From: Acidobacteriota bacterium
GTDB taxonomy: Bacteria > Acidobacteriota > Thermoanaerobaculia > Multivoradales > JAGPDF01
Assembly (NCBI GenBank): GCA_012521815.1
Contig: JAAYLR010000076.1
Location: 1-37,432 of the forward strand
Reading direction: 5' to 3'
Length of the DNA: 37,432 bases
Each line of letters starts with the position of its first letter. Position 1 is the first letter of the stretch. This document shows positions 1 through 37,432 of the stretch, piece by piece. A program made the translations under genes and the position numbers. Under the pieces are notes generated by a model. That model saw nothing but the letters and a program-made list of their open reading frames with translations. It made no database searches and was not told where the DNA came from.

Positions 1-2
1 TG

Positions 3-863
3 ACCGCCGGCGGCAGCCTCGGGCTCCTCTTCCCGCCGAGCCTGCCGGTGATCCTCTTCGCGGTGGTGGCGAGCGCCCCGGCCGATCAGCTCTTCCTCGC
101 CGGCTTCTTCCCCGGCCTGCTGCTCGTGGTGCTGACCGCCATCTACGGGATCGTGGTCGGGCGGCGCGAGCAGCGCGGCCGTCACCCCTTCTCCTGGCGG
201 GAGCTCGGCGGCGCCGCCTGGGCGGCGAAGTGGGAGCTCTCGGTGCCGTTCGTCATCGTCGGCCTCTTCGCGAGCGGGGTGGCGTCGATGGTCGAGGCGG
301 CGGCGGCCGGCGCCCTCTACGCGCTCCTGATCGAGGGCGCGATCACCCGGGAGATCCACCCCCGGCGCGACCTGCCGCGGGTGCTGGTCAAAGGAGGGCG
401 GCTCGTCGGCGGCGTGCTGGTCCTGCTCGCGAGCGCGATGGGGCTGACCTCCTGGCTGGTTGATGCGCAGGTTCCCGACCGCCTCCTCGCCTTCGTGCAG
501 GCGAACGTCGACTCGCGGATCCTCTTCCTCCTCTCCCTCAACCTCTTCCTGCTCGTCCTCGGCTCGGTGCTCGAGGTCTACTCCGCGATCGTGGTCCTCA
601 CCCCGCTCGTCATCCCCCTCGGGGCGGCGTTCGGGATCGACCCGCTCCATCTCGGGGTGATCTTCCTCGCCAACCTCGAGCTCGGCTACCTCTTCCCGCC
701 GGTGGGGCTGAACCTCTTCCTCTCCGCCTCCCGGTTCGAGACCCCGATCACCCGCCTCTACCGCGCGGTGCTCCCCTTCCTCCTCCTGCAGGGTGTCGGG
801 CTGCTGCTGATCACCTACTGGCCGGCGCTCTCCCTCTCCCTGCCGGTCTGGCTCGCCCGCTGA
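3..863 (+). CDS. dctM: TRAP transporter large permease (DctM), 3' part
   Basis: This is the membrane permease subunit of a tripartite ATP-independent periplasmic (TRAP) transporter, which imports organic acids using an ion gradient. The reading frame is open from base 3, so the gene starts outside the window. The first visible residues, TAGGSLGLLFPPSLPVI, are a characteristic DctM loop. The rest is a string of hydrophobic segments, with a second polar loop containing ELGYLFPPVGLNLF, also typical of the family. Only about 287 residues are present; full-length DctM is usually about 425. The DctP and DctQ partners would lie upstream, outside the window. The substrate cannot be told from this fragment. 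Confidence 0.93.
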   Translation, partial: TAGGSLGLLFPPSLPVILFAVVASAPADQLFLAGFFPGLLLVVLTAIYGIVVGRREQRGRHPFSWRELGGAAWAAKWELSVPFVIVGLFASGVASMVEAAAAGALYALLIEGAITREIHPRRDLPRVLVKGGRLVGGVLVLLASAMGLTSWLVDAQVPDRLLAFVQANVDSRILFLLSLNLFLLVLGSVLEVYSAIVVLTPLVIPLGAAFGIDPLHLGVIFLANLELGYLFPPVGLNLFLSASRFETPITRLYRAVLPFLLLQGVGLLLITYWPALSLSLPVWLAR

Positions 864-909
864 GGCGCCCGGAATCCGGGTGCCGGAGGCTCCCACCCGG
901 GGGGGTGGG
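864..909 (+). terminator. Tandem hairpins after dctM
   Basis: Two hairpins follow the dctM stop codon. The first is 864-872 pairing with 876-884 (9 bp including one G-T pair, loop AAT). The second is CCCACCC at 892-898 pairing with GGGTGGG at 903-909. Neither has a U-run, as is common in GC-rich genomes, so termination is inferred from position and structure only. Confidence 0.5.
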
Positions 910-983
910 CGGCGACCACCCTCCAGGCGGTTGTCCGGAATCGGCCCAGTTGCGAGTATCCCGCCGACATTCGCCGAGGGACC

Positions 984-1193
984 TTGGACTTCTCTTTCCG
1001 TAATCTCGCCACCTGGGACCGCATCGTACGGATCGGTGTGGGCCTCACCGCGCTCGCGCTCGGCAGCTCGGGAGTGCTTCCCGAGCTGGGAGGGATCGCC
1101 CTCGTCCTCTTCGGCTGGGTGCCGCTCGCCACCGGCCTCCTCGGCTGGTGTCCGATCTACTCGCTGCTGCGCTTCCGCACCTGGCGCCGCTGA
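984..1193 (+). CDS. Small inner-membrane protein, DUF2892 (YgaP-like membrane domain)
   Basis: This is a 69-residue protein. It has two hydrophobic segments (roughly residues 14-31 and 35-53) followed by the ending GWCPIYSLLRFRT, which is the signature of the DUF2892 family (the membrane part of YgaP). I chose the TTG at 984 because GAGGG sits a few bases upstream and the family normally begins with a short polar stretch before the first helix. The family is often linked to sulfur or redox metabolism, but the function of stand-alone copies is not established. It lies just upstream of a two-component system, though a separate promoter for that system is likely. Confidence 0.8.
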   Translation: MDFSFRNLATWDRIVRIGVGLTALALGSSGVLPELGGIALVLFGWVPLATGLLGWCPIYSLLRFRTWRR

Positions 1194-1214
1194 GCCGGCG
1201 CCCGCGCGAGCGCG

Positions 1215-1223
1215 TGCTAGACT
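1215..1223 (+). promoter_or_regulatory. Extended -10 promoter element upstream of the histidine kinase gene
   Basis: The sequence TGCTAGACT is an extended -10 (TGn plus TANNNT) about 40 bases before the chosen kinase start. The same nonamer occurs upstream of the carA homologue on the other strand (7494-7502). I see no good -35 at normal spacing. Confidence 0.5.
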
Positions 1224-1264
1224 GCCGCGCGCTGGTCGGCTCGGAGCCGGCCGGCTCGGAGAGT

Positions 1265-2626
1265 GTGCGGACGGCGGCGGTGACCCTCAGGCGACTCAAG
1301 CTCTACGCGTTCCTCAGCTCCGCTTTCTTCGTGGTCGTGCTGGAGATCAGCCGGCACCTCCTCTACCCGTATCTCCTCTCGCTGCCCGGCCGGCTGCTGA
1401 TCGACGGCATCCTGATCGTCGTCGCCCTCTTCTTCTTCGGCGCCTTCTTCCACGTCCTCGACTCGCTCCAGGCCCAGCTCGAGCGGCAGAACCGGGAGCT
1501 GCTGGCGCTCCACCAGGCGGGGCTCGACATCGGCGCCGAGCTCGCTCTCGACACCGTCCTCCAGAAGGTCGTCGACCAGGCCCGGCAGCTGATCGAGAGC
1601 CGCTACGGCGCCCTCGCCGTCTACGCCGAGACCGGCCAGATCTCGGCCTTCGTCACCTCCGGGATGAGCCCCGAGGTCCGCGCGGCGATCGGCGATCCGC
1701 CGACCGGCAAGGGGCTGCTCGGGCTTCCGCTCGGGCCGGGCGAGCACCTCCTGGTGGACGACATCGGCGCCGATCCCCGCGCCGGCGGCTTCCCGCCGAG
1801 GCACCCCCAGATCCGCTCGCTGCTCGCCGTGCCGATCGTCTGCAAGCGGCCGTTCCGGGGGAACCTCTACGTCTCGGAGCGCCAGGACGGGCAGATGTTC
1901 ACGGCCGCGGACCGGGAGACCCTCGCCCGCTTCGCCGTCCAGGCGTCGGTGGCGATCGACAACGCCCATCTCCACGAACGGGTCCGCGAGCTCGCGGCGG
2001 CCGAGGAGCGGCTCCGGCTCGCCCACGAGATGCACGACGGCCTCGCCCAGGTGCTCGCCTACGTCAACACCAAGGCCCAGGCGGTGCAGGGCTACCTCCG
2101 GCACGGCAAGAACCAGGAGGCGAGCGAGCAGCTCAACCAGCTCGCGGCGGCCGCCCGCGAGGTCTACGCCGACGTCCGGGAGGGGATCCTCGGGCTGCGG
2201 GTCACCTCCGCCCCGGGTCTCTCGCTCCCCGAGGCGGTGCGCGACTACGTGGAGCGCTGGGGCGCGCAGGCCGACGTCGCCGTCGAGGTGGAGATCGACC
2301 GCCGTCTGCGGCTGCCGGCCGGCATCGAGCTCCAGGTCTTCCGGATCGTCCAGGAGGGGCTCGCCAACGTCCGCAAGCACGCCCATGCCGGGCGGGTCGT
2401 CGTCCGCTGCCAGGCGCTCGACGACAGCGTCCGGGTCACGGTGGAGGACGACGGGGTAGGATTCCGCCCCGAGGCACTGGGACGCAGCGAGTTTCCCCGG
2501 TTCGGTCTCGCCACCATGCGCGAGCGGGCCGAGAGCCTGGGCGGCCGGCTGGAGGTCTCCAGCACTCCCGGAACCGGCACCCGCGTGGAAGCCGAGGTCC
2601 CGTTGCTCGTCTCGCGAGGAGTCTGA
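1265..2626 (+). CDS. Membrane-bound GAF-domain sensor histidine kinase, NarL/NreB class
   Basis: This sensor kinase autophosphorylates on histidine and passes the phosphate to the regulator gene that follows. From the chosen GTG start the order is: two membrane helices near the N-terminus, a short coiled coil, a GAF domain, a HisKA_3 dimerisation domain with H-box LAHEMHDGLAQ (phospho-acceptor about His257), and a HATPase_c domain with N box EGLANVRKHAHAG, G1 box EDDGVGF and the ending STPGTGTRVEAEVPL. The frame stays open back to a GTG at 1148, but that would overlap the DUF2892 gene and lie upstream of the -10 element at 1215; 1265 or 1280 (both GTG) are more likely. The stop is followed two bases later by the regulator start. 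The ligand of the GAF domain is unknown. Confidence 0.9.
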   Translation: MRTAAVTLRRLKLYAFLSSAFFVVVLEISRHLLYPYLLSLPGRLLIDGILIVVALFFFGAFFHVLDSLQAQLERQNRELLALHQAGLDIGAELALDTVLQKVVDQARQLIESRYGALAVYAETGQISAFVTSGMSPEVRAAIGDPPTGKGLLGLPLGPGEHLLVDDIGADPRAGGFPPRHPQIRSLLAVPIVCKRPFRGNLYVSERQDGQMFTAADRETLARFAVQASVAIDNAHLHERVRELAAAEERLRLAHEMHDGLAQVLAYVNTKAQAVQGYLRHGKNQEASEQLNQLAAAAREVYADVREGILGLRVTSAPGLSLPEAVRDYVERWGAQADVAVEVEIDRRLRLPAGIELQVFRIVQEGLANVRKHAHAGRVVVRCQALDDSVRVTVEDDGVGFRPEALGRSEFPRFGLATMRERAESLGGRLEVSSTPGTGTRVEAEVPLLVSRGV

Positions 2627-2628
2627 CC

Positions 2629-3288
2629 ATGCGCATCCTGATCGCCGATGACCATTCGCTCTTCCGTGACAGCCTCCGGAGCCTGCTCGAGGCGCAGGGT
2701 TACGAAGTGGTGGGTGAAGCCCGCAACGGCCGCGAGGCGGTCGAGCTCTCCCGGCGCCTGCGTCCGGAGATCGTGCTCATGGACCTCTCGATGCCGGAGA
2801 TGGACGGCCTCGCGGCCACCCGGATGATCTCGGCCGAGGGGCTGGAGGTGAAGGTCGTCGTGCTCACCGCCTCCGACGACGACGCCCATCTCTTCGAGGC
2901 GATCAAGTCCGGGGCCCAGGGCTACCTGCTCAAGGACCTCGAAGCGAGCCAGTTCTTCGCGCTCCTCGAAGGGGTGGAGCGCGGCGAGCCCGCCCTCACC
3001 CCGAGCCTCGCCCGGCGCCTCCTCGCCGAGTTCGCGCATCCGGCCAAGACCGTTCCCGCCCAGCAGAACCCGGATGCCCTCACCGACCGGGAGCGGGAGG
3101 TCCTCGAGCTGCTCGTGCGGGGGATCACCTCGAACCGGAAGCTCGCCGCCCAGCTCGGCGTCTCCGAGAACACGGTGAAGTTCCACCTGCGCAACATCCT
3201 CGACAAGCTCCACCTCAACAACCGCGCGCAGGTGGTCAGCTACGCCCTGCGCCACCGGATGGTGGAGCTGCCCGAAGACGGGCACTGA
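2629..3288 (+). CDS. Response regulator, NarL/FixJ family
   Basis: This 219-residue regulator has a receiver domain (residues 1-120, phospho-acceptor Asp52 in MDLSMPEMDG, conserved Lys102 in YLLKD) and a C-terminal LuxR-type helix-turn-helix (TDREREVLELLVRG ... VSENTVKFHLRNIL). It is the cognate partner of the kinase ending two bases upstream. The ATG is preceded by GAGGAG overlapping the end of the kinase gene, so the pair is probably translated together. Targets are not visible in the window. The convergent multihaem cytochrome gene downstream is a neighbour but not clearly a target. Confidence 0.95.
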   Translation: MRILIADDHSLFRDSLRSLLEAQGYEVVGEARNGREAVELSRRLRPEIVLMDLSMPEMDGLAATRMISAEGLEVKVVVLTASDDDAHLFEAIKSGAQGYLLKDLEASQFFALLEGVERGEPALTPSLARRLLAEFAHPAKTVPAQQNPDALTDREREVLELLVRGITSNRKLAAQLGVSENTVKFHLRNILDKLHLNNRAQVVSYALRHRMVELPEDGH

Positions 3289-3321
3289 TCCGCGCCGCGG
3301 AGAATCCGGAGCGAGCGGCAG

Positions 3322-3348
3322 GAGCCGGCGCGGGGGCGCCGCCGGCTC
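3322..3348. terminator. Hairpin between convergent regulator and cytochrome genes
   Basis: A 9-bp perfect stem (GAGCCGGCG at 3322-3330 with CGCCGGCTC at 3340-3348) closes a 9-base loop. It lies between two converging genes and overlaps the stop codon of the cytochrome gene, so it could serve both strands. It has no U-run. Confidence 0.45.
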
Positions 3349-4753
3349 AGGGGTTGAGGGTCCTGAGGATCTCGGGGTCTTCCTCTTCCATCGCGAGCAG
3401 GCTGTGGCAGGTGTCGCAGTCCTGCGAGATCACCCGCGAGCCGTCGGCGGTCGCGTGGAGGTCGTCGTGGCAGCGGAAGCAGCCCGGCGACGCCTCGTGG
3501 CCGATGTGGTTCGGGTAGGTTCCCCAGGTGACGTTCATCGCCGGGTGGACGTTGGCCCGGTAGCCGTCCCAGATCGCCGTCGCGGCCTCGGCGATCGCCC
3601 CATCCCGCTCCGCCGCGATCTCCGGGAACTCCTCGGAGTAGAACGCCCGCAGGCCGGCGAGGATCCCCTCCCGGGCCGCCTCGTGCGAGGGGTAGTCGAG
3701 CCGCGCGAGCCGGACCCCTTCCCGCCGCACGAACGGCAGGTCGCGCGCGATCCGCCCGGCGAGGATCTCCCGGTCCACCTCGTCCTCCACGGTGTGGAAG
3801 GTGTGGCTCGGCCGGTTGTGGCAGTCCACGCAGTCCATGGTGCGCCAGCCGCTCGCCGCCGCCAGCTCGTCCCCCTCGACGCCGGGAGCGAAGAACCGGA
3901 CCGGTTCGCCATCGGGACCGTGCATCTCGACCTCGTAGATCGTCTCCCGCTTCTCGTCGGCGCGGTAGCGGATCTGGTGGTCCGGATCGACGTGCCAGTG
4001 GATGCCGTGGGAGGCCCGCCCCTGGAGGCCGCCGACCCGCAGCAGGAGCACGGTCTTCTGCTCGGTCACCTCCTCGTCGTCGCCGTACGAGGTGATCACC
4101 TTCAACCGGTCGCCCACGAACTTCTGCGGCCAGTGGCACTGCTCGCAGGTCTCGCGGGCCGGGCGCAGGTTGTGCACCGGGGTGGGGATCGGCCGCGGAT
4201 AGAGGTTCAGGTTCACCGAGATGACCTGCCAGGAGCCGGAGAGCTTCGACTTGACGAACCAGCCCGCGCCGGGACCGATGTGGCAGTCGACGCAGGCCAC
4301 GCTGGCGTGGGCGCCGCGCTGGTAGGCGGCGTACTCCGGGCTCATCACGCTGTGGCAGGTTTCGCCGCAGAAGGAGGTCGACTCCATGACCTCCATCCCC
4401 TTGTAGGTCGCCACCGCGAGCAGCAGCCCGTTGATGACGGTGAGGACGAAGACGAGCACCACCCGGTTGCGGATCTCGGCGCGGTTGAGATCGATCACCG
4501 GGAACGCCCGCTCGCCGGCGCCCGCCGCCCGGCGGCGCCGCTCGAAACGGGCTCCGAGCGGAATCAGGAGGAGCCCGAGGACGAAGAGCGCCGGGAGGAT
4601 CAGGTAGGCGATGATCCCGACGTACGGCCCTCCCTCCATCCCCACGAGCTCGAGCGCGAAGAGCGCGAGAAAGACGATCGCGGCGCAGGTGGTGAGCACG
4701 GTCCCGGCCAGGCTCAGCGGATGGCGGGTCAGGGCGGCGATGAACCCTTTCAT
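3347..4753 (-). CDS. Membrane-anchored multihaem cytochrome c, NapC/NirT-related
   Basis: This 468-residue protein probably passes electrons from the quinone pool to periplasmic acceptors. It starts with three predicted membrane helices (about residues 15-38, 44-66 and 95-115). The periplasmic part has five CXXCH haem motifs (CVDCH, CEQCH, CVDCH, CFRCH, CDTCH) and, first in order, CGETCH, which is CX3CH. The stretch after the first motif (HSVMSPEY, then CVDCHIGPGAG) matches the NapC/NirT family. NapC/NrfH proteins are about 200 residues with four haems and one anchor helix, so this is a longer, six-motif variant with extra membrane segments. The ATG is preceded by GGAGGAG. No terminal reductase or oxidase gene is adjacent, so the electron acceptor is unknown. 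Confidence 0.9.
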   Translation of the reverse strand: MKGFIAALTRHPLSLAGTVLTTCAAIVFLALFALELVGMEGGPYVGIIAYLILPALFVLGLLLIPLGARFERRRRAAGAGERAFPVIDLNRAEIRNRVVLVFVLTVINGLLLAVATYKGMEVMESTSFCGETCHSVMSPEYAAYQRGAHASVACVDCHIGPGAGWFVKSKLSGSWQVISVNLNLYPRPIPTPVHNLRPARETCEQCHWPQKFVGDRLKVITSYGDDEEVTEQKTVLLLRVGGLQGRASHGIHWHVDPDHQIRYRADEKRETIYEVEMHGPDGEPVRFFAPGVEGDELAAASGWRTMDCVDCHNRPSHTFHTVEDEVDREILAGRIARDLPFVRREGVRLARLDYPSHEAAREGILAGLRAFYSEEFPEIAAERDGAIAEAATAIWDGYRANVHPAMNVTWGTYPNHIGHEASPGCFRCHDDLHATADGSRVISQDCDTCHSLLAMEEEDPEILRTLNP

Positions 4754-4810
4754 CGATCTCCTCCTCCGGGCCGTTCGGAAACCGCTCCCCGGCTCCCACG
4801 CCCAGCGGCG

Positions 4811-4839
4811 ACGCTACTCAGCGGCCGGGCCCGATGCAA
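4811..4839 (-). promoter_or_regulatory. Sigma-70-type promoter for the cytochrome gene
   Basis: On the minus strand TTGCAT (4839-4834) is separated by exactly 17 bases from TAGCGT (4816-4811). This is one of the few promoter candidates here with both hexamers recognisable. It predicts a leader of about 50 bases before the ATG at 4753. Confidence 0.5.
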
Positions 4840-5073
4840 CGCCCGCTCCGGTACCCGTCCCCCCCACCCCACGGGGTAGTCCGCGCCCGGCGCGCCGGCA
4901 GGCCGGCGACCCACCCCAAACCCAAACGGCCTCTCGTCCGTATCACTCCATGAACCAAGACCGGCGCGTGCCGGTTCTCGCCGGGCTCCCACCGGACCGC
5001 GTCCGCGGCCGGCAGACGCGGGGGCCCAACCCGGCGGGGCGCTGCCCCGACCGTCCCCCAGCCCCAGAGCACC

Positions 5074-5093
5074 CGCGACCCTCCGGGGTCGCG
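5074..5093 (-). terminator. Hairpin downstream of the carA-lolC operon (distal)
   Basis: A perfect 8-bp stem, CGCGACCC (5074-5081) with GGGTCGCG (5086-5093), closes a 4-base loop. It follows the stronger hairpin at 5104-5132 on the minus strand. Confidence 0.5.
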
Positions 5094-5103
5094 CGGATCA
5101 CCC

Positions 5104-5132
5104 CGAAGGGGACCGGCTTCCGGTCCCCTTCG
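5104..5132 (-). terminator. Strong hairpin directly after the LolC-type permease gene
   Basis: A perfect 13-bp stem (CGAAGGGGACCGG at 5104-5116 with its complement at 5120-5132) closes a 3-base loop. It starts five bases beyond the permease stop codon. There is no U-run, but the stem is the strongest in the window and a second hairpin follows, so it is the likely end of the operon transcript. Confidence 0.65.
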
Positions 5133-5137
5133 CCACG

Positions 5138-6340
5138 TCATTCGTACCGGAGGCCGTCGGCCGGGGCGAGACGGGCCGCCCGGCGCGCCGGGAGCCAGGA
5201 GGAGAGGAGGGTGAGCCCGAGGGCGAGGGCGGCGATCGCCGCCACGTCGCCCGCTGCCGGGCGGAACGGCACCGCGCTCAGGAAGTAGATCTCGGCCACC
5301 TCCGGCGCGAAGCGGATCACCTCGAAGCGGGTCAGCAGGAAGCAGATCAGCAGCCCGGCGCCGAGCCCCAGCGCACAGCCCGCGGCGCCGAGCAGGGTGC
5401 CGGCGGCAAGCACGGCGCGCGTCAGCTCGCGGGGGGCGAGCCCGAGCGCGGCGAGCACCGACAGATCCCGCCGCCGCTCCCGCACCAGGACGACCAGGGT
5501 CGAAGCGACGTTGAACGTCGCCACGAGGACGATGAGCCCGAGCAGCAGGAAGAGCGCCATCTGCTGCAGCGCCAGCGCCGCGAACAGCTCCCGGTTCAGC
5601 TCCTTCCAGTCGATGACGTGGAAGCCGGGGCCGAGCCGCTCCGCCACCCGCACCGCCACCTCCGAGGCGCGGCCGGGGTCGGTGATCGCCATCTCCAGGC
5701 TGGTGACCGGCCGTTCGCTGAGCGCCATCACGAGCTCGCGGGAGGCGACGATCCAGGAACGGTCGAACTCGGAGAAGCCGCTCGCGAACAGCTCGGAGCA
5801 GACGAGCGAACGGAAGCGGAACCGGGGACCCGACGGCCCGATCCCGAGGGCCGTGAGGCGCACCGGCTCGCCGGCCGCGATCCCCAGCCGGGCGGCGAGC
5901 TCCGCCCCGCAGCGGGCCCCGGCGACCCCGTCCCGGGAGGCGAGCGCTCCGGCGCTCGCGGCGAGCAGCCCCGGCCCATCCGGCTCGACGCCGCGGAGGG
6001 TGACCTCCACCTCCCGGCCCGCGCTCGAGGTCACGATCCCCTGCCCGTAGACCACCTGCTCGACCGTGGTCACCTCGGGGATCCCGGCGAGCCGCTCGAG
6101 GGCTGCCGCCACGTCGGCGTCGCCGCCCGGATAGGCGATCACCGCCGCGTTGCCGCCGACGATCTTCCGCTGCAGGTCCCGCCGGTAGCCGGTGAGCAGC
6201 CCCATCGCCACCACGAGCGCCGTCACCCCGAGCGCGGTGGCGAGCAGCGCCGTGCGGGCCGTGGCTCCGAGCAGCCGCCCCCGGCGCCGGCCGGCCACCA
6301 GCCGCCAGGCGATCTCCCAGAGCAGCGGGCGGGTGGTCAT
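5138..6340 (-). CDS. LolC/LolE-type ABC transporter permease (FtsX family)
   Basis: The protein has 400 residues with the layout of the LolC/E/MacB-like permeases: an N-terminal membrane helix (about residues 28-50), a large periplasmic domain (about 51-255), then three C-terminal helices (about 258-285, 315-338 and 366-386) forming the FtsX domain, ending ARRAARLAPADGLRYE. LolCDE extracts lipoproteins from the inner membrane for delivery to LolA. The ATG at 6340 overlaps the TGA of the carA homologue (ATGA, 6337-6340), indicating translational coupling. No LolD-type ATPase gene is visible, so the ATPase must be encoded elsewhere. Its role could be lipoprotein release or another FtsX-type function. 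Confidence 0.82.
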   Translation of the reverse strand: MTTRPLLWEIAWRLVAGRRRGRLLGATARTALLATALGVTALVVAMGLLTGYRRDLQRKIVGGNAAVIAYPGGDADVAAALERLAGIPEVTTVEQVVYGQGIVTSSAGREVEVTLRGVEPDGPGLLAASAGALASRDGVAGARCGAELAARLGIAAGEPVRLTALGIGPSGPRFRFRSLVCSELFASGFSEFDRSWIVASRELVMALSERPVTSLEMAITDPGRASEVAVRVAERLGPGFHVIDWKELNRELFAALALQQMALFLLLGLIVLVATFNVASTLVVLVRERRRDLSVLAALGLAPRELTRAVLAAGTLLGAAGCALGLGAGLLICFLLTRFEVIRFAPEVAEIYFLSAVPFRPAAGDVAAIAALALGLTLLSSWLPARRAARLAPADGLRYE

Positions 6341-7458
6341 GCCCGGCCGCTCGCGCCGCGCTCCGGCAGGGCGGCAAGGAAGCGGCCGAAGAGGCCGCCC
6401 GCGGGGTGCGGCCCGAACGCCACCCCCGGCTGGTACTGGATGGCGAAGACGGGGCGTCCGGTCACCATGAACCCCTCGACGCTCCCGTCGTTGAGGTTCA
6501 CCTCCACCACCTCGCAGCCCGCCGGCAGCGACTCCGGAACGAGCGCGAAGGCGTGGTTCTGGCTGGTGATCGCCACCCGGCGCGCGAGGCGATCGAAGAC
6601 CGGCTGGTTCGCGCCGTGGTGGCCGCCCCCGAGCCGGAAGCCGCGGGCGCCGAGGGCGAGGCCGAGGAGCAGGTGCCCGAGACCGATGCCGAAGAGCGGC
6701 GTGCCGCTCGCGAGCAGCTCGCGCACCGTCTCCACGCTCGCGGCGAGCGGCGCCGGATCGCCGGGGCCTTGGGAGAGCACGATGCCGTCGGCGCCGAGCG
6801 CGAGCGCCTCCCGGGCCGGCGTCAGGGCGGGCAGGAGCACGAGCTCCGCGCCCCGTTCGGCGAAGGCGCGGAGAGTCGAGCGGGCGACCCCGAAGTCGTA
6901 GAGCGCGAGCCGCCAGCGCGGACCGTCCGGCGTGGCCGCCGGCCACTGGCCCGCACGACGGCAGCCGGCCTCCAGGGCGGGTGCCTCCCCGGTCGCGGAC
7001 GGCAGGTCGCGCACCTCGGCACGCAGCGCCGCGGCGTCGCTCCGCTCGGTGGTGAGCACGCCCCGCATCTCCCCATGGCCGCGCAGCCGCCGCACGACCG
7101 CGCGGATGTCGAGGCCTTCGACCGCGGGCACGCGGTGCGCGCGCAGGTAGCCGCGCAGCCCGCCCTCGGCGGCGCGGTTGGCGGGCTCCGGGGTGAACTG
7201 CCGGGCCACGACCCCCGCGGCGCGGGGCCGGTCCGACTCGGCCCAGCTCGCGCTCACTCCGTAGTTGCCGAGGTGCGGCTGGGTCATCACCACGATCTGC
7301 CCGGCGGTGGCGGGGTCGGTGAGGATCTCCTGATAGCCGCTCATCGCGGTATGGAAGACGACCTCGCCGAAGCGGGTACCGGGCGCCACGGCTCGCGCCG
7401 GGAAGACCGATCCGTCCGCGAGCACGAGGAGGGCGTCGTGGGGGGGAGCCGGGAGCAT
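6337..7458 (-). CDS. CarA-like protein (carbamoyl-phosphate synthase small subunit fold) lacking the glutaminase triad
   Basis: The 373 residues match CarA along their whole length: the N-terminal domain contains TAMSGYQEILTDPATAGQIV and PHLGNYGV, and the C-terminal class I glutamine amidotransferase domain contains LSQGPGDP, GGHHGANQPV and ITSQNHAFAL. CarA normally hydrolyses glutamine and feeds ammonia to CarB. Here the nucleophile motif GICLGHQ reads GIGLGHL, with Gly at residue 259. The HPE motif reads QPG, with Gln343 and Gly345. E. coli Cys269, His353 and Glu355 have the same spacing (84 and 86 residues), so all three catalytic residues appear replaced while the fold motifs are kept. 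No carB is adjacent, and the gene is coupled to a LolC-type permease. It may be an inactive subunit for an ammonia-using synthetase or a repurposed scaffold. Confidence 0.85.
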   Translation of the reverse strand: MLPAPPHDALLVLADGSVFPARAVAPGTRFGEVVFHTAMSGYQEILTDPATAGQIVVMTQPHLGNYGVSASWAESDRPRAAGVVARQFTPEPANRAAEGGLRGYLRAHRVPAVEGLDIRAVVRRLRGHGEMRGVLTTERSDAAALRAEVRDLPSATGEAPALEAGCRRAGQWPAATPDGPRWRLALYDFGVARSTLRAFAERGAELVLLPALTPAREALALGADGIVLSQGPGDPAPLAASVETVRELLASGTPLFGIGLGHLLLGLALGARGFRLGGGHHGANQPVFDRLARRVAITSQNHAFALVPESLPAGCEVVEVNLNDGSVEGFMVTGRPVFAIQYQPGVAFGPHPAGGLFGRFLAALPERGASGRA

Positions 7459-7493
7459 CGGGTGGTCCGGGGCGCGCGGCCGCGGGCGGGCGG

Positions 7494-7502
7494 AGTCTAG
7501 CA
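7494..7502 (-). promoter_or_regulatory. Extended -10 promoter element upstream of the carA homologue
   Basis: On the minus strand TGCTAGACT gives an extended -10 identical to that at 1215-1223, about 35 bases before the ATG at 7458. No clear -35 is seen. Confidence 0.5.
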
Positions 7503-7532
7503 GAGGGCTCGGGTCCGGCCCCCCGCTTCCGC

Positions 7533-7538
7533 TATAGT
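7533..7538 (+). promoter_or_regulatory. -10 element for the exported-protein gene
   Basis: TATAGT lies 27 bases upstream of the ATG at 7566 in an otherwise GC-rich interval between divergent genes. It is followed by GGAGG at 7556-7560, the likely ribosome binding site. No obvious -35 is present. Confidence 0.5.
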
Positions 7539-7565
7539 CGGCAGCAGATCCCTGCGGAGGTACCG

Positions 7566-8363
7566 ATGCGCACTCCCCGCCCCTTCTCCCTCCTCCTCGC
7601 CGGCCTGCTCCTCGCGGCCGTGACGGCCGCCCCGCTCGCCGCCTACACGATCTACCTGAAGGACGGCACGCAGATGGTCGCGAAAGAGAAGTACCGGATC
7701 GAAAACGGCCGCGCGATCATCACCCTGCCGAGCGGCACCCAGACCTTCCTCGACGCCTCGGAGATCGACGTCCCCCGCACCGAGCAGGCGAACCGCACCA
7801 ACCTCGGCACCGCGGTGCTCGTCGACGGAGGGCAAGCGACCGAGCTCTCCCGGGCCACGCCGCCGCCGCCCAAGCCGCAGCTCTCCGACCTCATCGCCGC
7901 CCGGCAGGCCGGGCAGCTGCGCGAGCTGCCCGAGCAGCGGCGCACCGCGCAGCCGGCCCGGGCCCCGGTCAGCGTCACCGCCGCCGGCTACAAGGACCTG
8001 CTGACCTTCCCCCGTACGCCGTACGGCGATCCGGCGATTCCGGTCGTCTTCTCGCCCCTCTTCCACAACACGGGTGCCGATGGGGTGCAGTTCTTCCAGG
8101 GGACGACGGCGAAGCGCCTTCTGGTGGAGGCGATCACCCCGTCGGAGGCCTCCGTCTTCCGCACCCTGCTGGCGGCGGCGAGCGGCCTGCACACGGTGCG
8201 TGAGAAGCATGGAGCCGGGGCTCTTGACGGGGTCGAGCTGGTGATGACCACCCCCCAGCGCAGCCGCGCCGGGCAGTTCCTCATCACCCCCGACGACGCC
8301 GCCGGCCTCCTCGGCCGCCAGCTCGACGTCAGCGACTACTACGTCCGCAACGTCCAGTTCTGA
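7566..8363 (+). CDS. Exported protein of unknown function
   Basis: I do not recognise a named family. The 265-residue product starts with a clear signal peptide (residues 1 to about 26, cleavage likely after PLAA). A short beta-rich module follows (YTIYLKDGTQMVAKEKYRI, then AIITLPSGTQTFLDASEIDV), resembling small secreted modules I associate with Acidobacteria and deltaproteobacteria, from memory only. A Pro/Arg-rich linker is at about residues 95-140. The C-terminal half is mixed alpha/beta with no catalytic motif that I can name. The start is fixed by GGAGG six bases upstream. It is monocistronic between divergent carA and the convergent metabolic operon, and probably periplasmic. Confidence 0.75.
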   Translation: MRTPRPFSLLLAGLLLAAVTAAPLAAYTIYLKDGTQMVAKEKYRIENGRAIITLPSGTQTFLDASEIDVPRTEQANRTNLGTAVLVDGGQATELSRATPPPPKPQLSDLIAARQAGQLRELPEQRRTAQPARAPVSVTAAGYKDLLTFPRTPYGDPAIPVVFSPLFHNTGADGVQFFQGTTAKRLLVEAITPSEASVFRTLLAAASGLHTVREKHGAGALDGVELVMTTPQRSRAGQFLITPDDAAGLLGRQLDVSDYYVRNVQF

Positions 8364-8389
8364 GCCGGGGCCCCCTCGGGCCGCGGGAA

Positions 8390-8406
8390 GGCGCCGCTCA
8401 GGCGCC
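8390..8406. terminator. Possible hairpin between convergent genes
   Basis: GGCGCC at 8390-8395 can pair with GGCGCC at 8401-8406 around a 5-base loop, at the junction of two converging genes. The short stem makes this a weak candidate. Confidence 0.25.
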
Positions 8407-8709
8407 GCGCAGCAGCTCGAGGGCGGGGCGGCCGACGCGGCGCTCGAGACGCTGGCAGTGGCTCTCGACGCTGCCGGCCGGCTCGTCGAGGAAGAGCCGC
8501 TCGACGCGGTGCATCGGCACGAAGGTGACCACCGGGCCGCTGCCCGGCGTCTCCCCCTTCGCGAGCTCGCCGATCCACTCCTCGAGGCTGTCGAGGTTGA
8601 GGGCGCGCAGCGTCACGCCCGCCGGGGCGAGCTCGAGCAGCTCCCCCCAGAGCTTCTCGGTGGGCTGCACGAGGTGGGCGAGGATCACCGCCCCGGGCGC
8701 GAGGCTCAC
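8398..8709 (-). CDS. Small protein of unknown function, last gene of the MeaB operon
   Basis: This is a 103-residue soluble protein without signal peptide or membrane helix. Visible features are VILAHLVQPTEKLWGELLEL, then GVTLRALNLDSLEEWI and a VTFVPMHRVERLFLDEPAG segment, suggesting a small alpha/beta (possibly SH3/Sm-like beta) fold; I cannot assign a family. Its GTG start overlaps the TGA of the epimerase (8706-8709), so it is translationally coupled to the methylmalonyl-CoA genes. That placement suggests a link to acyl-CoA metabolism or to MeaB/mutase, but this is only inference. Confidence 0.75.
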   Translation of the reverse strand: MSLAPGAVILAHLVQPTEKLWGELLELAPAGVTLRALNLDSLEEWIGELAKGETPGSGPVVTFVPMHRVERLFLDEPAGSVESHCQRLERRVGRPALELLRGA

Positions 8710-9113
8710 GAGGGGACCGGCGCCTCGGAGAGCTCGAGGAGCACGCCGCCGGTGCTCTTCGGGTGGACGAACTGGACCCAGCAGCCGCCGGCGCCGCGGG
8801 TCGGCGCCGGACGGAGCATCTGCACCCCGCCCTCGCGCAGCGTCGCGTCGGCGGCGCGCACGTCGTCGGCGGCGAGGCAGAGGTGATGGATCCCCGGGCC
8901 GCGCTTCTCGAGGAACTTGGCGATCGGCGACTCCGGCGTGGTCGGCTCGAGCAGCTCGATGAGGCTCTCCCCGCAGGGGATCATCGCCACCCGCACCCCC
9001 TCCTGAGGCACCTCCTCGATCTCCCGGATGGCGAGCCCCAGCAGCTCGTAGAAGCCGCGGGCCTCTTCGATCGAGCGCACCGCGATGCCGATGTGGTCGA
9101 TCTTCCCGATCAT
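8706..9113 (-). CDS. mce: Methylmalonyl-CoA epimerase
   Basis: This enzyme interconverts (2R)- and (2S)-methylmalonyl-CoA in propionate and odd-chain or branched-chain acyl-CoA metabolism. The 135 residues form the two-module vicinal-oxygen-chelate fold. Expected metal ligands are visible: His7 (DHIGIAV), the GIHHLCL His and Glu in the final VLLELSE. The family motif FVHPKSTGGVLLEL is present. The ATG at 9113 overlaps the meaB stop (ATGA) and has GGAGG upstream within meaB. The mutase itself is not in the window. Confidence 0.93.
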   Translation of the reverse strand: MIGKIDHIGIAVRSIEEARGFYELLGLAIREIEEVPQEGVRVAMIPCGESLIELLEPTTPESPIAKFLEKRGPGIHHLCLAADDVRAADATLREGGVQMLRPAPTRGAGGCWVQFVHPKSTGGVLLELSEAPVPS

Positions 9114-10099
9114 CTCTCCTCCCTCCGGCCGTCCTGCGGCCCGTTCCGTTCGTTGCGCACCACGTCGGCGAAGAGCCGGTTCGCGAGCGAGTACGGATCC
9201 TCGCCCGCCGCGAAGCCGGCGGCGACCGTCGCGTCGAGCCCCGCCTCGCTGCGGGCCGCCGCGAGCACCCGCTCCTTGAGGAGCGTCTCGACCCGCAGCC
9301 GCAGCTGACCGAGGCGCCGCTCGCGCAGCGCTCCCGAGCTCTCGAGGTAGTCGCGATGGCGCAGCACCGCCGCGAGCAGCTCGGCGATCCCCTCGCCGCG
9401 GCTCGCCACCGTGCGCAGGATCGGCGGGAGCCACGCCGGATGCTCGCCCGCGAGCGCCAGCATCATCTCCAGATCCCGCACCGCACGCTCCGCGCCGTCG
9501 CGATCGGCCTTGTTGATCACGAACAGGTCGGCGATCTCGAGGATCCCGGCCTTGATCGCCTGGATGTCGTCGCCGAGCCCCGGCACCGTGACCACGATCA
9601 CCGTGTCCACGGTCCGCACCACGTCGACCTCGTCCTGCCCCACCCCGACCGTCTCCACGAGGATCCAGTCGAAGCCCGCGGCGTCGAGCAGATCGACGCC
9701 GTCGCGGGTCGAGCGCGAGAGCCCGCCGAGGGCGCCGCGGGTCGCCAGCGAGCGGATGAAGACGCCGGGATCGGTGGCGAGCGCCTGCATCCGGATCCGG
9801 TCGCCGAGGAGCGCCCCCCCGGAGAACGGGCTCGAGGGATCGACGCAGAGCGCGCCGACCGTCTCGCCGCGCGCCCGGCAGGCCTGCGCGAGGCGATCCA
9901 CGAGCGTGCTCTTCCCGGCGCCCGGCGGGCCGGTGATCCCCACCACCCGGGCCCGCCCCGAGCGGCCGTGGAGCCGCTGCACGAGCTCGGCCGCCGGCTC
10001 CCCGCCGGCCTCCAGCACCGAGAGGCCGCGCGCCACCGCCCGCGGCTGGCGCGCGAGGATCCCCGGCAGCAGGGCGTCGAGATCCGGGCGGGTGCTCAT
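9110..10099 (-). CDS. meaB: MeaB/ArgK-type GTPase, methylmalonyl-CoA mutase chaperone
   Basis: This 329-residue G3E GTPase protects and reactivates adenosylcobalamin-dependent methylmalonyl-CoA mutase. Visible motifs are the Walker [16 protein letters not shown], the switch region [19 protein letters not shown], the ETVGVGQ motif, and the NKAD guanine-specificity motif. The ATG at 10099 overlaps the acyl-CoA dehydrogenase stop codon (ATGA). Gene order dehydrogenase-meaB-epimerase points to breakdown of branched-chain amino acids or odd-chain fatty acids through propionyl-CoA. Confidence 0.94.
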
Positions 10100-11247
10100 G
10101 CCGTCTCGGCCATCAGCTGGCGCGCGATGACGAGCCGCTGGATCTCGCTCGTCCCCTCGCCGATCGTGCAGATCTTCGCGTCGCGGAAGAACTTCTCGGC
10201 GCGGTAATCCTTGATCAGGCCGTAGCCGCCGTGGATCTGCACCCCGCGCTCCGCGCAGTAGACCGCGGTCTCGCCGGTGAGCAGCTTCGCCTCCGCGGCG
10301 AGCCGCGTGACCTTCCCCGTCCGGTCCATCTCCGCCGCGGCCGCGAAGGTGAGCGCCTCGGCGGCGGCGATCCGCGTCGCCATCTCGGCGAGCGTGAAGC
10401 GGACCGCCTGGAAGTCGGCGATCGGCCGTCCGAACTGCTCCCGCTCCCGGGCGTAGGCGAGCGCCGTCTCGTAGGCGCCGATCGCGGTGCCGAGCCCGAG
10501 CGCGGCGATCGAGATCCGCCCGCCGTCGAGGACCGCGAGCGCCTGCTTGAACCCCTCGCCGCGCCGTCCGAGGAGGTTCTCGTCGGGCAGGAAGCAGTCC
10601 TCGAAGATCACCTCGGCGGTGTCCGAGGCGCGGATCCCGAGCTTGTTCTCCTTCTTGCCGGTGCGCAGCCCCGGGGTGCCGCGGTCGACGGCGAACGCCG
10701 ACATGTGGCGCCCGCGCGGGGCGTCGGGGTCGGTGACCGCCATCACCACGACCACGTCGCCCACCGAGCCGTGGGTGCAGAAGACCTTCGAACCGTTGAG
10801 CCGCCAGCCGTCCGGCACCTTCTCGGCCCGGGTCCGGCCCGCGGCCGCGTCGGAGCCGGCGCCGGCCTCGGTGAGGCCCCAGGCGCCGATCTTCTCCCCC
10901 CGCGCGAGCGGCGTCACCCAGCGGCGCCGCTGCTCGGCGTTGCCGAACTTGAAGATGTGGTTGGTGCAGAGCGAGTTGTGGGCGGCGACCGAGATCCCCA
11001 CCGCGGGATCGACCTTCGAGAGCTCGGTGACGATCAGCACGTAGTCGACATAGCCGAGACCGGCGCCGCCGAGCTCCTCGGGGAAGATGACCCCCAGGAA
11101 GCCGAGCTCGCCGGCCTTGCGCATCACCTCGCGGGGAAAGCGCTGCGCCTCGTCGGTCTCCTCGACGATCGGGTCCACCTCGCGCCGGGCGAAGGCCCGG
11201 GCGGTCTCCTGCACGGCGAGCTGCTCGGATGTGAGGGTGAATTCCAA
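10096..11247 (-). CDS. Acyl-CoA dehydrogenase (short/branched-chain type)
   Basis: This 383-residue flavoenzyme oxidises acyl-CoA to enoyl-CoA and passes electrons to electron-transfer flavoprotein. It shows the FAD-binding [10 protein letters not shown] motif, the KVFCTHG and [15 protein letters not shown] regions, the [11 protein letters not shown] signature and the catalytic Glu in [10 protein letters not shown]. The start is a TTG at 11247, chosen because GGAGG lies at good spacing upstream and the resulting N-terminus ([13 protein letters not shown]) is normal for the family; translation from any later codon would cut the first helix. First gene of a four-gene overlapping operon. The exact substrate (butyryl, isobutyryl or methylbutyryl-CoA) cannot be read from the sequence. 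Confidence 0.93.
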
Positions 11248-11281
11248 GTTCGATTCCTCCGGTGCGGCGGCGAACCCTCGA

Positions 11282-11310
11282 ATCGTACCCGAGGGTCCGG
11301 AGGGCGGCAA
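11282..11310 (-). promoter_or_regulatory. Promoter for the acyl-CoA dehydrogenase/meaB operon
   Basis: On the minus strand TTGCCG (11310-11305) is separated by 17 bases from TACGAT (11287-11282). It predicts a leader of about 27-28 bases containing the GGAGG used by the TTG start at 11247. Confidence 0.5.
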
Positions 11311-11321
11311 ACGCGGGCGGC

Positions 11322-13610
11322 TCAGCCCTTCCCCGCTCCCGCCGGCCGGGCCGGAGGCCAGCGCTCGACGGTGATGCCGCGGTAGTAGTGGCGCAGGATC
11401 GTCCGGTAGTCGTGCCCCCGGCGCGCCATCCCGAACGAGCCGACCTGACAGAGCCCGACCCCGTGCCCCCAGCCGCGGCCGCTGAACTGCCAGCCCGCCG
11501 GGCGATCGTCGGGGGTGAGGCGGCGGGCGGTGAACCAGGTGTCGGGCAGGTCGAACGTCCAGCGCACCGCGAGCCCGTCGACCTCGACCGTCTCGCCGCC
11601 CGCGCCGTGCAGTCGCAGCTTCCCCACCCGGCCGGAGACACCCCGGTCGAGCAGCTCGAACCGCTCCAGCCGGAAGCCGGGGTAGCGGACGCGCACCAGC
11701 CGGGCGAGCTCCTCGTCGCTGCGGAAGCGCCGCCACGAGGCGCGGGAGCTCGTCCGGTCGTTGGCGGCGCCGTCCGGATCGACCTGGTGGCGCACCGCGA
11801 GCAGCTTTCCGCCCTCGAGGTAGAGCTGCATCCGGTCGCCGGGCAGGAGCGCGAGCGGTCCCGAGATCGTGCCGAGCCCGGCGTCGCGGAAGGTCGCCAG
11901 CCTGCCGGGGAGCGCGAACGTCCGATCCTCGCCCTCGAGCCGCAGCCGCAGGCTCCCGTCGCCCAGGCTGAGCAGCGTGCCGTCGAGCGCCTCGACGACG
12001 CGCAGGTAGAGCGCGAGCCGCAGGAGCAGCTCCTCCTGCTCGTCCGGTCCGAGGAGCCGCTCCCCGTCGGCGGCGAGCAGACCGCTCTTGACGAGATAGG
12101 CCGCGAGCGCGAGCTCGCCCGCCTCCCAGTCGGCGGGCGGGTTGGCGAGCAGGTAGGCCACGTCCTCGCGCGGCAGGAAGAGGCGGGCGTCGGCCGCGAG
12201 GTCGAAGAGCGAACCGAGGAAGCGGGTCACCTCGCGCCGCGCGAGCGAGCCGAGGCGGTCGGTGCCCACCGCGAGCCCGGCGCGGGTGGCGAGCGCCCGC
12301 AGGCGGGCCTCGAGCACCGCGGCACCCGACGCTCCCGGCGGCGGCGGGAGCAGCCGCGTCGTCAGCCCGCGGGGGAAGGTCACCCCGGAGGGGAGATCGC
12401 CGGCCAGCCGCGAGACGCCGCCCTCCATGCACGGCACGCCGCGCAGGTAGGCGGCGCGCTTGAGCGGGAAGACGACCTCGACGTTCTCCGTGTGGCCGCC
12501 GCAGGTCGAGCTGTAGAGGGCGTCGATCGGCCGCCCTTCGTAGAGCGCCACCTCGCCGGCGGTCGCCGCCACCGCGCGGTCGGAGAGCGGATGCTCGTCC
12601 TCCACCCCGCCGTAGACCTGACAGCGGGGCGTCGCGCAGATGTCGTACCCCTCGTCGCGGAACTCGCCGAGGTTGGCCACCGCGTATGTCCGCGCCGCCA
12701 CCGCCTGCGCCTTGAGCGCTTCGAGCTCGTCGAAGACCGCCGGCCCCATCTCGCGCGGCACCACGCCGCGCAGGTACTGCTCGACCGGCAGCTCGTTGAT
12801 GACGTTGAGCAGCCCGCGCTCGTTGAGGAAGATCTCGATCCGGCCCCGGTAGCGGCGCCCCTCGACGCGGATCGCCCCGTCGCCGGCGGCGTCGAAGGCG
12901 AGCGTGCGGCCCGGGACCGTCCAGCTCCGCCCGCGCTGCGTGACCCGCAGCGCCGGCTCGCGCAGCCCGCCCCCCTCGGCCACCACCCAGGCGCCGGTCA
13001 GCCCGCGCTGGGCGAGGCGGCGCCCCTCCCGCTCCGCCGCCTCGCGGGAGGCGTACCGCCCCACCCGGACCCGGTAGAGATCGATCCGGGGGTCGAAGCG
13101 GGCGTCGGCCGGCGCCTCGGCGATCGCGCCCGCCCGCTCGGCGAGCCCGCGGGCCTGCACCTCGTCCTTGAGCGCGCCGACCTGGAGCCGGAAGTACGCC
13201 GTCCCCACCGCCGCCGGCGCCGGCTCGACCCGCACCGGCGCCATCGCCGCGAGCGGCGTGCCGTCGCCGAGCACCGTGCTCACCTCGCCGTCGCAGCAGG
13301 GAACGGTGACCGTTGACAGGTCGGTGGCGAGGCCGACCCGGATCTTCAGTTCCCCGGCCGGCGGCAATGCAGGCTCTTGCGCGAACGGCTCGGCGACCAC
13401 GGCCGGCGGCGGCGCGGGGGCCGGCCCGGGGGCCGGCGGCGGCGGCGCGGGCGTCGCCACGGGGGTGGCGGCGGGCAGCGGCGCCGGCGGCTCGACGCGC
13501 GGAGCGCGCCCGAACCGCGCGCAGGCGAGCGCGAGCAGCAGCCCGGCCGCCAGCACGGCGAGCCGCCGCAGGCCGGAGTCAGATCCGGTGCTGCTGGAGC
13601 CTGATCTCAC
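11322..13610 (-). CDS. SpoIID/LytB-domain protein with N-terminal SPOR domain
   Basis: The 762-residue envelope protein begins with a hydrophobic export segment (about residues 15-32, ending LLALACARF; a weak lipobox) and a Pro/Ala-rich linker. Next come a SPOR domain (about 130-210; [18 protein letters not shown] ... [16 protein letters not shown]), which binds glycan strands stripped of peptides, and a long SpoIID domain (from about 240), which in SpoIID cleaves such strands. The GVVPREMG motif contains the expected catalytic Glu, and the family's C-terminal signature [19 protein letters not shown] is intact. A stretch of about 150 residues is inserted between the two conserved SpoIID parts. 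The GTG start at 13610 overlaps the upstream ATPase gene by 32 bases. The likely role is peptidoglycan remodelling, not sporulation. Confidence 0.88.
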
Positions 13611-14355
13611 GGCGGTAGTCGTCGCAGTCGAGCACGACCGGCTGCGCCATCTCGCAGAGCCGCGAGACGAGCGCCGCCGGGATGCGCGTGGAGAGCGGCT
13701 CGCCCGCCCACCGCTCGCCGGCGCGCTCCTCGAGCCGGTAGTTGGTGGTGAAGAGCGTCGGCAGCCGCCGGGTGTAGCGGGAGTTCATCACCAGATAGAG
13801 GATGTCGGTGACCCACGCCGTCGGCTTCTGCGCGCCGAGCTCGTCGAGCACGAGCAGCTCGGCCTCGATGACCGGGTCGAGCACGTCGTGCTTCGACTCC
13901 GTCGAGCCCGGGTCGAAGGTCGACTGGATCTGGTGGAGGAGGCTCGAGAAATCCACGAACCGCCCCCGCACCCGGTAGCGGGTGACGATCTCGGAGAGGA
14001 TCGCCACGGCGAGGTGGGTCTTGCCCACCCCGGGCGGGCCGATGAAGAGGAGCCCGGTCTCCCGGAACCGGCCGTCGAGGCCGAGGAAGCCGTCCACGTA
14101 CCGCCGCGAGACGGCGAGCGCCTCCTGCAGCCGGGGATCGGAGCGCTGGGTGCCGGAGCTGACGGAGAAGTTCGCGAGGGAGCAGGCGGAGTAGCGCGCC
14201 GGGATGCCGGCGGCGGCGAGCAGGCGTGGCCCCCGTTCCTGCCGCCGGCAGGCGCATGGCCGCGCCACCCGGCGCCCGTCTTCCACGGTGGTGATCCAGC
14301 CCTCGCCACCACAGCGTTCGCACGTCGCCTGCGGGGGCACGGGGGCCTCGACCAT
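13579..14355 (-). CDS. DnaC/IstB-type AAA+ ATPase (helicase-loader-like)
   Basis: The 258-residue protein has an N-terminal zinc-binding element (CERCGGEGW ... CACRRQ) followed by a DnaC/IstB AAA+ core with Walker A GPPGVGKTHLA and Walker B LLVLDELG. Sensor I TTNY and an arginine-finger region STRIP follow. The zinc-finger plus AAA+ layout is that of chromosomal DnaC/DnaI-like helicase loaders; IstB transposition helpers look similar, but no istA-like transposase is adjacent. The ATG at 14355 lies only 7 bases after a -10-like TACGAT, suggesting a leaderless message. The gene overlaps the SpoIID gene. Confidence 0.85.
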   Translation of the reverse strand: MVEAPVPPQATCERCGGEGWITTVEDGRRVARPCACRRQERGPRLLAAAGIPARYSACSLANFSVSSGTQRSDPRLQEALAVSRRYVDGFLGLDGRFRETGLLFIGPPGVGKTHLAVAILSEIVTRYRVRGRFVDFSSLLHQIQSTFDPGSTESKHDVLDPVIEAELLVLDELGAQKPTAWVTDILYLVMNSRYTRRLPTLFTTNYRLEERAGERWAGEPLSTRIPAALVSRLCEMAQPVVLDCDDYRREIRLQQHRI

Positions 14356-14362
14356 GCCCGGG

Positions 14363-14371
14363 ATCGTAGCA
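14363..14371 (-). promoter_or_regulatory. Extended -10 with start codon 7 bases downstream (leaderless candidate)
   Basis: On the minus strand an extended -10 (TGC then TACGAT, hexamer 14368-14363) ends exactly 7 bases before the ATG at 14355. CTGACG 16 bases upstream is a possible -35. At normal promoter geometry, transcription would begin at or next to the ATG. Confidence 0.5.
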
Positions 14372-14407
14372 CGCGCCCCCGCGCCGTCAGGGCCGGGAGC
14401 GCGGGCC

Positions 14408-14800
14408 TCAGAGCTTCATCAGCGCCCCGCGCACCACCGGCACGAGGGCGTGGGAACGGGCGACGCCCCGCCCCTCCGCGAGCAGCTCCTCCCGCATGTT
14501 CTGCAGCAGCCGGTCGAGCTCGTCCTGCGCCTGCGCGAGCTGTTCGCGCAGGCGCAGGATCACCTCGACGCCGGCGAGGTTCACCCCGAGATCGCGGGTG
14601 AGGGTGAGGATCGCCTCCAGGCGGGCGAGCGCCGCCTCGTCGTAGAGGCGGGTGTTGCCCGCGCTGCGGGCGGGGGTGAGCAGGCCCTCGCGCTCGTAGA
14701 GCCGGAGCGTCTGCGGGTGGATCCCGTACCGCTCGGCCACGGCGCTGATGAGCACGTAGCGGGCCTGCCCGCGCTCCCCCTTCCGCGTCCGCGTACTCAT
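14408..14800 (-). CDS. hspR: HspR-type MerR-family heat-shock repressor
   Basis: This is a 130-residue DNA-binding protein. The N-terminal winged helix reads YGIHPQTLRLYEREGLLTP then SAGNTRLYDEAALARLE, the HspR signature; a coiled coil follows (about residues 70-105). HspR represses dnaK operons, with DnaK acting as co-repressor in Streptomyces and Mycobacterium. The ATG lies 10 bases after the dnaK stop, consistent with a dnaK-hspR autoregulatory unit. No grpE or dnaJ is adjacent, unlike the actinobacterial operon. I looked for a HAIR operator (inverted CTTGAGT halves) upstream of dnaK and found no clear match. Confidence 0.87.
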   Translation of the reverse strand: MSTRTRKGERGQARYVLISAVAERYGIHPQTLRLYEREGLLTPARSAGNTRLYDEAALARLEAILTLTRDLGVNLAGVEVILRLREQLAQAQDELDRLLQNMREELLAEGRGVARSHALVPVVRGALMKL

Positions 14801-14810
14801 GAGGTCGGCC

Positions 14811-16721
14811 TCAGTTGTCCTTGCTGTCGACGTCCACGAACTCGGCGTCGATCACCTCGTCCGAACCTCCGGCCGGGCTCTCCGGAGCCGCCCCCGGAGC
14901 CGCCCCCGGCGCCGCGCCCTGGCTCGCGCTCTGGCGATAGATCACCTCGGCGAGCTTGTGCGACGCCTTCGTCAGCTGCTCGGAAGCGGCGTTGATCGCC
15001 GCGACGTCGTCGCCCTCGAGCGCCTTCTTCGCCGCCTCGAGCGCCTCGTCGAGCTCCGCGCGCTCGGCCGGGCCGAGCTTCTCGCGGTGTTCGCCGAGCC
15101 CCTTCTCGGTCGAGTAGACGAGGGTGCTCAGCCCGTTGCGCGCCTCGGCCGCCTGCCGCCGCTGCTTGTCCTCGCTCGCGTGCGCCTCGGCATCCTGGAC
15201 CATCCGCTTGATCTCGTCCTCCCCGAGACCGGAGGAGGCGGTGATCGTGATCCGCTGCTCCTTGCCGGTGCCGAGGTCCTTCGCCGAGACGTTCACGATC
15301 CCGTTCGCGTCGATGTCGAAGGTGACCTCGATCTGCGGGATCCCGCGCGGCGCGGGCGGAATGCCGACGAGGTGGAAGCGGCCGAGGGTGCGGTTGCCCG
15401 CCGCCATCTCCCGCTCCCCCTGCAGCACGTGGACCTCGACCGAGGTCTGGCTGTCGGAGGCGGTCGAGAAGACCTCGCTCTTCTTCGTCGGGATCGTCGT
15501 GTTCCGCTCGATCAGGCGGGTGAAGACGCCGCCGAGCGTCTCGATGCCGAGCGAGAGCGGGGTGACGTCGAGCAGCAGGAGGTCCTTCACCTCGCCGCGC
15601 AGCACGCCGCCCTGGAGCGCCGCCCCGAGGGCGACGACCTCGTCCGGGTTGACGCCCTTGTGGGGCTCGCGGCCGAAGAGCTCGCGCACCAGCTTCTGCA
15701 CCGCCGGCATCCGGGTCTGGCCGCCCACGAGGACGACCTCGTCGATCTCGCGCGCCTCGAGCCCGGCGTCGCGGAGCGCCTGCCGGCAGGGGCCGACCGA
15801 GCGCTGGATCAGCTCGTCGACGAGCTGCTCGAGCTTCGCCCGCGTGAGGCGGAGGTTGAGGTGCTTCGGCCCCGCCGCGTCGGCGGTGATGAACGGCAGG
15901 TTGATCTCGCTCTCCATCGCCGTCGAGAGCTCGATCTTCGCCTTCTCGGCCGCCTCCTTGAGGCGCTGCATCGCCATCGCGTCCTGCGCGAGGTCGATCC
16001 CCTGATCCTTCTTGAACTCGGCGAGCAGCCAGTCGATGACCTTCTGGTCGAGGTTGTCGCCGCCGAGATGGGTGTCGCCGTTGGTCGACTTCACCTCGAC
16101 CACCCCCTCGCCCACCTCGAGGATCGAGATGTCGAAGGTGCCGCCGCCGAAGTCGTAGACCGCGATCTTCTGATCCTTCTTCTTGTCGAGGCCGTAGGCG
16201 AGCGCGGCCGCGGTCGGCTCGTTGACGAGCCGCTTGACCTCGAGCCCGGCGATCCGGCCGGCGTCCTTCGTCGCCTGCCGCTGGGCGTCGTTGAAATAGG
16301 CGGGCACGGTGATCACCGCCTCGGTGACCTTCTCGCCCAGGTAATCCTCGGCCGCCGCCTTGAGCTTCTGCAGCACCATCGCCGAGATCTCCGGCGGCGA
16401 GTACGGCTTGCCGTCGATCATCACCCGCACGTCGTCGCCCGCAGCCTCGACCTTGTACGGGACCATCCGCATCTCCTCGGAGATCTCCGAGAAGCGCCGG
16501 CCCATCAGGCGCTTGATCGAATAGACGGTGTTGACCGGGTTGGTGATCGCCTGGCGCTTGGCCACCTGGCCGACCAGCCGCTCCCCGGACTTCGTGAAGG
16601 CGACGACCGAGGGGGTGGTCCGGCTCCCCTCGGAGTTGGCGACGACCTTCGCCTCGCCACCCTCCATGACGGCCACGACGCTGTTGGTCGTGCCCAGGTC
16701 GATTCCGATGATCTTGCTCAC
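14811..16721 (-). CDS. dnaK: Chaperone DnaK (Hsp70)
   Basis: This is a full-length Hsp70 of 636 residues. The ATPase domain starts [19 protein letters not shown] and includes [28 protein letters not shown] and [13 protein letters not shown]. The substrate-binding domain follows from [14 protein letters not shown], and the lid ends in an [11 protein letters not shown]-type tract and [12 protein letters not shown]. The GTG at 16721 has GAGGAGG at good spacing. It is the first gene of dnaK-hspR. Upstream lies a perfect TATAAT and a leader able to fold over the ribosome binding site. Confidence 0.98.
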
Positions 16722-16724
16722 GGG

Positions 16725-16757
16725 TTCCTCCTCGTCTGCCCCGAGTCTCTCGAGGAA
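16725..16757 (-). promoter_or_regulatory. Possible RNA-thermometer-like hairpin covering the dnaK ribosome binding site
   Basis: In the dnaK leader the ribosome-binding stretch (complement of 16725-16734) can pair upstream in two pieces: 16725-16730 with 16752-16757 (6 bp) and 16731-16734 with 16742-16745 (4 bp), separated by a small bulge. The whole GAGGAGG would be paired. The pairing is seen in the sequence; temperature response is inferred from the gene's role. Confidence 0.4.
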
Positions 16758-16802
16758 ATCTCAGTGCGCCGCCATCAATTCCGGCGCTCAGTATTCTTGA
16801 CA

Positions 16803-16808
16803 ATTATA
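16803..16808 (-). promoter_or_regulatory. Perfect TATAAT -10 upstream of dnaK
   Basis: On the minus strand TATAAT is the only perfect consensus -10 I noticed. It lies in an AT-rich island (16790-16823) and predicts a leader of about 75 bases. No -35 consensus is seen 16-18 bases upstream, nor a CIRCE element or clear sigma-32 promoter. Confidence 0.5.
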
Positions 16809-16825
16809 GACGCAGATTTATTCCA

Positions 16826-16839
16826 GCGGCCAGCGCCGC
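16826..16839 (-). terminator. Weak hairpin after the DUF4388 gene
   Basis: On the minus strand GCGGC and GCCGC (16839-16835 and 16830-16826) can form a 5-bp stem followed by TGGAATAAATCT. It could separate the DUF4388 operon from dnaK, but the stem is short. Confidence 0.3.
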
Positions 16840-16866
16840 CACCGGGAAACGTCCCGAAAGGGGGGG

Positions 16867-18186
16867 TCAGTCGAGCAGGACGAGGGCCCGGGCCGCCTCG
16901 GCACCCTCGAAATGGACGAAATCGGGATCGAGCAGGAAATCGCCGGTGATCCCCTCCGTCACCGCCTCGCCGGCGGCGGCGCCCCTCGGCAGGAGCTGGT
17001 AGCTCGCCGCCGACGGCACGATCTGCCACGCCCGGCCGGCGGCGTCCCGGGGGGTACCCGCCAGGAGCCCGAGGTCGATCAGCTCGCCGGTATCCTCGGG
17101 GTAGCGGCCCTCCACGAGGTAGAAGGCCCGCGCGGCACGGTCGATCCCGAGCGTCGCCGCGGCCCGGTGGAGCCGTTGCGCCTGCTCCCGGATTTCGGCC
17201 TGCCACGGGAAGGGCGTCGCGATCCCGAGCGGCATCCGGACCGCGCTGGCGAACAGGAGGAGGGCGACGGCGGCCGCGAGCAGCGCGGCGAACCGCCGCA
17301 GCCGGACCGCCACGAGCGCGGCGGCGGGCGTCTCTTCGTCCCCGGCGGCGGCCGGACCGGGCACCTCCGCGAGCACCGGCGTGGCCGGCGCCGCGGCCGC
17401 CGCCGGCGCCGGCGCCGGCACCGACTCGTGCGGGACGAAGACGCGCACGAGGCCCGCGCGCGCCAGTCGCAGGTAGCCGAAGAGCGCGAGCGGGGCGACG
17501 AGCCCGAGCGAGGCGGCCACCTCGCCGGCCGTCTGCTTCCCGTCGGTGGCCTCCAGCAGGCGGGCGTCGTCGGCGGGGAGCCAGAGCTCGCCCGGAGCGT
17601 CGGTCGGGCTCTCTCCGTCGGTCCCCAGCACCCGGAGCGTCCCGGCGTACGGGACCTTCTCGAGCCGGTCGGCCGGATCGAGCGCCCGGGGCGCCCCCGG
17701 GATCCACTCCCGGGAGAGATCCTCGATCGCGCGGTTGAGCACCGCCTCGACCGGGATCGGTTCGAACCCCTCCTCGAAGGAGACCTCCTCGCCGACGTAG
17801 AACTTGAACTCCCCCTCGCGCCACTGGAGGGCGAGAAGCAGCAGCCGGTAGGTCTGTTCGCGCAGCGCCCGGAGCAGGCGCGGGCGGTCGAGCAGCCCCC
17901 GGGCGAGCAGCAGATCCACGAGCCGCTCACCCCCCGCCTGGTGCTCGGCGACCACGCTCGCGAACTGATCGGGGGGCACCCAGCCCGCCCCCATCAGCAC
18001 CTGCCCGAGACCGTCCTCCACCGACTGGTTCAGGGCGTCGGCAGCCACCACCGCCCCCTCGAGGAACGAGATCGCGATGATGTCCTGCTCGCCCTGGATG
18101 GTGAGGATCCCGGTCTTCTTCTGCAGGCTCACCACCTGCAGCATGTCCGGGAGCTGGAAGATGCGGAGATCGCCCTCGAGTGCCAT
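16867..18186 (-). CDS. DUF4388 (PATAN-like) protein with membrane anchor and pseudopilin-like C-terminus
   Basis: The 439-residue protein begins with a DUF4388 domain (MALEGDLRIFQLPDMLQVVSLQ, GILTI, then FLEGAVVAADA), found in signalling and polarity proteins of delta-type bacteria. Helical repeats follow to about residue 240, then an Ala/Pro linker and one membrane helix (about 290-312). The C-terminal, presumably periplasmic part reads FYLVEGRYPEDTGELIDLGLL then GTPRDAAGRAW, which resembles the C-terminal region of type II secretion pseudopilins such as GspG. The ATG at 18186 follows the TPR gene by 8 bases, and its GGAG overlaps that gene's stop codon. Function unknown; the layout suggests coupling a cytoplasmic signal to the envelope. 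Confidence 0.8.
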   Translation of the reverse strand: MALEGDLRIFQLPDMLQVVSLQKKTGILTIQGEQDIIAISFLEGAVVAADALNQSVEDGLGQVLMGAGWVPPDQFASVVAEHQAGGERLVDLLLARGLLDRPRLLRALREQTYRLLLLALQWREGEFKFYVGEEVSFEEGFEPIPVEAVLNRAIEDLSREWIPGAPRALDPADRLEKVPYAGTLRVLGTDGESPTDAPGELWLPADDARLLEATDGKQTAGEVAASLGLVAPLALFGYLRLARAGLVRVFVPHESVPAPAPAAAAAPATPVLAEVPGPAAAGDEETPAAALVAVRLRRFAALLAAAVALLLFASAVRMPLGIATPFPWQAEIREQAQRLHRAAATLGIDRAARAFYLVEGRYPEDTGELIDLGLLAGTPRDAAGRAWQIVPSAASYQLLPRGAAAGEAVTEGITGDFLLDPDFVHFEGAEAARALVLLD

Positions 18187-18194
18187 CGCCGCTC

Positions 18195-19976
18195 CTATCG
18201 CGTCCGCCGCCGTTCGCGCCAGGCCCGCACCGCGACGAGCAGGGCGATCGCGAACACCGAAGCCCACCCGAGCCCCTGCCAGCGCACCGTCACCGCCGCC
18301 GGCGGGAAGACCGCCAGCCGGCTCGCGAACGGCAGCATGAGCAGCGCGAGCGGGCCGATCACCCCGGCGAACGCCCGCCCGCCGGCCCCCTCCTCGGCCG
18401 CGCGCCAGGCCGGCAGCACGAGGCCGATCAGCCATTCGAGCCAGGCCGGCCGCGCGGTGGCCAGCGAAACCGGCCGGCCGCCCCCGAAGCGCCGCAGGAG
18501 GCGCTCCCAGAGGAGCGCGAGCAGGGCGCAGACGAGCGTCGCGGCCAGCGGCAGGCAGTCGGCGAGCCGCAGCGACGTCGCGTAGCCCCGGACGGCGGCG
18601 AGCTCGGATCGGATCTCCCGGACCCGGGCGAGACCGCCGTCGAAGACGACCGCCCGCCTGCGGTCGCCCGTGCGCACCCACTCGGCCACCTGCTGGCTGT
18701 CGAGGCGCCGGGCCTTGTCGAGCGCCTGGCGCGACTCGTCGAACTGGTAGACCTCCGAGTAGGCGAGGCTCATGTTGTAGTACGCCGCGGCCGAGTTGGG
18801 ATCGACGGTGGCCGCGCGCTCGTAATACTGCGTCGCGGTCGCGTACTCCTCCTGCCGGGCGTGGAACGCCCCGAGGCTCAGCAGGGCGTCCACCGTGCCG
18901 GGATGGGCCTCGAGCAGTTGCCGGTAGACCGAGCGCGCGTACTCCCACTGCCCCAGATGGCGGTGCAGGTCGCCGACCAGCAACTGGACGCCGACGCTCT
19001 GGGGCAGGCTGCTGCGCAGCACCCCGAGATCGGTGAAGAGCGAGCCCTCCAGCCGCCCGGCCTGAAGCGCCGCCATCGCGCGCGCCGGCGGCGAGAGCTC
19101 GAGCGCGCTGTGCGGTATCTGCTGCGCCACCAGCACCGGCATGACCCCGGCCAGCAGCCAGAGCGCCGCCTGCACCCAGCGCTCGCTCAGCGAGGAGTGG
19201 ACCCAGAGCAGCGCCGAGATCCAGAGCAGCCACCAGACGAGCCCGCCGGGAAGGGCCAGCGGCCAGACGAGCGCCGCGAACGCCACGGCGTGGCTCGCCC
19301 CGCCCGGCAGGCGGCGGGCGCAGAGCGCCTGCAGGTTCCGGTAGACGTTGGGGCCCTTGATCGCGAACTGCAGGAGGAGATAGAGCCCGGCGGCGGCGAG
19401 CAGCAGCGCCGATGTCCAGGCCACGAACGCGCGCCAGAGCATCCGCCGGGCCGGCGGCTCGCCGGCGAGCCGCCGCCAGCCGGTGGCCTCCCAGCGGAGG
19501 GCCGCGAGCGGCGCGCCGCTCGCCGCGGCCACCCGGGAGTGCGCGAGCGCGATCTCCGGCTGTCCGGGCCAGAGGCGATCGGCCATCTCGAGCGCCCAGG
19601 CCGCCCGCTCCGGATCGCCGCTCCGGGCGCTGTCGACGGCCTTGGCGGCCATCGCCTGCGCGAGATCCGGCAGCTGGCGCATGCCGAGCTGGCCGGCGAT
19701 CCGCTCCATCTCGCGAGTCGCCGCCTCGGCCATGTCCGGGCGTCCCTGATAGAAGGCGGTGACCCACTGCGCCCAGAGCTCCTGCAGACGCACGAGGTTC
19801 TGGCCGACCGCGGGGCCGATCTCGATCCCGGTCGCCGCCACCGGCACCTGCGCGGCGAGCGGCACCGCCAGCGCGAAGAGGAGCAGGGCGAGCAGCCCGA
19901 ACCGGACCGGGCGCCGCGGCGTCCGCCTCCGGCCGGCGCTCAGCCTCCGCACGGGCTCATCCCCATTTCTGGACAT
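18195..19976 (-). CDS. TPR-repeat membrane protein of unknown function
   Basis: This 593-residue protein has an N-terminal signal anchor (about residues 25-42), helical repeats, a block of membrane helices (about 180-300), and TPR repeats (about 325-425; YARSVYRQLLEAHPGTVDALLSLG, then YYERAATVDPNSAAAYYNMS). Further membrane helices at the C-terminus precede a basic tail. The ATG at 19976 overlaps the DUF1844 gene by 20 bases; a GTG at 19952 just after the DUF1844 stop is an alternative. TPR proteins of this kind act as assembly platforms, but no partner is identified beyond the adjoining DUF4388 protein. Confidence 0.75.
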   Translation of the reverse strand: MSRNGDEPVRRLSAGRRRTPRRPVRFGLLALLLFALAVPLAAQVPVAATGIEIGPAVGQNLVRLQELWAQWVTAFYQGRPDMAEAATREMERIAGQLGMRQLPDLAQAMAAKAVDSARSGDPERAAWALEMADRLWPGQPEIALAHSRVAAASGAPLAALRWEATGWRRLAGEPPARRMLWRAFVAWTSALLLAAAGLYLLLQFAIKGPNVYRNLQALCARRLPGGASHAVAFAALVWPLALPGGLVWWLLWISALLWVHSSLSERWVQAALWLLAGVMPVLVAQQIPHSALELSPPARAMAALQAGRLEGSLFTDLGVLRSSLPQSVGVQLLVGDLHRHLGQWEYARSVYRQLLEAHPGTVDALLSLGAFHARQEEYATATQYYERAATVDPNSAAAYYNMSLAYSEVYQFDESRQALDKARRLDSQQVAEWVRTGDRRRAVVFDGGLARVREIRSELAAVRGYATSLRLADCLPLAATLVCALLALLWERLLRRFGGGRPVSLATARPAWLEWLIGLVLPAWRAAEEGAGGRAFAGVIGPLALLMLPFASRLAVFPPAAVTVRWQGLGWASVFAIALLVAVRAWRERRRTR

Positions 19977-20403
19977 AGCGCATGCGCGCCCGCGCCAGCA
20001 GGTCCTCGAGCACCGCGAGCTCCTGCGGATCCAGGTTGCCGAGCGTCTTGCGCAGCAGCACGTCGAGCAGATCGATGTGGAGCCGCGCCATCTCGGGGTT
20101 CTCGATCTTCTGGCCGTCGGGCAGCGTGGCGTCGCCGAGGTAGAGCGGGATCGGCTCGGCGAGCAGCCCGACGAGATCGTAGAAGGTCGGGCCCGTGCCG
20201 GGGGGCGGCCCGGGGATCTCCACCCGTCCCGCGGGCGGCGGCAGCTCCGGGGCCGCCGCCGCGGCCGGCGGCGCGGCGGGTTCGGCCGGCGGCGGCGCGG
20301 GAGCCGGCGGCGCCGGCACCGGGGCGTCGGCGAGATCGCGGTACTCTTCGCGCAGCTCGCCGTCGGGAGTGAACATCCGCTTGTCGGTGACCTTGATGCC
20401 CAT
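19957..20403 (-). CDS. DUF1844 family protein
   Basis: This is a 148-residue cytoplasmic protein. The start MGIKVTDKRMFTPDGELREE and the helical C-terminal half (IHIDLLDVLLRK-like helix, NLDPQELAVLEDLLARARMRYV) match the DUF1844 family seen across deltaproteobacteria and Acidobacteria. An Ala/Pro-rich linker of about 45 residues joins the two parts. Function is not known for the family. It is the first gene of a three-gene operon (DUF1844, TPR membrane protein, DUF4388) and is transcribed away from mazG. Confidence 0.8.
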   Translation of the reverse strand: MGIKVTDKRMFTPDGELREEYRDLADAPVPAPPAPAPPPAEPAAPPAAAAAPELPPPAGRVEIPGPPPGTGPTFYDLVGLLAEPIPLYLGDATLPDGQKIENPEMARLHIDLLDVLLRKTLGNLDPQELAVLEDLLARARMRYVQKWG

Positions 20404-20465
20404 CTCGCTCGCCGCCTCCCGGTCCGGAGATCCCGCTCCGCGCTTCGACCCTGCCGATTCTCCGC

Positions 20466-20472
20466 TATCGTA
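20466..20472. promoter_or_regulatory. Symmetric -10 shared by mazG (+) and the DUF1844 operon (-)
   Basis: TATCGTA reads TATCGT on the plus strand (20466-20471) and TACGAT on the minus strand (20472-20467). Both fit the TANNNT pattern used elsewhere in this window. It lies about 40 bases from the mazG start and 63 from the DUF1844 start, so one site could drive divergent transcription. Confidence 0.45.
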
Positions 20473-20511
20473 CCGCGAGCCCGCCCCCGGTGGCCAAGGA
20501 GGACCGAACCG

Positions 20512-21318
20512 ATGCCCGCATCCGCCGCCCCCCGCTCCGGCGACTTCGCCGACCTCGTGGCGCTCGTCGCCCGCCTGCGCGCTCCGGACGGCTGCCCGTG
20601 GGACCGGAAGCAGACGCTCGGCGACCTGCGCGCCTACCTCCTCGAGGAGGCGCACGAGCTCGCCGCGGCGATCGACGCGGGCGACTGGGCAGAGATCGCC
20701 GAGGAGCTCGGCGATCTCCTCTTCGAAGCCGCCTTCATCGCCCGGCTCGGGGAGGAGGCGGGCGCGCTCGCGCACCCGGAGGTGGTACGGGCCGCCCACG
20801 CGAAGCTCGTCGCCCGCCACCCGCACGTCTTCGAGGGGGAGCCGCTCGCCGACGCCGACAGCGTCAACCGTGCCTGGGAGCGCCGCAAGGCGGCCGAGCG
20901 GAGCGGCGGCCAGCTCGCGGGGGTGCCCACCTCGCTGCCGGCGCTCCTCGCCGCCTACCGGATGACCCAGAAGGCGGCCGGGGTCGGCTTCGACTGGCCC
21001 GACGCCGCCGCGGTGATCGCCAAGGTGCGCGAGGAGCTGGCCGAGATCGAGGCCGAGCTCGCGGCCGGCGGCGCGCCGGTACGGGTCGGCGAGGAGGTCG
21101 GCGATCTCCTCTTCGCGGTGGCGAACCTCGCCCGCCACCTCGGCCACGATCCGGAGGCCGCGCTCGCCCGGACGAACGGCAAGTTCCGGCGCCGCTTCGC
21201 CGCCGTCGAGGCCGGTCTCGCGGCGCGCGGCGTGCGGCCCGGCGCGGCGACCCTCGCCGAGATGGACGCGCTCTGGGAGGAGGCGAAGCGCGCCGAGCGC
21301 ACCCCGGCGGACGAGTAG
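20512..21318 (+). CDS. mazG: Nucleoside triphosphate pyrophosphohydrolase MazG
   Basis: This is a 268-residue, two-domain MazG that hydrolyses (d)NTPs to monophosphates, cleaning non-canonical nucleotides and affecting alarmone levels. The first domain contains GCPWDRKQTLGDLRAYLLEEA and the EExxE/ExxD metal-binding set (EEAHE ... EELGD); the second contains VGFDWPD and EELAEIEAEL ... EEVGDLLFAVANLARHLG. Length and order match E. coli MazG. The ATG has GGAGG 9 bases upstream. Monocistronic and convergent with the yibQ-like gene. Confidence 0.95.
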   Translation: MPASAAPRSGDFADLVALVARLRAPDGCPWDRKQTLGDLRAYLLEEAHELAAAIDAGDWAEIAEELGDLLFEAAFIARLGEEAGALAHPEVVRAAHAKLVARHPHVFEGEPLADADSVNRAWERRKAAERSGGQLAGVPTSLPALLAAYRMTQKAAGVGFDWPDAAAVIAKVREELAEIEAELAAGGAPVRVGEEVGDLLFAVANLARHLGHDPEAALARTNGKFRRRFAAVEAGLAARGVRPGAATLAEMDALWEEAKRAERTPADE

Positions 21319-21336
21319 CTCCCGCCGCCGGGCGCC

Positions 21337-22206
21337 TCAGCGCGCGAGCAGCTCGGAGAGCCGCACGAACCGCACCCCCGCCGCCTGCGCGCGCGGCACC
21401 TCGGCGGCGAGCTGCGCGAAGGTGACCGGGTGCGGATGGCCGATGGCGATCGCGCTCCCCTCCTCGAGGGCGAGCGCGCGGAGCCGCTCGAGCTCGGCCT
21501 CGATGTCCGCCGCCGAGAGCGAATCGTCGAGGAAGACCTGCCGCTCGGCGGCCGGCACCCCGAGCTCGCGGGCGAGCCGGAAGCCGACCGTCGCCGCCGT
21601 CGTCCGCGAGTCGAGGAAGAAGAGCCCCCGCTCCCGCGCCACCCCGAGCACCACCGCCATCGCCCGCCGGTCGGCGCTCAGCGCCGAGCCCATGTGGTTG
21701 TTGATCCCGACCGCCTCGGGCACCGCCGCGAGCGCCGCCCGGGTGGCTGCGGCGAGCGCCGCGTCGTCCATCCCGAGCCGGAGCGCCCCGGGGCCGGGGT
21801 CCTCCCCGTCGAGCGCCTCCATCGGCAGGTGGAGCAGCACCTCCGCGCCGGCGGCGGCCGCCGCGGCGGCCATCGCCGCCGAGTGCGGCTCGTACGGGAG
21901 CACCGCGTGCGCGACCGGCACCCCGAGCGCCGCGATCGTCGCGAGGTCGGACGGCCGCCGCCCGAGGTCGTCGATCACCAGGGCGATCCGGCCGCCGGCG
22001 GGCCGCGGCGTGGCCCGGGGGGTGACGCGCGGCGTCTCGCGCGGCGCGGGTGCCGGCCGGGGCGTGGCCTCCCGCGCCGCCACGTCAGCGGGCACCGGCC
22101 GCGGCTGGCGCCAGAGCGCCCCGCCCAGGAAGCCCACGGCGAAGGCCGCCAGGAGGGCGGCCAGCACGTAGAGCGGCGTGCGGGAGCGGCGGCGGCGGCG
22201 TTTCAT
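21337..22206 (-). CDS. Divergent polysaccharide deacetylase, YibQ family
   Basis: The 289-residue protein has a basic N-terminus, one membrane or signal segment (about residues 12-30), a Pro/Thr-rich linker, and a polysaccharide-deacetylase-like barrel. Conserved motifs are intact: IALVIDDLG, LLHLPMEALDG, GINNHMGS, FFLDSRTTA and AIAIGHPHP. The natural substrate of this periplasmic family is not firmly established. It is the last gene of an envC - S41 peptidase - yibQ cluster, an order repeated in many proteobacteria and usually tied to cell-wall separation. Confidence 0.88.
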   Translation of the reverse strand: MKRRRRRSRTPLYVLAALLAAFAVGFLGGALWRQPRPVPADVAAREATPRPAPAPRETPRVTPRATPRPAGGRIALVIDDLGRRPSDLATIAALGVPVAHAVLPYEPHSAAMAAAAAAAGAEVLLHLPMEALDGEDPGPGALRLGMDDAALAAATRAALAAVPEAVGINNHMGSALSADRRAMAVVLGVARERGLFFLDSRTTAATVGFRLARELGVPAAERQVFLDDSLSAADIEAELERLRALALEEGSAIAIGHPHPVTFAQLAAEVPRAQAAGVRFVRLSELLAR

Positions 22207-22239
22207 CCGGCGGCGGCGCCGGGCGGCGCCCGGCGCGGC

Positions 22240-23433
22240 TCAGGCAGCCTGCTTCTCCGGCAGCTTCTCCTCGCCGAGGAGCAGGGCGAGGCCCTTGCGG
22301 AGGGTCAGCTCGGAGAGCGGCACGTCCTTGTCGCCGAACCGCCCGCTCTCCTCCTCGACCTTCAGATCGGGAACCAGCCCGGCGTCGGAGACCTCGCCGG
22401 TCGGGCCGGTGTAGAAGGCGGTCGCCAGCCGCAGCCGGCCGCCGCCGGTGAGCGCGACGTTCTCCTCGCGGCCGGTGTAGCCGAAGGTCCGCCGCCCGAC
22501 CAGACGGGCGCCGGCCCGCTCCCGGAGCGCCTCGGCGAGCAGCTCGCCCGCGCCGATCGTCGCCCGGTCGACGAGCACCACCAGCTCGCCCCGGAACCGG
22601 TCGGGGCTCTCGTCCGCGAACCGCTCGAGCACCTTGCCGCGCGCCGTGAGCCGCCCCAGCTCGCCGTCGGCGAAGAGCCCCGCGACCCGGTAGGCGAGCC
22701 GCTCGTCGCTGCCGTCCGTGCCGCGCAGGTCGAGCAGCAGGCGGCGGGGCCGGCGCTGCACGAGCGGCGAGGCGAGGAGGGTCTCGAAATGCGCCACCTG
22801 CGCCTCTCCCAGCCAGGGGAGCCGGATCACCGCCACCCCCCGCTCCTCGCGGAGCGTCGGCGCGGCCGCCGGGTAGGGGCCGAGCTCGAGCGTCACCTTC
22901 CGCGGCTTGCCGTGATGGATCCATTCGGTTTCGAGCCGCGTGCCGGCCGGCCCGGCGAGCCGCGCCTCCACCTCCCAGTGCGCCAGATCGCGCGTGGAGT
23001 CGGGGCCGATCATCGCCAGGATGTCGCCCGGCTCCACCTCGGCCGCCGCCGCCGGGCTCCCCTCCTCCACCCGCACCGCGAAGGTCACCCCGCGCTCGCG
23101 CCCGAGGCGCACGCCGCTGTGGCCCGTCCCCACCTTCGCCGCCGCCAGATACGGCTTCACCCCTTCGGCGGGCACGAAGAGCGCGAACGGCCCGAGCGCA
23201 TCCATCGCCCCGTCGAGCGCCCGGGCGAGCAGCCGCTCGGGATCGGTCGGCTCGACGTAGGCGTTGCGCACGAGGCCGAGCGCCTCGGTGAAGACGGTCA
23301 GGTACTTGTAGAGCGAATCGTCGTCCGGCTCCTTGCCGGGGCGATCGAGGGCGACGAGCGCCCCCCCGAGCGGCAGCACCAGGGCGAGGGAGAGGAGGAG
23401 GAACGGCAGACGCCGGGAGAGGGGGCCTTGCAT
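22240..23433 (-). CDS. S41/CtpA-like peptidase homologue lacking the Ser-Lys dyad
   Basis: The 397-residue exported protein has a signal segment (about residues 8-28), an N-terminal helical region, a PDZ domain (about 100-190; HSGVRLGRERGVTFAVRVEE, then AEVEPGDILAMIG) and an S41 catalytic-type fold. In active carboxyl-terminal processing proteases the nucleophile sits in [T/S]ASASE and the general base in TFGKG, 25 residues later. Here these read TIGAGE, with Gly294, and TFGYTG, with Tyr319: also exactly 25 residues apart. Both catalytic residues therefore appear lost while fold motifs (LLLDLRGTDG, GLVPDLKV) stay. It is cotranscribed with envC, whose stop is 5 bases upstream, so it may act as a PDZ scaffold or peptide-binding regulator. 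Confidence 0.85.
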   Translation of the reverse strand: MQGPLSRRLPFLLLSLALVLPLGGALVALDRPGKEPDDDSLYKYLTVFTEALGLVRNAYVEPTDPERLLARALDGAMDALGPFALFVPAEGVKPYLAAAKVGTGHSGVRLGRERGVTFAVRVEEGSPAAAAEVEPGDILAMIGPDSTRDLAHWEVEARLAGPAGTRLETEWIHHGKPRKVTLELGPYPAAAPTLREERGVAVIRLPWLGEAQVAHFETLLASPLVQRRPRRLLLDLRGTDGSDERLAYRVAGLFADGELGRLTARGKVLERFADESPDRFRGELVVLVDRATIGAGELLAEALRERAGARLVGRRTFGYTGREENVALTGGGRLRLATAFYTGPTGEVSDAGLVPDLKVEEESGRFGDKDVPLSELTLRKGLALLLGEEKLPEKQAA

Positions 23434-23438
23434 CGGTC

Positions 23439-24563
23439 TCAGCGGATCCAGGAAAGAGGGTCCTCCGGGCGGTTGTCGACGCGGATCTCGAAGTAGAGCC
23501 GCTCGCCGGCCGCCCCGAGCGGCGCGTGCAAAGCTACCACATCGCCCCGCGCCACCCGGAGCTCGGAAAGGCCCGCGTAGAGGGTGAAAACCCCGCCCGT
23601 GTGCTGCAGCACCACCGTCGGCCCGTACCCCTCGAACGGCGCCGCGAACGCCACCCGGCCGGCGAAGACGGCCCGTACCTCCGCCCCCGCCGCGGTGCTC
23701 ATCTCGACGCCATGGTGCGGCGTCGTGGTGCCGTAGCGCCGGTCGCGCCGCGGCCCGAACGGCACCGTCACCGCCCCGGCCACCGGCCGCTCCAGCAGCC
23801 CGCGGAAGTCGCGGATCGACCGCCCGCTCGCGAGCGGATCGGAGCGCCCGTAGAGGAAGTCGAGGAAGTTCGCGAGCTTCCGTTCCCGCTCGGCGAGCTC
23901 GTCGGCGCGCCCGCTCAGCAGCCGCTGCTCGCGCTCGGCGGCGGCGAGCAGGAGCCGCTGGCGCTCGCGCGCCGCGTCGAGATCCCGCCGCCGCTCTTCC
24001 TCCCGCGTCACCCAGGCCGCCGCGAGCCGCTCCTGCTCGGCCAGCTGGTCGCGCTCGAAGCCGAGCCGCGCCCGGGCCTCGGTGAACCGGGCGAGGAGCT
24101 GCCCGTCGCGCCGCGCGAAGAAACGGAGCTGCCGCAGCGCCGGGAGCAGGTCGGTCCCCGGCCGGGCCGCGAGGAAGAGGCGCAGGTAGCCCGGACGGCC
24201 GAGGCGGTAGAGGGCGAACATCCGCGACCGCAGCTCCCGCTGCACCGCCGCGACCTCCCCTTCCACGGCCTTCACCGCCGCCGTGGCGCGCTGCAGCCGC
24301 TCGTCGGCGAGCGCCCGCGCCGCCTCCGCCTCCGCCAGCCGCTGCTCCTGGAGCGCGAGCTCGACCCGGGAGCGCTCCAGCTGTCCGGCGAGCCCCGCCG
24401 CCTCGTCGCGGAGCCGGTCGAGCCGCCCCTGCAGCCGCACGATCTCGAGCCGGACCGCCTCGAGCTCCTGCTCCCGGCTCCCCCGAGCGGGCTGAGCCCC
24501 GGCTTCCCCCGCGAGCAGGAGGGCGAGCAGGAGCCCGGCGGAGAGCGAGCGAACGGGCGGCAT
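23439..24563 (-). CDS. EnvC-like murein hydrolase activator (coiled coil plus degenerate LytM)
   Basis: This 374-residue periplasmic protein has a signal peptide (1 to about 23), a long coiled coil (about 30-240) and a C-terminal LytM/M23 domain (about 265-370). Metalloprotease ligands are altered: HxGID reads HHGVE, YAHL reads YAGLS and HLHFE reads RLYFE. This matches EnvC/NlpD-type proteins, which have lost catalysis and instead activate cell-wall amidases at division. First gene of the envC - S41 homologue - yibQ cluster. The ATG follows a TAGGCT hexamer by 9 bases. Confidence 0.88.
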   Translation of the reverse strand: MPPVRSLSAGLLLALLLAGEAGAQPARGSREQELEAVRLEIVRLQGRLDRLRDEAAGLAGQLERSRVELALQEQRLAEAEAARALADERLQRATAAVKAVEGEVAAVQRELRSRMFALYRLGRPGYLRLFLAARPGTDLLPALRQLRFFARRDGQLLARFTEARARLGFERDQLAEQERLAAAWVTREEERRRDLDAARERQRLLLAAAEREQRLLSGRADELAERERKLANFLDFLYGRSDPLASGRSIRDFRGLLERPVAGAVTVPFGPRRDRRYGTTTPHHGVEMSTAAGAEVRAVFAGRVAFAAPFEGYGPTVVLQHTGGVFTLYAGLSELRVARGDVVALHAPLGAAGERLYFEIRVDNRPEDPLSWIR

Positions 24564-24572
24564 CGGCGCCTC

Positions 24573-24578
24573 AGCCTA
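24573..24578 (-). promoter_or_regulatory. -10-like hexamer close to the envC start
   Basis: TAGGCT on the minus strand ends 9 bases before the envC ATG at 24563. It could give a very short or absent leader, although GAGG in between might also serve as a weak ribosome binding site. Confidence 0.35.
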
Positions 24579-24601
24579 CCGCGCCCGGCTTCCCCCTCGC
24601 C

Positions 24602-24607
24602 TACAAT
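24602..24607 (+). promoter_or_regulatory. -10 element 10 bases before the solute-binding protein start
   Basis: TACAAT is followed 10 bases later by the GTG at 24618, with no ribosome-binding sequence between. This suggests a leaderless or near-leaderless transcript. Confidence 0.45.
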
Positions 24608-24617
24608 CGCCCCCGCC

Positions 24618-26189
24618 GTGTCCCCCGCCATCGCCGCCCGCCGCCCGCCGCCCGCCGCGTGGCCCGCGCTCTTCCTCGCGCTCGCGCTCGCCGGCTGTGC
24701 CCGCCCGCCGGCGCCGCTGCCGCCGGCCGACGGCGCGCTCGTGGTCGCGCTCGAAAGCGCCCCGCTCCAGTACGACCCCCGCCTCGGCACCGATCAGGCG
24801 TCGAGCCGCCTCTACGAGCTCGTCTACTCCGGCCTGCTCGCCCTCGACCCCGCGGGCGCGCTCGTCCCCGACCTCGCCCTCGGCTGGGAGGCGCTCGACG
24901 ACGGGCGGCGCCTCCGCTTCCACCTCCGCCACGACGCCCGCTTCCACGACGGCGCGCCGCTCGACGCCGCCGACGTCCTCCACACCTACGAGAGCCTCCT
25001 CGACGGCCGCGTCCCGTCGGCGAAGCGGAGCGCGCTCGCCGCCGTCACCGGCCTCGCCGCCCCCGACCGGTGGACGGTCGACTTCCTCCTCGCCGAGCCC
25101 CAGGGGGCGCTGCTCGCGACCCTCACCTCGTATCTCGGCATCGTGCCGGCCGGCGCCACCCCGGAAACGCTCCAGCGCCGGCCGGTGGGCAGCGGCCCGT
25201 TCCGCGTCGCCGCGGCCAGCGCCGCGGAGATCGTCCTCGAGGCGTTCCCGGAGTACCACGGCGGGCCGCCCCGCCTTCCCCGGCTGGTGCTGCGCGAGAT
25301 CCCCGACGCGATCGTGCGCGCCCTCGAGCTCGAGAAGGGGTCGGTCCACCTCGCGGTCAACGCGCTCCCCCCCGATCTCGTCCCCCGCTTCCGGCACCGC
25401 GACCGCTTCCGGGTGGTCGAGAGCCCCGGCGCGAACTACGTCTACCTCGGGCTCAACCTGCGCGATCCCCGGCTCGCCGACGTGCGGGTGCGCCGGGCGC
25501 TCCTCCTCGCCCTCGACCGCGAGCGGCTCGTGGCGACCCTCTGGCGCGGCCTCGGCGTGGTCACCGAGACGCTCCTCCCCCCGGGGCACTGGGCGCGCGA
25601 CGAGAGCCTCCAGCCGCGCCCCCGCGACCTCGCCGCCGCCCGCCGTCTCCTCGACGCGGCCGGCCACCCCGACCCCGACGGCGACGGCCCCCGCCCGCGC
25701 TTCCATCTGACCTACAAGACCTCCACCGACGAGACCGCGCTCCTCCAGGCGCAGATCGTCCAGGCGATGTGGGCCGAGGCCGGCGTCGCCACCGAGGTCG
25801 TCTCCCACGAGTTCGCGACCTTCTACGACGACGTCCGCCGCGGCGCCTTCCAGGTCTTCAGCCTCACCTGGACCGGCGTCCACGACCCCGACCTCTACCG
25901 GCAGATCCTCCACTCGGCGAGCGTGCCGCCGGCCGGCGCCAACCGCGGCGCCTTCTCCGACCCGCGCTTCGACGCCCTCGTCGCGGCGGGCGGCCGCCTC
26001 CTCGACCCCGCCGCCCGGCGGCCGTACTACGTCGAGGCGCAGCGGCTCCTCGCCGAGGAGCTGCCCTACCTCAGCCTCTTCACGAAGGTGAATGTCGCGG
26101 TGATGCCGAGCGAGCTCGCCGGCTACGTCAACTACCCGAGCGGCGAGCTCCACGCCCTCGCCACGGCCCGCTGGGAGCCGGGCCGCTAG
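24618..26189 (+). CDS. Family 5 (peptide/nickel-type) solute-binding lipoprotein
   Basis: This 523-residue periplasmic binding protein belongs to the oligopeptide/dipeptide/nickel ABC family. A lipoprotein signal ends in ALAGC (Cys at about residue 27). The body shows family motifs: LVYSGLLALDPAGALVPDLALGWE, ARFHDGAPLDAADVLHTYE, GSGPFRV and DVRVRRALLLALDRE. The GTG is chosen because it gives a complete signal sequence and lies just after a -10 element. No permease or ATPase gene is adjacent, so this is an orphan; the ligand is unknown. Its TAG stop overlaps the stop codon of the convergent RsbV gene in a shared CTAG. Confidence 0.9.
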   Translation: MSPAIAARRPPPAAWPALFLALALAGCARPPAPLPPADGALVVALESAPLQYDPRLGTDQASSRLYELVYSGLLALDPAGALVPDLALGWEALDDGRRLRFHLRHDARFHDGAPLDAADVLHTYESLLDGRVPSAKRSALAAVTGLAAPDRWTVDFLLAEPQGALLATLTSYLGIVPAGATPETLQRRPVGSGPFRVAAASAAEIVLEAFPEYHGGPPRLPRLVLREIPDAIVRALELEKGSVHLAVNALPPDLVPRFRHRDRFRVVESPGANYVYLGLNLRDPRLADVRVRRALLLALDRERLVATLWRGLGVVTETLLPPGHWARDESLQPRPRDLAAARRLLDAAGHPDPDGDGPRPRFHLTYKTSTDETALLQAQIVQAMWAEAGVATEVVSHEFATFYDDVRRGAFQVFSLTWTGVHDPDLYRQILHSASVPPAGANRGAFSDPRFDALVAAGGRLLDPAARRPYYVEAQRLLAEELPYLSLFTKVNVAVMPSELAGYVNYPSGELHALATARWEPGR

Positions 26190-26521
26190 AACGAACCGAT
26201 CGCCTCTTCCTCGTCGTTGAACGTCTCGAAGACGGTGATCAGCTGCGTGATCTGGAGGATGTCGTTGACCTTCGGCGGCAGGTTGACGAGCTTGAGCTTG
26301 CCGCCGCGGTTGGTGACGGTCGTGTAGGCGCTCACCAGCTCGCCCACGCCCGAGGAGTCGATCGTCGAGACATCCTTGAGGTTGATCAGCAGGCGGGTCG
26401 CGCCGCCGGCGAGCTGCTGCTGCACCGCCTCCCGCAGCGCCACGTCGCCCCGGCCGATCGTGATCTTCCCTTCCACGTCGAGGATCTGCACCCCGCCGCG
26501 CACGCGCACGTCGATCTTCAT
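26186..26521 (-). CDS. STAS-domain anti-sigma factor antagonist (RsbV/SpoIIAA type)
   Basis: This is a 111-residue STAS protein. The phosphorylatable motif TIDSSGVGELV (Ser56/Ser57) is intact. When unphosphorylated, such proteins bind the partner kinase and free its sigma factor or other target. The ATG at 26521 overlaps the stop of the upstream kinase gene (ATGA), so the two are made together. No RsbU-type phosphatase or alternative sigma gene is in the window. Confidence 0.92.
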   Translation of the reverse strand: MKIDVRVRGGVQILDVEGKITIGRGDVALREAVQQQLAGGATRLLINLKDVSTIDSSGVGELVSAYTTVTNRGGKLKLVNLPPKVNDILQITQLITVFETFNDEEEAIGSF

Positions 26522-26985
26522 CGCTGTTCCTCCTTCTGGTTGGTATCCGTATCCTGAACCGTATCGAGCCGCTTGACCAGCGTCACCATCGTGCCGCCCT
26601 CGGGCCCGAAACGGAACTCGACCTCGTCCATCAGCCGCCTCATGTAGAAGATCCCGCGGCCATCGGCGCGGAAGCGGTTCTCCTCGCTGAGCGGATCGCG
26701 CACCGCGTCGGGCACGAACCCCGCCCCCTCGTCGCGGATCCGGATCCGGATCTGCCGGGGGCTGACCCGGGCCTCCACGTCCACCCGCTTGGCCGGATCC
26801 TGGCGGTTGCCGTGCTTGATCGCGTTGGCGAGCGCTTCGCGCAACGCGAGCCCGATCCAGTGGCGCTGGTCGTCGGAGGCCGCGGCCTGCCGCAGCGCGT
26901 CCTCGATCACCACGTGCACCAGCTCGATGTTCTCGAACCGGCTGGCGATGACGAGGTGGTACTCGCGGGCGTCGGCGTCGGTCAT
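26518..26985 (-). CDS. Anti-sigma factor / serine kinase (RsbW/SpoIIAB type)
   Basis: This 155-residue protein has a GHKL ATPase fold: N box EALANAIKHGN, G1 box RDEGAGFVP, and G2 region DGRGIFYMRRLMDEVEF. RsbW-like kinases phosphorylate the STAS partner and hold a sigma factor inactive. The pair may act on an unlinked target. A TAGACT hexamer on the minus strand (27015-27010) is the likely -10. Confidence 0.92.
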   Translation of the reverse strand: MTDADAREYHLVIASRFENIELVHVVIEDALRQAAASDDQRHWIGLALREALANAIKHGNRQDPAKRVDVEARVSPRQIRIRIRDEGAGFVPDAVRDPLSEENRFRADGRGIFYMRRLMDEVEFRFGPEGGTMVTLVKRLDTVQDTDTNQKEEQR

Positions 26986-27009
26986 CGGCGTCTGCTGGCC
27001 TGAGGCGGC

Positions 27010-27015
27010 AGTCTA
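27010..27015 (-). promoter_or_regulatory. -10 element for the RsbW/RsbV operon
   Basis: TAGACT on the minus strand, about 25 bases before the ATG at 26985, is the same hexamer used in front of the kinase and carA-like genes. No -35 is evident. Confidence 0.45.
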
Positions 27016-27032
27016 CCAGAGCCGGCCGCGGC

Positions 27033-27866
27033 TCAGGGCGCCGGGAGCGCCCCCCCTCCGGGCAGGTAGCGGAGCGCGACCGGGATGACCACCAGGAGCT
27101 GGACGGCGTCGAAGAGGGCGTGCGCCACGATCGCCGCCCAGAGGCTCTGCCGCCACCGCACCAGCAGGCCGTAGAGGAGCGAGAGGAGCGCCACGCCCAC
27201 GAGCATCAGCGGCTGGTCGTAGGAGACGTGGGCGAGGACGAAGAGCCCCGAGGAGGCGAGGAGCCCGATCCGGGGCTGCAGGAAGCCGCGGAAGAAGAGC
27301 TCCTCGACCACCCCGGCCGAGAGCGCGAGCGCGAGCCGCAGCGCCACCGGCAGGGCGGCCATCCAGGGGATCACCGCCGGGGGGGTCTGCGGCAGCGCCT
27401 CCGGGCCGGCCACGAGATAGATCAGCCCCGCGACCCCGAGCATCGCCGCGAGCACGCCCGCCCACCCGGCGAAGCCGGCGGCGAGCCCGATCGCCACCTC
27501 CCGGCCCGGCCGCGGGGCGTAGAGCCCGAGCTGGGCGGCGAACGAGCGCGCCGCCGCCCCCGGCGTCTGGGACCGGCGGCCGAAGGCGAGGGCGTACCAG
27601 AAGACCAGGGTGGTGAGGAAGAGGAAGTGGAGCTGGAAGAGCTGCGCGGCCTGCAGGCTCTCCAGGTCGATCTCGACCGGGCCGCCGAAGCCGCCGAAGA
27701 CCCCGAGCGCCAGCACCAGGGTGAAGAAGACCAGGAAGAGCACCCGCCGCACCGGGTTCGCGAAGCCCGGCGGCCGCAGCCCGCGCCGCGCCTCGGCGCG
27801 GTCAAACGCCACCACGGCGGCGAGCGCGAGCAGCGGCGGCAGCCAGGGCTGGAGCAGGTGCAGCAT
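27033..27866 (-). CDS. CPBP-family (CAAX/Abi) intramembrane metalloprotease
   Basis: This is a 277-residue integral membrane protein with about eight hydrophobic segments. The family's active-site motifs are present: VVEELFFRGF (EExxxR), FVLAHVSY and AAIVAHALFDAVQ (HxxxD). Bacterial members are linked to peptide processing, bacteriocin immunity or unknown roles. It follows the small gene at 27890-28213 by 23 bases and is probably cotranscribed. No ribosome binding site is obvious before the ATG, so the exact start is uncertain. Confidence 0.9.
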   Translation of the reverse strand: MLHLLQPWLPPLLALAAVVAFDRAEARRGLRPPGFANPVRRVLFLVFFTLVLALGVFGGFGGPVEIDLESLQAAQLFQLHFLFLTTLVFWYALAFGRRSQTPGAAARSFAAQLGLYAPRPGREVAIGLAAGFAGWAGVLAAMLGVAGLIYLVAGPEALPQTPPAVIPWMAALPVALRLALALSAGVVEELFFRGFLQPRIGLLASSGLFVLAHVSYDQPLMLVGVALLSLLYGLLVRWRQSLWAAIVAHALFDAVQLLVVIPVALRYLPGGGALPAP

Positions 27867-27889
27867 CGGGGAGGAGGCGGGCGCGGCGC

Positions 27890-28213
27890 TCAGCCCGCCG
27901 GCTTCTTGCCGCCGCCGGGCGGGCTCGCGGGTTCGGAAAGCCGCCCCCGCCGGGCGCGCTGCTGGGCACCGCGCAGCATCGTCGTCGCGCCGGTGAGCCG
28001 CTGGAGCTTCCGGTTGCGCAGCTTGATCGCCGGCAGGTCGTCGAGCGCGGGCTGGTTGCCGCGCACCTCCCGCTGCATCCGGTCGAGCTCGAAGGCGAGC
28101 TGATCGAGCTCGCCCGCGGAGAAGCGCAGGAAGGTACGGTCGGTACAGATCAGATAGCCCTCGGCGATGTCCTTCGCCATCGCCCAGGCACTGCCCCCGG
28201 GGAAGCTGGCCAT
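27890..28213 (-). CDS. Small protein of unknown function
   Basis: I do not recognise the 107-residue product. It has a short N-terminus, a compact helical part (AKDIAEGYLICTDRTFLRF, then ELDQLAFELDRMQREVRG and PAIKLRNRKLQRL) and a Pro/Gly/Lys-rich tail, which suggests a small cytoplasmic, possibly nucleic-acid- or protein-binding protein. The ATG at 28213 lies 7 bases after a TAGGAT hexamer; an internal ATG at 28180 is an alternative start. It precedes the CAAX-type protease gene. Confidence 0.65.
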   Translation of the reverse strand: MASFPGGSAWAMAKDIAEGYLICTDRTFLRFSAGELDQLAFELDRMQREVRGNQPALDDLPAIKLRNRKLQRLTGATTMLRGAQQRARRGRLSEPASPPGGGKKPAG

Positions 28214-28220
28214 GCCGGGG

Positions 28221-28226
28221 ATCCTA
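28221..28226 (-). promoter_or_regulatory. -10 hexamer exactly 7 bases before ATG (leaderless candidate)
   Basis: TAGGAT on the minus strand (28226-28221) is followed by CCCCGGC and the ATG at 28213. Hexamer, spacing and spacer composition closely resemble the site at 14363-14368. Confidence 0.5.
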
Positions 28227-28253
28227 CCCTTTCCGGAGCCGGGCCGGGGCGCG

Positions 28254-28262
28254 TGCTAGCAT
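28254..28262 (+). promoter_or_regulatory. Extended -10 promoter for the GCDH-like/glpX operon
   Basis: TGCTAGCAT is an extended -10 preceded by GCGCG, as at 1215 and in the 14363 site. It predicts a leader of about 50 bases carrying the GAGGAGG used at 28321. Confidence 0.5.
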
Positions 28263-28320
28263 GATCGCGGGCTTCGGCCCGGCAACCCCCCTTTCGTCAC
28301 GACCGTCGAGGAGGACCGCC

Positions 28321-29535
28321 TTGAGCCGTTTCCCCGGAGTCGATTTTCTCGATCTCGACGCCCTGCTCACCGACGAGCAGCGGCTGGTCCGCGACACCGT
28401 CCGCGCCTGGGTCGAGGATCGCGTCAAACCGATCATCGAGGAGTGCCACCGCGAGGCGCGCACCCCCCTCGAGCTCGTCCCCGAGATGGGCGAGCTGAAC
28501 TTCTTCGGCTCGACCCTCAGCGACTACGGCCTGCCCGGCCTCGACAACGTCTCCTACGGCCTCATCATGCAGGAGCTCGAGCGGGGCGACTCGGGGCTGC
28601 GCAGCTTCGCCTCGGTGCAGAGCTCGCTCGTCATGTACCCGATCCACACCTTCGGCTCCGCGGAGCAGAAGGCGCGCTGGCTGCCGCCGCTCGGCAGCGG
28701 CGAGGCGATCGGCTGCTTCGGCCTCACCGAGCCCGACTTCGGCTCCAACCCCGGCGGCATGCGCACCACCGCCCGCCGCACCGCGAACGGCTGGCTCCTC
28801 AACGGCGCCAAGCAGTGGATCACCAACGGCACGCTCGCCGACGTCGCGGTGGTCTGGGCGCGGACGGAGGAGGGGGTCCGCGGCTTCCTCGTCGAGAAGG
28901 GGACCCCCGGCTTCACCTCCTCCGACCAGCACGGGAAGTTCTCGCTGCGCGCCTCGACCACCTCCGAGCTCGGCTTCCACGACTGCGAGATCCCGGCCGA
29001 CGCCATCCTGCCCGGCAGCCGCGGCCTCAAGAGCCCGCTCATGTGCCTCAACCAGGCCCGCTACGGCATCGCCTGGGGCGGCCTCGGCGCCGCGATGGAG
29101 TGCTACTGGACGGCGCTCGAGTACGCCAGGCAGCGGGTCCAGTTCATGGGCCAGCCGATCGCCGCCCACCAGCTCGTCCAGGAGAAGCTCGCCTGGATGC
29201 TCAGCGAGATCACCAAGGGGCAGCTCCTCGTCCTCCGGCTCGGGCAGCTGAAGGACGCCGGGCGCCTCACCCACCCGCAGATCTCGCTCGGCAAGCGGAA
29301 CAACGTCTGGGTGGCGCGGGAGTGCGCGCGGCGCGCCCGCGAGATCCTCGGCGCCAACGGCATCGTGGACGACTATCCGGTCATCCGCCACATGCTCAAC
29401 ATCGAGTCGGTCTTCACCTACGAAGGGACCCACGACATCCACGGCCTGATCCTCGGCGAGGCGATCACCGGCATCCCCGCCTACAACCCGCCGCGGGTCT
29501 CCGAGAAGGCCGGACGGCCGAAGACGGAGGCGTGA
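28321..29535 (+). CDS. Glutaryl-CoA dehydrogenase-like acyl-CoA dehydrogenase
   Basis: The 404-residue enzyme has strong GCDH features: [70 protein letters not shown] and the catalytic-base region [24 protein letters not shown] oxidises glutaryl-CoA to crotonyl-CoA and CO2 during lysine, tryptophan or aromatic breakdown; non-decarboxylating relatives exist in anaerobes and cannot be excluded. The TTG start at 28321 is supported by GAGGAGG at good spacing and family N-terminal length. The gene overlaps glpX by one base. Confidence 0.9.
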
Positions 29536-30503
29536 TGCTCCTCGACGATCTCGTTCGCGTCACCGAGCGCGCGGCGATCGCCGCCGCCAAGACGATGGGC
29601 CTCGGCGACCACGAGCGCTCCGACCGGGTCGCGGTCGAGGCGATGCGCGCCGAGCTCGATCGCCTGCCGATGAACGGCCGGGTGGTGATCGGTGAAGGGG
29701 AGCGGGACGAGGCCCCGATGCTCTACATCGGCGAGGAGGTGGGCGCGCGCAAGGGGGACCCGGCGGCGCCGGCGGTGGACATCGCGGTCGATCCGCTCGA
29801 AGGCACCAACCTCTGCGCCACCGGCACGCCGGACGCCACCTGCGTGCTCGCCGCCGCCGAGCGGGGCGGCCTCCTCCACGCCCCCGACTGCTACATGGAC
29901 AAGCTCGTGGTCGGCCCCACCGCCCGCGGCGTCGTCCATCTCGACGCGCCGGTGGCCGAGAACCTCCGCAACCTCGCCCGCGCCTTCCAGCGCGACGTCG
30001 AGGATCTCGTGGTCGTGGTCCTCGACCGCCCCCGCCACGCCCAGCTCATCGCCGACATCCGCGCCGCCGGCGCCCGCATCCGCCTGATCGGCGACGGCGA
30101 CCTGTCGGCCGGCATCGCCGCCGCCGTCCGCGGCACCGGCATCCACGCGGTCATGGGGATCGGCGGCGCCCCCGAGGGGGTGATCGCCGCCGGCGCCATG
30201 CGCTGCCTCGGCGGCGAGATCCAGGGCCGCCTCACCGCGCTCGACGACAAGCAGCGGGCCCGCCTCCACGCCCTCGGCTACGACGACCTGACCCGCATCT
30301 ACCGCACCGAGGACCTCGCCCCGGGCGAGGAGATCGTCTTCAGCGCCACCGGGGTGACCGACGGCGAGCTGCTCAAGGGGGTCCGGTTCTTCGGCGGCGG
30401 CTCGCGCACCTCGACCCTCTTCATGTCGCTCCAGCGGCGGATCATCCGCTTCGTGGACACCATCCGGCGCGAAGACCTCTCGATGCCGGTACAGTTCAAC
30501 TAG
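29535..30503 (+). CDS. glpX: Class II fructose-1,6-bisphosphatase
   Basis: This 322-residue enzyme removes the 1-phosphate from fructose-1,6-bisphosphate in gluconeogenesis. Family motifs are complete: [18 protein letters not shown] and DPLEGTN (metal and phosphate binding), [18 protein letters not shown] and [15 protein letters not shown]. The ATG at 29535 overlaps the upstream TGA (TGATG), and GGAGG within the preceding codons serves as ribosome binding site. Coupling to an acyl-CoA dehydrogenase suggests co-expression when growing on acids. Confidence 0.96.
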
Positions 30504-30561
30504 AAAGGAGCCTCGCCCCCGCCCGCCGCGACGGCGCGGTCGCGATCGCCTGGTAGCCATC

Positions 30562-31734
30562 ATGGGTATCACCGGAAACCTGCGCACGATGGAGCTCGCC
30601 GAGCTCTTCCAGTGGCTGTCGCAGGCGCGCAAGACCGGCACCCTGGTGGTCCGCAACGCCGCGGTGGAGAAGCGCGTCGTCTTCCAGGACGGGCGGATCC
30701 TCACCTCGAGCTCCACCGATCCGAACGAGTACCTCGGCCACTTCCTCGTCAACCACGGCTACCTCACCGAGCTCGAGCTCACCCGTGCGATGCAGATGCA
30801 GGAGTCGAGCCGGATGCTGCTCGGCAAGATCCTGGTCACGCTCGGGGTGATCTCCGAGGAGGATCTCCACCGGATGCTCCGCCTCAAGTGCGAGGAGAGC
30901 CTCTACGAGCTCTTCACCTGGCCGGAGGGGGAGTTCCGCTTCCTCGACGGCGAGCTGCCCGCGCAGGCCCTCGTCCCCCTCTCGCTCGACGTCACCGCCG
31001 TCGTCTTCGAGGGGATGCAGCGGGTCGACGAGTGGCGGCGGCTGCGCGAGCTGATCCCCGACGCCGACGCGCTCCCGGTGCTCGTCGCCCCGCTCGACGA
31101 GACGGTGAACGATCCCGCCACCCGCCAGGTGCTCGCGCTCGTCGACGACCAGCGGACCGTGGCCGAGATCGCCACCGCCCTCCACGCCGCCGAGTTCTTC
31201 GTCTGCCGCCACCTGCGCCCGCAGATCCTCGCCGGCCGCGTCAAGATCATCCGGCCGCGCCGGATCGTGATGAAGGCCGCGCCCTCGGCGGCGCCCCCGG
31301 CGGCAGCGCCGGCGGCGGCTCCGGCGGCGCCGCCGGCGCCACCCGTCCCCGACGCCGACGCGCTCGCCGGCGCCGCCTCGCGCTACCTCGCCGCCCACGA
31401 CCTCGAGAGCTCCCTCCGCTACCTGCGCGCCGCCCGCAGCCTCGAGCCCGAGAGCCGGAAGCTCGAGGCGCTCGCCCAGAAGATCGAGGAGGGGGTGCGC
31501 GCCACCGTCGAGGCCGCGGGGGTCGTCTCCGGCGCCATCCCGATCCTCGCCCGCTCGCTCGAGGAGCTCTCCCGCGAGCGCCTCTCGCCGCAGGAGGGGT
31601 TCCTCCTCACCCGCCTCGACGGCTCCTACGACGTCCACTCCCTGCTCAACATCAGCGCCCTGCCCGCCCTCGACACCCTCGTCCAGATCTGGAAGCTGCT
31701 GCGCGCCGGGCACATCAAGATGCAGGAGTTGTAG
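30562..31734 (+). CDS. DUF4388 (PATAN-like) domain protein
   Basis: The 390-residue cytoplasmic protein starts with a DUF4388 domain (MGITGNLRTMELAELFQWLS, TGTLVV, then VVFQDGRILTSSS). A helical region resembling the N-terminal domain of type II/IV secretion ATPases follows (LGHFLVNHGYLTELELTRAM, LGKILVTLGVISEEDLHRML). Next come an Ala/Pro-rich linker (about residues 240-265) and a helical C-terminus. It is a second DUF4388 protein besides that at 16867-18186, but lacks the membrane anchor. Start: ATG at 30562; GGTAG just upstream is a weak ribosome binding site. Role unknown, probably in signalling or cell-surface machinery. Confidence 0.8.
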   Translation: MGITGNLRTMELAELFQWLSQARKTGTLVVRNAAVEKRVVFQDGRILTSSSTDPNEYLGHFLVNHGYLTELELTRAMQMQESSRMLLGKILVTLGVISEEDLHRMLRLKCEESLYELFTWPEGEFRFLDGELPAQALVPLSLDVTAVVFEGMQRVDEWRRLRELIPDADALPVLVAPLDETVNDPATRQVLALVDDQRTVAEIATALHAAEFFVCRHLRPQILAGRVKIIRPRRIVMKAAPSAAPPAAAPAAAPAAPPAPPVPDADALAGAASRYLAAHDLESSLRYLRAARSLEPESRKLEALAQKIEEGVRATVEAAGVVSGAIPILARSLEELSRERLSPQEGFLLTRLDGSYDVHSLLNISALPALDTLVQIWKLLRAGHIKMQEL

Positions 31735-31737
31735 CGC

Positions 31738-33423
31738 GTGGAGCCGAGCGGCCCCCTCCCCCCCCGGCGCCGCTCCTGGCTCCCGCGCGCCGGGCTCGTC
31801 GCCGTGGCGCTCGCCGTGGCGCTCGCGCTCGTGGCCACCGACTGCGCGCGCCGGCGAGGCCACGACGAGCTGCTCGCCCTCGCCGCCACCCTCGGCTTCG
31901 ACGCCACCCCGAAGCGGCCCGGAAGCCGCCCGCTCGGCGAGCGGCTCCGCGACGAAGAGAGCCTCCCCCGCGCCCGCCTGACGCTCGCCCGCGCTCTCCT
32001 CGCGCGCGAGCTCGACGCCCGCCGCTGGCGCGCGCTCCCGCCGGAGGAGGCCGCGGCCGAGAGCGCCCGCAGCGAAGAGCGCCTCGCCGCCGCCGAACGG
32101 CTCGCCGCCGCCGCGCTCGCCGCGCTGCCCGCGAGCTGGGAGGCGCCGTACCTGCTCGGCGGCGCCCGCCTCGTCGGGCTGCTCGGCCGCCGCGACGTCC
32201 GCCTCGTGCGCGCGCCGGAGCGCTGGGAGGCACCGCTCGCCCTCGCCCGCGAGCGCGGCCCCGTCTTCCGCGAGCCGAGCCAGCTCCTCGCCGCCGCCTA
32301 TCTCGAGATCTGGCCGATGCTCAGCCTCGCCGCCCAGGGCCGCGCCCGCACGGTGCTCGGCGAGGCGTTCACCGACCCGGCGACCTTCGACCGCTTCTTC
32401 CCCGCCTGGGCCCGGATCGCCCGCACCCCGCGCGAGCTCGCGCAGCCGCTCCCCGACCGCTCCGGGGTCTGGAGCCGGGTCGCCTCCCACTACGCCGCGC
32501 AGGCCGACTGGCCGCACTGGCTCGAAGCGCACGACCTCGCCACCCGGGCCCGGACGCGGGAGATCGAAGAGCTGCTCGCCGAGAGCCGCGTCCGCCAGCG
32601 GGGCGGCGACCGCGCGGGCGCCGCCGCCGCCGCGGTGCAGGCCGGGGCCCGGACCCGCCCCGGCCGCGCCGAGGCGCCGCTCTTCGACCAGGCGGTCCGC
32701 TCCCGCCCGGCCGGAGCGCCGGCCGCCGCCCTCGCCGGCGCCGCCCGCGCCTGGCTCGAATGGGGGGCCGCCCTCGCCCCGTTCGCCCCCGTACCGCTCG
32801 CTCCCGAGACCCTCGAGCGCACCGCGCGCGGCACCCCCGGCCTCCCGCCGGAGCTCGTCGCCTGGGCCCTCGTCGCCGCCGGTGACCTGCCGGCCGCCGA
32901 GCTCGTCGAGCGCCGCCAGGAGTCGCAGTGGAGCGAGGCGTGGGGCGGCTACCTCCTCGCCAAGGCCGCCCTCCTCCTCGACCGCGGCGACCCGGTGGCG
33001 GCCGCCGCCGCCCTCGCTCCCCTCCACCGCGAGTGGAAACGGCGTCCGGCGGGACTGGCGCTGCGCCTCCGGCTCGCCCGGACCGACCCCGCCCTCGCCC
33101 CGCGCGGCGAGGCCGAGGCGGCGTTCGCCGCCGCCCACCGGGACCGCTGGGAGGCAACCGACTGGCGGTGGCGCGGCGGTGCGGCGCTCCTGGAGCTCCT
33201 TCCCGCGACGAGCGCCACCGGTCTCACGCTCGCTTTCGACGAGGTCCCCGCCGCCGGCGCGGTGGTCGCGATCCAGTGGCAGGGGGAGGCGCTCGCTCCC
33301 CGTGCCGTTCGCCCCGGCAGCGAGCTCGAGCTCCCGCTCGAGATCGCCGCCGCCCCCGGCCTCCTGCGCGTCGAGTCCCTCGCCGGCGGCCGGGTGCGCC
33401 CCGGCCGGGTCACGCTGCGGTAG
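31738..33423 (+). CDS. Membrane-anchored helical protein of unknown function
   Basis: The 561-residue protein has one N-terminal membrane helix (about residues 16-36) with a basic cytoplasmic start. An Ala/Arg-rich helical body, probably degenerate TPR-like repeats, occupies about residues 45-470. The short beta-rich C-terminal domain (about 480-561; LTLAFDEVPAAGAVVAIQW ... LLRVESLAGG) looks like a small periplasmic beta-sandwich. No family is recognised. GTG at 31738 begins 3 bases after the DUF4388 stop, so the two are cotranscribed. The gene faces the glycan cluster convergently. Confidence 0.7.
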   Translation: MEPSGPLPPRRRSWLPRAGLVAVALAVALALVATDCARRRGHDELLALAATLGFDATPKRPGSRPLGERLRDEESLPRARLTLARALLARELDARRWRALPPEEAAAESARSEERLAAAERLAAAALAALPASWEAPYLLGGARLVGLLGRRDVRLVRAPERWEAPLALARERGPVFREPSQLLAAAYLEIWPMLSLAAQGRARTVLGEAFTDPATFDRFFPAWARIARTPRELAQPLPDRSGVWSRVASHYAAQADWPHWLEAHDLATRARTREIEELLAESRVRQRGGDRAGAAAAAVQAGARTRPGRAEAPLFDQAVRSRPAGAPAAALAGAARAWLEWGAALAPFAPVPLAPETLERTARGTPGLPPELVAWALVAAGDLPAAELVERRQESQWSEAWGGYLLAKAALLLDRGDPVAAAAALAPLHREWKRRPAGLALRLRLARTDPALAPRGEAEAAFAAAHRDRWEATDWRWRGGAALLELLPATSATGLTLAFDEVPAAGAVVAIQWQGEALAPRAVRPGSELELPLEIAAAPGLLRVESLAGGRVRPGRVTLR

Positions 33424-33444
33424 CGCGTTCCGGCATCTGAGAGA

Positions 33445-33462
33445 GCGACGGCGCGGCGTCGC
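33445..33462. terminator. Hairpin between convergent genes
   Basis: GCGACG (33445-33450) pairs with CGTCGC (33457-33462) around a 6-base loop in the 40-base gap between two converging genes. There is no U-run; it could act on both strands. Confidence 0.4.
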
Positions 33463-33463
33463 C

Positions 33464-34618
33464 TCAGGGCTCGCGCGGACCCGGCGCGAGCCGCTCGCGC
33501 AGCTGCGCCCGCTCGGCCGCCGCCAGCCGCCGCGCGGCGCGGGCGAAGCCGAGGCGCCGGAGCAGGACGATCGCCACCACCTGCACCGCGATCAGCACGA
33601 GCCCGAGCTCCGGCTCCCCTTCCATCACCACCACGAGCGCCATCACGCAGAAGATCGCCGCCACCCCCCAGAGCCCGAGCACGATCTGCCGCCGCCGCGG
33701 CATCAGGTTGCCGAGCAGGTGGTGGAGGTGCTGCCGGTCGCCCTCGACCATCCGCCGGAAGCGCGCCGGCAGGCTCCGGCCCGACGCTTCGAGGAAGCGC
33801 ACCGCCATCACCAGCAGGGTGTCGACCACCGGCAGCCCGAGCGCGAGCAGCGGCAGCAGGATTGCCACCGTCGCCTCGGCCTTGAAGGTCGCGTGCAGCG
33901 AGATCGCGGCGAGCAGGAAGCCGAGCACGAGCGAGCCCGAGTCGCCGAGGAAGATCCGCGCCGGCTCCCAGTTGTGCCGCAGGAAGCCGAGGCACGCCCC
34001 GGTCATCGCCGCGAGCAGCGCGACGCTCCCGGCGTTGCCGACCCAGATCGAATAGGTCGCGAGGCTCCCGGCGATGATCGCCACGATCCCCGCCGCGAGG
34101 CCGTCGAGCCCGTCGAGGAGGTTGACCGCGTTGGTCACCCCGACGAGCCAGAGCACCGAGATCAGCCCGCCGAACGCGCCGAAGTGGATCTGGCCGAAGA
34201 CCGGCAGCCAGAAGAACGAGAACGACCAGCCCGCCTGCACCAGCAGGATCGCCGCCACCGTCTCCCCGGCCAGCTTCTTCAGCGGCCCGAGCCCGTGGAG
34301 GTCGTCCACGAGGCCGACGAGGAAGACGATCGCGAGCGCCAGCACGAAGGCGACCAGCTCGCCGCGCGGCACCACCGCCCGCCACCGCTCCCAGTGGAAG
34401 GCGAGCGGCACCACCGCCCCGAAGGCGAGCCCGGCGGCCACCGCCACCCCGCCGAGGCGCGGCACCGCCGCCGCGTGCCGCTTCCGCTCCCCGTCCGGTC
34501 GGTCGAGCACCGAGAACGCCCGCGCCAGCCAGAGCGCGAGCGGCATCACGAGGTTCGTCACCAGCCCCGCCACCACCGCGGCCAGCGCCGCGATCTGGAG
34601 CAGCGTGGGGAGCTTCAT
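33464..34618 (-). CDS. Undecaprenyl-phosphate sugar-1-phosphate transferase, WecA/MraY family
   Basis: The 384-residue polytopic enzyme (about ten membrane helices) starts a lipid-linked glycan by moving a sugar-1-phosphate, commonly GlcNAc-1-P, to undecaprenyl phosphate. Family motifs are intact: RLGG, GLVDDLHGLGPLKKL, VTNAVNLLDGLDGLAAG, IFLGDSGSLVLGF and the cytoplasmic DRQHLHHLL histidine motif. The latter is typical of WecA/TagO/WbpL rather than MraY. Last gene of a minus-strand glycan cluster with a GT2-methyltransferase and GDP-fucose synthase. Confidence 0.92.
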   Translation of the reverse strand: MKLPTLLQIAALAAVVAGLVTNLVMPLALWLARAFSVLDRPDGERKRHAAAVPRLGGVAVAAGLAFGAVVPLAFHWERWRAVVPRGELVAFVLALAIVFLVGLVDDLHGLGPLKKLAGETVAAILLVQAGWSFSFFWLPVFGQIHFGAFGGLISVLWLVGVTNAVNLLDGLDGLAAGIVAIIAGSLATYSIWVGNAGSVALLAAMTGACLGFLRHNWEPARIFLGDSGSLVLGFLLAAISLHATFKAEATVAILLPLLALGLPVVDTLLVMAVRFLEASGRSLPARFRRMVEGDRQHLHHLLGNLMPRRRQIVLGLWGVAAIFCVMALVVVMEGEPELGLVLIAVQVVAIVLLRRLGFARAARRLAAAERAQLRERLAPGPREP

Positions 34619-34694
34619 CGCCCCGCCCTCCCGGCTCCCGGCGCGCCGCGGCGGCCGGCGGCGGGCGAACCAGACGGAGTCGAGCGCGGACCGG

Positions 34695-36104
34695 TCACGG
34701 CTTGCGCGCCACCGCGAGGAGCCCGAGGCCGGGCCAGGGGAGAACGCGATCGAGGCGGCGCCAGAGGGGCACGCCGAGGTCGTAGAGCTTGAGCTGGAGA
34801 CGCGGGATCCGGCGGCGCCGCAGCAGGAGCCCGTTGACGAGCCAGCCGACCACCCCCATCCGGTTGAACCCCCGGAGGCTCTCGATCGCGAGCCCGGCGG
34901 CGGTGAGCTCCCGTTCGAGAGCCGTCCGGGTGTAGCGGCAGCGGTGCTCGAGCACCTCGTCGAGCCGCGAGTAGAGCCACGGCCCGGCGGGCACGTAGAG
35001 CACCAGCCGCCCGCCGGGGGCGAGCGCCGAGACCATGTTCGCGAGCGCCGCCGCCGGGTCGGCGACGTGCTCGAGGACGTTGAGGCAGACCACGGTGTCG
35101 AAGCCGCCGGCCAGCTCCCGGAACGCCGCGCTGTCGGTCGCGTCGAGCTGCCGGGCCGCGAGGTACGGCCGCCCCCGGGCGAGGGTCGCGAGGTAGTCCA
35201 CGTAGAGCGGCTCGAGGTCGGTCGCGAGGTACCGGTCGCGCGGCACGAGGTGCATCGTCAGGTTGCCGATCCCGGCGCCGATCTCGAGCACCCGGTCGCC
35301 CACGTGCGGCCGCACCGCCGCCGCCATCCAGCCGTTGAACCGCCGCGCCCGCTCCAGGCTCCCGAGGATCTGCGAACCGTAGGCGTCGGCGCGGTAGACG
35401 TCGTCCACGAGCCAGTAGCGCACCATCGTCGCGACCGCGACGACGGCGTCGCGCCAGCCGATCTTCTTCCCCTCCTGATAGGTCCGCCCGAGGTAGCTGA
35501 CCGGCACCTCGAAGAGCGCCGCCCCGCGCTTGGCGAGCTTCGCGGTCAGCTCCGGCTCCACCCCGAAGCCGCGCGAGCGGAGCGGGATCGACTTGAGCAG
35601 CGGCGCCTTGACCGCCTTGTAGCAGGTCTCCATGTCGGTCAGGCCGAGGTCGGTGAACCAGTTGCTGAGCGCGGTCAGCAGCCGGTTGCCGGCCGTGTGC
35701 CGGTGGGAGAGCACCCGCCGCCGCCCGGCGACGAGGAAGCGCGAGCCGTAGACCGCGTCGGCGGCATCCTCGAGCAGCGGCGCGACGAGCGCCGGCAGAT
35801 CCCGCGGGTCGTACTCGAGGTCGGCATCCTGGAAGACGATGAAGTCCCCCGTCGCCGCCGCGATCCCCGTCTGGAGCGCCGCCCCCTTCCCGCCGTTCGG
35901 CTGCCGCAGCAGCCGCATCCGTTCCGGCCACCGCGCCGCGAGCCGGTCGAGCACCTCGGCGGTGCCGTCGGTCGAGCCGTCGTCCACCACGACGAGCTCG
36001 ATCTCGTCGATCCCCGGCACCGTGACCGCGGCCACCCGTTCCAGACAGGCCTCCACGAGGTACCGCTCGTTGTAGACGGGAACGACGATGGAGAGCCGGG
36101 TCAT
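34695..36104 (-). CDS. Bifunctional GT2 glycosyltransferase / SAM-dependent methyltransferase fusion
   Basis: The 469-residue protein joins two enzymes. Residues 1 to about 235 are a DPM1/GtrB-like family 2 glycosyltransferase (SIVVPVYNER, VVDDGSTDGT, NGGKGAALQTG, DADLEYDP). About 245-460 are a class I methyltransferase (VLEIGAGIGNLT, ATDLEP, VVCLNVLEHVADP). This two-domain architecture is known. The first half probably makes a polyprenyl-phosphate sugar or adds a sugar; the second may methylate a sugar or carrier-linked glycan. It lies 26 bases after the GDP-fucose synthase gene with GAGG before the ATG. Confidence 0.92.
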   Translation of the reverse strand: MTRLSIVVPVYNERYLVEACLERVAAVTVPGIDEIELVVVDDGSTDGTAEVLDRLAARWPERMRLLRQPNGGKGAALQTGIAAATGDFIVFQDADLEYDPRDLPALVAPLLEDAADAVYGSRFLVAGRRRVLSHRHTAGNRLLTALSNWFTDLGLTDMETCYKAVKAPLLKSIPLRSRGFGVEPELTAKLAKRGAALFEVPVSYLGRTYQEGKKIGWRDAVVAVATMVRYWLVDDVYRADAYGSQILGSLERARRFNGWMAAAVRPHVGDRVLEIGAGIGNLTMHLVPRDRYLATDLEPLYVDYLATLARGRPYLAARQLDATDSAAFRELAGGFDTVVCLNVLEHVADPAAALANMVSALAPGGRLVLYVPAGPWLYSRLDEVLEHRCRYTRTALERELTAAGLAIESLRGFNRMGVVGWLVNGLLLRRRRIPRLQLKLYDLGVPLWRRLDRVLPWPGLGLLAVARKP

Positions 36105-36130
36105 CGGAGTCCTCGCAGAAGGGTGGCGGG

Positions 36131-37114
36131 CTACCCGGCCGCCGGCGGTACGGCGAACCCCCGCACCGGCTCGCCGCGGGCGAGGGCGTCGCGGAGCCAG
36201 GCGTAGGTCGTGGCGATCCCCTCGCGGAGGCCGATCGTGTGCCGCCAGCCGAGGGCGTGGAGCCGGGAGACGTCGAGGAGCTTGCGCGGCATCCCGTCCG
36301 GCTTCTCCGGATCGAACCGGATCGCCAGGCCCGGCGCCACCGCGTCGCGCACCGCCTCGGCGAGCTCACGGATCGTCACCTCCTCGCCGGTGCCGACGTT
36401 GAGGTGCTCCGCGCCGTCGTACCGCCGCATCAGGAAGAGGCAGGCGTCGGCGAGGTCGTCCACGTGCAGGAACTCCCGCCGCGGCGCGCCCGTTCCCCAG
36501 ACCACCACCTCGCTCGCCCCGGCCGCCTGCGCCTCGTGGAAGCGGCGGATGAGCGCCGGCAGCACGTGCGAGCTCGCGAGGTCGAAGTTGTCGCCGGGGC
36601 CGTAGAGATTCGTCGGCATCGCCGAGATGAAGTCGCAGCCGTACTGGCGCCGGTACGCCTGACAGAGCCGGATGCCGGCGATCTTCGCCACCGCGTACGG
36701 CTCGTTGGTCGGCTCGAGCGGCCCGGTGAGCAGCTGCTCCTCGCGCATCGGCTGCGCCGTGAGCCGCGGGTAGATGCACGAGCTGCCGAGGTAGAGGAGC
36801 CGCCGGACGCCGGTACGCCACGCCGCGTGCACCACCGTGGCGTGGATCATCAGGTTGTCGTAGAGGAACTCCGCCGGCCGCGTCGAGTTGGCGAGGATCC
36901 CGCCGACCGTCCCCGCCACGAGGAAGACGTACTCCGGCCGCGCCGCCGCGAACCAGGCCTCCACCTCGGCCTGATTGCGCAGGTCCACCTCCTCGCGCCC
37001 GGTGGTGAGCAGGTTCGTGAACCCCTCCCGCGCGAGCCGCCGCACGATCGCCGACCCCACGAGCCCCCGGTGCCCGGCCACGTAGATCCGGGCGTCACCC
37101 GGGATGTCGAACAT
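36131..37114 (-). CDS. fcl: GDP-L-fucose synthase
   Basis: The 327-residue short-chain dehydrogenase-like enzyme epimerises and reduces GDP-4-keto-6-deoxymannose to GDP-L-fucose with NADPH. Motifs: [10 protein letters not shown] (NADP binding), [22 protein letters not shown] (YxxxK) and [13 protein letters not shown]. The ATG at 37114 is chosen because it gives the usual N-terminus just before [12 protein letters not shown], and a TAAGAT hexamer ends exactly 7 bases before it. The partner GDP-mannose dehydratase gene is not seen. First gene of the glycan cluster, implying fucose or a related deoxysugar in the surface glycan. Confidence 0.95.
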
Positions 37115-37121
37115 GGAAGCA

Positions 37122-37127
37122 ATCTTA
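37122..37127 (-). promoter_or_regulatory. -10 hexamer exactly 7 bases before the fcl ATG (leaderless candidate)
   Basis: TAAGAT on the minus strand (37127-37122) is followed by TGCTTCC and the ATG at 37114. Spacing equals that at 14363 and 28221, and no ribosome-binding sequence is present. Confidence 0.5.
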
Positions 37128-37148
37128 CCGGCAAACCCCCGCCGGGCA

Positions 37149-37295
37149 TCACTCTCCTGCCGCCCCACCGCACGCCCGGAGCACAGCCTTCACGTACCGC
37201 TCTCCCACCCGCATGGCGCCGTTCTCGGCCGCGCTCACCATCGCCTGCGACCGGCGCAGCCGCCTGCCCAGCTCGGCCTGCGTGAGCCCCGCCTG
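37149..37295 (-). pseudogene. 5'-truncated XRE-type helix-turn-helix protein
   Basis: The minus strand encodes the end of a HTH regulator: AGLTQAELGRRLRRSQAMVS, then AENGAMRVGERYV and a stop at 37151-37149. The helix-turn-helix core is intact, but upstream of the Gln-Ala-Gly codons the match to the family ends. No start codon occurs before an in-frame TAA about 12 codons further up. The break coincides with a sequence resembling an insertion-sequence end (37294 onward), so the gene is probably disrupted. The remaining piece is 48 codons. Confidence 0.6.
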
Positions 37296-37432
37296 ACCTG
37301 CCCCCGAAAGTAGGCACAGAGATTATGAGAGTCCCGGCGGGTTGGTCGAGGTCCCCGGAGTTTGTGGCGCGCCGGGAGCCGGAGGCGACCAGAGCGCCAC
37401 AAACTCCGCCGGCGGCCGCATCCCCAGGGACA
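37294..37432. mobile_element. Possible insertion-sequence end, continuing outside the window
   Basis: From 37294 the sequence begins TGACCTGCCCCCGAAAG, resembling from memory the terminal repeats of some IS3- or IS21-type elements. It starts where the HTH gene loses its 5' end, and no transposase is visible in the remaining bases. The opposite end and any target duplication lie outside the window. Tentative. Confidence 0.35.
37356..37408. repeat. 15-bp perfect inverted repeat with 23-base spacer
   Basis: CGGAGTTTGTGGCGC (37356-37370) is exactly inverted at 37394-37408. The arms are more AT-rich than the surroundings. It could be an internal repeat of an insertion sequence, a REP-like palindrome, or a terminator. 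Confidence 0.8.

Follow-up and report, generated by a model that had tools for sequence, protein, structure and literature searches.

Carbamoyl phosphate synthetase (CPS), whose small subunit CarA is conserved widely among bacteria, supplies both the pyrimidine and the arginine pathway. For every bacterial CPS, glutamine is regarded as the nitrogen source used physiologically, and two CarA residues, Cys269 and His353, are essential (PMC6245113). According to the account cited there (Rubino 1987, in PMC6245113), the large subunit of Escherichia coli alone is able, when ammonia is high, to form carbamoyl phosphate from NH3 in vivo; the E. coli enzyme requires very high, probably unphysiological, ammonia concentrations (PMC6245113). 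E. coli CPS variants in which the glutamine tunnel has been blocked show normal activity with external ammonia, and ammonia-driven synthesis is established for variants whose tunnel is blocked or perforated (PMC4655335). Human CPS1 uses ammonia and has kept an inactive glutaminase-like domain in which the Cys is replaced by Ser, and it appears to take up ammonia by an alternative path (PMC4655335). Carbamoyl phosphate is also made with no class I glutaminase acting, and without a CarA scaffold, by the mini-CPS of Methanobrevibacter smithii and the carbamate kinase of Pyrococcus (PMC6022934). We found no description of a glutaminase-dead bacterial CarA in the open-access literature, which does not prove its absence.

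The window (the whole stretch of DNA analysed, 37,432 nucleotides from an Acidobacteriota genome) contains a carA homologue with a permease gene immediately downstream:

6337 to 7458, minus strand (7458 to 6337): carA homologue (P0002, 373 amino acids), its glutamine site apparently lost; from translation, Pfam/NCBIfam, alignment and AlphaFold2 model
5138 to 6340, minus strand: FtsX/MacB-type permease gene, downstream of carA; from sequence and Pfam

A first-pass annotation of this DNA had called a full-length CarA with both domains in the reading frame at 6337–7458, and this is borne out, on the minus strand. The product matches the Pfam domains CPSase_sm_chain (132.8 bits, 7.7e-39) and GATase (104.2 bits, 8.6e-30). 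It also matches the full length of the TIGR01368 profile at 335 bits, above the cut-off of 307, versus ~440–450 bits for the CarAs of other family members. An AlphaFold2 model (pLDDT 91.1, pTM 0.90) has E. coli CarA as its best PDB match (TM 0.92) and matches human CPS1 at TM 0.86; the model is driven by an alignment of intact homologues, and its confidence alone is not proof that the mutated sequence folds. In the PDB, E. coli CarA is represented by 1A9X/1JDB and human CPS1 by 5DOT/5DOU. In its two domains, full length, modeled fold and synteny, and in the presence of carB and pyrB-pyrC in the genome, the locus resembles bacterial CarA as represented by TIGR01368 and the E. coli protein.

Unlike E. 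coli CarA, the protein has a glutamine site in which most residues are replaced. The alignment comprised E. coli CarA as well as 29 CarAs of the order and 17 more distantly related ones. Gly259, Gln343 and Gly345 stand where E. coli has Cys269, His353 and Glu355, with no gaps around these positions, and the Cys-His-Glu triad is present in 29/29 order-level relatives. The alignment thus agrees with the triple replacement read by the first-pass annotation, whose triad spacing of 84 and 86 residues is also correct. It had not mentioned four other glutamine-site replacements, S47A, K202A, N240Q and Q273L (E. coli numbering). The replaced codons are:

7309 to 7311, minus strand: codon 50, GCC (Ala), replacing Ser47; alignment, codons
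6883 to 6885, minus strand: codon 192, GCC (Ala), replacing Lys202 (AAG to GCC); alignment, codons
6769 to 6771, minus strand: codon 230, CAA (Gln), replacing Asn240; alignment, codons
6682 to 6684, minus strand: codon 259, GGT (Gly), replacing the Cys nucleophile (family relatives have TGC); alignment, codons
6670 to 6672, minus strand: codon 263, CTG (Leu), replacing Gln273 (CAG in relatives); alignment, codons
6430 to 6432, minus strand: codon 343, CAG (Gln), replacing the catalytic His (CAC in relatives); alignment, codons
6424 to 6426, minus strand: codon 345, GGG (Gly), replacing the catalytic Glu (GAG in relatives); alignment, codons

Seven of the eight catalytic or glutamine-binding residues are replaced, including 4/5 of the glutamine-binding set (Ser47, Lys202, Asn240, Gln273 and Asn311); Asn311 alone is kept, and Gly313 is also replaced (G313A). 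The eight positions (Cys269, His353, Glu355, Ser47, Lys202, Asn240, Gln273, Asn311) are those known from E. coli mutagenesis to be catalytic or glutamine-binding, with E. coli CarA serving as the ruler. The PDB alignment and the reported essential residues Cys269 and His353 (PMC6245113) concur with this choice. Among 118 order-invariant columns, this CarA departs from 21, versus 0–3 per relative. The departures cluster in the pocket (7/8, versus 14/110 at the other order-invariant sites, where 96/110 are kept; P = 1.6e-5, Fisher’s exact test). We considered a single sequencing error as the cause, which is ruled out by the changes TGC to GGT, CAC to CAG, GAG to GGG and AAG to GCC, among others. 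From these residues, the CarA glutaminase is predicted to be lost both in glutamine binding and in chemistry. The loss is specific to CarA, since three further class I amidotransferases encoded in this genome (TrpG-like, PyrG and gamma-glutamyl type; n = 3) retain their triads.

We searched for other CarAs without the Cys using a DNA pattern consisting of the motif with a non-Cys codon, which is blind to codons starting with T (for example, Ser TCN). Across 72 genomes of the order this genome was the sole match to the pattern, T-starting codons excepted. With the same blind spot, the search of 396 genomes of the phylum returned eight other matches, none of which is a CarA by tblastn. The first-pass annotation had proposed looking for Gly/Gln/Gly as a conserved clade, and none was found by the pattern search in either set of genomes.

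The locus resembles human CPS1 in that a glutaminase-like domain is kept though inactive (here as predicted from the residues), as well as in modeled fold, and the nitrogen donor of CPS1 is ammonia (PMC4655335). CPS1, however, is a fused, NAG-activated mitochondrial chain with a Cys-to-Ser change, whereas here the subunits are separate and bacterial, the whole triad is gone and the use of ammonia is putative. As carA and carB are unfused genes on separate contigs, CarAB here is not a CPS1, and would at most resemble one in its mode of action. Unlike the M. smithii and Pyrococcus systems, this genome combines a predicted CarA pseudoenzyme with a full-length, two-domain CarB.

The source genome is a 243-contig bin, 98.6% complete with 2.7% contamination. 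A profile search found a single carA and one full-length carB above the cut-off (TIGR01369, 1407 bits, G000:C197), answering the first-pass annotation’s question of a second intact carA and of carB. CarB retains its ATP-grasp motifs. The genome also carries pyrB followed by pyrC, both intact, and PyrB has its STRTR motif, which suggests that carbamoyl phosphate is still needed. The flanks of the window are 84–88% identical in DNA to the congener G001 (the DNA search covered 20 kb of the window), and the gene order around carA is the same as in three relatives (G002, G003 and G006). Same-genus flanks and shared gene order indicate that carA is the vertical, syntenic orthologue of the family’s carA, on the right contig. 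In G001, carB is normal; its contigs stop at window position 5749 and resume at 9220. The apparent absence of carA from this congener is therefore no sign of gene loss: the region is an assembly gap, so absence there is uninformative.

CarB is accelerated in this lineage only. Relative to outgroups from the order it carries 22 derived changes here versus 1 in G001 (P = 5.7e-6), and 40 versus 6 with a narrower outgroup, whereas the counts for PyrB (0 versus 3), PyrC (2 versus 2), a cytochrome gene (14 versus 15) and likewise the other window genes are balanced. The pairwise dN/dS of CarB (0.21) lies in the usual range (0.11–0.24 for most genes compared) and many of its changes are conservative, so selection on CarB persists. 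Among them, H776Q affects the residue equivalent to E. coli His781, immediately ahead of the K' loop (CarB at G000:C197, L105:1361-4570). Of the CarBs aligned, that of the congener included, only this one has Gln there and the rest have His; the activity of CarB may be altered as a result.

We favour, as the somewhat probable explanation, a CPS that has turned ammonia-dependent, in which CarA is kept as a folded partner of CarB or as a weakly constrained scaffold. With glutamine binding and catalysis both lost, only free ammonia would be left as a nitrogen donor for CarAB. Ammonia would be delivered directly to CarB to yield carbamoyl phosphate, while CarA, under reduced constraint, would persist as a folded partner; the CarA-CarB complex would presumably still form, with CarA still contributing to it. 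The first-pass annotation had also raised an ammonia-dependent subunit, and this part of its proposal is the outcome best supported by the sole carA, the full-length carB with its motifs, the intact pyrB-pyrC and the loss of glutamine binding together with catalysis; its argument from the undamaged frame does not stand (see below). The acceleration of CarB, the restriction of the loss to CarA, the pocket-focused replacements and the fold model also favour this reading, as does the precedent of CPS1 and of tunnel-blocked E. coli CPS. More tentatively, and rather short of probable, the locus could represent an ammonia-only, two-subunit bacterial CPS, its CarA glutamine site dismantled and its CarB adjusted, that arose recently in one lineage as an independent counterpart of the change from glutamine to ammonia dependence in the animal CPS line. 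If true, this would be a natural exception to glutamine as the donor, with a sole CarA unable to use glutamine in a genome that keeps pyrB and pyrC. It would allow tests of what CarA contributes to CarB beyond ammonia, and of how CarB adapts to taking ammonia from solution. The profile score itself calls for caution in annotation, as it places this CarA above the cut-off for the “glutamine-hydrolyzing” subunit.

Counting against the favoured reading, the dN/dS of carA and its compositional drift resemble those of a gene escaping selection. The H776Q change, through which CarB activity may be altered, and the very high ammonia requirement of the E. coli enzyme (PMC6245113) also count against it. 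Pairwise carA dN/dS values against family members are near saturation, and a three-point branch estimate was used instead. The terminal branch of carA has dN of 0.21–0.225 and dS of 0.28–0.35 (dN/dS ~0.65–0.8), versus dN/dS of roughly 0.15–0.5 on the branches of relatives, from which selection on CarA appears clearly relaxed. The combination that the first-pass annotation had set against a retained role, a replacement unique to this genome with dN/dS near 1, was found in part: the replacement is unique among the genomes compared, and dN/dS only approaches 1. Gly, Ala, Arg and Pro make up 46.1% of CarA versus 31–39% in relatives, outside the range of the order, and carA has a GC content of 76%. 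When we simulated neutral drift to the observed divergence, 36–75% of runs acquired no stop codon (mutational GC 0.75–0.95). At a higher divergence target and mutational GC of 0.9–0.95, the simulated Gly/Ala/Arg/Pro fraction reached 0.44–0.45, close to the 0.461 observed. Lack of stop codons is thus rejected as evidence of function, and with it the first-pass annotation’s claim that an undamaged frame implies a retained role.

These values, namely the high dN/dS, the drift-like composition and the sizeable chance of an open frame, fit an alternative in which carA is an early pseudogene. Carbamoyl phosphate would then come from CarB alone or be supplied in some other way, such as citrulline phosphorolysis or carbamate kinase, and the frame would remain open because stops are rare at this GC content and because carA overlaps the coupled FtsX gene. 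We consider this explanation, taken as a whole, unlikely, if a serious competitor. Uniform neutrality would not yield a pocket changed at 88% of its sites versus 13% of the other invariant sites, and no indel relative to the closest relatives was seen across more than 360 carA codons. This focus of losses on the pocket supports continued selection on the scaffold once the glutaminase was no longer needed. The genome does encode a carbamate kinase homologue (G000:C25:4571-5497; 337 bits, just under the cut-off of 358), as the pseudogene explanation would allow. Relatives whose CarA is intact commonly have a carbamate kinase too, however, at times near a carbamoyltransferase (G003:C20), so it explains nothing specific here and we rejected it as a specific replacement for CarA.

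The permease gene bears on a further alternative, that CarA has acquired a new function, for example as a regulator or partner of this FtsX/MacB-type protein. The permease ATG overlaps the carA TGA (ATGA), an arrangement that points to probable translational coupling, and the many replacements within one pocket could likewise accompany a change of function. The adjacency of carA and FtsX is old, however, being kept in relatives with intact CarA (G002, G003, G006, G009 and G017), and the pattern search of the order and phylum genomes recovered no Gly/Gln/Gly clade; we regard a new function as very improbable. Across the order the position of the permease gene beside carA is conserved, and the two are not known to be functionally linked.

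Most improbable of all is an assembly or binning artefact, with a foreign or chimeric contig here and the true carA absent from the bin: the bin is fragmented, shows some contamination and includes one faulty contig (C89, a perfect 20-kb palindrome over the stretch examined), but the congeneric flanks, the gene order shared with relatives, the multi-base codon replacements and the lack of large repeats in the window all speak against it. The C89 palindrome (G000:C89:14050-34040, L106) is an inverted repeat of two 9,994-base arms that are 100% complementary, with no spacer, and is probably an assembly artefact in the genome bin.

Two cytochrome genes touch on nitrogen metabolism. A strong cytochrome c552/NrfA-type match (458 bits) lies on the carB contig (G000:C197:11192-12799, minus strand), and a NapC/NirT-like cytochrome gene lies at window positions 3347–4753. 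NrfA is an ammonia-forming nitrite reductase, and the two genes suggest reduction of nitrite to ammonium; an ammonia-rich lifestyle would fit an ammonia-dependent CPS, though the match and the NapC/NirT-type cytochrome are only suggestive of it. Elsewhere in the window, a long minus-strand open reading frame (9110–11641) contains MeaB at residues 534–800. It shares ~320 bases with a SpoIID reading frame, and its dS relative to G001 is low, so its true start probably lies further in.
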